DNA from: Actinomycetes bacterium
Lineage (GTDB): Bacteria; Actinomycetota; Acidimicrobiia; Acidimicrobiales; CADCSY01
Assembly (NCBI GenBank): GCA_025464025.1
Contig: JAODBP010000102.1
Location: 1-41,759, forward strand
Length of the DNA: 41,759 nucleotides
Direction of reading: 5' to 3'
In this document: positions 1 through 41,759 of the stretch, piece after piece
Position numbering within the stretch: the first letter of the stretch is position 1
Layout: the number at the start of each line of letters is the position of its first letter
Program-made: the position numbers and the translations under genes
Notes under the pieces: generated by a model
The model's input: the letters and a program-made list of their open reading frames with translations, nothing else
The model's database searches: none
What the model was told of the DNA's origin: nothing

Positions 1-136
1 TGGTCTTGCCGCAGCCGGACGGGCCGACGAGCACGCACAGCTCGCCGTCGCCGACCTCGAGGTCGAGCTCGTGGACGGCCAGCTGCCCGTTGGGGTAGCG
101 CTTCGACACCGCCTCCAGCCGGATCACGGCGGTCAC
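1..136 (-). CDS. ABC transporter ATP-binding protein, N-terminal part (quaternary-amine importer type)
   Basis: Only the first 45 codons lie in the window; the gene continues past the left edge. The reading starts at GTG 136 (V-T-A-V-I-R-L-E), with a second in-frame GTG at 127. It shows the usual opening of an importer ATPase: a strand with the A-loop region SKRYPNGQ, then the complete Walker A motif GPSGCGKT at about residues 38-45. The gene faces away from two permeases and a binding protein of the glycine betaine/carnitine/choline (OpuC/ProVWX) type at 3474-5810, so it is probably their ATPase; that link is inferred from proximity and type. The CBS domains and signature motif that would test the subfamily are outside the window. 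Confidence 0.85.
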   Translation of the reverse strand, partial: MTAVIRLEAVSKRYPNGQLAVHELDLEVGDGELCVLVGPSGCGKT

Positions 137-151
137 GCTACCGAAGCGCGT

Positions 152-177
152 GTCACGACCGGTTCGCCGGTCGTGAC
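152..177. promoter_or_regulatory. Perfect 11-bp inverted repeat with TTCG loop in a divergent promoter region
   Basis: Bases 152-162 (GTCACGACCGG) are the exact reverse complement of 167-177, separated by TTCG. It lies between the divergent starts at 136 (ATPase) and 249 (cell-wall protein), 16 bp from the ATPase start codon. It could be a dyad operator or a hairpin in the 5' leader of the ATPase transcript. There is no T-tract, so a terminator is unlikely. Confidence 0.5.
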
Positions 178-197
178 CGGGGACACACCGAGGAAAC

Positions 198-213
198 CAG
201 TAGCCGGCTACTG
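198..213. promoter_or_regulatory. 16-bp perfect palindrome, possible operator
   Basis: CAGTAGCCGGCTACTG is its own reverse complement. It sits 36 bp before the ATG at 249 and 62 bp from the divergent ATPase start, so a regulator bound here could act on either gene. A palindrome of this length is expected a few times by chance in a 41-kb GC-rich window, so position is the main support. Confidence 0.3.
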
Positions 214-248
214 AGGGTTTCCGCGTCGGCCCGTGCGACCGTCGCCTC

Positions 249-3200
249 ATGACCACCGGTGGATCCCCCCTCGCCTCTGACCAGCCTCGCAACCGGGCCG
301 AGCGCCGGGCCGCCGCCCGCCGGAACCGGGGCCGCAAGGCGGTGGCCGCCCTCACCGGCGCCTCGCTCGTCACCACCGGCATGGGCGTCCTCTTCGCCAG
401 CCCGGCCAGCGCGTCGACCTTCACCGTCAACTCGGGCGCCGACGACGGTGGCGGCTCGGACACCACCCTGCGCGAGGCCCTCGATGCGGCCAACAGCCAC
501 CCGGGGAGCGACAGGATCAGCTTCGACCCGGCCCTCACCGAGGTGACCATCTCGGGCGGCACCCTCCAGGTCTCCGACGACGTCGTGATCGACGGCTCGG
601 ATCCGGCGCGGACCGTCGAGCTGCACCTCACGACCGACAGCGCGACGCACAACGGCGGGGCGTCGCTGCTCGCGGTCACCTACAGCGGGCTCACGATCGA
701 GGATCTGACGATCAGCGGCACGGCGGCCACCGAGGACGGCGGGGCGATCCGCTCCTACGCCGCCGACGTGGTCCTCGACCACGTCACCCTCTCGGGGAAC
801 ACGGTGACGGGCGCCGTGGGCGGCGCCGCCTACCTGGTGAGCAGCGATGTCACGATCGTGAGCTCAGCCTTCACCGACAACAGCGCCTTCTACAGCAGCG
901 GCGGCGGCACCGGCGGCGGGCTCTGGGTCTCGTCGGCCGGCTCGGTGAGCATCAGTGCCACCGACTTCACCGGCAACCGCAGCTACTACGACGGTGGCGG
1001 GGCCTACGTCCAGCTCAGCGGGTCTGCCGAGCTGACCGTCACCGGGTCTCACTTCACCGAGAACGGTTCCGACTCCCAGGACGGCGGTGGCTTGTCGGTG
1101 AGGGCGCGGGGCCATGCCGACCTGGACGTCGCCATCTCCGGCACCACCTTCACCGAGAACGACGCCGACGGCGTCGGTGGCGGCCTGGCCCTCTACGCCG
1201 GCAACGCCGACGCGCGGTTCTCGGTCACCGACACGACGTTCACCCGCAACGAGGCCCACGGCCCGGGCGGTGGGCTCCGCCTGCGGGCCAACTCGAGCGA
1301 TGCGACCCTGACGGTGTCGGACAGCACGTTCGACACCAACACCACCGCCGACTCGGGTGGCGGCCTACACCTCGACGGCCCGGCCGGCGTGACGATCGAG
1401 CGGACGACCATCGCCGGCAACCACGCCTTCGACTCGGGCGGCGGTCTCTCCGCGGCGGCCGGCGCCGTGGTCACCGCGGTGGCATCGACGATCTCCGACA
1501 ACACGGCGTCGACCGGTGCCGGGGCCTACGTGTCCGTGTCGGCCGCGACGTTCCGGCAGTCGACCGTGACCGACAACGAGGCGTCGGACGTCGCCGGTGG
1601 CATCCAGGTCGAGGGCTCCTCGCTCTTCGGCAACTATCCCGCGTCGCTCACGCTCGACGGTTCGATCGTGGCCGCCAACCGGGCCCCAGCCCGCCCCGAC
1701 CTCCGCCTGGTCCAGTTCTGGACCTTCGGTCCCGCGGACGAGACGGACCTGAGCCAGACCTCGGCATCGGCGATCCACTCGCTGGTGGGCGACGTGGGGA
1801 ACTCGGGGATCACGGGCCCGTCCGGGAGCAACCTGGTCGGCGTCGACCCGCTGCTTGCCCCGCTGGCCCTGAACGGCGGCACCACGGCGAACCACCTGCC
1901 CCTGGCCGGTTCGCCGGCGATCGGTGCCGGTGATCCGGTCTATTCCGGAGCGACCACCGACCAGCGGGGCGCCTCGCGCGTGTCGGGCGGTCGGATCGAC
2001 ATCGGTTCGGTCGAGGTGCAGATCGCCCCGGTGTTCATCTCGGCACCGCCGGCCCCGGCGCCGACGGGCGGCACGACCACCTTGACGCCGGGCCCCGCCG
2101 GGTCGAGCACGGCGTCGGTTCCGACCTCGGCCGGACCGGTCTCGGTGACCGTCACCCCGCCTGCGGGCGGCGGTGCCCCCACCTCCGCCCACGTCGACGT
2201 GGTCGGCGGGACGTCTCTGCCGGCCGATGGGCTCACGGTGCTGCCCACGGCGTTCGAGGTCACCATGACGGGCGGCTCGGTCGGCACGGCCAAGGTGTGC
2301 TTCCCGTACTCGCAGGCCGACCTGGTCAAGGCCGGGCTCGACGAGAACGCCATCCAGCTCTTCCACTTCCTGGCCGACGGCACTCGCGAGGTCATCACCG
2401 GCTCGGTCGACATGGCCGCCAACGTGATCTGCGGTGACACGACGTCGTTCTCCCCCTTCGCCATCGGCGTGCTCGACACGACCCGGGTGGCGGGCATCGA
2501 TGCGCCCTCCACGGCGGCCGCCCTCTCGGCCGCCACGTTCCCGGCCGGTGCGCCGGTCGTGTACCTGACCACGGCTGACGGCTTCGCCGATGCGCTCGGC
2601 GCCGGTCCGGCCGCGGGCGCGGCCGGTGGGCCGACGCTCCTCGTCCACCACAGCGACGTGCCGGCGGTGACACAGGCCGAGCTGGCCCGCCTCAAGCCGG
2701 CGCGCATCGTCCTCGTGGGCGGCACCTCGGTGATCGGTGCCGACGTGCAGGCGGCCCTGACACCGCTGGCGGCCAAGGTCGAGCGGGTCGCCGGTGCCGA
2801 CCGCGCGGGCACGGCCGCGATGCTCTCGGCGGCGACGTTCCAGCCGGGCGTGCCGGTCGTCTACGTCGTCAACGGGACGGGCTTCGCCGACGGCCTGGTC
2901 GCCGGCGCGGCGGCGGCCGCCACGAGCGGCCCGGTCCTGCTGACCGGCCGCGACGCCCTTCCGGCTGCCACGGCGGACGAGCTGGCCCGCCTGAAGCCGG
3001 CCAAGGTCGTGGTCGTCGGCGGCTCCGCGGCGGTGGCCGACTCGGTGGTCAAGGCCCTCGGCGCCAGCCGACTGGCTGGCGCCGACCGCTACGAGACGGC
3101 GGCCGTGGTGGCCGAGACCTTCCAAGCCGGCACGTCCGTGCTCGCCGCCACCGGCGAGTCGCCCGCTGACGCCCTCGCCGCGGTGGCCGCGGCGGCCAAG

Positions 3201-3359
3201 ACCAGGTCGGCGGTCGTGCTGGTGCGGCCCACCGGCGTTCCCGCCCGCCTGCTCACCGCCCTCGGCGTCCTCAAGCCCAAGGCCATCAAGGTCGTGGGCG
3301 GCACGGCGGCCGTGAGCCGCAACACCGAGGCCAACCTGGCCAAGGGCCTGGGCAGCTGA
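249..3359 (+). CDS. Secreted beta-helix protein with three C-terminal cell-wall-binding type 2 repeats
   Basis: A 1036-aa exported surface protein. Residues 1-55 form a long signal peptide: an Arg-rich n-region (residues 14-29), a hydrophobic stretch, and the cleavage site SPASA-S. Residues 57 to about 600 are a right-handed beta-helix built from repeats pairing FxxN (FTDN, FTGN, FTEN) with GGGL/GGGA turns. The region opens with a TLREALDAAN motif and closes with TDQRGASR...DIGSVE, the pattern of 'choice-of-anchor Q' proteins. A Pro/Thr-rich linker and a compact domain (about 600-740) follow. Residues 746-1036 hold three CWB2-type repeats (RVAGxDRxxTAA...GFADAL...LVGGTxVI), which anchor proteins non-covalently to the wall in other Gram-positives. 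No enzyme motif is visible, so an adhesin or surface-structure role is inferred. No clear ribosome site precedes the ATG. Confidence 0.88.
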   Translation: MTTGGSPLASDQPRNRAERRAAARRNRGRKAVAALTGASLVTTGMGVLFASPASASTFTVNSGADDGGGSDTTLREALDAANSHPGSDRISFDPALTEVTISGGTLQVSDDVVIDGSDPARTVELHLTTDSATHNGGASLLAVTYSGLTIEDLTISGTAATEDGGAIRSYAADVVLDHVTLSGNTVTGAVGGAAYLVSSDVTIVSSAFTDNSAFYSSGGGTGGGLWVSSAGSVSISATDFTGNRSYYDGGGAYVQLSGSAELTVTGSHFTENGSDSQDGGGLSVRARGHADLDVAISGTTFTENDADGVGGGLALYAGNADARFSVTDTTFTRNEAHGPGGGLRLRANSSDATLTVSDSTFDTNTTADSGGGLHLDGPAGVTIERTTIAGNHAFDSGGGLSAAAGAVVTAVASTISDNTASTGAGAYVSVSAATFRQSTVTDNEASDVAGGIQVEGSSLFGNYPASLTLDGSIVAANRAPARPDLRLVQFWTFGPADETDLSQTSASAIHSLVGDVGNSGITGPSGSNLVGVDPLLAPLALNGGTTANHLPLAGSPAIGAGDPVYSGATTDQRGASRVSGGRIDIGSVEVQIAPVFISAPPAPAPTGGTTTLTPGPAGSSTASVPTSAGPVSVTVTPPAGGGAPTSAHVDVVGGTSLPADGLTVLPTAFEVTMTGGSVGTAKVCFPYSQADLVKAGLDENAIQLFHFLADGTREVITGSVDMAANVICGDTTSFSPFAIGVLDTTRVAGIDAPSTAAALSAATFPAGAPVVYLTTADGFADALGAGPAAGAAGGPTLLVHHSDVPAVTQAELARLKPARIVLVGGTSVIGADVQAALTPLAAKVERVAGADRAGTAAMLSAATFQPGVPVVYVVNGTGFADGLVAGAAAAATSGPVLLTGRDALPAATADELARLKPAKVVVVGGSAAVADSVVKALGASRLAGADRYETAAVVAETFQAGTSVLAATGESPADALAAVAAAAKTRSAVVLVRPTGVPARLLTALGVLKPKAIKVVGGTAAVSRNTEANLAKGLGS

Positions 3360-3371
3360 TCTTCCCGCGGT

Positions 3372-3398
3372 CGTCCCCCGACGGAACGTCGGGGGACG
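3372..3398 (+). terminator. Hairpin terminator after the cell-wall protein gene
   Basis: An 11-bp perfect stem (3372-3382 with 3388-3398; core GTCCCCCGAC/GTCGGGGGAC) with a 5-base loop starts 12 bp after the stop codon at 3359. There is no T-run, as is common for actinobacterial terminators. It separates the cell-wall protein from the importer operon. Confidence 0.7.
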
Positions 3399-3473
3399 CC
3401 GCTAGGGTCCCCCCGTGCCGCACGCCACCCGTCACGCCATCCGGCTCCAGAGCCGGTACCGGCACCGGGGGCC

Positions 3474-4142
3474 GTGACGGTGCTCAGCGCACAGCAGTGG
3501 TTCCACTGGTCGTGGGTCGCCGACCACTCGGACGACATCCGGGCCGCCCTCGCCGAGCACCTCCAGCTCACGCTCGTGGCCATGGTGGCCGGCCTCGTCA
3601 TCTCGCTCCCGCTCGGCGTCGCCGCCGTCCGGTGGCGGCGGTTGCGCACCCCGGTGCTGCTGACCGAAGGCGTGCTCTACGCCATCCCCTCGCTCGCCGC
3701 CATCGTGCTGCTGGGCCCCTGGACCGGGTACCTGACCCGCACCACGGTCGCCATCCCGCTCACGGCCTACACGCTGCTGATCCTGACCCGGAACGTGGTC
3801 ACCGGCCTCGAGGCGGTGCCCGAGGAGGTCCGGGAGTCGGCGACCGGCATGGGCTACGGCCCGACGCGCCGGTTGCTGCGCGTCGAACTGCCGCTGGCCC
3901 TGCCCACGATCATCGCCGGCATCCGAATCGCCACCGTCAGCACGATCGCCATGGTGACGATCGGCTTCGTCGCCGGCCACGGCGGCCTCGGCGAGCTGGT
4001 CGACGCGGGGATCCGCGCCTACGTCGACTACTCGCCGCTCACCGTCGGCCTGGCGCTCACCGTGGCGCTGGCGGTCACCGCCGACCTGCTCCTCCAGCTC
4101 GTGCAGCGGCTGCTCACGCCGTGGGCCAGGGCGGGTCGCTGA
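3474..4142 (+). CDS. Quaternary-amine ABC importer permease
   Basis: A 222-aa inner-membrane permease of the BPD_transp_1 family. It has several hydrophobic helices and the ATPase-contact loop EVPEEVRESATGMGY...LRRVELPLALPTIIAGIR, whose E-A-x3-G pattern and following LP.ALP stretch are typical of OpuCB/ProW-type subunits. It starts at GTG 3474 and ends in a TGATG overlap with the next permease gene, so the two are translationally coupled. It probably works with the lipoprotein binding protein at 4875 and the divergent ATPase at 136 to import glycine betaine, choline, carnitine or a related osmoprotectant. The substrate cannot be read from the sequence. Confidence 0.88.
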   Translation: MTVLSAQQWFHWSWVADHSDDIRAALAEHLQLTLVAMVAGLVISLPLGVAAVRWRRLRTPVLLTEGVLYAIPSLAAIVLLGPWTGYLTRTTVAIPLTAYTLLILTRNVVTGLEAVPEEVRESATGMGYGPTRRLLRVELPLALPTIIAGIRIATVSTIAMVTIGFVAGHGGLGELVDAGIRAYVDYSPLTVGLALTVALAVTADLLLQLVQRLLTPWARAGR

Positions 4143-4831
4143 TGGGGTTCCTCGGCGACGTCGTCGACTGGTTCACGGCCGGCGAGCACTGGCACGGTCC
4201 CAACGGGCTCCCGCACCGGGTCGGCGAGCACGTCGTGCTCTCCCTGGTGGCGATCGGCATCGCCGTCGTGGTCGCCGTCCCGCTCGGCATCGCCCTCGGC
4301 CACCTGCGCCGCGGGGGCGCCGCCTCCGGGGCGGTGGCGAACCTGGGGCGGGGCGTGCCCTCGTTCGCCCTGCTGGTGCTGGCCTACAAGGTCTTCGGCC
4401 TCGGCGTCCTCCCGACCTACATCGCGCTCGTCGTCCTCGCCGTGCCGCCCATGCTGGTGAACGCCTACGTCGGCGTGGCCGAGGTCGACAACGAGCTGCG
4501 TGACGCGGCCCGGGGCATGGGCATGACGGGGTGGCAGTCGCTCCGGCGCGTCGAGCTGCCGCTCGCCCTCCCGCTGGTGATGGGCGGCATCCGCACCGGT
4601 GCCGTGCAGGTGGTGGCCACCGCCACCCTCGCCGCCTACATCGCCGAGGGGGGCCTCGGTCGCTACATCGTCGACGGCCAGTCCGTGCAGGACAACGTCA
4701 CCGTGTTCGCCGGCGCCCTCGTGGTCGCCCTCCTGTCCGTGGCCACCGAGCTCGGCCTCGGCGCCGTCCAGCGGGCGGTGACCCCCCGGGGTCGCGACGC
4801 CGCCCTGGCCGACGCCGTCGCCGCCCACTGA
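4142..4831 (+). CDS. Quaternary-amine ABC importer permease, second subunit
   Basis: A 229-aa BPD_transp_1 permease starting MGFLGDVVDWF. The ATG at 4142 overlaps the previous stop (TGATG). The N-terminal DWF...GEHVVLSLVAI pattern is usual for OpuCB/OpuCD subunits, and the coupling loop EVDNELRDAARGMGMTGWQ...VELPLALPLVMGGIRTG is intact. This is a heteromeric pair with the preceding permease, as in OpuCB/OpuCD. A 43-bp gap containing a good ribosome site separates it from the binding-protein gene. The same frame stays open far upstream, but only this start fits the family and the coupling. Confidence 0.88.
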   Translation: MGFLGDVVDWFTAGEHWHGPNGLPHRVGEHVVLSLVAIGIAVVVAVPLGIALGHLRRGGAASGAVANLGRGVPSFALLVLAYKVFGLGVLPTYIALVVLAVPPMLVNAYVGVAEVDNELRDAARGMGMTGWQSLRRVELPLALPLVMGGIRTGAVQVVATATLAAYIAEGGLGRYIVDGQSVQDNVTVFAGALVVALLSVATELGLGAVQRAVTPRGRDAALADAVAAH

Positions 4832-4874
4832 TCGACCCCACATCACCCACAGCAGTGCAACGAAAGGACCAACG

Positions 4875-5810
4875 ATGAAGACGTGGAGACGCCTGGTCGT
4901 CCTCCTCCTCGCCCTGACCCTGATCGGTGCCGCGTGCGGCAGCGACGACGGCGGGACGACGACGGACAACGGCGCCAGCGCCAGCACGGGTGGGGGCAGC
5001 GCGCTCACCGCCAAGACGATCACCGTGGGCTCGGCGAACTTCGCCGAGAGCTCGCTGGTCGCCAGCATGTACGCCCAGGTGCTCGAGCACGCCGGCTACA
5101 AGGTCAAGACCAAGCTCGACATCGGCGCCCGCGACGTCTACTTCAAGGCGCTCGAGGCCGGCGAGGTCAGCCTGGTGCCCGAGTTCGTGGGCTCGCTCAC
5201 CGCCTTCCTGAAGGGCACGGGCGACCCCGACCCCGACACCGCGGTGACCAACCTGAAGAAGGTGCTCCCCGCCGGCATCGAGGTGCTCGACCCCTCGCCG
5301 TCGCAGAGCGCCAACACCTTCGTGGTCACCAAGGAGACGGCCGACAAGTACGGCCTGACCAAGGTCTCCGACCTGGCCGGCAAGGACCTCACCCTCGGTG
5401 GGCCGCCGGAGTGCCCGCAGCGCCCGTTCTGCATGGTGGGGCTGAAGACCACCTACGGCGTCGACTTCTCGAACAAGTTCAAGCCGCTCGACGCCGGAGG
5501 GCCCATCACCAAGGAGGCCCTCTCCAAGGGCGACATCGACGTCGCCCTCCTGTTCACGACCGACCCCGGCATCCCGAAGAACGGCTGGGTCGAGCTCGAG
5601 GACGACAAGCACCTCCAGCAGGCCGAGAGCGTGATCCCCGTGATCCGCAAGGACAACGTCGACGCCGACGTGACCCGCCTCCTCAACGAGGTGTCGGCCA
5701 AGCTCGACCAGAAGAGCTACGTCGAGCTGCTGAGCAAGGTGTACATCGACGGTGACGACGTCGAGGCCACGGCCAAGACCTGGCTGACCGACAACGGTCT
5801 CCTGAAGTAG
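4875..5810 (+). CDS. Glycine betaine/choline-type substrate-binding lipoprotein
   Basis: A 311-aa OpuAC-family binding protein. The signal peptide ends in a lipobox (IGAAC, lipidated Cys21) followed by a Ser/Thr/Gly-rich tether. The mature domain begins with ITVGSANFAESSLVASMYAQVLEHAGY, the hallmark of OpuCC/OsmX-type proteins, and continues with a GARDVYFKALEAGEVSLVPEF-like segment. AAAGGA lies 6 bases before the ATG, a strong ribosome site. As the last gene of the permease operon, it captures substrate outside the membrane. Osmoprotectant uptake is the expected role; no osmoregulatory promoter was recognised. Confidence 0.9.
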   Translation: MKTWRRLVVLLLALTLIGAACGSDDGGTTTDNGASASTGGGSALTAKTITVGSANFAESSLVASMYAQVLEHAGYKVKTKLDIGARDVYFKALEAGEVSLVPEFVGSLTAFLKGTGDPDPDTAVTNLKKVLPAGIEVLDPSPSQSANTFVVTKETADKYGLTKVSDLAGKDLTLGGPPECPQRPFCMVGLKTTYGVDFSNKFKPLDAGGPITKEALSKGDIDVALLFTTDPGIPKNGWVELEDDKHLQQAESVIPVIRKDNVDADVTRLLNEVSAKLDQKSYVELLSKVYIDGDDVEATAKTWLTDNGLLK

Positions 5811-5835
5811 CCCGCATCGCCCGGTCCGGGCGTGG

Positions 5836-5849
5836 CGAACGTACGTTCG
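5836..5849. promoter_or_regulatory. LexA-binding site (SOS box)
   Basis: CGAACGTACGTTCG is a perfect palindrome and an exact match to CGAAC-N4-GTTCG, the core of the Gram-positive/mycobacterial LexA box; with its flanking bases it matches TCGAAC-N4-GTTCGA at 11 of 12 positions. It ends 2 bp before the -10 candidate at 5852 and 15 bp before the preferred start codon, where bound LexA would block initiation. At this base composition roughly 0.03-0.04 exact matches are expected in the window; there are two, both in promoters. Confidence 0.8.
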
Positions 5850-5851
5850 AC

Positions 5852-5857
5852 TACGCT
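5852..5857 (+). promoter_or_regulatory. -10 element of a leaderless promoter
   Basis: TACGCT fits the actinobacterial TANNNT -10 pattern. Seven bases separate it from the GTG at 5865, which puts transcription start at or beside the start codon, as in leaderless mRNAs. No Shine-Dalgarno sequence is present, in agreement. The -35 region overlaps the LexA box. Confidence 0.5.
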
Positions 5858-5864
5858 CGGGCCG

Positions 5865-7283
5865 GTGCGCTGGCGGACCGAGGGTGACGACGGGCAGGAG
5901 CAGCTCTTCGACGACCTCGACCGCCACGTCGGCCGGGGCGAGTTCCGGGGGATGACGTTCCTCCACGTCCGGGCCCGCCGGGTGGTCAACACCCTGCCCG
6001 AGACGTCGCCGTTCGCCTTCCGGCACACGATCAACGCCTACCGGGGCTGCTCCCACGCCTGCTCCTACTGCCTCGACGGCGACACGCCCGTGCTGCTGGC
6101 CGACGGTCGGACCCGGGCCCTGCGCCGCCTGAAGGTCGGCGACGTCGTCACCGGCACCGACGACGGGAAGCCGGTGCCCACCACGGTGCTCGACCACTGG
6201 GCGACCGAGCGGCCCGCCTACCGCGTGACCCTCGGCGACGGCACCGTGCTCACGGCGAGCGCGGACCACCGGTTCCTCACCGAGCGGGGCTGGCGGGCGG
6301 TCCGCGAGCTGGGCCCGGCCGACGTGCTCGTCACCCTCGACGGCACCGACCCGTCGACCGCGGCCTTCCGGGCCGAGAACGGCGTCGTGCGGGTCCAACC
6401 CCTGGGCGAGGAGCGGCGGCTCTACGACATCACCACCGGAACGGGCGACTTCGTGGCCGACGGGGTGGTGAGCCACAACTGCTTCGCCCGCCCCACGCAC
6501 GACTACCTCGGCCTCGACGTCGACGAGGGCTTCGAGCGCGACATCGTGGTGAAGGTCAACGCCGTCGAACGGGTGCGGGCCGAGCTCGCCCCGAAGCGGT
6601 GGAAGGGCGAACCGATCGCCATGGGCACCAACACCGACCCGTACCAGCGGTGCGAGGGGAAGTACCGCCTCACCCGGGGCATCGTCGAGGTGCTGTCCGC
6701 GGCCCGCAACCCGTTCTCGATCCTCACCAAGTCGACGCTCATGCTCCGCGACGTCGAGCTGCTGGCCGAGGCGGCCCAGCGCACCGAGGTGTCGCTGATG
6801 TTCTCCGTCGGCACCCTCGACGAGGAGGTGTGGCGGGCCACCGAGCCCGGCACGCCCCACCCGCGGCTGCGGCTCGAGGCCATCGCCCGGCTGCGCGACG
6901 CCGGGATCCCGTGCGGCGTGCTCATGGCCCCGCTGCTGCCGGGGCTGTCCGACGACGCCGCCGGGATCCGGGCCGTGGTCGCAGGGGCCCGCGAGGCCGG
7001 GGCGTCGCACGTCTCGGGCGGCCCGCTGCTCTACCTCACCCCGCCGGTGCGCGAGGTGTTCATGAAGCGCCTGGCCGTGAGCCACCCGCACCTGGTCGAG
7101 CGCTACGAGCGGCTGTACCAGGGCACCCGGGCGCCGAAGGAGGAGCAGGACCGCGTCCGGGCCATCGTCGACGCCGCCCTCGGCCGGCGACCCCGCACCG
7201 CGAGACCAGCGCCGTTCCGGAAGCCGGTGCCCCGGCCTGCGCCGGTGCCGGAACCCACCGAGCAGCTCTCGCTCGGCGTGTGA
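5865..7283 (+). CDS. Rv2578c-family radical SAM protein (SplB/COG1533-like) interrupted by a mini-intein
   Basis: Radical SAM enzyme related to spore photoproduct lyase-like proteins (COG1533). The cluster motif reads GCSHACSY-C, then 137 aa of intein (6069-6479), then CFARPTHDYLGLD. Removing the intein restores CxxxCxxC followed by FARPTH, the family hallmark. The downstream core is intact, including GTNTDPYQRCE, TKSTLMLRD and an EVSLMFSVGT segment. The precursor is 472 aa from GTG 5865 and 335 aa after splicing. I prefer GTG 5865 (M-R-W-R-T) over GTG 5832 because family members usually begin near 'MRW', a -10 sits 7 bases upstream, and the earlier GTG would lie before the LexA box. A role in repair of damaged DNA is inferred from the family and the SOS box; the substrate is unknown. 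Confidence 0.9.
   Translation: MRWRTEGDDGQEQLFDDLDRHVGRGEFRGMTFLHVRARRVVNTLPETSPFAFRHTINAYRGCSHACSYCLDGDTPVLLADGRTRALRRLKVGDVVTGTDDGKPVPTTVLDHWATERPAYRVTLGDGTVLTASADHRFLTERGWRAVRELGPADVLVTLDGTDPSTAAFRAENGVVRVQPLGEERRLYDITTGTGDFVADGVVSHNCFARPTHDYLGLDVDEGFERDIVVKVNAVERVRAELAPKRWKGEPIAMGTNTDPYQRCEGKYRLTRGIVEVLSAARNPFSILTKSTLMLRDVELLAEAAQRTEVSLMFSVGTLDEEVWRATEPGTPHPRLRLEAIARLRDAGIPCGVLMAPLLPGLSDDAAGIRAVVAGAREAGASHVSGGPLLYLTPPVREVFMKRLAVSHPHLVERYERLYQGTRAPKEEQDRVRAIVDAALGRRPRTARPAPFRKPVPRPAPVPEPTEQLSLGV
6069..6479 (+). other. Mini-intein inserted at the third cysteine of the radical SAM motif
   Basis: A 137-residue in-frame insertion with all splicing blocks. Block A is Cys1 in CLDGDTPVLLADG followed by LKVGDVV. 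Block B is SADHRFLT, with its His at intein residue 67. Block F is RLYDITTGTGDFVADG. Block G is VVSHN, with penultimate His136 and terminal Asn137. The next residue is Cys+1. There is no room for a homing endonuclease between blocks B and F, so this is a mini-intein. Cys1 occupies the place of the third cluster cysteine in the precursor, and Cys+1 takes it after splicing. Nothing essential is missing, so it should splice. Confidence 0.95.
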
Positions 7284-7293
7284 CACTGGCCGG

Positions 7294-7890
7294 GTGGGTC
7301 TGAGCGAGGACGACGTCGGCGACGACCCCATGCCCGAGGTGCAGCGCTGGCTCGACGATGCCGTCGCCGCCGGCGTGGTCGAGCCCTTCGCCATGCAGCT
7401 CGCCACTGCCGGGCCGACGGCGCGCACCGTGCTCCTGCGCGGCCTCGACGAGCGCGGCTTCATGTTCGTCACCAACCTCGGCAGCCGGAAGGCGAGGGCG
7501 TTGGCCGCCGATCCGGCCTGCGCCCTCGTGCTGGTGTGGACGCCGATGTCGCGCCAGGTCCTCGTCACCGGCACGGCCGAGCCGGTGCCCGACGAGGAGG
7601 TCGAGGGCTACTGGCTGACCCGGCCGCGCGACCGGCAGGTCGCGGCGTGGGCGTCGCCCCAGAGCGAGGTCCTGCCCGACCGGGCCGCGCTGGAGGCGCG
7701 GGTGGCCGAGGTCGAGGACCGCTTCGCCGGCGTCGACCAGCTCCCGGTGCCCCCCGACTGGGGCGCGTTCCGGGTCGTGCCCGACAGCGTCGAGCTGTGG
7801 TGCGGGCGCACCGACCGCCTGCACGACCGGCTTCGGTGGCGGCGGTCCGCCCCCGGAGTCGCGTGGATCCGGGAGCGGCTGGCGCCCTGA
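7294..7890 (+). CDS. pdxH: Pyridoxamine 5'-phosphate oxidase
   Basis: A 198-aa FMN-dependent flavoprotein of the split-barrel fold, expected to oxidise pyridoxine/pyridoxamine 5'-phosphate to pyridoxal 5'-phosphate. The FMN-binding segment RTVLLRGLDERGFMFVTNLGSRKARAL lies near residues 48-75. The C-terminal signature VELWCGRTDRLHDRLRW (from residue 166) and the closing W-x-R-ERLAP are present. Length and order match PdxH. It starts at GTG 7294, 10 bp after the radical SAM gene, so the two may be co-transcribed; that would put a housekeeping gene partly downstream of an SOS-controlled promoter. A general PNPOx-family enzyme is the only serious alternative. Confidence 0.9.
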   Translation: MGLSEDDVGDDPMPEVQRWLDDAVAAGVVEPFAMQLATAGPTARTVLLRGLDERGFMFVTNLGSRKARALAADPACALVLVWTPMSRQVLVTGTAEPVPDEEVEGYWLTRPRDRQVAAWASPQSEVLPDRAALEARVAEVEDRFAGVDQLPVPPDWGAFRVVPDSVELWCGRTDRLHDRLRWRRSAPGVAWIRERLAP

Positions 7891-7908
7891 CGGGGTAGGG
7901 GGCCGGTC

Positions 7909-9837
7909 ATGCGCTCCCTCGTCGCGGCTCTGGCCGCGTCCGCCTGCCTGCTCGCCCTTGCCGCGCCGGCCGCCGCCGAGCCCGGCGACATCGACGGCAC
8001 GTGGGGCTTCGTCGGCCGAGTCGGGCTGCCGGCCCAGGCGGTCGCCGTCGCCCCCGGTCCCGATGGCAGCACCCTCGTGGCCACCGGGGTGGTCGGCGGT
8101 TCGAGGCTGACGAAGGTCGACGCCTCCGGGCGCACCGACGACACGTTCGCCCCGCCGATCACGTCGATCTTCCTCCACGACCTGGCGCTCGATGGCCGGG
8201 GCGGGTGGATCGGCGTCGGCACGGCGCGCACGGCCGACGGCGAGCGCGTCGCAGCCGAGCGGTTCCTGGCCGACGGGCGACCCGACCCGACGTACGGGTC
8301 GGGCGGGGTGGCCGTGAGCGACGTGCTCGCCGGGTCGGCGTACGGCGCGGCGGTGGCGCTGCGGCCGGACGGGTCGGCGTACGTCGTCGGCATGAGCGAG
8401 ACCCGGTTGGGTTCGGGCTGCGCCGACAACGAGGCCGACGTCCTGCGGTTCACCTCGACCGGGCAGCTCGATGCGTCGTTCGCCTCGACCGGCAGCATCC
8501 GCCTCCGGCTCGGCAAGGAGCTCGGGGCGTGGAACCTGGCCACTTCGGTGGTCGCGCTGCCCGACGGCGGGGCGATCGTCGGGTTCGACTACACCCACGA
8601 CGTCGACGCCGACACGGCCTGCGTCGTCCGGCGACAGGCCACGGGCGGCGCGTTGATCCGGTACCGGGCGGACGGCACGCCCGAGGTGGCCTTCGGGTTC
8701 AACGGGCTCGTCGTCCGCGGCGACCGGGTGACCGGGCTGGCCCGGACCACGGACCAGCAGACGATCGCCACCGATCCCGGCCGCGTCGTCCGTTACGACG
8801 ACCGGGGCAGGGAGCTGGCGTCATCGCCCACCAACGTCGGCCCGAGCCGCCCGTACGTCGACGGCGCGGGCCGGGTGGTGGTGGCCGGCGTCGGCTTCCC
8901 CGGCCGCCGGGTCCAGCGCTTCACCCGCGGTCTGGCCCCCGACCTCGCCTTCGGGCTGTGCGGCACCTCGACCGTTGGCGACGGCGATGCGCCCGGCGCC
9001 GTGGTGGCGTCCGACGGTACCATCACCGTGGCCTCGTCCAACGTCCTCGTGCGGCTCCAGGACGAGACCACCGCCCTCGACGGCCCGTTGCGCAACGCCC
9101 TGGGGACGTGGGTCACCACCTCGGCCGGGGCGATGTACACGACGGGGGACGCCCTCCTCTGCGGCTCGACGGCCGGGAAGCGGCTCAACCGGCCGGTCGT
9201 CGGCATGGCCGTGCTGCCGTCCCGCAACGGCTACTGGCTCGTGGCCAGCGACGGTGGCATCTTCGGCTTCGGCCACGCCCGCTTCTTCGGGTCCACCGGT
9301 GGCATCCGGTTGAACAAGCCGATCGTGGGGATGGCTGCGACACCGACGGGCAAGGGCTACTGGCTGGTCGCCAGCGACGGGGGCATCTTCAGCTTCGGCG
9401 ACGCCCGCTTCTTCGGGTCGACCGGGGCCATCCGGTTGAACAAGCCGATCGTGGGGATGGCGGCGAGCTCGACCGGCCGGGGCTACTGGCTGGTGGCCAG
9501 CGACGGCGGCATCTTCCCGTTCGGCGACGCCGGCTTCTACGGCTCGGCGGGCGGCGCACGCGTGCCGGCGCCGATCGTGGGCATGGCCGTGGCGTCGAGC
9601 GGCCGCGGGTACTGGCTGGCGGGGCGCGACGGCCGGATCTACGGGTTCGGCGATGCCGTCCTGAGCACGGTGCTGCCGGTGCCGCCCCGCGGCCCGGTGG
9701 CCGGCATCGCGGCCGACACCGCCGGGGGCGGGTACTGGGTGACGACCACGGCCGGTCAGGTCGTCGGGCTGCCCAACTACGCCACCGGCCCGCCGCACGC
9801 CGGCGTCAGCACGGTCGTCGGGATCGGCGGCGGCTGA
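7909..9837 (+). CDS. Secreted protein with delta-60 repeats and a C-terminal GYWL-repeat (beta-propeller-like) domain
   Basis: A 642-aa exported protein. Residues 1-24 form a signal peptide ending APAAA-E. Residues 25 to about 400 contain delta-60-type repeats, recognised by segments such as RFLADGRPDPTYGSGGVAV and RFTSTGQLDASFASTG with alternating 'DG/PDG' turns; these usually form beta-propellers. From about residue 424 the protein switches to tandem 42-residue repeats of the form PIVGMAxxPxGxGYWLVASDGGIFxFGDAxFxGSxG. No catalytic motif is seen. The gene starts at ATG 7909 shortly after pdxH and ends at a bidirectional hairpin terminator. The same C-terminal repeat recurs in the protease at 30160. 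An extracellular binding or structural role is likely. Confidence 0.8.
   Translation: MRSLVAALAASACLLALAAPAAAEPGDIDGTWGFVGRVGLPAQAVAVAPGPDGSTLVATGVVGGSRLTKVDASGRTDDTFAPPITSIFLHDLALDGRGGWIGVGTARTADGERVAAERFLADGRPDPTYGSGGVAVSDVLAGSAYGAAVALRPDGSAYVVGMSETRLGSGCADNEADVLRFTSTGQLDASFASTGSIRLRLGKELGAWNLATSVVALPDGGAIVGFDYTHDVDADTACVVRRQATGGALIRYRADGTPEVAFGFNGLVVRGDRVTGLARTTDQQTIATDPGRVVRYDDRGRELASSPTNVGPSRPYVDGAGRVVVAGVGFPGRRVQRFTRGLAPDLAFGLCGTSTVGDGDAPGAVVASDGTITVASSNVLVRLQDETTALDGPLRNALGTWVTTSAGAMYTTGDALLCGSTAGKRLNRPVVGMAVLPSRNGYWLVASDGGIFGFGHARFFGSTGGIRLNKPIVGMAATPTGKGYWLVASDGGIFSFGDARFFGSTGAIRLNKPIVGMAASSTGRGYWLVASDGGIFPFGDAGFYGSAGGARVPAPIVGMAVASSGRGYWLAGRDGRIYGFGDAVLSTVLPVPPRGPVAGIAADTAGGGYWVTTTAGQVVGLPNYATGPPHAGVSTVVGIGGG
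9181..9780 (+). repeat. Tandem 126-bp (42-aa) GYWL repeats
   Basis: About five in-frame copies of a 42-residue unit with invariant positions VGM, GYWL, DGGIF, FGDA and GS. Two neighbouring units are nearly identical in DNA: the segment from 9301 recurs at 9427 with few changes, pointing to recent duplication. The period suits one propeller blade. Confidence 0.8.
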
Positions 9838-9838
9838 C

Positions 9839-9865
9839 GGGGTGGGCGCTGGTCGCGCCCACCCC
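9839..9865. terminator. Bidirectional hairpin terminator between convergent genes
   Basis: An 11-bp perfect stem (9839-9849 with 9855-9865; GGGGTGGGCGC/GCGCCCACCCC) begins 2 bp after the stop of the GYWL-repeat protein. It faces the stop of the binding protein at 9876. A weaker outer pairing CTGACGG/CCGTCAG extends the structure. Confidence 0.75.
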
Positions 9866-9875
9866 GCCGGAGCCG

Positions 9876-11348
9876 TCAGCCCTTGATCTTGCGGGTCCGG
9901 ATCGGCTTGTCCTGCGGGAGCATGCACCCCGTGGTCTGCCGGGTCGGCAGGGGGCAGGGGTAGTTGAAGACGTTCGTGCTCGCCCCGGTCGGGCTGACGT
10001 TGGGCCAGACGAACAGCCACTTGTCGGTGCCGGCGGGGGCGGTGTCGCGGGCCACGCTCGCACCGTCGAGGCCGCGCAGGGCCTCGATCATGCGGGCGGT
10101 GGTGACGTTGTTGCCGAGCTTGTAGAGCGCCCGTGCCATCTGTCGTGCCTGGCCGCAGAGGTTCACCGTGCCCTGCCAGCGGGCGTTGCCGATGTCGGTG
10201 ACGTCGTAGTTGTACCGCCGCTGCCCGAGGGCCTTGGCCAGCGTCGCCGTGCACATCTTGGCGAACCGGCTCTCGAGGACCTGGCCGCTGCGCCAGCCGC
10301 CGCGCTGGAGGTTGGGGTCCATGCCCACGGCGTAGAGGCCGTACTTGTCCATCCACGCGACGCCGTCGGTGCCGGCGTTGCGCTGGATCGACGTCATCTG
10401 CGAATCGGAGAACAGCGAGTCGGTGTCGACGCCGGTCAGCGCGGCCTTGAGGCCCTGGCCCTGCATCTCCTTGACCACGGTGCCGATCTGGCCGGCGCCC
10501 GGGAAGTTGTGGTCGACGATGATCAGGTTGGTGCCGTTCGCCTTCAGGCGACGGATGGCGTTCGACGCCTGCCCGGTGCAGACGGCGCCGGTGCACGGCA
10601 GGATCTCGGTGTTGACGTCGATGCCCTTCGCCTTCAGGGGCTCCTCGTACTCCTTGACGATGTCGGCCGGCCGGGTGGCCGGCAGGTTGGTGCCCAGGAT
10701 CGTGACCTTGCGGCCCTTGAAGGCCTGCTGAGCCATGCCGTCGGCGATGAACGCGGAGGCCAGGCGATCGCTGGCCGGGTAGATCGACACCAGCCGGCCC
10801 TGCGAGTCCCGGAAGTCCGCCACGGTCTGGTAGGCGGGGGCGTTCATGATCGTCTTGTGCTGCACCGTCACGCATCGGGCGTTGGTGATGCTGGTGATGC
10901 CCAAGGTCATGAAGGCCTTCTGGTCCTCGGTGATCTTGATGCAGTTGGCCTGGACGTGGCCGGCGAGGTCGGGCGCCAGCACGTTGTAGAGCGCGGTCTT
11001 CAGGACGATCTTGCGGCCGTTCACGCCGCCGCACTCGTTGATCAGGTCCACGAAGGCCGTGAGGGCCTGGTGGAAGTTCATCTGGTCGTTGCCGATGCGG
11101 CGGAGCGCGTCGGTGTCGAGCGAGTTGTCCGAGATCGTGATGCTGTTCGGCGTGACGCCCGGCGAGCTGCTGTTGCGCGTGCCGGGCGGGGCCGTGGACT
11201 TCGTGCAGAACACGTCCAGGCTGCTGAACGGATCGCCGGTCTGAGCGGCGTGCTGGTCGGCCGAGGCCGTCACCGCGGTCAGCCCGGTTGCCAGCAGTGC
11301 AAGGCACGTCGCCAACATGGCGACGCGCCCGAGGCGCCTCGTGAACAT
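9876..11348 (-). CDS. Secreted type-1 periplasmic-binding-protein-like protein
   Basis: A 490-aa exported protein. A signal peptide (residues 1-30, ending TASA-D) lacks a lipobox. The body has the layout of branched-chain amino acid (Leu/Ile/Val)-type binding proteins: an early GGVNGRKIVL segment ('GGINGR' in the family), a VTILGTNLP inter-lobe strand and a LIIVDHNFPG segment. No permease or ATPase of that transporter class is next to it, so it may serve a distant transporter or act as a sensor. GGGGGGAA just before the ATG is a good ribosome site. A CRP/GlxR-like dyad lies 68-83 bp upstream. Confidence 0.75.
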   Translation of the reverse strand: MFTRRLGRVAMLATCLALLATGLTAVTASADQHAAQTGDPFSSLDVFCTKSTAPPGTRNSSSPGVTPNSITISDNSLDTDALRRIGNDQMNFHQALTAFVDLINECGGVNGRKIVLKTALYNVLAPDLAGHVQANCIKITEDQKAFMTLGITSITNARCVTVQHKTIMNAPAYQTVADFRDSQGRLVSIYPASDRLASAFIADGMAQQAFKGRKVTILGTNLPATRPADIVKEYEEPLKAKGIDVNTEILPCTGAVCTGQASNAIRRLKANGTNLIIVDHNFPGAGQIGTVVKEMQGQGLKAALTGVDTDSLFSDSQMTSIQRNAGTDGVAWMDKYGLYAVGMDPNLQRGGWRSGQVLESRFAKMCTATLAKALGQRRYNYDVTDIGNARWQGTVNLCGQARQMARALYKLGNNVTTARMIEALRGLDGASVARDTAPAGTDKWLFVWPNVSPTGASTNVFNYPCPLPTRQTTGCMLPQDKPIRTRKIKG

Positions 11349-11415
11349 GGTTCCCCCCTGGTGCTTCGTCCGGCCGCGGCATGCGACCGTCCCCCAGGAC
11401 GACCGTACGTCACTC

Positions 11416-11431
11416 TGTGACGTCCGTCACT
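11416..11431. promoter_or_regulatory. CRP/FNR-family-like dyad
   Basis: TGTGACGTCCGTCACT matches TGTGA-N6-TCACA at 9 of 10 positions. It lies upstream of the binding-protein gene that starts at 11348. An additional GTCAC half-site at 11409-11413 makes a three-part array (GTCAC-N3-GTGAC-N4-GTCAC). A near-identical core occurs at 19633. Actinobacterial CRP/GlxR regulators use this consensus; that one binds here is inferred. Confidence 0.4.
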
Positions 11432-11451
11432 ACTCTTCGTATACAAAACCC

Positions 11452-12378
11452 TCAGACGTGGGGGAGCACCGCCTCGGCGACGAGGGCGAGGTGCTCGAGG
11501 TCCTGGAGGTCGAGCACCTGCAGGTAGATGCGGCTGGCGCCGGCTTCGCCGTAGGTGGCGAGCGTGGCCAGCACCTCCTCGGGCGTGCCCGCCGCGCCGC
11601 TGGCCCGCAGCTCGTCGACCTCCCGGCCGATCCGCTTCGCCCGCTTCGCCACCTCGGCCTCGTCGCGCCCGCAGCACAGGACGAGGGCGGCCGACCACGT
11701 CATCGTCGCCGGGTCGCGGTCGATGGCCTCGCAGGCCGCCGTCACCCGCTCGCGCTGGGTCGTGAACGTCTCGACGGGCGAGAACGGCAGGTTGAACTCC
11801 TGGGCGTAGGTCGCCGCCAGGCGGGGCGTCACCTTGGCGCCGTGGCCGCCGATGATCACCGGCGGCCGGGGCGACTGCACCGGCTTGGGCAGGGCGGGCG
11901 AGTCCTTGACCGCGTGGTGGGAGCCGTCGAACGAGAACCGGTCGCCGACGGGGGTCTCCCAGAGGCCGGTGATGATCGCCAGCTGCTCCTCGAGCCGCTC
12001 GAACCGCTCCTTGGTGCCGGGGTACGGGATGCCGTAGGCGTGGTGCTCGTCGTCGTACCAGCCGGCGCCGATGCCGAGCTCGACCCGGCCGCCGCTCATG
12101 GCGTCGACCTGGGCCACGGAGATGGCGAGCGGGCCGGGGTGGCGGAAGGTGGCCGCCGTGACCAGCGTGCCGAGCCTGATGCGCGACGTCTCCCGGGCCA
12201 GCGCGCCGAGCGTGACCCAGGCGTCGGTCGGCCCGGGCAGGCCGTCGCCGCCCATGGTGAGGTAGTGGTCGGAGCGGAAGAAGGCGTCGAAGCCGAGGGC
12301 CTCGGTGGCCTGGGCCACGGCCAGCAGGTCGTCGTAGGACGCCCCCTGCTGGGGTTCGGTGAAGATGCGCAGCTCCAT
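11452..12378 (-). CDS. LLM-class F420-dependent oxidoreductase
   Basis: A 308-aa luciferase-like TIM-barrel enzyme. The typical order is present: an opening FTEPQQGASYDDLLAVAQATEALGF-type first turn, FRSDHYL, ALARETSRIRLGTLVTAATFRHPG, MSGGRVELGIGAGW, the RFERLEEQLAIITGLW helix, and the PPVIIGGHGAKVTPRLAATYA phosphate-binding region. Family members transfer hydride from reduced F420 (sometimes FMNH2) to varied substrates; the substrate here is unknown. It ends 9 bp before the next upstream-strand neighbour begins and follows ccdA on the same strand. F420 rather than FMN use is inferred from the subfamily pattern. Confidence 0.85.
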   Translation of the reverse strand: MELRIFTEPQQGASYDDLLAVAQATEALGFDAFFRSDHYLTMGGDGLPGPTDAWVTLGALARETSRIRLGTLVTAATFRHPGPLAISVAQVDAMSGGRVELGIGAGWYDDEHHAYGIPYPGTKERFERLEEQLAIITGLWETPVGDRFSFDGSHHAVKDSPALPKPVQSPRPPVIIGGHGAKVTPRLAATYAQEFNLPFSPVETFTTQRERVTAACEAIDRDPATMTWSAALVLCCGRDEAEVAKRAKRIGREVDELRASGAAGTPEEVLATLATYGEAGASRIYLQVLDLQDLEHLALVAEAVLPHV

Positions 12379-12387
12379 GGGACGACC

Positions 12388-13218
12388 CTATTGGGACGGG
12401 CGGCGGCGCAGCACGGCCCACGCCAGGCCGGCGACGACGAGGGCGGCGAACACCCACCCGAGCGTGGTCCCGCCGTCCTGGAGCCACGCCGATGCCCGTG
12501 ACGACCAGTCGTCGATGATCGACACGCCGGTGGAGCTGGCGTTGTCGGTGTCGAGGGCGTAGATGCCGTAGTACACGAGGTAGGCGCCGACCACGACGAG
12601 CAGCCCGGCGGCGATCCGGTCGACGTACTGGAGGACGGCCCGCATGCGGCGCACCATCGAGTCCCGAGCCAGGGCCAGGGCGAGCGAGAGCACGAGCAGG
12701 ACCAGCGTCATCCCGGCGCCGTAGGCGAGGAACGCGAGCAGCCCCGAGGCGTAGTTCGACCGGCGGGCCGTGCCGGCCACGTAGGTGAGGAAGATCGGCA
12801 AGGTGCACGAGAGCGAGGCGATGGCGTACGAGACGCCGAACAGCACCATCGAGCGGAAGCGCCGGTCCTTCCCGCCCCGGTCGAGCCGGGGGAGGGCCAC
12901 CTTCAGGCGGTAGCCACCGAGCATGGCCACGCCGAGGCCGGCCATGGCCACGCCGATCACGATCGTGAACCACGGCATCAGCCGGTAGATCCAGCTCACC
13001 CCGGCGTTGATCGGGATGCCGAGGCCGGCGAACACGGCCAGGAAGCCGATCGAGACGGCCAGGCCGGAGAGCAGGGCGCGGGGGATGCGGGTGCCGTCGG
13101 CCTCGTCGTCGGTGCCGATGAAGAACGACAGGTACGCCGGGAGCATGGGGAAGCCACAGGGGTTCACCGCGGCGACCAGGCCCGCCGTGAACGCGTAGGC
13201 GAGCGGGACGTCGATCAC
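12388..13218 (-). CDS. ccdA: CcdA-type thiol-disulfide membrane transporter
   Basis: A 276-aa integral membrane protein with about six helices. The two conserved redox cysteines are visible: Cys21 in VNPCGFP and Cys138 in SLSCTLP, in matching positions of the two halves as expected for CcdA/DsbD beta domains. These proteins pass reducing equivalents from cytoplasmic thioredoxin across the membrane for cytochrome c maturation or extracytoplasmic disulfide reduction. The neighbouring TlpA/ResA-like gene, 46 bp upstream on the same strand, is the likely partner. It starts at GTG 13218 after a GAGGG ribosome site. A C-terminal extra helix follows a short Ser/Asp-rich loop. Confidence 0.9.
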   Translation of the reverse strand: MIDVPLAYAFTAGLVAAVNPCGFPMLPAYLSFFIGTDDEADGTRIPRALLSGLAVSIGFLAVFAGLGIPINAGVSWIYRLMPWFTIVIGVAMAGLGVAMLGGYRLKVALPRLDRGGKDRRFRSMVLFGVSYAIASLSCTLPIFLTYVAGTARRSNYASGLLAFLAYGAGMTLVLLVLSLALALARDSMVRRMRAVLQYVDRIAAGLLVVVGAYLVYYGIYALDTDNASSTGVSIIDDWSSRASAWLQDGGTTLGWVFAALVVAGLAWAVLRRRPSQ

Positions 13219-13264
13219 TGCGAAGTTCCCTCGCCCTCGATGCGCGTGCGCGGCTCGTTGGTCG

Positions 13265-13864
13265 TCACGGCTTCGTGAGGTTGCCCTCGATGAGCTTGCG
13301 CAGCTCGGACGCGGTGACGGCCCCGGCCTTGGCCGACTTGATGCGGCCGTCCTTGCCGATGAGGAACGTCGAGGGCATGTTGACCACGCCGAGCTGCGAG
13401 GCGATGTTCCCGTTCGGGTCGCGGCCGATGTCGTACGTCGCGCCGTACTTCCGAACGAACGCCTCGGCGTTGCGCTGGCTGTCGTTGACGGCCAGGCCCA
13501 CGAACGTGACCTCGTCGCCGAGCTCCTCGTGCAGGCGCTGGAGGTCGGGCATCTCCTTGCGACACGGCACGCACGAGGAGGCGAACATGTTCACGACGAG
13601 GTCCTGGCCCCGGTAGTCGGCCAGGGAGCCGAGGCCCCCCTCGAGCTTGGGGTACTTGCTGGTGGGGGCCGGGTCGCCCTTGGAGTCGCGGGCGATGAGG
13701 CCGGGAGGCTCGGTGTCGTCGGTCGAGAAGTGCAGGTCGGCGTCGACCTTCGGCTTCGGTGCGTCGTCGGTGCCGACGGCGACGGCGACCCCGACGGCGG
13801 CGAGCACGGCGACCAGTCCGGCGACGGTGCCGATGAGGAGGGATCGACGGCGGTTGGCGTCCAT
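13265..13864 (-). CDS. Membrane-anchored TlpA/ResA-like thiol-disulfide oxidoreductase
   Basis: A 199-aa protein. An N-terminal helix (about residues 9-31) without a cleavage site anchors an outward-facing thioredoxin fold. The redox motif is CVPC (Cys98, Cys101) in NMFASSCVPCRKEMPDL, and the cis-Pro loop reads VVNMPSTFLIG. The fold continues with GKDGRI. It should receive electrons from CcdA (12388) and reduce disulfides outside the membrane, for example in apocytochrome c. It is transcribed toward ccdA and is probably in one operon with it. The upstream 187 bp hold the nested inverted repeat at 13906-14008. Confidence 0.88.
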   Translation of the reverse strand: MDANRRRSLLIGTVAGLVAVLAAVGVAVAVGTDDAPKPKVDADLHFSTDDTEPPGLIARDSKGDPAPTSKYPKLEGGLGSLADYRGQDLVVNMFASSCVPCRKEMPDLQRLHEELGDEVTFVGLAVNDSQRNAEAFVRKYGATYDIGRDPNGNIASQLGVVNMPSTFLIGKDGRIKSAKAGAVTASELRKLIEGNLTKP

Positions 13865-13905
13865 GAGCGCTGGTCACGGTACCGCCGACCCTCCCGCAAC
13901 CCGAA

Positions 13906-14008
13906 GGCGGCCCCACCCCCTTCCTCGAGGCACTCGGACCACAGGTGATCGGAGACTCAGTCTCACCTGTCGTCCTTGGAGCGCCCCTGGGAAGGGGGTG
14001 GGGCCGCC
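13906..14008. other. 103-bp nested inverted repeat, candidate structured element
   Basis: The outer arms are a perfect 19-bp match (13906-13924 with 13990-14008). Inside them 13941-13948 (ACAGGTGA) pairs with 13963-13970 (TCACCTGT), and a small GAGAC/GTCTC hairpin competes at the tip. The element fills most of the 187-bp gap between whiB7 (stop 14052) and the TlpA-like gene (start 13864). No T-tract and no clear target-site duplication are seen. It could be a whiB7 terminator, a structured leader of the thiol-redox operon, a small RNA, or a degenerate palindromic mobile element. Confidence 0.6.
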
Positions 14009-14051
14009 GGCCCTGGTCGCTGGGGGGATGGGGGGATGGGGTGTGCGCTCC

Positions 14052-14411
14052 TTACGCCGACACGACGGCCGGCACGACGACGACCTCCTGGCCGTCGATG
14101 ACGATCACCTCGGCCGGCCGGTTCTTGGGCGGTCGGCCCCGGCGCCGCTTCTGGGCGAGGACGTGGCCGTTCAGGAACAGCTCGCCGCCCCACACGCCCC
14201 ACGGCTCACGCCGCTCGAGCGCCCCGGCGAGGCACCGGGCCTTGACCGGGCACGACCCGCACAGGTGCTTGGCCCGTGCGATGTCGTAGAGGTCCTCGGA
14301 GAAGAAGACCTCCGTCCAGGTGCCGGCCTCGTCGTTGCACGCGGCCAGGCCACGCAGGTCCGGCGTCTGGGTGATCTCTTCGGTCTCTTCGGTCAGCACC
14401 TGGGGGTGCAT
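14052..14411 (-). CDS. whiB7: WhiB7-like transcriptional regulator
   Basis: A 119-aa WhiB-family iron-sulfur regulator. The four cluster cysteines are Cys25, Cys51, Cys54 and Cys60 (AACND...LCGSCPVKARC). The EPWGVWGGE turn (residues 69-77) follows, then a basic AT-hook RRRGRPPK (89-96). EPWGVWGGE plus an RGRP AT-hook separates WhiB7/WblC from other WhiB classes. WhiB7 binds the primary sigma factor and AT-rich DNA next to -35 elements and activates intrinsic antibiotic-resistance genes. The C-terminal tail (about 97-119) is hydrophobic and longer than usual. AAGGAG stands 6 bases before the ATG. Upstream lie an intrinsic terminator and a 77-codon leader ORF, the control layout known for this class. 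Confidence 0.85.
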   Translation of the reverse strand: MHPQVLTEETEEITQTPDLRGLAACNDEAGTWTEVFFSEDLYDIARAKHLCGSCPVKARCLAGALERREPWGVWGGELFLNGHVLAQKRRRGRPPKNRPAEVIVIDGQEVVVVPAVVSA

Positions 14412-14451
14412 CGCGTACTCCTTCTGTGCAGGTCTTGCAGTGCTACGGCGG

Positions 14452-14487
14452 AAAAGCAGAAAGGCCGTCGGGATGTCCCGACGGCCT
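14452..14487 (-). terminator. Intrinsic terminator in the whiB7 leader (attenuator)
   Basis: On the minus strand AGGCCGTCGGG-ACAT-CCCGACGGCCT forms a perfect 11-bp stem (14462-14472 with 14477-14487), followed by TTCTGCTTTT. It lies after the leader ORF stop (14514) and 41 bases before the whiB7 start, so transcription must read through it to reach whiB7. It is the clearest T-tailed terminator in the window. Confidence 0.85.
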
Positions 14488-14498
14488 GGTGGAGTGCT

Positions 14499-14523
14499 CT
14501 CGACGCTTGAGCGTTACGTCGAG
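14499..14523 (-). promoter_or_regulatory. Hairpin overlapping the leader ORF stop codon
   Basis: CTCGACG (14517-14523 read on the minus strand) pairs with CGTCGAG (14499-14505), placing the TAA of the leader ORF (14514-14516) in the loop. A ribosome ending or stalling here would keep this stem from forming, which is how leader translation could be coupled to the terminator just downstream. The coupling is inferred. Confidence 0.55.
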
Positions 14524-14747
14524 GTCTCCCCGAGCCGGCGGTAGCCGAAGGCCTTGAGGGCCTTGGTGTTCGCCTGGCGGATCTCGGTTGCGATGGTCGT
14601 GAGGGACCAGTCGCAGCCCAGATGCGCGGAGGCGAACGTGGACGGCATCGCACCAAGGGTCAGCGGCATGCGCACGTAGGACGCGGCGGCGCGACGACGG
14701 GTGGAGGCGGGAACTACTGCCAGGGGCATCAGCATCATCGAATCCAT
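14514..14747 (-). CDS. 77-aa leader ORF upstream of whiB7
   Basis: Starts at ATG 14747 (MDSMMLMPLAVVP...) and ends ...KAFGYRRLGETST. AAAGGAGGTG lies about 9 bases upstream, one of the best Shine-Dalgarno matches in the window, so it is very probably translated. It has no recognised domain. WhiB7/WblC genes in other actinobacteria are preceded by an upstream ORF and a Rho-independent terminator, and antibiotics that perturb translation of that ORF allow read-through; this ORF sits in exactly that position. Longer in-frame readings upstream lack such a ribosome site. A possible -35 (TTTGAC, 14835-14830) lies before it, but overlaps the MFS stop codon and has only a poor -10. It could also be an independent small protein. 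Confidence 0.75.
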   Translation of the reverse strand: MDSMMLMPLAVVPASTRRRAAASYVRMPLTLGAMPSTFASAHLGCDWSLTTIATEIRQANTKALKAFGYRRLGETST

Positions 14748-14830
14748 CGTGGTCACACCTCCTTTGGCGTGCGGGTGCCTCGAACCGCTCGAGGGACTGC
14801 GGTCATGGTCCCCCGACCCCCGCAGGGGCG

Positions 14831-15988
14831 TCAAACGAATTCCGAGGATTTCTCGGCGGGGTGCGCGAGGAGGGCAGCGATGGCCGCCCCGGCCCACGCC
14901 ACCGTCGACCAGAGCAGCACCTCGTGGACGCTGGTCCGGCGGGCCAGCCAGCCCCCGGCGAGGGCGCCGACCGGGATCGCCGACCACACGGCGAGGTGGA
15001 AGCGCTGGAGGACGGGCCCGGTCACGGCTCGCCCGGCGTTGCGCTGGAGGAGGGCCCGGGTGAGCACGGCCACGATCATCCCGGCCCCGGCGGCCACGCC
15101 CAGGGCGACGGCGCCGGCCAGCGGCTTGTCCGGGTCGGCGACCTGGGAGGCGGTGGCGTAGCCGGCCGCGGCCACGGCGGCGGCCACCGCCAGCCCGGGC
15201 TTGAGGCCGAGGGCGGTGCCGACCTCGGGGGCGACGAAGCCCCCGGCAGCGGTGGCCAGGGCCAGTCCGGCGAGGAGGGCGCCGAAGGCCGGGGCACCGA
15301 GCCCGAGGTCCTCGAGGGCGAACAGGACGAGCACGCCCAGCACGGCACTGGTGGCGATGGCCGCGAGGGCAGCCGAGACGGTGACCGCCCCGGTGCCGGG
15401 GATCAGGGCCCGAGGTGGGGGCGGGATCTCGTCGGCCGCGACGTGGGGCGGCACCACCGGCCGGCGCACGAGCAGGGCGAGGAGGGCGGCCACGGCGAAG
15501 GCGAGGACCTCGAAGAGGAACGGCGTGGCCGGGTAGATCTCGTAGAGCACGCCGCCCAGCGGCAGGCCCACCACGGCCAGACCGACCATCCCACGGGTGC
15601 TGAGCCCGATGACGTCGCCGGTCTCGGTCTCGGTGCCGTCGGTGAGGGCCTCACCCAGGCCGACCACGAAGGCGGCGAGCTGGATGCCGAGGATCGTCTC
15701 ACGGCCGATCAGCGACAGGAAGCCGATCATGCCGAGGATCAGGGCCCGGCCGGTGTCGACCGAGCCGATCAACGTGCGCCGGTCCCAGCGGAGGAACCGC
15801 CAGCCCACGTGGACGAGGGCCCACGGGAGGTGCTGGGCGGCGATGACGGCGGCGACGGCCAGCGGGTCGTGGGTGAGGTTGGCCGCCAGCAGCGGCAGGG
15901 CGACGGCGACGACGCCGTCGCCCACCCCGGCGATCGTCGCGGATCGGCGCAGGCGGCGCTGATCGGTACCCACCTTCGCCGTCGCCAC
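14831..15988 (-). CDS. Major facilitator superfamily transporter
   Basis: A 385-aa polytopic membrane protein with about 12 hydrophobic segments in two halves. Segments such as LLAANLTHDPLAVAAVIAAQHLPWALVHV and the RRPVVPPHVAADEIPPPPRAL central loop resemble MFS drug-efflux-type members, though the classic motif A between helices 2 and 3 is weak. It starts at GTG 15988, 35 bp from the divergent LLM gene at 16024, and ends 83 bp before the whiB7 leader ORF on the same strand. WhiB7 regulons elsewhere include MFS efflux pumps, so a link to antibiotic export is possible but unproven. Substrate unknown. Confidence 0.75.
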   Translation of the reverse strand: MATAKVGTDQRRLRRSATIAGVGDGVVAVALPLLAANLTHDPLAVAAVIAAQHLPWALVHVGWRFLRWDRRTLIGSVDTGRALILGMIGFLSLIGRETILGIQLAAFVVGLGEALTDGTETETGDVIGLSTRGMVGLAVVGLPLGGVLYEIYPATPFLFEVLAFAVAALLALLVRRPVVPPHVAADEIPPPPRALIPGTGAVTVSAALAAIATSAVLGVLVLFALEDLGLGAPAFGALLAGLALATAAGGFVAPEVGTALGLKPGLAVAAAVAAAGYATASQVADPDKPLAGAVALGVAAGAGMIVAVLTRALLQRNAGRAVTGPVLQRFHLAVWSAIPVGALAGGWLARRTSVHEVLLWSTVAWAGAAIAALLAHPAEKSSEFV

Positions 15989-16023
15989 GACGAGCGAGCG
16001 TAGGCCGTGGCAGGCTCCGGGCC

Positions 16024-17040
16024 GTGAAGCTGGGACTGAGACTCGAGCTGTACCGCGCTGCCGAGCTGGCCGTGCCGGTCGACACCGTCCGTCGGGCCGA
16101 GGCCCTGGGCTACCACTCGGTGTGGACGGCCGAGGCCTACGGATCCGACGCCCTGTCGCCGTTGGCCTACCTCGCCGCTGTCACCGATCGCATCAAGCTG
16201 GGCACCGCCGTGGTCCAGCTGGCTGCTCGGCCACCGGCCACCCTCGCCATGCACGCCATGACGATCGACGCCCTGGCCGGGGGCAACCGGCTGATCCTCG
16301 GCATCGGCGTGTCGGGTCCCCAGATCGTCGAGGGGTGGTACGGCCAGCCGTGGGGCCGGCCCAACCTGCGGGTGCGCGACTACGTCACGATCGTCCGCAA
16401 GGTGCTGGACCGGAAGGAGCCGGTGGCTCACGACGGTCCCGAGATCCAGCTGCCGTACGCCGGGCCCGGCTCGCTCGGGCAGGGCAAGGCGCTGAAGTCG
16501 ATCATGCACCCCGTCGCCCCGATCGAGATCTGGCTCGCCGCTGGCGGCCCGAAGAACACGGCCCTGGCCGCCGAGCTGTGCGACGGGTGGCTGCCGATGG
16601 GCCTCGGGCCCGACGGCGTGCCCGCTGCTGTCCGCGCCAAGGACGGCTTCGACGTCTTCACCGGCGCCACCGTCACCATCACCGACGACGTGAAGGGCCT
16701 GCTCGACGCCCAGCGCCCGCTCACCGCCATGTACGTGGGCGGGATGGGCAGCGAGTCGCACAACTACCACCGCGACGCCATGGCCCGGCGGGGCTTCCCC
16801 GAGGCGGCCGATCGCATCGGCGAGCTGTGGCGGGCCGGGCGCAAGGAGGAGGCCCAGGCGGCGGTGCCGGAGGAGTACCTCGAGCAGACCAGCCTGCTGG
16901 GGTCGCCCGAGCGCATCCGGCGGAAGTGGGAGGAGGGCTACGCCCCGCCCGGGGTCACCGGCGTGATCGTGAGCGCCCACCAGCCCGAGGCGCTGGAGCT
17001 GATGGCCGACCTGGCCGGTACGCGGGACCAGGTCTCATGA
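16024..17040 (+). CDS. LLM-class F420-dependent oxidoreductase
   Basis: A 338-aa luciferase-like enzyme. It shows an N-terminal RRAEALGYHSVWTAEAYGSDA turn, TDRIKLGTAVVQLAARPPA, a GGNRLILGIGVSGPQIVEGWYG segment and a VAPIEIWLAAGGPKNTALAAE cofactor-binding loop, as in F420-type LLM proteins. The product is longer than the 11452 enzyme and belongs to a different subgroup. Its stop overlaps the ATG of an enoyl-CoA hydratase-like gene (ATGA), so the two are translationally coupled and may act on the same acyl-CoA-linked substrate. It starts at GTG 16024. Substrate not recognisable. Confidence 0.87.
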   Translation: MKLGLRLELYRAAELAVPVDTVRRAEALGYHSVWTAEAYGSDALSPLAYLAAVTDRIKLGTAVVQLAARPPATLAMHAMTIDALAGGNRLILGIGVSGPQIVEGWYGQPWGRPNLRVRDYVTIVRKVLDRKEPVAHDGPEIQLPYAGPGSLGQGKALKSIMHPVAPIEIWLAAGGPKNTALAAELCDGWLPMGLGPDGVPAAVRAKDGFDVFTGATVTITDDVKGLLDAQRPLTAMYVGGMGSESHNYHRDAMARRGFPEAADRIGELWRAGRKEEAQAAVPEEYLEQTSLLGSPERIRRKWEEGYAPPGVTGVIVSAHQPEALELMADLAGTRDQVS

Positions 17041-17831
17041 GCGACTACGAGCTGCTCCTCGTCGATGAGCCGGCCGAGGGCGTCAAGCGCATCACGTTGA
17101 ACCGCCCCGACAAGCGCAACGCCATCTCCACCCCGCTGCGCAACGAGCTGCTCCACGCCCTCCGGACCCACGACCACGATCCGGCCGTCCGCATCACGAT
17201 CGTGCGGGGCGCGGGCAAGTGCTTCTCGTCCGGCTACGACCTCGGGTCGAACCTCATGGAGGACGCGCCGTTCTACTCGGCGCCGGGTGACGGCCAGTGG
17301 GCCCGCCAGGCCAACGACACCTGGTTCAGCGTGTGGGACCTGGCCAAGCCGGTGATCGCCCAGATCCACGGCTACGCCATCGCCGGCGCCACCGAGCTGG
17401 CCTCGGCCTGCGACCTCGTCTACATCGCCGACGACGCGTTCGTCAGCTACCCGGTCGTGCGGCTGGCGAGCCCGCCCGACTGGCAGTACCACACGGTCCT
17501 GCTCGGCCTCCGCCATGCGATGGAGCTGATGTTGACCGGCGACCCGATCAGCGGCGAGGAGGCGGTTCGCATCGGGTTCGCCAACCGCTCGTTCCCCTCC
17601 GACCAGCTCGACGACGAGGTGCTGAAGGTGGCGACGCGGATCGCCGGGGTGCCGAGCGACCTGACCCAGATCAACAAGCGGTCCGTGCACCGAGCCTTCG
17701 ACGTGTGGGGGGCTCGTGCGGCGATCCGGGCCGGCACCGAGCTCCAGGCCCTGGCCGGACACAGCGAGTCGGCGGCGAAGTTCAAGGAGGACGCCCTCGG
17801 TGCGGTGAAGCGGGCGGTCTCGGGCGAGTGA
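17037..17831 (+). CDS. Enoyl-CoA hydratase/isomerase family protein
   Basis: A 264-aa crotonase-fold enzyme starting MSDYELLLVDEP at ATG 17037, which overlaps the preceding stop. Family landmarks include ITLNRPDKRNAIS, GAGKCFSSGYDLGS (oxyanion-hole segment), KPVIAQIHGYAIAGATELASACDLVYIADDA and a C-terminal lysine-rich helix. In the second oxyanion segment the usual G-G is AIAGAT. The catalytic acid usually seen further on is less clear, so dehydration/hydration versus another crotonase reaction is undecided. It is coupled to the LLM gene before it and, by a TGATG overlap, to the thioesterase-like gene after it; together they suggest a small acyl-CoA pathway. Confidence 0.87.
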   Translation: MSDYELLLVDEPAEGVKRITLNRPDKRNAISTPLRNELLHALRTHDHDPAVRITIVRGAGKCFSSGYDLGSNLMEDAPFYSAPGDGQWARQANDTWFSVWDLAKPVIAQIHGYAIAGATELASACDLVYIADDAFVSYPVVRLASPPDWQYHTVLLGLRHAMELMLTGDPISGEEAVRIGFANRSFPSDQLDDEVLKVATRIAGVPSDLTQINKRSVHRAFDVWGARAAIRAGTELQALAGHSESAAKFKEDALGAVKRAVSGE

Positions 17832-18535
17832 TGGTGCCTCGGCCGTCGGTCGGCCGGGTCTACGAGACGACCCGCTCGGTGCGGGTGGCCGATGCCGACC
17901 CGACCGGCCGGCTCCGGCTCGACGCCGTGGCCCGGTTCGTGCAGGACGTCGGCAACGACGACGTTGCCGATGCCGGGCTCGACCCGAACATCCCGTGGGT
18001 CGTGCGCCGCAGCGAGGTGGCGGTCGCCGGCTGGCCCCGCCTGGGCGAGCGGCTGGCCGTCGCCACGTGGTGCGGGGGCACGGGCAGCCGGTGGGCCGAG
18101 CGCCGGGTGTCGTTCGAGGCGGCGTCGGGTCGGATCGACGTGGCCACGCTCGTGGTGCACCTCGATCGGACCGGTCGCCCGGCCAAGCTGCCCGAGTGGT
18201 TCGACACGGTCTACGCCGAGGCGGCGCTGGGCCGGACGCTGACCACCCGGCTCGTGCTGCCCGGTCCGCCCGGCGACGCGTCGAGCCGTCCGTGGCCGGT
18301 GCGCTCGACCGATCTCGACGTGATGGGCCACGTGAACAACGCCATCACCTGGGCCGCCATCGAGGACGAGTGCGATCGCCGTGGCGAGCTGCCGATCGGC
18401 GCCACCGTCGAGTGGAGCGGTGCCCTCGAGGGCACCGACGACATCGAGGTGCGCGTGGCCGGCGGCGGCATCTGGCTGGTGGCCGGCGGCGTGGTCCGGG
18501 TCGCCGCCGAGGTCAGGCCGGCAGGAGGAAGCTGA
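17831..18535 (+). CDS. Acyl-ACP thioesterase-like double hot-dog protein
   Basis: A 234-aa protein starting MVPRPSVGRVYETTRSVRVADADPTGRL at ATG 17831 (TGATG overlap). The N-terminal half has the acyl-ACP thioesterase pattern DAVARFVQDVGNDDVADAGL, and the C-terminal half the signature RSTDLDVMGHVNNAITW, where Asp and His-x-Asn-Asn are the usual active-site region. The expected reaction is hydrolysis of a fatty acyl thioester. It ends 23 bp inside the convergent nitroreductase gene. The frame is open upstream within the hydratase gene, but the coupled ATG gives the family-length product. Confidence 0.85.
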   Translation: MVPRPSVGRVYETTRSVRVADADPTGRLRLDAVARFVQDVGNDDVADAGLDPNIPWVVRRSEVAVAGWPRLGERLAVATWCGGTGSRWAERRVSFEAASGRIDVATLVVHLDRTGRPAKLPEWFDTVYAEAALGRTLTTRLVLPGPPGDASSRPWPVRSTDLDVMGHVNNAITWAAIEDECDRRGELPIGATVEWSGALEGTDDIEVRVAGGGIWLVAGGVVRVAAEVRPAGGS

Positions 18536-19088
18536 CCCGGTCGCCGGTCGGGAGCCGGGGCGGCCTGCCTTCGCCGTCGGGGATCGTGCCGATGTGCAGG
18601 AAGCCGATGACGAGGTCGCCTTCCTCCAGGCCGAGGTGGGCGTGGACGCCGTCGTCCTCGGCCTCGGCGTCGGTGCGCCAGATGGAGCCGTAGCCGAGGG
18701 CGGTGGCGGCCAGCAGCACGTTCTGGGCCGCGGCGGCGGCTGAGGCGACCTGGTCCTCGTAGCGGACCTTGCGGTGCTTGCGGGGCGTGCCGACGACGGC
18801 GAGCACGAACGGCGCCCGCGCGAACTTGCCCCGGGCCTTCGCCGCCAGCGCCTCGGGGTCGATCCCCATGGCCTCGGCCCGCGGTCGGGCCGAGGTGGCG
18901 AACGCCTCGCCGAGGTCGGCGAGGGCGTTCCCCTGGATGGCGACGAGGCGCCAGGGCCGGAGCTCGTTGTAGTCCGGCGCGCACTCGGCGGCCAGCACGA
19001 GCTGGGCGATCTCCTCGGGCGAGGGCCCGGGCTCGACCAGCACCTTGGTGGTCCGCCGGCCGGTGATGACGTCGAAGACGTCAGTCAT
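18513..19088 (-). CDS. Nitroreductase family protein
   Basis: A 191-aa FMN-dependent oxidoreductase similar in layout to YdjA-type small nitroreductases. It shows ITGRRTTKVLV at the start, a PDYNELRPWRLVAIQG segment that binds FMN, QVASAAAAAQNVLLAATALGYGSIWRTD, and a terminal VIGFLHIGTIP. Substrate unknown; it could reduce nitro or quinone compounds. Its ATG overlaps the end of the PadR gene by 8 bases, so the PadR operator probably controls both, and the nitroreductase may be the PadR target. It overlaps the thioesterase gene tail to tail by 23 bp. Confidence 0.87.
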   Translation of the reverse strand: MTDVFDVITGRRTTKVLVEPGPSPEEIAQLVLAAECAPDYNELRPWRLVAIQGNALADLGEAFATSARPRAEAMGIDPEALAAKARGKFARAPFVLAVVGTPRKHRKVRYEDQVASAAAAAQNVLLAATALGYGSIWRTDAEAEDDGVHAHLGLEEGDLVIGFLHIGTIPDGEGRPPRLPTGDRVSFLLPA

Positions 19089-19569
19089 CGGCGAGCAACC
19101 GGTACATCGCCTTGCGGGCGTTGGCGATGATCTCGTTCGCCTGCTCGGCCTGGGCCGGGGTCCCGGCCCGGATGACCTGGGTGTAGGCGACGAACAGCAT
19201 CTTCACGTTGTCGCGGAAGTCGGGGCCGTCGTCCTCCCAGGGCGTGCCGCCCTCCTCGATCCGTCGCTCCGCCTCGGCCCGGCCGGCGTCGGTGATCTCG
19301 TAGACGCGCTTGCCCTCCCGCTCCTCGGAGCGGACCAGGTCCTCGTCCTCGAGCTGCTGGAGGGTGGGGTAGACGGAGCCGGGGCTGGGCCGCCAGCGGC
19401 CGCCGCTCTTCTCCTCCAGGGCCTGGATCACCTCGTAGCCGTGACCCGGGCCCTCGGCCAGGATCGCCAGCACCGCGGTGCGCACGTCGCCCCGGCGGGC
19501 TCGGCGAGGGCCGTGCCCGTGTCCGGGGAACCCGCGGCCGCCTCGGCCGCGTCCTCGTTCGTTCATCAT
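19081..19569 (-). CDS. PadR-family transcriptional regulator
   Basis: A 162-aa regulator when started at ATG 19569 (MMNERGRGRGGRG); GAAAGGA lies 6 bases upstream of this ATG, which is why I prefer it to a start 9 codons earlier. After a Gly/Arg/His-rich N-terminal tail comes the PadR winged helix: VRTAVLAILAEGPGHGYEVIQALEEKSGGRW, then PSPGSVYPTLQQLEDEDLV and EREGKRVYEITDAGRAE. A C-terminal helical dimerisation segment follows. It is probably autoregulated through the dyad at 19603-19624 and controls the overlapping nitroreductase. The inducer is unknown. Confidence 0.9.
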   Translation of the reverse strand: MMNERGRGRGGRGFPGHGHGPRRARRGDVRTAVLAILAEGPGHGYEVIQALEEKSGGRWRPSPGSVYPTLQQLEDEDLVRSEEREGKRVYEITDAGRAEAERRIEEGGTPWEDDGPDFRDNVKMLFVAYTQVIRAGTPAQAEQANEIIANARKAMYRLLADD

Positions 19570-19602
19570 GTCGAATCCTTTCGGGAATGATCGCATGCGT
19601 TC

Positions 19603-19624
19603 ACGATATATCGTTAACTATCGT
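19603..19624. promoter_or_regulatory. PadR-type operator
   Basis: ACGATATATCGT (19603-19614) is a perfect 12-bp palindrome. A further TATCGT at 19619-19624 repeats the half-site exactly 10 bp (one helical turn) after the copy at 19609. This AT-rich block is highly unusual in such GC-rich DNA. It lies 34 bp upstream of the padR start and covers the likely -10 region, as expected for autorepression. Confidence 0.65.
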
Positions 19625-19632
19625 TTGTGAAA

Positions 19633-19648
19633 GGTGACGTCGGTCACA
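19633..19648. promoter_or_regulatory. CRP/FNR-family-like dyad
   Basis: GGTGACGTCGGTCACA matches TGTGA-N6-TCACA at 9 of 10 positions and shares 13 of 14 core bases with the dyad at 11417-11430. It is 64-79 bp upstream of the padR start, nearly the same distance as the other site has from its gene. Confidence 0.35.
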
Positions 19649-19662
19649 CCAGGGGACCACGC

Positions 19663-20700
19663 CTAGACGACGAGGTACTCGAGCAGGCCGTCGGCGTTGA
19701 AGCGCGACTCGGCCCGGCCGGTGAGGGCCAGGTGCTCGAGGTGGGCCCACGTCTCGCTCTCGGCCATGTGGCCCCACGAGCGCTCGCGGAAGAGGTGGTG
19801 GGAGAACTCGACCACGGTGGACCAGCCGTCGAGCTCGCCGGCCACCTCGCGGAGCTTCTCGAGCCGCTCCATGTGGTGCTCGTGGATCGACTTCACCCGA
19901 CCGGGGAGGTCGTCGAACGGGTGCCCGTGCGCCGGCAGCGCCAGGTTGACGCCCTCGATGCGGCCGATGGCCTCGAGCGAGGCGAAGAAGTCCTCGAGCG
20001 GGTCGCCGGTGGTGGCGCCGCCGATGTGGGGCGTGATCGTCGGCAGCACGTGGTCGCCGGAGAGCAGCACGCCCTCGGTCGGGTCGTGGAAGCAGACGTG
20101 GTCGACGGTGTGGCCGGGCGTGTGGTGCACGAACCAGTCGCGGCCCGCGAGCTTGACCACGTCGCCGTGCTTGACCCGCTTGGTGATGTGCGGGGGCTCG
20201 AAGACCCGTCGACCGGACGGCCGCTTCCGGGACAGCTCGTCGAGGACGTGCTTGGGCGGTCCTTCGTGGGACGTGCCCCACGGCGTCGTGCCGGTGAAGG
20301 CCTTCGGCACCCGTAGCGCCGGGTCGCCGTGGTCGTGGGTCGGGTCGTCGCACTCGATGTCGCCGCCCCACGTCGAGAAGGCGGCGTGGGCGAGGATGCC
20401 GGCGCCGGCCTCCTCGGCCAGCTGGGACGACCCGCCGAAGTGGTCGAAGTGCGAGTGGGTGATGATCGCCGTGTGCACCCGCTCGAGCGGGATGCCGGCC
20501 TTCTTCAACCGCACGAGGAGCGCGTTCCAGGAGTCCTCACCGGGCACGCCGGGATCGACCAGGGCCACGCCCTCGCTGTCGACCAGGGCGTAGGTGTTCA
20601 CGTGCCCCAGCCCCGGCATGTCGATCGGGAGCTGCATGCGGAGGACCCCCGGCGCCACCTCGGTGACCTCGTCGGTCGCCGGTTCCGCTTCCTGTCGCAT
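19663..20700 (-). CDS. Metallo-beta-lactamase-fold hydrolase
   Basis: A 345-aa protein with the zinc-binding signature HSHFDH, followed by the later metal ligands in HHTPGHTVDHV, LLSGDHVLP and the C-terminal ALPAHGHPF. An opening VNTYALVDSEGVALVDPGVPGE strand pair is typical. The C-terminal 70 residues are helical and resemble the extension in glyoxalase II/LACTB2-like members. The substrate is unknown; hydrolysis of a thioester, lactone or phosphoester are all possible. It lies 13 bp after orn on the same strand and may be co-transcribed with it. Confidence 0.88.
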   Translation of the reverse strand: MRQEAEPATDEVTEVAPGVLRMQLPIDMPGLGHVNTYALVDSEGVALVDPGVPGEDSWNALLVRLKKAGIPLERVHTAIITHSHFDHFGGSSQLAEEAGAGILAHAAFSTWGGDIECDDPTHDHGDPALRVPKAFTGTTPWGTSHEGPPKHVLDELSRKRPSGRRVFEPPHITKRVKHGDVVKLAGRDWFVHHTPGHTVDHVCFHDPTEGVLLSGDHVLPTITPHIGGATTGDPLEDFFASLEAIGRIEGVNLALPAHGHPFDDLPGRVKSIHEHHMERLEKLREVAGELDGWSTVVEFSHHLFRERSWGHMAESETWAHLEHLALTGRAESRFNADGLLEYLVV

Positions 20701-20713
20701 CTGCCGAACCTAC

Positions 20714-21250
<537 letters not shown>

Positions 21251-21275
21251 CCCGGGGATCCTACGATCGCCGGTC

Positions 21276-21716
21276 GTGCAGCTCGACGTCCCGCTCCTCC
21301 GGCTCGATCCCGACCTCCCGGTCCCGGCCTACGCCCACCCCGGCGACGCCGGGGCCGACCTCGTGGCGCGGGAGGGCGTCGTGCTCCGGGCCGGGGGTGG
21401 TCGGGCCCTGGTGCCGACCGGCATGGCCGTCGCCCTGCCCGATGGCTACGCCGGCTTCGTGCAGCCCCGCAGCGGCCTTGCCCTCAAGCACGGCGTCACC
21501 TGCCTCAACACGCCGGGCCTGATCGACAGCGGCTACCGCGACGAGCTGAAGGTGCTCCTCGTGAACACCGACCCGGAGCACGACTACGAGATCCACCGCG
21601 GCGACCGCATCGCCCAGCTGGTCATCCAGCGGGTCGAGCACGCCGCCTTCACCGAGGTGGACGAGCTACCCGACACCACCCGCGGTGGTGGCGGCTTCGG
21701 GTCGACCGGGCGCTAG
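21276..21716 (+). CDS. dut: dUTP diphosphatase
   Basis: A 146-aa trimeric-type dUTPase that converts dUTP to dUMP and pyrophosphate, keeping uracil out of DNA and feeding dTMP synthesis. All five motifs can be read: PGDAGADL, QPRSGLALKHG, NTPGLIDSGYRDEL, RGDRIAQLVIQ and the C-terminal RGGGGFGSTG. It starts at GTG 21276 (V-Q-L-D-V-P). The stop overlaps the convergent YibE/F gene by 4 bp. Confidence 0.96.
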   Translation: MQLDVPLLRLDPDLPVPAYAHPGDAGADLVAREGVVLRAGGGRALVPTGMAVALPDGYAGFVQPRSGLALKHGVTCLNTPGLIDSGYRDELKVLLVNTDPEHDYEIHRGDRIAQLVIQRVEHAAFTEVDELPDTTRGGGGFGSTGR

Positions 21717-22888
21717 CCCTCGTCCTCCCAGATGTCGCGCTCGGCGCGCGACCGGAACCGACGGGGGTCGTCGGGCCCGCGGCTCCCCGCCTCGCGGACG
21801 ACGATGGCGGCGGCCAGGGCGGCTGTGACCGGGACGGCGACGAGGACGGCGGACGCACCGGTGAGGGCACCGAGCACGACGGTGGCGACCGGTTCGGACG
21901 ACAGCGTGTCGGCCGCGCGCCGGCCGTCGGCGGTGAGGACGGCGAGCACGCCGAGCCCGATGCCGAGGTAGGCGAGGGTGAGCGCGCCGACGATGCCGGC
22001 GACGCGCTCGCGGCCGCGGACGAGGCCGGCCCGGGCCACGCCCCGCCAGCCGGTGCCGGCGCCGCGCAGGTCCCAGGTGTCGTCGACGACCTCGACCGCG
22101 AGATGGGTTACGGCGCCGGCGGCGGCGACGACCATGCCGGCGAGGAGCAGGCCGGGCAGGAGGACGGTCGTCGGCACCGGATCGGCGTCGATCCGGCCCA
22201 GGTTCCCGCCGACGACGGCGATGCGGGCCAGGCCGGTGGCGACGGCGAGCCCGACCAGCGACCCGGCCAGCGCGGTGGCCGAGCGGGCGGACGGGCCCCG
22301 CCCGACGAGGAGGAGCACGACGGCGACGAGCCCGGCGGTGACGATGGAGATGCCGGCCGGGTCGTGGTCACGGAGGGCGGCCGGCACGGTGAAGACGACG
22401 AGTACGGCGCCGACGAGGCCCAGCGCCACGAGCATCTGGAGGCCGCGGCGTCGGGCCACGAGCAGCACGAGGACGACGGCCAGGAGCCCCAGAGCGACGA
22501 TGGCCCGATCCCGCCGGTACCCGGCGAGCTCGTAGGTGGGCTGGCCGTCGAGGTCGAGCGTGCGCCGCACCACCACGCGGGTGCCGACGCCGACGTCGGG
22601 CAGCGAGGCCCGTTCGTCGAGGGCGACGACGCCGCCGGACGCCAGGCGCGCCTCCGGCCGTACGCAGCGCACCTCGGCTTGGGGTGCCGTGTCGGTGCAC
22701 GGCACCTGGCGCAGCGCGGTGATCGTGGCGTCGAGGACCTTCCCCTCGCCGGCGAGCGAGACGGAGGTCCCGCCGGTGGGCCAGAGCAGGACCGTCGCCA
22801 CGGCCAGGGCGACCAGCAACGGCACGAGCAGGACGGCCAGCAGTCGTCGGGTGCGGGCCGTCACCGGGGGATGGTCGACGGCAGCCAT
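21713..22888 (-). CDS. YibE/F family membrane protein
   Basis: A 391-aa polytopic membrane protein when started at ATG 22888 (MAAVDHPPVTARTRR). After one N-terminal helix comes an outward-facing domain (about residues 45-140), with an RTLDLDGQPTYELAGYRRDRA end, followed by about seven helices characteristic of YibE/F proteins (GRGPSARSATALAGSLVGLAVATGLARIAVVGG and later GIVGALTLAYLGIGL). Function in this family is unknown. The reading frame could start earlier, but that would overlap the divergent polymerase gene at 22920. Confidence 0.82.
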   Translation of the reverse strand: MAAVDHPPVTARTRRLLAVLLVPLLVALAVATVLLWPTGGTSVSLAGEGKVLDATITALRQVPCTDTAPQAEVRCVRPEARLASGGVVALDERASLPDVGVGTRVVVRRTLDLDGQPTYELAGYRRDRAIVALGLLAVVLVLLVARRRGLQMLVALGLVGAVLVVFTVPAALRDHDPAGISIVTAGLVAVVLLLVGRGPSARSATALAGSLVGLAVATGLARIAVVGGNLGRIDADPVPTTVLLPGLLLAGMVVAAAGAVTHLAVEVVDDTWDLRGAGTGWRGVARAGLVRGRERVAGIVGALTLAYLGIGLGVLAVLTADGRRAADTLSSEPVATVVLGALTGASAVLVAVPVTAALAAAIVVREAGSRGPDDPRRFRSRAERDIWEDEG

Positions 22889-22919
22889 GACGTCACGATG
22901 CCCGACGAGGTAGACCGAA

Positions 22920-23819
22920 GTGGTGGACGTGACCGTTACGCACCCCGAACGCGTCGTCTTCCCCGACATCGGGCTGACCAAGGGCGAGCTCGTGGGCTAC
23001 TACCGACGCATCGCCCCGCACGCCGTCGCGCACCTGCGCGGGCGGCCGCTGACGATGGAGATCTTCCCGAAGGGCGCCGACCAACCCGGCTCGTTCGTGA
23101 AGGAGCGGCGCAAGCACTTCCCCGACTGGGTGGGGCGCGCCGAGGTGCCGATCGCGGCGGCGACCCGCAAGCACCGCACCGATGGCCTCGTCATGCCGAC
23201 CGTCGACTCCGAGGACGCGCTCGTCTACCTGGCCAACCAGGGCATGGTCACCCCCCACGTGTGGCTGAGCCGGGCCGACCGGCCCGATCACCCCGACCGC
23301 ATGGTGTTCGACCTCGACCCGTCCGACGACGACTTCGGGCTCGTGCGCCGGACCGCGCTCGAGCTGCACGACGTGCTCGTCGACCTCGGCCTCGTGCCCT
23401 ACGTGAAGACCACCGGGTCCCGCGGCCTGCACGTCGAGGTGCCGCTCGACCGGGCGTCGACGACGGCAGAGGTCGGTGCGTTCGCCGACGGTGTCGCCGC
23501 CTACCTCGTCGACCGCCACCCCGACCGGCTCACCACCGCGTTCTCGAAGGCCGAGCGCGGCACCCGGCTCTTCCTGGACGTGCTCCGCAACCGGTCGTCG
23601 CAGACCGAGGTGGCGGCCTACGGCGTGCGGGCCCGACCCGGCGCTCCGATCGCCGCGCCGATCGAGTGGGACGAGGTGAAGGACCCGAAGCTCACCGCCG
23701 ACCGGTGGACCGTGCGCAACGTCTTCCGCCGGCTGGCCCGGCGAACCGATCCGTGGACAGGCTTCGAGGGTGACGCCCGACCGCTGCCCGAGGGTGTCCA
23801 CCCGTTGGGGGTCGGGTAA
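22920..23819 (+). CDS. Stand-alone LigD-type DNA polymerase/primase domain
   Basis: A 299-aa protein equivalent to the polymerase domain of the bacterial end-joining enzyme LigD (archaeo-eukaryotic primase fold). Visible landmarks are VTHPERVVFPDIGLTKGEL at the start, KGADQPGSFVKERRKHFPDW, the catalytic FDLDPSDDD (Asp131, Asp133), TTGSRGLHVEVPL, and the third acidic site in TRLFLDVLRN. Ligase and nuclease domains are absent, and no Ku gene is nearby. It may fill gaps in end joining with distant partners or make RNA/DNA primers in repair. It starts at GTG 22920; CsbD follows within 10 bp. Confidence 0.92.
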   Translation: MVDVTVTHPERVVFPDIGLTKGELVGYYRRIAPHAVAHLRGRPLTMEIFPKGADQPGSFVKERRKHFPDWVGRAEVPIAAATRKHRTDGLVMPTVDSEDALVYLANQGMVTPHVWLSRADRPDHPDRMVFDLDPSDDDFGLVRRTALELHDVLVDLGLVPYVKTTGSRGLHVEVPLDRASTTAEVGAFADGVAAYLVDRHPDRLTTAFSKAERGTRLFLDVLRNRSSQTEVAAYGVRARPGAPIAAPIEWDEVKDPKLTADRWTVRNVFRRLARRTDPWTGFEGDARPLPEGVHPLGVG

Positions 23820-23828
23820 GGGCCGACC

Positions 23829-23990
23829 ATGGCGAACATGGATGAGGCAAAGGGTCGAGTCAAGGAAGCCGCCGGCGACCTCACCGGCGACAAGGACCTC
23901 AAGAACGAGGGCAAGGTCGACAAGGCCGCCGGCTCCGTGAAGGAGAAGGTCGGCGACGCGGCCGACAAGGTGAAGGACGCCTTGAAGTAG
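23829..23990 (+). CDS. CsbD-family small stress protein
   Basis: A 53-aa hydrophilic, helix-forming protein beginning MANMDEAKGRVKEAAGDLTGD and ending VKEKVGDAADKVKDALK. The family signature K-G-x-x-K-E-x-x-G-x-x-T/x-D-x-x-L/K is clear. CsbD proteins are abundant, general-stress-induced (SigB regulon in Bacillus) and of unknown molecular role. It lies 9 bp after the LigD-type polymerase gene, so the two are probably co-transcribed, and it faces the stress-sigma operon. Lys/Glu/Asp make up much of the sequence. Confidence 0.9.
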   Translation: MANMDEAKGRVKEAAGDLTGDKDLKNEGKVDKAAGSVKEKVGDAADKVKDALK

Positions 23991-24012
23991 TGGGCCGGGC
24001 CGGGGCCCCGGG

Positions 24013-24768
24013 CTACTCCGGGGTCTCGGCCAGCTCGCGCAGCTGCTGGAGGCTGCGCGACAGCAGTCGTGAGACGTGCATCTGGCTGATGCCCAGGCGC
24101 TTGGCGATCTCCGACTGCGTCATGCCCTCGTAGAACCGCAGGTAGAGCATCACCTGCTCTCGCTCCGGCAGACCGCCGATGAGGGGTCCGAGGGCAGCCC
24201 GGCGCTCGGCCCGGGCGAGCTCGGGATCGACCTCGCCGAGCTGGCCGAGCAGGCCCGGGCTCTCGTCGTCGTCGCCGCGGCCGGCGTCGAGCGAGGCCGA
24301 GCGGTAGGCCGAGCCGGCATCGATGGCCTCGACGACCTCGTCCTCGGTGGTGCCGGCCCGCACGGCGATCTCCTGCACGGTGGGCGACCGGCCGAACTCG
24401 GTGGCCAGGTCGTCGATCACGCGCGTGACGCGGAGGTGGAGCTCCTGCACCCGGCGCGGCACCCGGACGGCCCAGCCCTTGTCGCGGAAGTGGCGCTTCA
24501 GCTCGCCGACGATCGTCGGCGTGGCGAACGTCGTGAACTCGAGCCCCCGCTCGGGGTCGAAGCGCTCGACGGCCTTCACCAGGCCGAGCGACGCGACCTG
24601 GACCAGGTCGTCGAGCGGCTCGCCCCGGTTGGCGAAGCGACGGGCCAGGTACTCGGCCAGGCCGAGGTGGGCCTCGATCAGCTGGTCGCGGAGTGCGGGG
24701 TCGCGCGTCGAGGCGAACGCCTCGAACGTGCGCATGAGGGCTTCCTTGTCGGCTCGATCCAGTGCCAT
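24013..24768 (-). CDS. SigB/SigF/SigG-family RNA polymerase sigma factor
   Basis: A 251-aa sigma-70 family protein of the stress/sporulation group. Region 2 reads LAEYLARRFANRGEPLDDLVQVASLGLVKAVERFDPERG with EFTTFATPTIVGELKRHFRDKGW, the SigB/F signature. Region 3 is VQELHLRVTRVIDDLATEFGRSPTVQEIA, and region 4 is LPEREQVMLYLRFYEGMTQSEIAKRLGISQMHVSRLL. It starts 3 bp after the stop of the RsbW-like gene, a standard anti-sigma/sigma operon. It probably directs a general stress or stationary-phase regulon released by partner switching. Confidence 0.93.
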   Translation of the reverse strand: MALDRADKEALMRTFEAFASTRDPALRDQLIEAHLGLAEYLARRFANRGEPLDDLVQVASLGLVKAVERFDPERGLEFTTFATPTIVGELKRHFRDKGWAVRVPRRVQELHLRVTRVIDDLATEFGRSPTVQEIAVRAGTTEDEVVEAIDAGSAYRSASLDAGRGDDDESPGLLGQLGEVDPELARAERRAALGPLIGGLPEREQVMLYLRFYEGMTQSEIAKRLGISQMHVSRLLSRSLQQLRELAETPE

Positions 24769-24771
24769 GGG

Positions 24772-25164
24772 CTAGGCACCGACCCGGCGCTTCAGCAGGT
24801 GGAAGCGCATCGTGTCGCCGTCGCGGGTGATCGCGTGCTCGTCGACCACGGCGGCGAGGATCTGGGCCGAGAGCTCGCTCGGCGCCGGCGCCTGCTCGGC
24901 GCCGTCCGGCGTGAAGGTGCCCTCGCCGTCGATCTCGAGCTGGTGGTCACCGAGGCGGTAGGTCAGCGTGAGGCTGCCGGCGCGGCCCTTGCTGCCGACC
25001 AGCGCGAAGCAGAGCTCGTCGACGGCGATCTTCACGTCCTCGATCTCGTCGACGCTGAAGCCCAGGCGGCTGGCCAGTCCGGCCGCGGTCAGTCGGGCGA
25101 CCCGCAGCAGCTGCGGGGTCGCGGGCATGGTGAGGCGTACCTCCTCGCCATCCACGTGGGTCAC
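24772..25164 (-). CDS. RsbW-like ATPase, putative anti-sigma factor
   Basis: A small GHKL ATPase of the RsbW/SpoIIAB kinase class. VRLTMPATPQLLRVARLTAAGLASRLGF is followed by the N-box-like EIEDVKIAVDELCFALV, but the usual Asn of the N-box is absent, and the G-boxes are poor in the C-terminal half (SELSAQILAAVVDEHAI). ATP binding may therefore be weakened. I prefer GTG 25164, which has AGGAG about 8 bases upstream; in-frame GTGs also occur at 25173 and 25209. The sigma gene follows within 4 bp, so this is its likely antagonist. Confidence 0.8.
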   Translation of the reverse strand: MTHVDGEEVRLTMPATPQLLRVARLTAAGLASRLGFSVDEIEDVKIAVDELCFALVGSKGRAGSLTLTYRLGDHQLEIDGEGTFTPDGAEQAPAPSELSAQILAAVVDEHAITRDGDTMRFHLLKRRVGA

Positions 25165-25259
25165 GTCCGCCACTCCTCGTCCGTCGAGAGCAGGGAAGCT
25201 AACACCCACGGGGACCCCCGCCGGAGTGGTGGTCGCCGGCTTGCTAGGTTGCCGGGCCG

Positions 25260-25646
25260 ATGGCCACCGAGGAGCTCGTCCGACTCGACATCCCGGCGCT
25301 CCCGGCCTTCGTCGGCGTGGCGCGGTCGGTGGTGACCACGGTGGCGACCAGCGTCGAGGGCATCGACGACGACCGCCTCGACGACCTCCGCCTCGCCGTC
25401 TCGGAGGCGTGCACCAACGCCGTCGAGGGTCGCGAGGCCGGCGACCACCGCGTCGTGCTGCGCTGCGTCCTCGACGACGACCACCTCGAGGTGCGCATCG
25501 AGGACGCCACCGACGGCTTCTCGGCGGAGGCCATCGCCGAGCGGGGCTGGGGCCTCCAGCTCATCACCGCGCTCGTCGACGACGTGTCGTTCTCGCGGGA
25601 GGCCGGCGGCACCGCCGTCACCCTCCGGATGACGCTCGAGCCCTAG
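25260..25646 (+). CDS. RsbW-like serine kinase/ATPase
   Basis: A 128-aa GHKL (HATPase_c_2) protein. It has the complete N-box RLAVSEACTNAVE, a VRIEDATDGFS strand (G1-like D-x-G region) and the G2-like ERGWGLQLITALVDDVSF motif. It is divergent from the anti-sigma/sigma operon, with the shared promoter region between 25165 and 25259. Its ATP-binding motifs are more intact than in the 24772 protein, so it may be the active kinase acting on an anti-sigma antagonist (STAS) protein that is not in this window. Convergent with the HNH gene, 6 bp apart. Confidence 0.85.
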   Translation: MATEELVRLDIPALPAFVGVARSVVTTVATSVEGIDDDRLDDLRLAVSEACTNAVEGREAGDHRVVLRCVLDDDHLEVRIEDATDGFSAEAIAERGWGLQLITALVDDVSFSREAGGTAVTLRMTLEP

Positions 25647-25652
25647 CGACCC

Positions 25653-26114
25653 CTACGCGACCGGGCTCCCGGGGGCGGTCCACCGGCTGCGAACGCTGCC
25701 CTGCCGTTGGTAGGTGCGGCGACGGTGACAGTTGGCGCACACCACCTCGCACTTCTCGATCTCTCGTTGGACGGCGGCGAGGTTGTCTCGGCTGACGAGT
25801 CCTGAGACGTTCCGCACCTTGTCCCTGAGGTGGTCGAACTCCAGGACGACGGGGTCGTCTTCACCGCAGTCGACGCAGGGGTGTTCGAACAGGTAGCAGC
25901 GGATCCATTCAGAGATCTCGGCTCGCAGGCGGCGGCTTCGAGCCCGGATCTGAGCGTTGTGCCGCTTCCTGTTGTCCTGGTGGTAGCGCCGATTGCACTC
26001 GCGGCAGTCGTACTGGCGACCGTCGGCAGCCTTGCTGAGCCGGTTGAAAGCGTCGAGTGGTTTCAACTCACGACACGAGGAGCAGCGCTTCTCGTTCGGG
26101 ATGTCCGCTGACAT
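25653..26114 (-). CDS. HNH endonuclease with N-terminal zinc ribbon, LexA-box controlled
   Basis: A 153-aa protein. Cys11-x2-Cys14 and Cys37-x2-Cys40 form an N-terminal zinc ribbon with the 'KRCSSC...CREC' pattern. A basic helix (residues 44-68) follows. The HNH fold uses Cys80-x2-Cys83, EFDHL with His95, and CANCHRRRT (Cys126, Cys129, His130). It should cut DNA using a metal ion. GC content is clearly lower than in flanking housekeeping genes, pointing to acquisition. TATACT and an exact LexA box lie 42-62 bp upstream, so it is expected to be induced by DNA damage. An AAGGGA ribosome site precedes the ATG by 5 bases. Role unknown: nuclease of a mobile remnant or an SOS effector. Confidence 0.85.
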   Translation of the reverse strand: MSADIPNEKRCSSCRELKPLDAFNRLSKAADGRQYDCRECNRRYHQDNRKRHNAQIRARSRRLRAEISEWIRCYLFEHPCVDCGEDDPVVLEFDHLRDKVRNVSGLVSRDNLAAVQREIEKCEVVCANCHRRRTYQRQGSVRSRWTAPGSPVA

Positions 26115-26155
26115 GGCGATCCCTTCGCTCTTCGAATGAGCGGGGAAGCGTCATC

Positions 26156-26161
26156 AGTATA
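26156..26161 (-). promoter_or_regulatory. -10 element of the HNH gene
   Basis: Read on the minus strand this is TATACT, one base from the TATAAT consensus and striking in GC-rich DNA. It predicts transcription from about 26149, giving a 35-base leader before the ATG at 26114. Confidence 0.6.
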
Positions 26162-26162
26162 T

Positions 26163-26176
26163 CGAACGTGCGTTCG
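26163..26176. promoter_or_regulatory. LexA-binding site (SOS box) of the HNH gene
   Basis: CGAACGTGCGTTCG is an exact CGAAC-N4-GTTCG match, and 11 of 12 with flanks. It lies one base upstream of the TATACT -10, the same geometry as the radical SAM promoter at 5836. It starts 3 bp from the CsaA-like gene's last codon, in the HNH promoter. Confidence 0.82.
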
Positions 26177-26178
26177 TG

Positions 26179-26535
26179 CTAAGCGACCGGGCTTCCGGGT
26201 GCGGCGCCTGCGACCTCGAGCAGAGTCACCGTGCCCTCGGCGTCGAGGGTGCCGAGGACGAGGAACTCCGAGGTGAAGCCGGCGATGCGCTTGGTGCCGA
26301 GGTTCACCGCGCCGATCACGGTGCGGCCGACGAGCTCGTCTGCCGCGTAGTTCGTCACCTGGGCGCTTGTCCGCAGCTCGCCGACGGTGGGGCCGAAGTC
26401 GACGGTCAGCTTCCACGCCGGCTTGCGGGCCTCGGGGAACGGTTCGACCGCCACGACCACGCCGGCGCGGAGGTCGAGGGCGGCGAACTGCTCGAAGCTG
26501 ACGTCCGGCTTTGGCGGCGGTGGCCAGGCATCCAT
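26179..26535 (-). CDS. csaA: CsaA-like tRNA-binding domain protein
   Basis: A 118-aa OB-fold protein. SFEQFAALDLRAGVVVAVEPFPEARKPAWKLTVDFG matches the opening of CsaA/tRNA_bind domains. SSAQVT-like SAQVTNYAADELVGRTVIGAVNLGTKRIAGFTSEFLVLG covers the rest, including the family's VNLGxKRIAGFxSEFLVLG block. CsaA is considered a tRNA-binding chaperone-like protein. ATG 26535 gives the family-length product; a GTG at 26541 would add two residues. It lies beside the divergent tRNA-Lys gene, probably by coincidence. Confidence 0.9.
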   Translation of the reverse strand: MDAWPPPPKPDVSFEQFAALDLRAGVVVAVEPFPEARKPAWKLTVDFGPTVGELRTSAQVTNYAADELVGRTVIGAVNLGTKRIAGFTSEFLVLGTLDAEGTVTLLEVAGAAPGSPVA

Positions 26536-26560
26536 GCCCACTACCGTCGCGCGGAGACCC

Positions 26561-26634
26561 GGGGGTCTAGCTCAATTGGTAGAGCAGCGGCCTTTTAAGC
26601 CGACGGCTTGTGGGTTCAAGTCCCACGGCCCCCA
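26561..26634 (+). tRNA. tRNA-Lys (anticodon TTT)
   Basis: The acceptor stem GGGGGTC pairs with GGCCCCC (one G-T pair). The D-arm is GCTC...GAGC, the anticodon loop CTTTTAA gives TTT, and the T-arm is GTGGG-TTCAAGT-CCCAC. CCA is not encoded. The base pair at the top of the anticodon stem is a G-A mismatch and the variable loop is one base longer than usual. The 3' end is overlapped by an antisense truncated gene (26572-27291). Confidence 0.93.
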
Positions 26635-27291
26635 CTTGAGATCCGAGCGTGTCGGCTGACCGTCCCTCAGTGCTCTCCGAACCTGAGGACGCTCGACGAG
26701 CTCGTCGAGTCGGGAGACTGGCAACGTCGGATCGTTGATCGCGGCGTCGATCCGACCTAAGAGAGTCGGGAGAAGCTGACGGGCGACAAGGTTCGTTCGA
26801 CGGTGCGCATCGTCAGCTAGGGAGCGTTCCCAGCTCGCCAGATCCCGGAGGCGAAGGGTGTTGCCGTGCCGATCCGGAGTCGCGTGCGCAGCGAATATCG
26901 GTTGGAGCCACCGGGGTGCGACGAGCTGCCAGCGCGAGTAGAGGAGCCCGTTCCACCAGACAGTCGCGGATACACCGAGGCGTCGGAACTCGAAGTCGGG
27001 TCGGTACCCCGTGACGGTTGGGTCTGTCAGCCGCCCTTCGCTGCAAGCCAGGCGCACTGCGGTCGTATAGGACGAGGTCCGCCGCGGTTCTGCGGCTAGG
27101 GGTACTGCAGGTGGGGCGACGGGCACGTCGACGATCTCGATGTAAGGCGCCAGCGCGCCGATCCGCCACAGTTCAGCGAGGACTCCGTCGGAGACCTGCA
27201 CGCCGCGAACCTTCGCTGCCTTCGCGAACTCGTCGGTCGAGAGTGGGGACACTTGCGTAAACGCCCAGGGCTCAGTCGCGCCGAAGGCCAT
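26572..27291 (-). pseudogene. 3'-truncated accessory gene running antisense into tRNA-Lys
   Basis: A 239-codon frame starting MAFGATEPWAFTQVSPLSTDEF. Landmarks are SVxATVWWNGLLYSRWQLVAPRWLQP and RLRDLASWERSLADDAHRRTNLVARQLLP; I do not recognise a named family, and no catalytic motif is visible. The last roughly 20 codons (WGPWDLNPQAVGLKGRCSTN) are simply the antisense of the tRNA, so the natural C-terminus is missing. GC content and codon use are lower and more mixed than in the neighbours, which indicates horizontal transfer. The simplest reading is a gene cut by recombination at the tRNA 3' end when an integrated element was lost or rearranged. It probably encodes no functional protein. Confidence 0.65.
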
Positions 27292-27325
27292 GCGTCCACG
27301 CTGCCACGTCGGGACCCCGAGCCGA

Positions 27326-27562
27326 TCAGGCCTCCGGGAGCGCGGCGAAGTCCTGCTTGGCCTTCCGGTACCAGCCCATGCCGGCGATGGGGCGCCGCCA
27401 CCGGCGCTTCATGTCCTTCAGGGCCGGCTCGTGCGCCTCGTCGCCCGCAGCGACGACCTCCTTGAGGTGCTTGTCCTGGGCCTTGATCACGTCGTCGGCG
27501 GTCGCACCGTGGTGGGCGAGGTCGCACGGTCCACCGAGCTGCTGGCAGGTCATCGTCTTCAT
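27326..27562 (-). CDS. Small DUF1059-like protein
   Basis: A 78-aa protein beginning MKTMTCQQLGGPCDLAHHG. Cys6 and Cys13 with the LGG spacing and the following DDVIKAQDKHLKEVV helix resemble DUF1059 proteins (MKxxxCxxLGxxC...H). The C-terminal part MKRRWRRPIAGMGWYRKAKQDFAALPE is an extension not typical of the shortest members. Function unknown. It stands alone between the truncated gene and a membrane-protein gene, on the same strand as both. Confidence 0.65.
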   Translation of the reverse strand: MKTMTCQQLGGPCDLAHHGATADDVIKAQDKHLKEVVAAGDEAHEPALKDMKRRWRRPIAGMGWYRKAKQDFAALPEA

Positions 27563-27616
27563 GTGACGACCGTACGAGTGGCGCCCCGCGGGTGCTTCTC
27601 CGATCCTGCTCGGCGC

Positions 27617-27988
27617 TCAGCGGTGCCGGGCGTGGAGCAGCTGGACGGCGAGGGCGATGCCGAGGGCGAGCACGGCGACCAGGCCGGCGGTCGTCATCCC
27701 GGCCATCCACTGCCGCTGCCGTCGGGTGAGCGGTCGGGCCGCTCCGGCGATCGCCGCCTCGTCGGGCTGGCCCCACCACGTGCGGCGCCAGCATCCGAGC
27801 ACGAGCCACGTTCCCTGGAGCGCGCCCACGACGAGCCCGAGCGGCACACGGAGGATGTCGCCCACCGAGTGGTGCACGGCGCCGGCGATCAGGACGCCGA
27901 GCTCGGCGAGCCCGTGGAGCACCAGCAGCACGGCCGCGGCGGTCGCCCACCCGTAGTCCCGCCACCGCCGTGGCCCGGGTCGCCTCAC
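27617..27988 (-). CDS. Small membrane protein of unknown function
   Basis: A 123-aa protein starting at GTG 27988, which overlaps the methyltransferase stop (GTGA). Three hydrophobic segments can be seen: near YGWATAAAVLLVLHGLAEL, ILRVPLGLVVGALQGTWLVLG, and the C-terminal MTTAGLVAVLALGIALAVQLL. A cytoplasmic basic loop lies between the second and third. No family is recognised. As the last gene of the Rrf2/LLM/methyltransferase run it may be co-expressed with them. A longer upstream start is unlikely because it would extend through the methyltransferase gene in another frame. Confidence 0.7.
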   Translation of the reverse strand: MRRPGPRRWRDYGWATAAAVLLVLHGLAELGVLIAGAVHHSVGDILRVPLGLVVGALQGTWLVLGCWRRTWWGQPDEAAIAGAARPLTRRQRQWMAGMTTAGLVAVLALGIALAVQLLHARHR

Positions 27989-28683
27989 GCCGAGCGGACG
28001 CCGGTGCCGTACTGGAAGTAGGTGGCCGTCTCGTGGACGATCACGTCGAGGCCGGCCATGCGGCATCGGCCTTCGAGGTCGTCGGGCGGCCAGAAGTTCT
28101 TGACGATGCGAAACTCCCGCCCGTCGTCGAGGCGGCGCACCATCACCTCGTCGCCCTCGGCGGGCAACACGTGGTCGATGGCGGTCGACGCCGGTTCCGG
28201 GATGCCGTCGAGGAAGAACACGTGACCACCGGGCCGGAGCACGTCACCGACCCAGGCGAGGAAGCCGTCGAGCCGGTCGTCGGGCACGTGGCTGATCCAG
28301 AAGCAGAAGACGACCGCGTCCCACGTCCGGTCGGGGTGCCAGTCGAAGAGGTCGGCCACGACGTACTCGACGTCGGCCGCCCCGACCCGGCGTCGGCACT
28401 CGGCCAGCATCTCCGGGGAGGCGTCCACCGCGGTGAGGTGGGCGGCCCGGCCGACGAGCTGCTCGGTCCAGATGCCGGTGCCGGGAGCCAGCTCGAGCAC
28501 GTCGAGGCCGTCGAGCGGCACGTCGGCCAGGGCGGCTCGGACCTCGTCGACCTCGGCGAACCAGGTGGCGGTGGCCTTGGCGCCGCGGTCGTAGCGGCCC
28601 TGGCGCAGGAACCAGCGGTCGTACTCCCGGGCCCGGGCCCGGTAGTACGCGGCCTGCTCGGCCAGCAGCCCGTCGTCGCTCAG
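27985..28683 (-). CDS. Class I SAM-dependent methyltransferase, probable CTG start
   Basis: A Rossmann-fold methyltransferase. Motif I is LDVLELAPGTGIW, the acidic end of strand 2 is TAVDASPEML, and later motifs are VEYVVADLFDWHP, WDAVVFCFWISHVPDD and LRPGGHVFFLDGIPEP. The conserved N-terminal helix of this subgroup (EQAAYYRARAREYDRW) lies upstream of the first in-frame GTG (28521). No ATG, GTG or TTG occurs earlier in frame after the LLM stop. I therefore place the start at CTG 28683 (L-S-D-D-G), just after the LLM stop codon at 28685-28687; this is inferred from the protein pattern. A start at 28521 would lose the helix. Substrate unknown. Confidence 0.72.
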   Translation of the reverse strand: MSDDGLLAEQAAYYRARAREYDRWFLRQGRYDRGAKATATWFAEVDEVRAALADVPLDGLDVLELAPGTGIWTEQLVGRAAHLTAVDASPEMLAECRRRVGAADVEYVVADLFDWHPDRTWDAVVFCFWISHVPDDRLDGFLAWVGDVLRPGGHVFFLDGIPEPASTAIDHVLPAEGDEVMVRRLDDGREFRIVKNFWPPDDLEGRCRMAGLDVIVHETATYFQYGTGVRSA

Positions 28684-28684
28684 G

Positions 28685-29611
28685 TCACGTACCCGCGAGC
28701 CGGTCGACGACGGCGGCGAAGGCCTCCATCTCGGGGTCGTGCACGACCCAGTAGCTGAGGCCGAGTGTCTCGCGGCGCTCGACGAGCTGGTCGCAGATCT
28801 CCTCGACGCTGCCGACGAGGGCGATCGGCACGTCGCGCGCCTGCTGCTCGGTGATCCCGAGGCCGGGCGCCATCATCTTGGCCACCTCGTCGCGGTCGCC
28901 GTCGATGGCGACGATGAACGTGAGGACCTGGAGCTCGAGGTCGTCGAAGCGGTCGCCGGCGGCCTCCTTGATCCACCCCACCCGCTGCTCGTACAGCTCG
29001 GCCACGGCCGACTGCGCCGTGGCCGCGTCGACGGCGCCGGAGCGCAGGCTCGGGTTGACGCCGACGATGTCGGCGTGGCGGGCGGCGATGGACAGCACGC
29101 GCTTGCCGCCGCCGCCGATGACGAGCTTCGGGCGGCCGGTGGGCAGCGGGGCCGGCGCCGCGGTCGCGCCGGTGACCGTGTAGTGGTCGCCGGCGAAGGT
29201 GGCGGGGCCGTCCCAGAGCTGCTCGTAGACGGCGAGCGCCTCCTCGAGCCGGTCGATGCGCACGGGTGGGTCGTCGTAGGCGATGCCCGATTCCTCGTAG
29301 TCGGTGCGCATCCACCCGGCGCCGAGGCCGAACTCGACGCGCCCGTCGCTGACCAGGGCGAGGGTGGCGATCTCCTTGGCCAGCACCACGGGGTGGCGGT
29401 AGTCGTTGTCGAAGACGAGGGCGCCGACGTTGAGCGTGGTGGTGGCCTCGGCGGCGACGGTGAGGGCGACGAGCGGTCCCCACTGGGTCGTGAAGTGGTC
29501 GGGCACGTAGAGCGTGGAGTAGCCGAGTGCCTCGACCTGGCGGGCCCGGTCGCGCCAGGCGGCGGCGTCGGGGGCCTCGTTGGTCTGGATGGCGAAGCGG
29601 AAGGGGGTCAT
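28685..29611 (-). CDS. LLM-class F420-dependent oxidoreductase
   Basis: A 308-aa luciferase-like enzyme starting MTPFRFAIQTNEAPD at ATG 29611. It contains LGYSTLYVPDHF, TTTLNVGALVFDNDYRHP, SDGRVEFGLGAGWMRTDYEESGI, RIDRLEEALAVYEQLW and PKLVIGGGGKRVLSIAARHADI, a subgroup (often called TIGR03621-like) common in actinobacteria. Reaction and substrate are unknown. Its ATG overlaps the Rrf2 stop by 4 bases, so it is translated with that regulator, and the methyltransferase follows directly. Confidence 0.87.
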   Translation of the reverse strand: MTPFRFAIQTNEAPDAAAWRDRARQVEALGYSTLYVPDHFTTQWGPLVALTVAAEATTTLNVGALVFDNDYRHPVVLAKEIATLALVSDGRVEFGLGAGWMRTDYEESGIAYDDPPVRIDRLEEALAVYEQLWDGPATFAGDHYTVTGATAAPAPLPTGRPKLVIGGGGKRVLSIAARHADIVGVNPSLRSGAVDAATAQSAVAELYEQRVGWIKEAAGDRFDDLELQVLTFIVAIDGDRDEVAKMMAPGLGITEQQARDVPIALVGSVEEICDQLVERRETLGLSYWVVHDPEMEAFAAVVDRLAGT

Positions 29612-30060
29612 CGGCGGATCCAGGCTTCGGGGTCGGCGAGGAGGCCGCCGACCACGGGCGGCAGGTCGCCGGAGGCGATGGCGCCCACCGTCACGACCTC
29701 GAGCACCGAGCGCAGGGCGGCCCGGGTGGCGAGCCACACCTCCTTGACCGGCGCGGCCACGCCGGGGAAGTCGAGCAGCTCGGGCGGCGTGCCGTGCACG
29801 TCGGCCAACGGGCCCTCGACGGCCCGGATCACGTCGGCCACCGAGATCTGGTCGGCCGGCTTCTGGAGGCGGTAGCCGCCCTCGGCGCCGCGCTGGCTGC
29901 CCACGAGGCCGGCCCGGCGCAGCTCGGCGAGGATGTTCTCGAGGAACTTGAGCGGGATGGCCTGGGCCTGGGCCAGCCGGTCGCCCTTGACGGTGCCGCC
30001 GTCGGCGGCCAGCTCCACGAGCGCCCGCAGGGCGTAGTCCACCTTGGCCGTCACCCGCAC
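29608..30060 (-). CDS. Rrf2-family transcriptional regulator lacking cluster cysteines
   Basis: A 150-aa winged-helix regulator from GTG 30060 (V-R-V-T-A-K-V-D-Y-A-L-R-A-L). The recognition region reads IPLKFLENILAELRRAGLVGSQRGAEGGYRLQKP, the Rrf2 signature, followed by QISVADVIRAVEGPLADVHG. The three cysteines that ligate the [2Fe-2S] cluster in IscR-type members are absent in the expected stretch, so it must sense something else. It is coupled to the LLM gene (ATGA overlap) and divergent from the protease gene at 30160; the 99-bp gap probably carries its operator. A longer N-terminal start is possible but gives a non-family extension. Confidence 0.87.
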   Translation of the reverse strand: MRVTAKVDYALRALVELAADGGTVKGDRLAQAQAIPLKFLENILAELRRAGLVGSQRGAEGGYRLQKPADQISVADVIRAVEGPLADVHGTPPELLDFPGVAAPVKEVWLATRAALRSVLEVVTVGAIASGDLPPVVGGLLADPEAWIRR

Positions 30061-30159
30061 GGCGGCAGTCTCCCACGCCCGGGTTCGGGGCGCCGGTTGT
30101 GACTCGAAGTGCTCAAGTCGGGACAATCAGTGGCCGAACACCCAGAGGTGAAGCAGTGC

Positions 30160-31659
30160 GTGCGTCTGGTGCTCCTGGTGGCCGCCCTCGGTGCGGCCAG
30201 CGTGATCGGCTACCCCGCGCACCGGGCGAGCAGCGAGGAGCAGGCCGTCGGCGCCGCCGCCTCGGGTGCGGCCTTCGGCGATGCCTCCGACCTCGGGTCG
30301 ATGCAGGGCAAGGCCCTGGCCCAGCCGGTCGTCGGCATGGCGGCCACCCGCACCGGCAAGGGCTACTGGCTCGTCGCCCGCGACGGCGGCATCTTCTCCT
30401 TCGGCGACGCCCGGTTCTTCGGCTCCACCGGCGCCATCCGGCTCAACCAGCCCATCGTCGGCATGACCGCCACCGGCAGCGGCGGTGGCTACTGGTTCGT
30501 GGCGGCCGACGGCGGCATCTTCGCCTACGGCGACGCCAAGTTCTACGGCTCGACCGGTGGCGCCCGGCTCGCGGCTCCGATCGTCGGCATGGCCAGCACG
30601 CCCACCGGCAAGGGCTACTGGCTCGTGTCGCGCGACGGCTCGGTCTTCGCCTTCGGCGATGCCCGCCACCTCGGTTCGCCCGGCGTCGCCACGTCCATCA
30701 CCGGCATGACCGTCACGTCCTCGGGGCTCGGCTACTGGCTGGCTGCTTCCGACGGTCGCATCTTCGCCTTCGGCGACGCCCGCAGCCTCAACCCCGCCGG
30801 CGGGGCCACCCCGACGCCCACCGTCGCCGTGGCTGCCACGCCCGACGGCTCGGGCTACTGGTCGGCGGCCCGCACCGGCGCGGTCCGGGCCTACGGCTCG
30901 GCGACGCAGTACGGCGCCGCCGCCGCCGGGAGCGCCGTGGTCGGCATGGCCCGCACGCCGTCCGGCAAGGGCTACTGGCTGGTCACCGCCCAGGGCGACG
31001 TGCTGACCAAGGCCAGCACGGCCTCGGCCAGCGGCAGCTTCGCCTTCCTCTCCAAGACCTCCAACGGCCAGCCCATGCGGTACAACCCGTGCGCCCCGGT
31101 CCGCTACGTGGTCAACCCGGCCGGCGCGCCGGCCGGCGCCGTCGACGAGGTGCGGGAGTCGTTCCGCCGCCTCGGCGCCGCTACCGGCATCTCGTTCGTC
31201 GACGCCGGGACCACCTCCGAGTCCCACATCCGCATCGGCAACGGCACCCGGGCCTCGTACCAGCCTCAGCGCTACGGGGTCGGGCAGTGGGCGCCCATCC
31301 TCGTCTCGTGGGTCACCGCGGCCGACGAGCCCGTGCTCGGGGGCAACGTCCTCGGCTACGGCGGCTCGACGTCGTACTGGAGCTCGGTCACCGACCAGGC
31401 CTACGTGACCGGCGAGGTGGTCTTCGACCGTGACCTCTCGCTGGTGCGGCCCGGCTTCGGCGCCGGTCTCACCCGCGGCAACCTCGTGCAGCACGAGATC
31501 GGCCACGTCGCCGGCCTCGACCACGTGCAGGACCGCGGCCAGGTGATGTACCCGTCGATCTCCGACCGCTCGCCCGACGGGTACGGCCCCGGCGACCGCG
31601 CCGGCCTGACCCAGCTCGGGGCCCAGGGCGGCTGCCTCCGAACTGCCTCGCCGGTCTGA
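30160..31659 (+). CDS. Secreted matrixin-like metalloprotease with N-terminal GYWL-repeat propeller
   Basis: A 499-aa exported protein from GTG 30160 (VRLVLLVAALGAASVIG); AGAGGTG lies about 9 bases upstream. After the signal peptide come six 42-residue GYWL repeats (about residues 50-285), with a partial unit at the N-terminus (FGDASDLGSMQGK) that could close a ring. The C-terminal third is a zincin: PCAPVRYVVNP, then the zinc-binding HEIGHVAGLDH (445-455) and the Met-turn-like VMYPSISD. This layout matches matrixin-type (M10) peptidases. Substrate unknown; the propeller may bind wall polymer or a protein target. Confidence 0.87.
   Translation: MRLVLLVAALGAASVIGYPAHRASSEEQAVGAAASGAAFGDASDLGSMQGKALAQPVVGMAATRTGKGYWLVARDGGIFSFGDARFFGSTGAIRLNQPIVGMTATGSGGGYWFVAADGGIFAYGDAKFYGSTGGARLAAPIVGMASTPTGKGYWLVSRDGSVFAFGDARHLGSPGVATSITGMTVTSSGLGYWLAASDGRIFAFGDARSLNPAGGATPTPTVAVAATPDGSGYWSAARTGAVRAYGSATQYGAAAAGSAVVGMARTPSGKGYWLVTAQGDVLTKASTASASGSFAFLSKTSNGQPMRYNPCAPVRYVVNPAGAPAGAVDEVRESFRRLGAATGISFVDAGTTSESHIRIGNGTRASYQPQRYGVGQWAPILVSWVTAADEPVLGGNVLGYGGSTSYWSSVTDQAYVTGEVVFDRDLSLVRPGFGAGLTRGNLVQHEIGHVAGLDHVQDRGQVMYPSISDRSPDGYGPGDRAGLTQLGAQGGCLRTASPV
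30310..31010 (+). repeat. Tandem 42-aa GYWL repeats in the protease gene
   Basis: Six in-frame units with VGM, GYW, DGGIF, FGDA and GS positions. The first two units match those of the 7909 protein most closely; later ones drift (for example GYWSAARTGAVRAYGSA). Repeat 6 ends in GYWLVTAQGDVLTK before the protease domain. Confidence 0.8.
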
Positions 31660-31686
31660 CCCCACGGTCGATACGGTCGACCGGCC

Positions 31687-33306
31687 GTGTCCTCCTCCCT
31701 CGTCGCCCGCGCCGTCACCCTGCACCGGGGCACCGCCGTCGTCCTCGACGCGGTCGACCTGACCGTCGGCCCGCGCAGCCGGGTCGGTGTGGTGGGGCCG
31801 AACGGGGTGGGCAAGTCGACCCTGCTGCAGGTCCTCGCCGGGCTGGTGGTGCCCGACTCGGGCTCGGTCACCCGCACGCCGCCGAGCGCCACCGTGGGCT
31901 ACCTGCCCCAGGAGCCCGACCGGGTGCCGGGCGAGTCGCTGCGGGCCGAGCTCGGTCGTCGCACCGGCGTGACGGCTGCCGAGGCGGCCATGAACGAGAC
32001 GGCCGCCGCCCTGGCCGACGGCGGTGACGACGAGGCCTACGCCGACGCCCTCGAGCAGTGGCTCGCCCTCGGCGGTGCCGACCTCGACGTGCGCATGGCC
32101 CAGGTGTGTGCCGACCTCGGCCTGCCCGAGCGAGCCCTCGACCAGGACACCGCGTCGCTCTCGGGCGGCCAGGCGGCCCGGGCCTCGTTGGCCGCCGTGC
32201 TTCTCTCCCGGTTCGACGTGCTGCTCCTCGACGAGCCGACCAACGACCTCGACTTCGCCGGCCTCGACCGGCTCGAGCGGTTCCTCGACGAGCTGGCCGG
32301 CGCCGTCGTGGTCGTCTCCCACGACCGGGCCTTCCTCGAACGTGCCATCACGTCGGTGCTCGAGCTCGACGAGAACGCCCACACGGCGACCCTGTTCAAC
32401 GGCGGGTGGTCGGCGTTCCTCGAGCTGCGCGACACGGCCCGGCGCCACGCCGAGGAGGCGTACTCCGGCTACACGAGCGAGCGCGATCGCCTGAAGCAGC
32501 GGGGCCAGACCATCCGCGAGTGGTCGACGGCCGGCATCAAGAAGGCGACGAGCAAGCCGGTCGACAACGACAAGTTCGTTCGCAACCACAAGATCTCGCA
32601 GTCCGAGAAGCTGGTGTCGAAGGCCAAGCAGGCGGCGCGGGCCATCGACCGGCTCGACGTGGTCGAGAAGCCGTGGGAGGGCTGGCGGCTCGAGCTCGAG
32701 TTCGCCGCCGCACCCCGCAGCGGCGACGTGGTCGTCCGGCTCAGCGGGGCGGTCGTCGAGCGGGGCTCGTTCCGGCTCGGCCCGATCGACCTCGAGATCG
32801 GGTCGGGTGAGCGGATCGCCCTGCTCGGGCCGAACGGGTCGGGGAAGACGACGCTGCTCGGCGCCATCCTCGGGCGGTTCCCGCTGACGTCGGGCGACCG
32901 GTGGTTCGGGCCCGGTGTCGTGGTCGGCGAGCTCGACCAGGGCCGGGGCAAGTTCCTCGGCGACGGCGACCTGCTGCGAGCGTTCTCCGACGCGACCGGG
33001 CTGCTGCCGCGGGAGGCCCGCTCGCTGCTGGCCAAGTTCGGCCTCGGCTCCGAGCACGTGGGCCGCCCGGCGTCGACGTTGTCACCGGGGGAGCGGACGC
33101 GGGCCGAGCTCGCCGTGCTCATGGCCACCGGCGTGAACTGCCTCGTCCTCGACGAGCCGACCAACCACCTCGACCTGCCGGCCATCGAGCAGCTCGAGCA
33201 GGCGCTCGACCGCTTCCCCGGCACGGTGCTGCTGGTCACCCACGATCGTCGCCTGCTCGAGGCGGTGCGGGTGACGCGGACGATCGAGCTCGGGTCCGAG
33301 CGCTAG
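31687..33306 (+). CDS. ABC-F family ATPase
   Basis: A 539-aa cytoplasmic protein with two ABC domains and no membrane segments. Domain 1 has Walker A GPNGVGKST (about residue 37), signature LSGGQ and Walker B LLLDEPTNDLD. A linker rich in Lys/Arg (RLKQRGQTIREW...KATSKPVDNDKFVRNHK) follows. Domain 2 has GPNGSGKTT (about 381), LSPGE and CLVLDEPTNHLD. ABC-F proteins act on the ribosome; some protect it from antibiotics and many are induced by WhiB7, while others are housekeeping. The long basic linker suits the protective type, but this is not decisive. It starts at GTG 31687, 27 bp after the protease gene, and overlaps the next gene's stop by 4 bases. Confidence 0.88.
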   Translation: MSSSLVARAVTLHRGTAVVLDAVDLTVGPRSRVGVVGPNGVGKSTLLQVLAGLVVPDSGSVTRTPPSATVGYLPQEPDRVPGESLRAELGRRTGVTAAEAAMNETAAALADGGDDEAYADALEQWLALGGADLDVRMAQVCADLGLPERALDQDTASLSGGQAARASLAAVLLSRFDVLLLDEPTNDLDFAGLDRLERFLDELAGAVVVVSHDRAFLERAITSVLELDENAHTATLFNGGWSAFLELRDTARRHAEEAYSGYTSERDRLKQRGQTIREWSTAGIKKATSKPVDNDKFVRNHKISQSEKLVSKAKQAARAIDRLDVVEKPWEGWRLELEFAAAPRSGDVVVRLSGAVVERGSFRLGPIDLEIGSGERIALLGPNGSGKTTLLGAILGRFPLTSGDRWFGPGVVVGELDQGRGKFLGDGDLLRAFSDATGLLPREARSLLAKFGLGSEHVGRPASTLSPGERTRAELAVLMATGVNCLVLDEPTNHLDLPAIEQLEQALDRFPGTVLLVTHDRRLLEAVRVTRTIELGSER

Positions 33307-33812
33307 CGGCGGAACAGGCGGCGCAACCCGCGCCGCTTCGGGGCGCTGGCGTGGCTCGGGGCGCCGGCCAGCACGAAGTCGGGCTCGGCGTTCGGTGCCG
33401 GCTCGGGCTCGTCGCCCAGGGCCCGGTCGAGGGCGTCGGCGGTGGCCTCGACCGCGGGAAGGGCGTCGAACGCGGCGTCAACCAGTCGGGACAGCTCGGA
33501 TCGCAGCCGGTTGACCGCCTCGCGGAGCGACTCGAGCTCCTCGCCGACCGACTCGCGCTCGGCCGTGGTGAGGGCGCGGATGACGTCGGCGTGCTCGCCG
33601 GCCGTGGCGTGGGCATCGGCGATGATCAGCTCACCCTCGACCCGGGCGATGGCGACGATCTCGGCGGCGTCGGCCTGGGCGCCGGCCACCATGCGCTCGG
33701 CCTTGTCCTCGGCCTCGGCGATCGTGCGACGCCAGGCGCCATCGAGGGCGCACCACCAGTCCTCGATCTGGTCCTCGGCCTCACGCAGCAGCTCTTCGGC
33801 GTCGGTGCCCAT
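33303..33812 (-). CDS. Coiled-coil protein of unknown function
   Basis: A 169-aa protein from ATG 33812 (MGTDAEELLREAEDQIEDWW). The first 110 residues are nearly continuous Ala/Glu-rich helix with heptads (EAEDKAERMVAGAQADAAEIVAIARVEGEL), similar to DivIVA-like or ATP-synthase-b-like coiled coils, though no family is confirmed. The tail is Pro/Ala-rich and ends in a basic RRGLRRLFRR. Its stop overlaps the ABC-F stop, so the two genes converge. It is separated by 43 bp from the divergent UbiB-like gene. Possible scaffold role; function unknown. Confidence 0.75.
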   Translation of the reverse strand: MGTDAEELLREAEDQIEDWWCALDGAWRRTIAEAEDKAERMVAGAQADAAEIVAIARVEGELIIADAHATAGEHADVIRALTTAERESVGEELESLREAVNRLRSELSRLVDAAFDALPAVEATADALDRALGDEPEPAPNAEPDFVLAGAPSHASAPKRRGLRRLFRR

Positions 33813-33855
33813 GGAGGCAGGGTAGGTCCGCGAGCCCCTTCGGTAGGGTGACCGG

Positions 33856-35289
33856 GTGGGCCGCCGCCGCCTGGGCATCCCCCTCCTGGCTGGTGCCGCG
33901 GCAGCCGGCGCGGTCCTGCGCGACGAGGACCGTCGCCACCGGCTCCGGCGCTCGGCGCGCGTCTGGCGACTCACCGCCCGCCGCAGCGCGCACTGGGCCG
34001 TCGTCCGGGCGCGTGGGGTCCGCGCCACCGAGGCGGAGCGGGCCCGGCTCGAGGAGCGCTTCGCCATCCGCACGGCGGAGGACGTCGCCCGCGAGCTCGG
34101 CAACATGAAGGGCGCGATCATGAAGGCCGGGCAGATGATCTCGTTCATCGCCGAGGGCCTGCCGCCGGAGGCCCAGGCCGCCCTCGCCACCCTCCAGGCC
34201 GACGTGCCGCCGATGGCGCCGAGCCTGGCCGAGGGCGTGATCCGCGAGGAGCTGGGCGACGACCCCGACCGCCTGTTCCTCGCGTGGGACCCGGTGCCGG
34301 TCGCTGCCGCGTCGATCGGCCAGGTCCACCGGGCTGTGCTGCGCGACGGTCGGGAGGTGGCGGTGAAGGTGCAGTACCCGGGTGTCGACAAGGCGATCAA
34401 GAGCGACCTCGACAACGCCGAGCTGCTCTACGGGATGTTCTCGGCCATGGCCATGAAGAACCTCGACGTGAAGAGCCTGGTCGACGAGCTGCGGGCCCGG
34501 ATGGTCGACGAGCTCGACTACACCCACGAGGCGCGGTGCCAGACGGAGATCGGCGCGATCTACGCCGGCCACCCCTTCATCCATGTCCCCTCCGTGGTCC
34601 CCGAGCGTTCGTCGCGGCGGGTGCTGACCACCGACTGGATCGACGGCCTGCGCTGGGAGGACTTCCTCGACCAGGCGTCCGACGACGTGCGCCAGCGGGC
34701 GGCCGAGGTGCTGTTCCGCTTCGCCCAGGGCTCGATCCACGGCAACGGGGTGTTCAACGGCGACCCCCATCCCGGGAACTACCGCTTCCACCGCGACGGC
34801 TCGGTCACGTTCCTCGACTTCGGCCTGGTGAAGCGGTGGACGCCGGGTGAGCTCGAGCAGCTCACCCCGGTGCTCGACGCCCTGCTGGCCCACGACGAGC
34901 AGGGCACCACCGACGCCCTGGTCGATGCCGGCTTCCTCCAACCCGACCACGGGCACGACCCGGCCGAGGTGTGGGCCTACGTCAGCGGGCCCTACGTGCC
35001 CTACCTGTCCGACGAGTTCACCTACTCGCGGGAGTGGACCGGCGCCGCCCTCGGTCGCCTCATCGACATCAACGGTCCCTACGGCGGCATCATCCACTCG
35101 CTCAACCTGCCGACCTCGTTCGTGATCCTCGACCGGGTGGTGTGGGGCATGTCGGCCCTGCTCGGCCGGATGGGCGCGTCGAACCGCTGGCGGGCGATCC
35201 TCGCCGAGTACCGCGAGGGCGCGCCGCCGGCCACCGAGCTCGGCCGGCTCGAGGCCCGCTGGCGGGACGAGCGGCGCGCCGCGCTCTAG
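33856..35289 (+). CDS. UbiB/ABC1 (ADCK)-family kinase-like protein
   Basis: A 477-aa member of the atypical kinase family linked in other organisms to quinone biosynthesis or membrane lipid stress. Landmarks are the KAGQ motif (residues 90-93) in NMKGAIMKAGQMISFI, the Ala-rich loop AAASIGQVHRAVL replacing the glycine-rich loop, VKVQYPG with the phosphate-anchoring Lys, the catalytic GDPHPGNYRF and LDFGLVKRW. It starts at GTG 33856. The SnoaL-like gene follows 10 bp later and may be co-transcribed. No substrate or quinone gene is near; whether it phosphorylates a target is unknown. Confidence 0.9.
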   Translation: MGRRRLGIPLLAGAAAAGAVLRDEDRRHRLRRSARVWRLTARRSAHWAVVRARGVRATEAERARLEERFAIRTAEDVARELGNMKGAIMKAGQMISFIAEGLPPEAQAALATLQADVPPMAPSLAEGVIREELGDDPDRLFLAWDPVPVAAASIGQVHRAVLRDGREVAVKVQYPGVDKAIKSDLDNAELLYGMFSAMAMKNLDVKSLVDELRARMVDELDYTHEARCQTEIGAIYAGHPFIHVPSVVPERSSRRVLTTDWIDGLRWEDFLDQASDDVRQRAAEVLFRFAQGSIHGNGVFNGDPHPGNYRFHRDGSVTFLDFGLVKRWTPGELEQLTPVLDALLAHDEQGTTDALVDAGFLQPDHGHDPAEVWAYVSGPYVPYLSDEFTYSREWTGAALGRLIDINGPYGGIIHSLNLPTSFVILDRVVWGMSALLGRMGASNRWRAILAEYREGAPPATELGRLEARWRDERRAAL

Positions 35290-35299
35290 GTTCGCCGGC

Positions 35300-35716
35300 G
35301 TGACCGATGCTGACGATCGCCTCGCCCTCCGCCACCTCGTCGACTCCTACGCCATCGGCTGCGACCGGCGCGACATCGACATCCTCCTCGGTTGCTTCGT
35401 CGACGGTGGCACCAACACCGTGCACTGGCTCGACCGCGACGCCACCACGATGACGGCGCCGGCCGACCTCGAGCGCATCCCCACCGGCCTGGCCCGCTAC
35501 GACCAGACGTTCCACTTCGTGGGGAACCACCGGGTCGACGTGCAGGGCGACTCGGCCACCGGCGACGTCTACTGCATCGCCCACCACCTCACCGGCAAGG
35601 ACGACTTCGTCATGCACATCCGCTACGAGGACTCCTACGTGCGGACGGCCGACGGCTGGCGCATCGCGACGCGCGACCTTCGCCTGCTCTGGACGGCGAA
35701 CCTCCCCGTCAACTGA
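35300..35716 (+). CDS. SnoaL-like (NTF2-fold) protein
   Basis: A 138-aa protein with the SnoaL_4 pattern: ALRHLVDSYAIGCDRRDIDILLGCF near the start, TFHFVGNHRVDV, and a C-terminal YEDSYVRTADGWRIATRDLRLLW. These cone-shaped folds are used by isomerases, hydrolases and dehydratases of small substrates. It starts at GTG 35300 and stands in a same-strand run with the UbiB-like kinase before it and an LLM enzyme after it (27-bp gap). Substrate unknown. Confidence 0.82.
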   Translation: MTDADDRLALRHLVDSYAIGCDRRDIDILLGCFVDGGTNTVHWLDRDATTMTAPADLERIPTGLARYDQTFHFVGNHRVDVQGDSATGDVYCIAHHLTGKDDFVMHIRYEDSYVRTADGWRIATRDLRLLWTANLPVN

Positions 35717-35743
35717 GGTCTGTCATCTGCTAGCGACGCGGTC

Positions 35744-36823
35744 GTGACCCAACTGAACGAGCTCGGCTTCTACACGCTGGCCGGCCACTCGGACTCGCCC
35801 CGAGACGCCGTCCACGAGGCCCGTCAGGCCGAGGAGCTGGGGCTGGGCTCGGCGTTCGTGTCGGAGCGGTTCAACGTCAAGGACGCCTGCGCGCTCTCGG
35901 GTGCTGTCGGCGCCGTGACCGAGACGATCGGCGTGGCCACGGCGGCGACGAACCCGAACACGCGGCACCCGTTGGTCACCGCCACGTTCGCCACGACCAT
36001 GCACCGCATGACGGGTGGTCGCTTCGCCCTCGGCCTCGGGCGCGGGTTCGACCCCCTCATGAACGCCATCGGGCTGTCGCCGGTGACGTGGGCGCAGCTC
36101 GAGGACCTGTCGGGGATCCTGCGCCGGCTGTGGCACGGCGAGATGGTCCTCGGCCACGACGGCCCGGCCGGGAAGTTCGGCTACCTCAACCAGGAGGCGA
36201 CGTTCGACGAGGACATCCCGCTGGTGCTCGTCGCGCTCGGGGAGAAGACGCTCGAGCGGGCCGGGACGTGCATGGACTCGGTGGTGCTGCACACCTACTT
36301 CACCGACGAGACGTTGGCCCGCTCGGTGGCCGCCGTCCGCCGGGGTGCCGAGTCGGCGGGTCGCGACCCCGACAGCGTGCGGGTGTGGTCGGTGCTGGCC
36401 ACCATCGGCGACCACATCCCCGAGGAGGCGCGGCTGCTGAAGACGGTCGGCCGGTTGGCGACCTACCTCCAGGGCTACGGCGACCTGCTCATCCGGGTGA
36501 ACGGGTGGGACGCGGGCGACCTGGTCCGGTTCCGGGAGGACTCCCTGGTGCAGGGCTTCCAGGGTGGCTTCGACTCGAAGGCCACGACCGCCGAGCTCGA
36601 GCACCTGGCCGAGCTGCTGCCCGACCACTGGCTGGCGGCGTCGGCCACGGGCTCGCCCGAGCGGTGCGCGGCCCGGATCGTCGACCAGTTCGATGCCGGC
36701 GCCACGGGTGTGATCCTCCACGGCGCCACGCCCGATGAGCTGGCCCCGATCCTGCCGGCGTACCTGGCCGTGCGGCCCTCGGCCGTGTCCGACCTGCCGG
36801 CCAACCCGGGCTGGGCCCGGTGA
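35744..36823 (+). CDS. LLM-class F420-dependent oxidoreductase (TIGR03857-like)
   Basis: A 359-aa luciferase-like enzyme. LNELGFYTLAGHSDSPRD and EELGLGSAFVSERFNVKDA identify the TIGR03857 subgroup. Further landmarks are GVATAATNPNTRHPLVTATFATTMHRMTGGRFALGLGRG and PLVLVALGEKTLERAG. The subgroup is F420-dependent by family prediction; its reaction is unknown. It starts at GTG 35744, and its stop overlaps the GTG of the phosphotransferase gene (GTGA), so the two are coupled. Confidence 0.88.
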   Translation: MTQLNELGFYTLAGHSDSPRDAVHEARQAEELGLGSAFVSERFNVKDACALSGAVGAVTETIGVATAATNPNTRHPLVTATFATTMHRMTGGRFALGLGRGFDPLMNAIGLSPVTWAQLEDLSGILRRLWHGEMVLGHDGPAGKFGYLNQEATFDEDIPLVLVALGEKTLERAGTCMDSVVLHTYFTDETLARSVAAVRRGAESAGRDPDSVRVWSVLATIGDHIPEEARLLKTVGRLATYLQGYGDLLIRVNGWDAGDLVRFREDSLVQGFQGGFDSKATTAELEHLAELLPDHWLAASATGSPERCAARIVDQFDAGATGVILHGATPDELAPILPAYLAVRPSAVSDLPANPGWAR

Positions 36824-37830
36824 AGGTCGCGGCCGTCGTCGAGGAGCTCACCCCGGAGTGGCTGTCGGAGGCGCTGGGCCGGGGCGTGACCGCCGTCGAG
36901 GCGGAGCGGGTGGGCACGGGGCAGATCGGGGCGAGCTACCGCCTGCACCTGACCTGGGACGGCCCGCCGACGCTGGTGGCCAAGCTGGCCGCCGGCGACG
37001 ACGAGGCCCGGGCCCGGGTGTCCGACGGCTACAAGGCCGAGGTCCGCTTCTACACCGAGCTGGCCTCGACCGTCCGGGTCCGCACCCCTCGGTGCTGGTA
37101 CGGCGCGGTCACCGACGACGGGACCAACTTCACCTTGCTCCTCGACGACCTGGCGCCGGCGGTGCCGGGCGTGCAGGCCGATGGCTGCTCCGTCGCCCAG
37201 GCCACGGCCGCGGTCGAGAACCTGGCTGGGCTGCACGCCCCGCGCTGGTGCGACCCGACGCTGACGACGCTCGGCACGATGTCGTTCGACGCCGGCGCCG
37301 CCGAGTTCGTCGGTGAGGTGATGGGCCAGGGCGTGGCCCAGTTCGTCGAGCGCTACGCCGAGCAGCTCGAGGCCGAGGACGTCACGACGCTGCACGAGTC
37401 GGCCGAGGCCGTGTCGGCCTTCCTGCTCGCTCGACCCGAGCGCTTCGCCCTCCTCCACGGCGACTACCGGCTCGACAACCTGATGTTCGGTGCCGAGGTG
37501 CACGTCGTCGACTGGCAGACGCTCACCGTCGGGCTGCCCGGTCGCGACCTCGGCTACTTCCTCGGCACCAGCCTGAAGACGACCGACCGCCGGGCCCACG
37601 AGCGGGACGTGGTCGCCGCCTACCACCGGGACCTCGGCGTCGACGGCTACGACCTGGCCACGTGCTGGGACGACTACCGGGCCGGGATGTTCCAGGGCCC
37701 GATGATCACCGTGCTCGGGGCCATCTTCGCCACCGCCGAGCGCAGCGACCGGGCCGACGGCATGTTCCTCGCCATGGCCCGCCGCTCGTGCGCCGCCATC
37801 CGGGACCGCCGCTCGCTCGAGGCCCTCTGA
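36820..37830 (+). CDS. Phosphotransferase (aminoglycoside/ecdysteroid-kinase-like)
   Basis: A 336-aa protein kinase-like phosphotransferase. RVGTGQIGASYRLHLTWDGP is the nucleotide-binding region, LVAKLAAGDD carries the ATP lysine, LLHGDYRLDNLMF the catalytic loop (around residue 212), and VVDWQTLTVGLPGRDLGYFLG the metal-binding Asp. The overall pattern is closest to DUF1679/EcKinase-type members rather than to true aminoglycoside kinases. It may phosphorylate a small molecule or activate a CoA-linked substrate with the LLM enzyme. A strong bidirectional terminator follows the stop. Confidence 0.83.
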   Translation: MKVAAVVEELTPEWLSEALGRGVTAVEAERVGTGQIGASYRLHLTWDGPPTLVAKLAAGDDEARARVSDGYKAEVRFYTELASTVRVRTPRCWYGAVTDDGTNFTLLLDDLAPAVPGVQADGCSVAQATAAVENLAGLHAPRWCDPTLTTLGTMSFDAGAAEFVGEVMGQGVAQFVERYAEQLEAEDVTTLHESAEAVSAFLLARPERFALLHGDYRLDNLMFGAEVHVVDWQTLTVGLPGRDLGYFLGTSLKTTDRRAHERDVVAAYHRDLGVDGYDLATCWDDYRAGMFQGPMITVLGAIFATAERSDRADGMFLAMARRSCAAIRDRRSLEAL

Positions 37831-37883
37831 TCTTTGTCGCGTTGTGGCCCTCCGAGGGCCACAGCGCGACGAAGAACGATCAG
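37827..37883. terminator. Bidirectional hairpin terminator between convergent genes
   Basis: GTGGCCCT/AGGGCCAC (37844-37851 with 37855-37862) is stacked on GTCGCG/CGCGAC (37836-37841 with 37865-37870) and an outer CTGATC/GATCAG. The outer arms overlap the stop codons of the phosphotransferase (37830) and the Ddn-like gene (37880). TCTTT and its mirror AAGAA flank the structure. Confidence 0.75.
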
Positions 37884-38299
37884 GCCCGCTCGATGACGAC
37901 GACCGGGATCTGGCGGTCGGTCTTGGTCTGGTAGCCGTCGTAGTCGGGCCAGATGCCGGCCATGAGCTGCCAGAGCTCGGCTCGCTCGTCGCCCTCGGCG
38001 GTGCGGGCCCGGCCGGGGTAGCGGTCGGCGCCGACCTGGACCTCGACCTCGGGGTTGGCGGGCAGGTTGAGGTACCAGGCCGGGTGCTCGGGGGCGCCGC
38101 CCTTGGAGGCCACGATCACCACGTCGTCGCCGTGGGCGCCGTAGATCAGCGGGTGGACCCGGGTCTCGCCCGACTTGGCGCCGGTGGTCCAGAGGATGAG
38201 GCAGGGCACGCCGTTCCACAGGTGCCCGACCTCGCCGTCGGTCTCCAGGTACTTCTTGACGTGCTCGTCGCCGAAGAGGGAGTAGTCGCGATCAGCCAT
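37880..38299 (-). CDS. Ddn-type deazaflavin (F420)-dependent nitroreductase family protein
   Basis: A 139-aa split-barrel protein from ATG 38299 (MADRDYSLFGDEHVKKY). The family pattern is clear: ILWTTGAKSGETRVHPLIYGAHGDDVVIVASKGGAPEHPAWYLNLPANPEVEVQVG, then RAELWQLMAGIWPDYDGYQTKTDRQIPVVVIER. Relatives use F420 to reduce nitroimidazoles, quinones and other electron acceptors. Natural substrate unknown. A start at 38326 would add nine residues without family support. Convergent with the phosphotransferase gene. Confidence 0.9.
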   Translation of the reverse strand: MADRDYSLFGDEHVKKYLETDGEVGHLWNGVPCLILWTTGAKSGETRVHPLIYGAHGDDVVIVASKGGAPEHPAWYLNLPANPEVEVQVGADRYPGRARTAEGDERAELWQLMAGIWPDYDGYQTKTDRQIPVVVIERA

Positions 38300-38339
38300 G
38301 GCGCCCATCGTGCCACCATGAGCCATCGACGCGACACGG

Positions 38340-38681
38340 GTGGATGTGTGGCTGTGGGCCGTGCGGCTCTACAAGACCCGGTCGGCGGCCACCGCCGGGT
38401 GCCGGGGTGGCCACGTGCGCGTCAACGGGGCGCCGGCCAAGGCCGCCACCCCGGTGAAGGTGGGCGACCGCGTCGAGGCGTTCGTGGGGCGCGAGCGCAT
38501 CCTCGAGGTCGTCACCGTCATCGACAAGCGGGTGGGCGCGCCGGTGGCCGCAACCTGCCTGGTCGACCACAGCCCGGCCGTGCCGGTGGTGGAGCGGGAG
38601 GCGCCGGTGTTCGCCCGTGAGCGGGGCGCCGGCCGGCCCACCAAGCGCGAGCGCCGGGAGCTGGATCGCTTCAGGCAGTGA
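38340..38681 (+). CDS. S4-domain RNA-binding protein (Hsp15-like)
   Basis: A 113-aa protein opening VDVWLWAVRLYKTRSAATAGCRGGHVRVNGAPAKAATPVKVGDRVEAF, the S4 RNA-binding fold as in Hsp15/HslR, which rescues stalled 50S subunits carrying nascent chains. The C-terminus is basic (GAGRPTKRERRELDRFRQ), as in family members. GTG 38340 is the first start after an in-frame stop, so the start is well fixed. It is divergent from the Ddn-like gene (40 bp) and convergent with the DUF427 gene, overlapping it by 11 bp. Confidence 0.87.
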   Translation: MDVWLWAVRLYKTRSAATAGCRGGHVRVNGAPAKAATPVKVGDRVEAFVGRERILEVVTVIDKRVGAPVAATCLVDHSPAVPVVEREAPVFARERGAGRPTKRERRELDRFRQ

Positions 38682-38958
38682 CCTCGACGCCCTTCCAGAA
38701 GGCCACCCGACCGAGGATCTCGGCCGCCGCCTCCTTGGGCTCGGGGTAGTACCAGGCGGCGTCGCCGTTGCGCTGGCCGTCGACCACCACGTCGTAGTAG
38801 CTGGCCGTGCCCTTCCAGGGGCAGTCGGTGTGGAGCTCGCTCGCCTCCAGCACGCCGGCCTCGACGTCCTCGATGGGGAAGTAGTGGTTGTCCTCCACCA
38901 CGACCGTGCGATCGCTCGACGCGATCACCTTGCCCTGCCACTTCGCGGTCACCGTCAT
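38671..38958 (-). CDS. DUF427 family protein
   Basis: A 95-aa protein from ATG 38958 (MTVTAKWQGKVIASSDRTVVVEDNHYFPIEDV). CPWKGTASYYDVVVDGQRNGDAAWYYPEPKEAAAEILGRVAFWKGVEV is the DUF427 signature, including the conserved CxWKGxAxYY and the AWxYxxP block. Function unknown. A TTG five codons earlier gives an alternative start, but the family usually begins with this MxxxAxW pattern. Same strand as the metallopeptidase upstream, 36 bp apart. Confidence 0.88.
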   Translation of the reverse strand: MTVTAKWQGKVIASSDRTVVVEDNHYFPIEDVEAGVLEASELHTDCPWKGTASYYDVVVDGQRNGDAAWYYPEPKEAAAEILGRVAFWKGVEVTA

Positions 38959-38994
38959 GTGCTGGCCCAACACCCGCTCGGTCGCGGCGATTCC

Positions 38995-39471
38995 TCACTC
39001 GTCGGGTGCCAGCCCCTTGGCGATGAGGAAGCCGGTGGCCCGCTCGGCCTTCGGGTAGCGGTCGACCAGGGCCTGGAACGCCGGGCCGTGCGACGGCACC
39101 ACCAGGTGGGCCAGCTCGTGGACGAGGACGAAGTCGAGCACCCACCGGGGCCACGGGACCAGGGCCGAGGACACCCGGATGGTGCCGTCGGCCGGCGTGC
39201 ACGAGCCCCAGCGGCTGGTCTGGTTGTCGACCCACCGCACCGACACCGGCTCGGGCAGGTCGTAGCGGCGGGCCAGGACCCGGGCCCGGGCGTCGACATC
39301 GACGGCGTCGGTCGACTGCCTGCGCTCGAACTTGCGCCGCATCTCCTCGACCCACTTGGCCTCGTCGGCCGCGCCCATCCAACCCGGCAGTCGGACCTCG
39401 AGCACGTCGCCCACCATCCGGGCCGACACCGTCTTGCGGCGACGGTTGGAACGCACGACCCGGAGGTCCAT
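38995..39471 (-). CDS. YgjP-like (DUF45/WLM) metallopeptidase-type protein
   Basis: A 158-aa protein from ATG 39471 (MDLRVVRSNRRRKTVSARMVGD). SRWGSCTPADGTIRVSSALVPWP precedes the zinc motif HELAH (118-122) and the third ligand region SHGPAF (His128), the arrangement of YgjP/SprT-like M48-type domains. The usual N-terminal RRSxRxxTxxxRV pattern is present. The ATG overlaps the stop of the histidine phosphatase (TGATG). Probably a cytoplasmic zinc protease; target unknown. The frame extends upstream through the phosphatase gene, but that is not used. Confidence 0.87.
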   Translation of the reverse strand: MDLRVVRSNRRRKTVSARMVGDVLEVRLPGWMGAADEAKWVEEMRRKFERRQSTDAVDVDARARVLARRYDLPEPVSVRWVDNQTSRWGSCTPADGTIRVSSALVPWPRWVLDFVLVHELAHLVVPSHGPAFQALVDRYPKAERATGFLIAKGLAPDE

Positions 39472-40061
39472 CAGACCTCGGGCGGGGCCGTGACCCGCAC
39501 GTCGTGCACATCGATGAGCAGGATGGTCTCGCCCGGTCGCAGCTCGCCGCCGACCACGTCGACCACCCGGCCGCCGAGGTTCGGCGTGCGGGCGTGGGTC
39601 TGGCCCAGCAGCCGGTCGACGGCGCCGATCACCCCGCCGTGGGTCACCACCAGCACCGACTCGCCCGCAGCCTCGAGGGTGCGGAGGGCGGGCACGACCC
39701 GGTCGAGCACCGATTCGTCGTCCTCGTAGCCCTCGGGCCGCTCGCCGCTCTCGATGAACCCGGGGTAGGCGGCCTCGATCTCGTGGCGGGTCATCCCCTC
39801 CCAGGGCCCGGCGTCGCGCTCGCGCAGGGCGGCGTCGACGATGACCGGCCCCACGCCCAGCTCGCCGGCGATGATCTCGGCCGTGGCGCTGGCCCGCTGG
39901 AGGTCGGACGCCACGATGGCGTCCATGGCGCCCACGCCCTTGGCCGCCACCTGGGCCTGGAGCTGGCCCAGCTCGCTGAGCGGGGGGTCGGCCCAGCCCT
40001 GCCACCTGCCGGAGGCGTTCCACTCCGATTCACCGTGGCGGACGAGGAGCAGGCGGGTCAC
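39471..40061 (-). CDS. Histidine phosphatase superfamily protein (phosphoglycerate mutase-like)
   Basis: A 196-aa protein from GTG 40061 (VTRLLLVRHGESEWNASGRWQGWADPPLSELG). The catalytic RHG motif carries the phosphorylated His; the second basic residue pair lies in VASDLQRASATAEIIAG, the acid in LRERDAGPWEGMTRHE, and the second His in VLVVTHGGVIGAV. It could be a phosphatase or a cofactor-dependent mutase; the short length and lack of the mutase insertions favour a phosphatase. Coupled to the downstream metallopeptidase by TGATG. Divergent from the MaoC gene by 57 bp. Confidence 0.88.
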   Translation of the reverse strand: MTRLLLVRHGESEWNASGRWQGWADPPLSELGQLQAQVAAKGVGAMDAIVASDLQRASATAEIIAGELGVGPVIVDAALRERDAGPWEGMTRHEIEAAYPGFIESGERPEGYEDDESVLDRVVPALRTLEAAGESVLVVTHGGVIGAVDRLLGQTHARTPNLGGRVVDVVGGELRPGETILLIDVHDVRVTAPPEV

Positions 40062-40118
40062 GGCGGCGACGGTACCCGGGCCGTGTGACAGCGCTGGTCC
40101 GCCAGGTAGCTTGCGCGC

Positions 40119-40961
40119 ATGCCGCTTCCCCTGGACAAGCTCGGGGTCACCTACCCGGAGAAGGTGGCGACGATCGACGCCGCCCGGGCCCTGGCCTACG
40201 CCGCCGCCACCAACGACGACAACGAGGCCTACACCTCGGGCCGGCTGGTCCCGCCGGTGTTCGCGGTCGTCCCCGCCTTCGACAACGTGGGCGAGGTCGG
40301 CGCCGACGTCATCCCGCCCGAGAACCTGCTGAGCCTGGTCCACGGCGAGCAGGACATCCACCTGCACAAGCCGCTGGTGCCGGGCACCACCCTGCGCTCG
40401 AAGGCCACCTTCCTCTCGGCCCGCGCCGGCAGCACCAGCACCCGGATCACGACCCGGGTCGACTCGACCGACGACGCCGGCGAGCTGGTGGCCGAGCAGT
40501 ACTTCACCATCTTCCTGCGGGGCCTCACCGACGCCACCTCGGCCGGTCCCGACAAGCCGGGCCACGACTTCCCCGAGGAGGCCCGGGCCACGCCCGTCGG
40601 CGAGGTCACCATCCACGTCGACGACGACCAGACGTTCCGCTACCGGGACGCCTCGGGCGACATGAACCCCATCCACGTCGACGACGAGATCGCCCGTTCG
40701 GTGGGCCTGCCCGGGAAGATCCTCCACGGCCTGTGCACCATGGCCATGACCAGCCAGGCCGTCATCACCACGGTGGCCGGCGGCGACCCGGCCCGGCTCA
40801 AGCGCCTGGCCGTGCGCTTCGCCGCCAACGTCCTGCCCGGCAACGACGTGGTCACCACCATCTACGCCGCCGGCGAGGGGGACGGCCGCACGCACTACGC
40901 GTTCGAGGCCACCTCGGCGGGCGCCACCGTCATCAAGAACGGGTGGGCCGAGGTCGAGTGA
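40119..40961 (+). CDS. MaoC-like dehydratase/hydratase (double hot-dog)
   Basis: A 280-aa protein. The N-terminal hot-dog is FAS1/HTD-type (AYAAATNDDNEAYTSGRLVPPVFAVVPAF, HGEQDIHLHKPLVPGTTL). The C-terminal half is the MaoC domain with the catalytic YRDASGDMNPIHVDDEIARSVGLPGKILHGLCTMAM, in which Asp (of GDMNPIH) and His form the dyad. It should hydrate a trans-2-enoyl-CoA or thioester. The stop overlaps the GTG of the MoaD/ThiS-like gene. Confidence 0.88.
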   Translation: MPLPLDKLGVTYPEKVATIDAARALAYAAATNDDNEAYTSGRLVPPVFAVVPAFDNVGEVGADVIPPENLLSLVHGEQDIHLHKPLVPGTTLRSKATFLSARAGSTSTRITTRVDSTDDAGELVAEQYFTIFLRGLTDATSAGPDKPGHDFPEEARATPVGEVTIHVDDDQTFRYRDASGDMNPIHVDDEIARSVGLPGKILHGLCTMAMTSQAVITTVAGGDPARLKRLAVRFAANVLPGNDVVTTIYAAGEGDGRTHYAFEATSAGATVIKNGWAEVE

Positions 40962-41194
40962 CCGTGCTGCGGCTGTTCGCGTCGGCCCGGGAGGCCGCCG
41001 GCACCGGGCGGGCCGACATCGACGCGGCGACGGTCGGCGCCGTGCTCGACGAGGCCCGGGTCCGCTTCGGCGAGGGCTTCGCCGCCGTGCTCGAGCGGTC
41101 GCGGGTGTGGCGCAACGGTGACCCGGCCTCGCTCGACGACCCGGTGGGCCCCGACGACGAGGTCGCCGTCCTCCCACCGGTCTCGGGTGGCTGA
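40958..41194 (+). CDS. MoaD/ThiS-family ubiquitin-like sulfur carrier
   Basis: A 78-aa protein from GTG 40958 (VTVLRLFASAREAAGTGRADI) with the beta-grasp pattern. It ends ...VAVLPPVSGG, the C-terminal Gly-Gly that is adenylated and thiocarboxylated. It resembles MoaD more than ThiS (AREAAGxxRxxx, PPVSGG). No moaE or moeB partner is in the window, and coupling to the MaoC gene (GTGA overlap) is unusual, so its acceptor pathway is open. Confidence 0.85.
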   Translation: MTVLRLFASAREAAGTGRADIDAATVGAVLDEARVRFGEGFAAVLERSRVWRNGDPASLDDPVGPDDEVAVLPPVSGG

Positions 41195-41759
41195 GCGGCT
41201 GCCCCTCGCCGTCGCCCCCGACGCCGACGGGCCCAAGGTCCGGCTCGGCGTGGCCTGGTTCGTCGCCACCGTGGCCGCCGCCGTGGTGGCCCAGCTGCTG
41301 CTCGCCCTGGTGCTGGCGGCGGCCGCCGCCGTGGCCGCCGACCAGGTGGTTCGCCTGCACGGCAAGGGCGAGGACGACCTGCTGGTCGACCCCCTGCGCC
41401 TCCCGGCCGTGCTCGGGGCCGCTGCCCTCCCGCTGGCCGCCGTGGTCGGGGCCGACCTGGTCGCCGCCGCCCTCGCCGCCACGGTGCTCGTGGTCCTCGT
41501 GCACCGGATCTTCAGCGGTCCGGCGGAGGGTGCGGTGGCCGACCTCGCCCTGGTGCTGGTGGCGGCCGTCCCCTTCGGCCTGGCCGCTGCCGCTCCGGTG
41601 CTGGCCGCCGAGCTGGCACCGGCCGCCGCCGTGGTCCTGCTCGTGCTGGTGGCCGCCTACGACGCCGGTGACTTCCTCGTCGGGACCGGCGCCGGCTCCC
41701 CCTGGGAGGGTCCGGTGGCGGGCGTGGCCGCGGTGGCCGTGTGCGGGTTCGGCGCCTGG
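41187..41759 (+). CDS. Membrane protein, C-terminus beyond the window; CdsA-like candidate
   Basis: An open frame of 191 codons from GTG 41187 (V-A-E-R-L-P-L-A-V-A-P) to the right edge, overlapping the MoaD-like stop by 8 bases. About five hydrophobic segments alternate with short loops. YDAGDFLVGTGAGSPWEGPVAGVAAVAV near the edge resembles the conserved D-x-x-x-F/Y-x-G...G-x-x-x-G region of phosphatidate cytidylyltransferase-like proteins, but the diagnostic C-terminal signature is outside the window. Function is therefore tentative. Confidence 0.55.
   Translation, partial: MAERLPLAVAPDADGPKVRLGVAWFVATVAAAVVAQLLLALVLAAAAAVAADQVVRLHGKGEDDLLVDPLRLPAVLGAAALPLAAVVGADLVAAALAATVLVVLVHRIFSGPAEGAVADLALVLVAAVPFGLAAAAPVLAAELAPAAAVVLLVLVAAYDAGDFLVGTGAGSPWEGPVAGVAAVAVCGFGAW

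Follow-up and report, generated by a model that had tools for sequence, protein, structure and literature searches.

As shown in Table 1, a radical SAM gene interrupted by a mini-intein and preceded by an SOS box lies in the window, that is, the whole stretch of 41,759 nucleotides of contig JAODBP010000102.1 from an Actinomycetes bacterium. The closest named locus (L001), with 90% identity, comes from a metagenome assembly of Acidimicrobiales. The database copy of the protein (P0002) is 472 amino acids long, which agrees with the GTG start at 5865. An upstream GTG at 5832 is a possibility on paper, and the SOS box would overlap its first codons. Removal of the insert from the 472-aa precursor gives a computed product of 335 amino acids. 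When the sequence was read again, the coordinates and residue numbers of an earlier sequence-only reading all proved correct. The neighbouring genes encode a glycine-betaine-type ABC substrate-binding protein (4875-5810) and a pyridoxamine 5'-phosphate oxidase-like protein (7294-7890); a link of either to repair is not evident.

Table 1. Features of the intein-bearing radical SAM locus (positions in the window)
Feature	Positions	Strand	Remarks
SOS (LexA) box CGAACGTACGTTCG	5836..5849	+	perfect palindrome; box conserved in homologues
-10-like element TACGCT (TAnnnT)	5852..5857	+	follows the box closely; GTG begins 7 nt further on
Precursor gene	5865..7283	+	472 aa plus stop; GTG start, stop codon at 7281-7283
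N-extein, 68 aa	5865..6068	+	holds motif Cys 1 and 2 (codons 6048 and 6060)
Mini-intein, 137 aa, no homing endonuclease	6069..6479	+	splicing residues, fold, TIGR01445
Intein Cys1	6069-6071	+	splicing residue
Block B His67	6267-6269	+	splicing residue
Block F Asp120	6426-6428	+	intein residue
His136-Asn137	6474-6479	+	C-terminal end of the intein
C-extein, 267 aa	6480..7280	+	opens with Cys+1, the third cluster Cys (6480-6482); PF04055; spore photoproduct lyase fold
Tail QLSLGV, like the DNA polymerase IV sliding-clamp motif	7263..7280	+	tail pattern counts; two papers

The radical SAM motif reads CSHACSYC in the precursor, and the insert starts at its third cysteine; directly after the terminal His-Asn of the insert follows Cys-Phe-Ala-Arg-Pro. 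The reading frame and the splicing residues thus bear out that a 137-aa mini-intein sits exactly at the third Cys of CxxxCxxC. The residue set of a class 1 mini-intein is complete (Cys, Ser, or Thr at positions 1 and +1, a His in block B, and a His-Asn pair at the end of the intein), and all the splicing residues named in the earlier reading (Cys1, His67, His136, Asn137, and Cys+1) were found. Cys1, His-Asn, and Cys+1 are kept in all of the 120 intein-bearing proteins listed. The window protein scores above the cut-off of the intein N-terminal model TIGR01445, and the insert shows the HINT (intein) fold in a fold comparison. In a profile search, no endonuclease domain model matched the window protein at E 0.001, and the intein is just 137 amino acids long. 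The mini-inteins of M. tuberculosis RecA, NpuDnaB, and Ssp DnaB, which follow class 1 splicing chemistry, share the intein fold with the insert, but they have other hosts and other insertion sites and only 20-28% identity to it. The insert is thus a genuine and intact mini-intein, and neither its kind nor its class of host is new.

What is the host enzyme? The protein has the CxxxCxxC motif and scores 50.1 bits on PF04055 (Radical_SAM; gathering score 29.5), which places it in the radical SAM superfamily. Its top-scoring NCBIfam match is NF038136, the model of intein-containing Rv2578c radical SAM proteins, with 553.2 bits (E 8.4e-166). Since the cut-off of 700 is not reached, the protein is called Rv2578c-like here and is not counted as a member. 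The intein-free counterpart NF038135 (Rv2578c radical SAM) gives 362.6 bits for the precursor and 367.7 for the joined exteins, below the cut-off of 430, which was reached in none of the 198 genomes of the order of L001. NF033668 (PA0069 radical SAM) gives 218.1 and 235.5 bits, respectively, against a cut-off of 360. The earlier statement that intein-bearing members of this family are known holds, as NCBI already has NF038136 for them; a listed relative with a same-site intein (P0120) carries that name. These proteins are the same kind of host as the window protein, which differs in its 137-aa, endonuclease-free intein and in its score of 553, below 700. The intein itself is therefore a further case of a known kind.

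A sequence search of solved structures (E 0.1) found inteins and no radical SAM enzyme, while a fold comparison, the only route by which a resemblance to a radical SAM enzyme was seen among solved structures, gave a spore photoproduct lyase fold for the C-extein at 15% identity. The score on TIGR04070, the spore photoproduct lyase model, is 19 bits against a cut-off of 400. Judging from the fold, the host is like a spore photoproduct lyase. According to one paper, a Streptomyces phage integrates in an Rv2578c-family gene that is annotated as SplB-like in several strains. A literature search found no paper on Rv2578c together with LexA or with an intein.

Is the interruption common among homologues? 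I collected 47 sequences (genome loci and the window), of which four duplicates were removed. Among the 43 remaining rows, 29 have no intein (including the distant Rhizobium outgroup L016), eight have a mini-intein of less than 200 amino acids, and six have a large intein. On the extein tree of these rows the label "no intein" changes 11 times, and eight of the changes are forced by well-supported branches. The label clusters no more tightly than shuffled labels do (11 changes vs. a mean of 12.0; 161 of 500 shuffles were as low). When the joined exteins served as the query, 120 proteins were listed. Ten of them were intein-bearing proteins known before, while the other 110 were new and had no splice junction; FARP follows the third Cys in 109 of the latter. 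This search admits proteins of up to 1.75 times the query length, so that large inteins could not show. The correlation between intein and extein distances is weak (r 0.37 for 14 rows; 19 of 2000 permutations were as high), and an endonuclease-type domain (PF14528) was counted manually in 37 of the 120 listed intein-bearing relatives. The intein-free rows together with the frequent changes of state show that the third-Cys site is a conserved target that has been repeatedly invaded and vacated.

Inteins were also found at the same cysteine in another enzyme family. A phylum-level profile survey gave a match in 115 of 246 genomes. Four weaker matches in the phylum of L001 (L077-L080) cover about 240 profile positions but extend over 1734-1755 nt, and their proteins score 441 to 469 bits on the PA0069 family model (cut-off 360). 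Their NF038136 scores are slightly higher but far under the cut-off of 700. The inteins of these four proteins are 345-346 amino acids long, lie at the same third Cys as that of the window, and share 52-57% identity with it over aligned columns. In a 22-row tree the window's intein is placed among them (95/84). However, they group apart in a 124-row tree of splicing domains (SH-aLRT 87), which has few columns and few supported forks. The two trees thus disagree, and a descent of the window's intein from those of the PA0069 family, or a transfer the other way, is no more than possible.

The 137-aa form of the intein was found in eight proteins, including that of the window. They share 72 to 100% identity, lack the endonuclease, and group together in a 53-row tree (98/93); the sister of this clade is the nearest intein-free protein there (P0122). 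Between the window and L001, the dN/dS value is 0.088 for the intein and 0.236 for the exteins; this is a single pair. The 137-aa intein is probably under purifying selection for splicing, and the persistence of an endonuclease-free intein amid frequent turnover could mean that it has some function. The repeated gain and loss of the intein, its same-site relatives in the PA0069 family, and the endonuclease-free clade of eight are what is new here.

Does the SOS box hold up? In the window, three sites with up to three mismatches were found where 2.61 are expected, and the only exact match is that at 5836. Because the window-only scan is at chance, the case for SOS control rests on the exact match and on its conservation, both of which sustain the box that had been reported at this gene. 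The SOS count covered 42 rows (the 43 rows minus the Rhizobium outgroup), 41 of which were testable, L009 being dropped for lack of upstream sequence. A perfect GAACN4GTTC was found upstream in 38 of the 41 homologues (the window included) and a site with one mismatch in the other three, for which preference was given to sites with a -10 element behind them. Of 7290 random stretches, taken from the same loci and matched in length, 21 contained a perfect box. In 38 of 41 homologues, a TAnnnT element follows close behind the box and the start codon lies 22-30 nt from the first base of the box. Judged by sequence, this is the spacing of a leaderless promoter with a repressor site lying across it, and the element at 5852 in the window is a probable leaderless-type promoter. 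Among the best 30 phylum-level loci (L073 repeats L004), 25 have a perfect box, four have one mismatch, and one has none. The near-fixed arrangement of box, -10 element, and start codon recurs in most of the Rv2578c-like genes examined (L001-L076), with or without an intein. An SOS box in the promoter region, the criterion used for the actinobacterial LexA regulon, is present at the window gene, and LexA probably binds there. The LexA regulon table of Streptomyces venezuelae includes one radical SAM gene, vnz_31145, which may or may not be of the same family as the Rv2578c-like genes.

The earlier reading had placed the novelty in a possible post-translational switch combined with SOS control. 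The intein and SOS control do not seem to have evolved together, since the box is present regardless of the intein and the PA0069-family genes with same-site inteins lack a perfect one. In the 400 nt that precede the codon of the third Cys, none of seven PA0069-family genes (four with and three without an intein; L084, with another motif, was left out) has a perfect box, and one of the seven has a one-mismatch site. Intein and box as a co-evolved unit are thus unsupported. The SOS box goes with the gene rather than with the intein, and the intein goes where its CxxxCxxC target is, regardless of SOS control.

The C-terminal tail of the window protein was also compared. Its relatives have a conserved tail, QLxLG(V/L/I), and the pattern Q[LMI]x[LMI][GFL] occurs within the last 14 residues in 67 of the 120 intein-bearing and 65 of the 110 intein-free proteins and in 23 of the 47 loci rows, as opposed to 18 of 4620 shuffled tails and two of 4620 internal stretches. 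A QxxLF motif is found in the first 60 amino acids of 113 of the 120 intein-bearing and 92 of the 110 intein-free proteins. According to two papers, the clamp motif of Pol IV is QLVLGL and the clamp consensus is QL[S/D]LF. The QLSLGV tail resembles the sliding-clamp motif and is a candidate for clamp binding. By eye, six of the seven PA0069-family C-termini have QxxLF(D/E), which is outside the tail pattern of the script.

The best explanation, to which I give a probability of about 85%, is that the insert, a homing intein reduced to an endonuclease-free relic, is spliced out of an SOS-controlled, spore-photoproduct-lyase-like enzyme. The target of the ancestral homing intein would have been the conserved CxxxCxxC-(F/Y)AR site that Rv2578c-like radical SAM genes share with those of the PA0069 family, and after loss of its endonuclease the intein would have been passed on within a small clade, maintained by purifying selection for splicing. 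Residues and fold predict that the precursor of the window is very likely spliced. From these and from general knowledge of inteins, the excision mechanism is very likely of class 1: after translation, an N-S shift at Cys1 would be followed by transfer to Cys+1 and by cyclisation of Asn137. The resulting 335-aa enzyme, presumably produced under LexA/SOS control, would have an uninterrupted CxxxCxxC able to bind a [4Fe-4S] cluster. The splicing need not be regulated.

May the splicing nevertheless be a switch? MoaA is a radical SAM enzyme, and the redox trap of its intein is said to have been originally reported by Callahan in 2011. The MoaA intein of Pyrococcus abyssi is probably inserted at the third motif Cys of MoaA. 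According to two reviews, a disulfide between Cys-3 and Cys1 blocks its splicing under oxidation; the MoaA precursor thus combines an N-extein Cys at -3 with Cys1, as does the window protein (Cys66 and Cys69). The host enzyme is another one, however, and redox control is reported for MoaA while it applies to the window by analogy only. The switch had been put forward as the novelty of this locus, but a redox trap of the same geometry had thus already been reported; the idea extends the MoaA precedent and is not new in kind. By this analogy, some redox sensitivity through Cys-3 and Cys1 is plausible. A true redox switch in vivo, in which the oxidised Cys66-Cys1 disulfide would block the first splicing step and the SOS-induced precursor would be stored until thiols are reduced, is unlikely, even though both cysteines are in the precursor and the MoaA trap is a precedent. 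The intein has no Cys other than Cys1, which suits this switch and excludes a second intein Cys as disulfide partner in the window protein; two of the seven close 137-aa relatives carry an additional Cys. On the other hand, insertion before the third Cys makes the geometry of Cys-3, Cys1, and Cys+1 automatic. The pair is dictated by the motif and the insertion site, so that its conservation is no evidence of selection. Moreover, related same-site inteins sit in genes without a perfect SOS box, and 29 of the 43 homologue rows have no intein at all.

It is improbable that the CxxxCxxC of the precursor, completed by Cys1, takes up iron, a [4Fe-4S] cluster, or zinc and thereby restrains splicing. 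The precursor does carry the whole motif, and metal inhibition of inteins is known from a review, but no earlier case of a cluster bound to Cys1 of an intein was noticed in the literature listings. In addition, the predicted model has pLDDT values below 50 at residues 61-66 (motif Cys 1-2) and 210-217 (just behind Cys+1), so that it lends no support to a formed cluster site. It would also be a long shot to suppose that the host is an SOS-induced, clamp-bound radical SAM repair enzyme whose precursor is inactive when made, with Cys1 as third ligand in a disulfide or a metal or cluster trap with the two N-extein cysteines, and that splicing and activity await reducing power and iron. If true, an SOS output would be subject to a chemical checkpoint after translation, set at the building of an oxygen-sensitive cluster. 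Finally, a fixed, non-splicing family domain, which the constant length of 137 amino acids across the clade of eight might suggest, can be dismissed, because the alignment proposed in the earlier reading shows homologues with an uninterrupted CxxxCxxC to be common, the splicing residues are invariant, and the insertion state switches often.

For the relic intein preferred here, the less expected findings lie in the host. The perfect or nearly perfect SOS box in nearly all homologues examined, the repair-enzyme fold, and the clamp-like tail point to a little-studied SOS DNA-repair enzyme, and these features may matter more than the intein. The window's intein would also be a tidy test bed for redox-gated splicing, with one Cys, suspected partners in the N-extein, and intein-free sister enzymes as a control.

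Elsewhere in the window, a second SOS-like box lies at 26163-26176. On the minus strand it is followed by TATACT (26156-26161, by eye) and precedes a 153-aa ORF (25653-26114, minus strand) that matches an HNH endonuclease model weakly (21.0 bits vs. the Pfam cut-off of 21.4).
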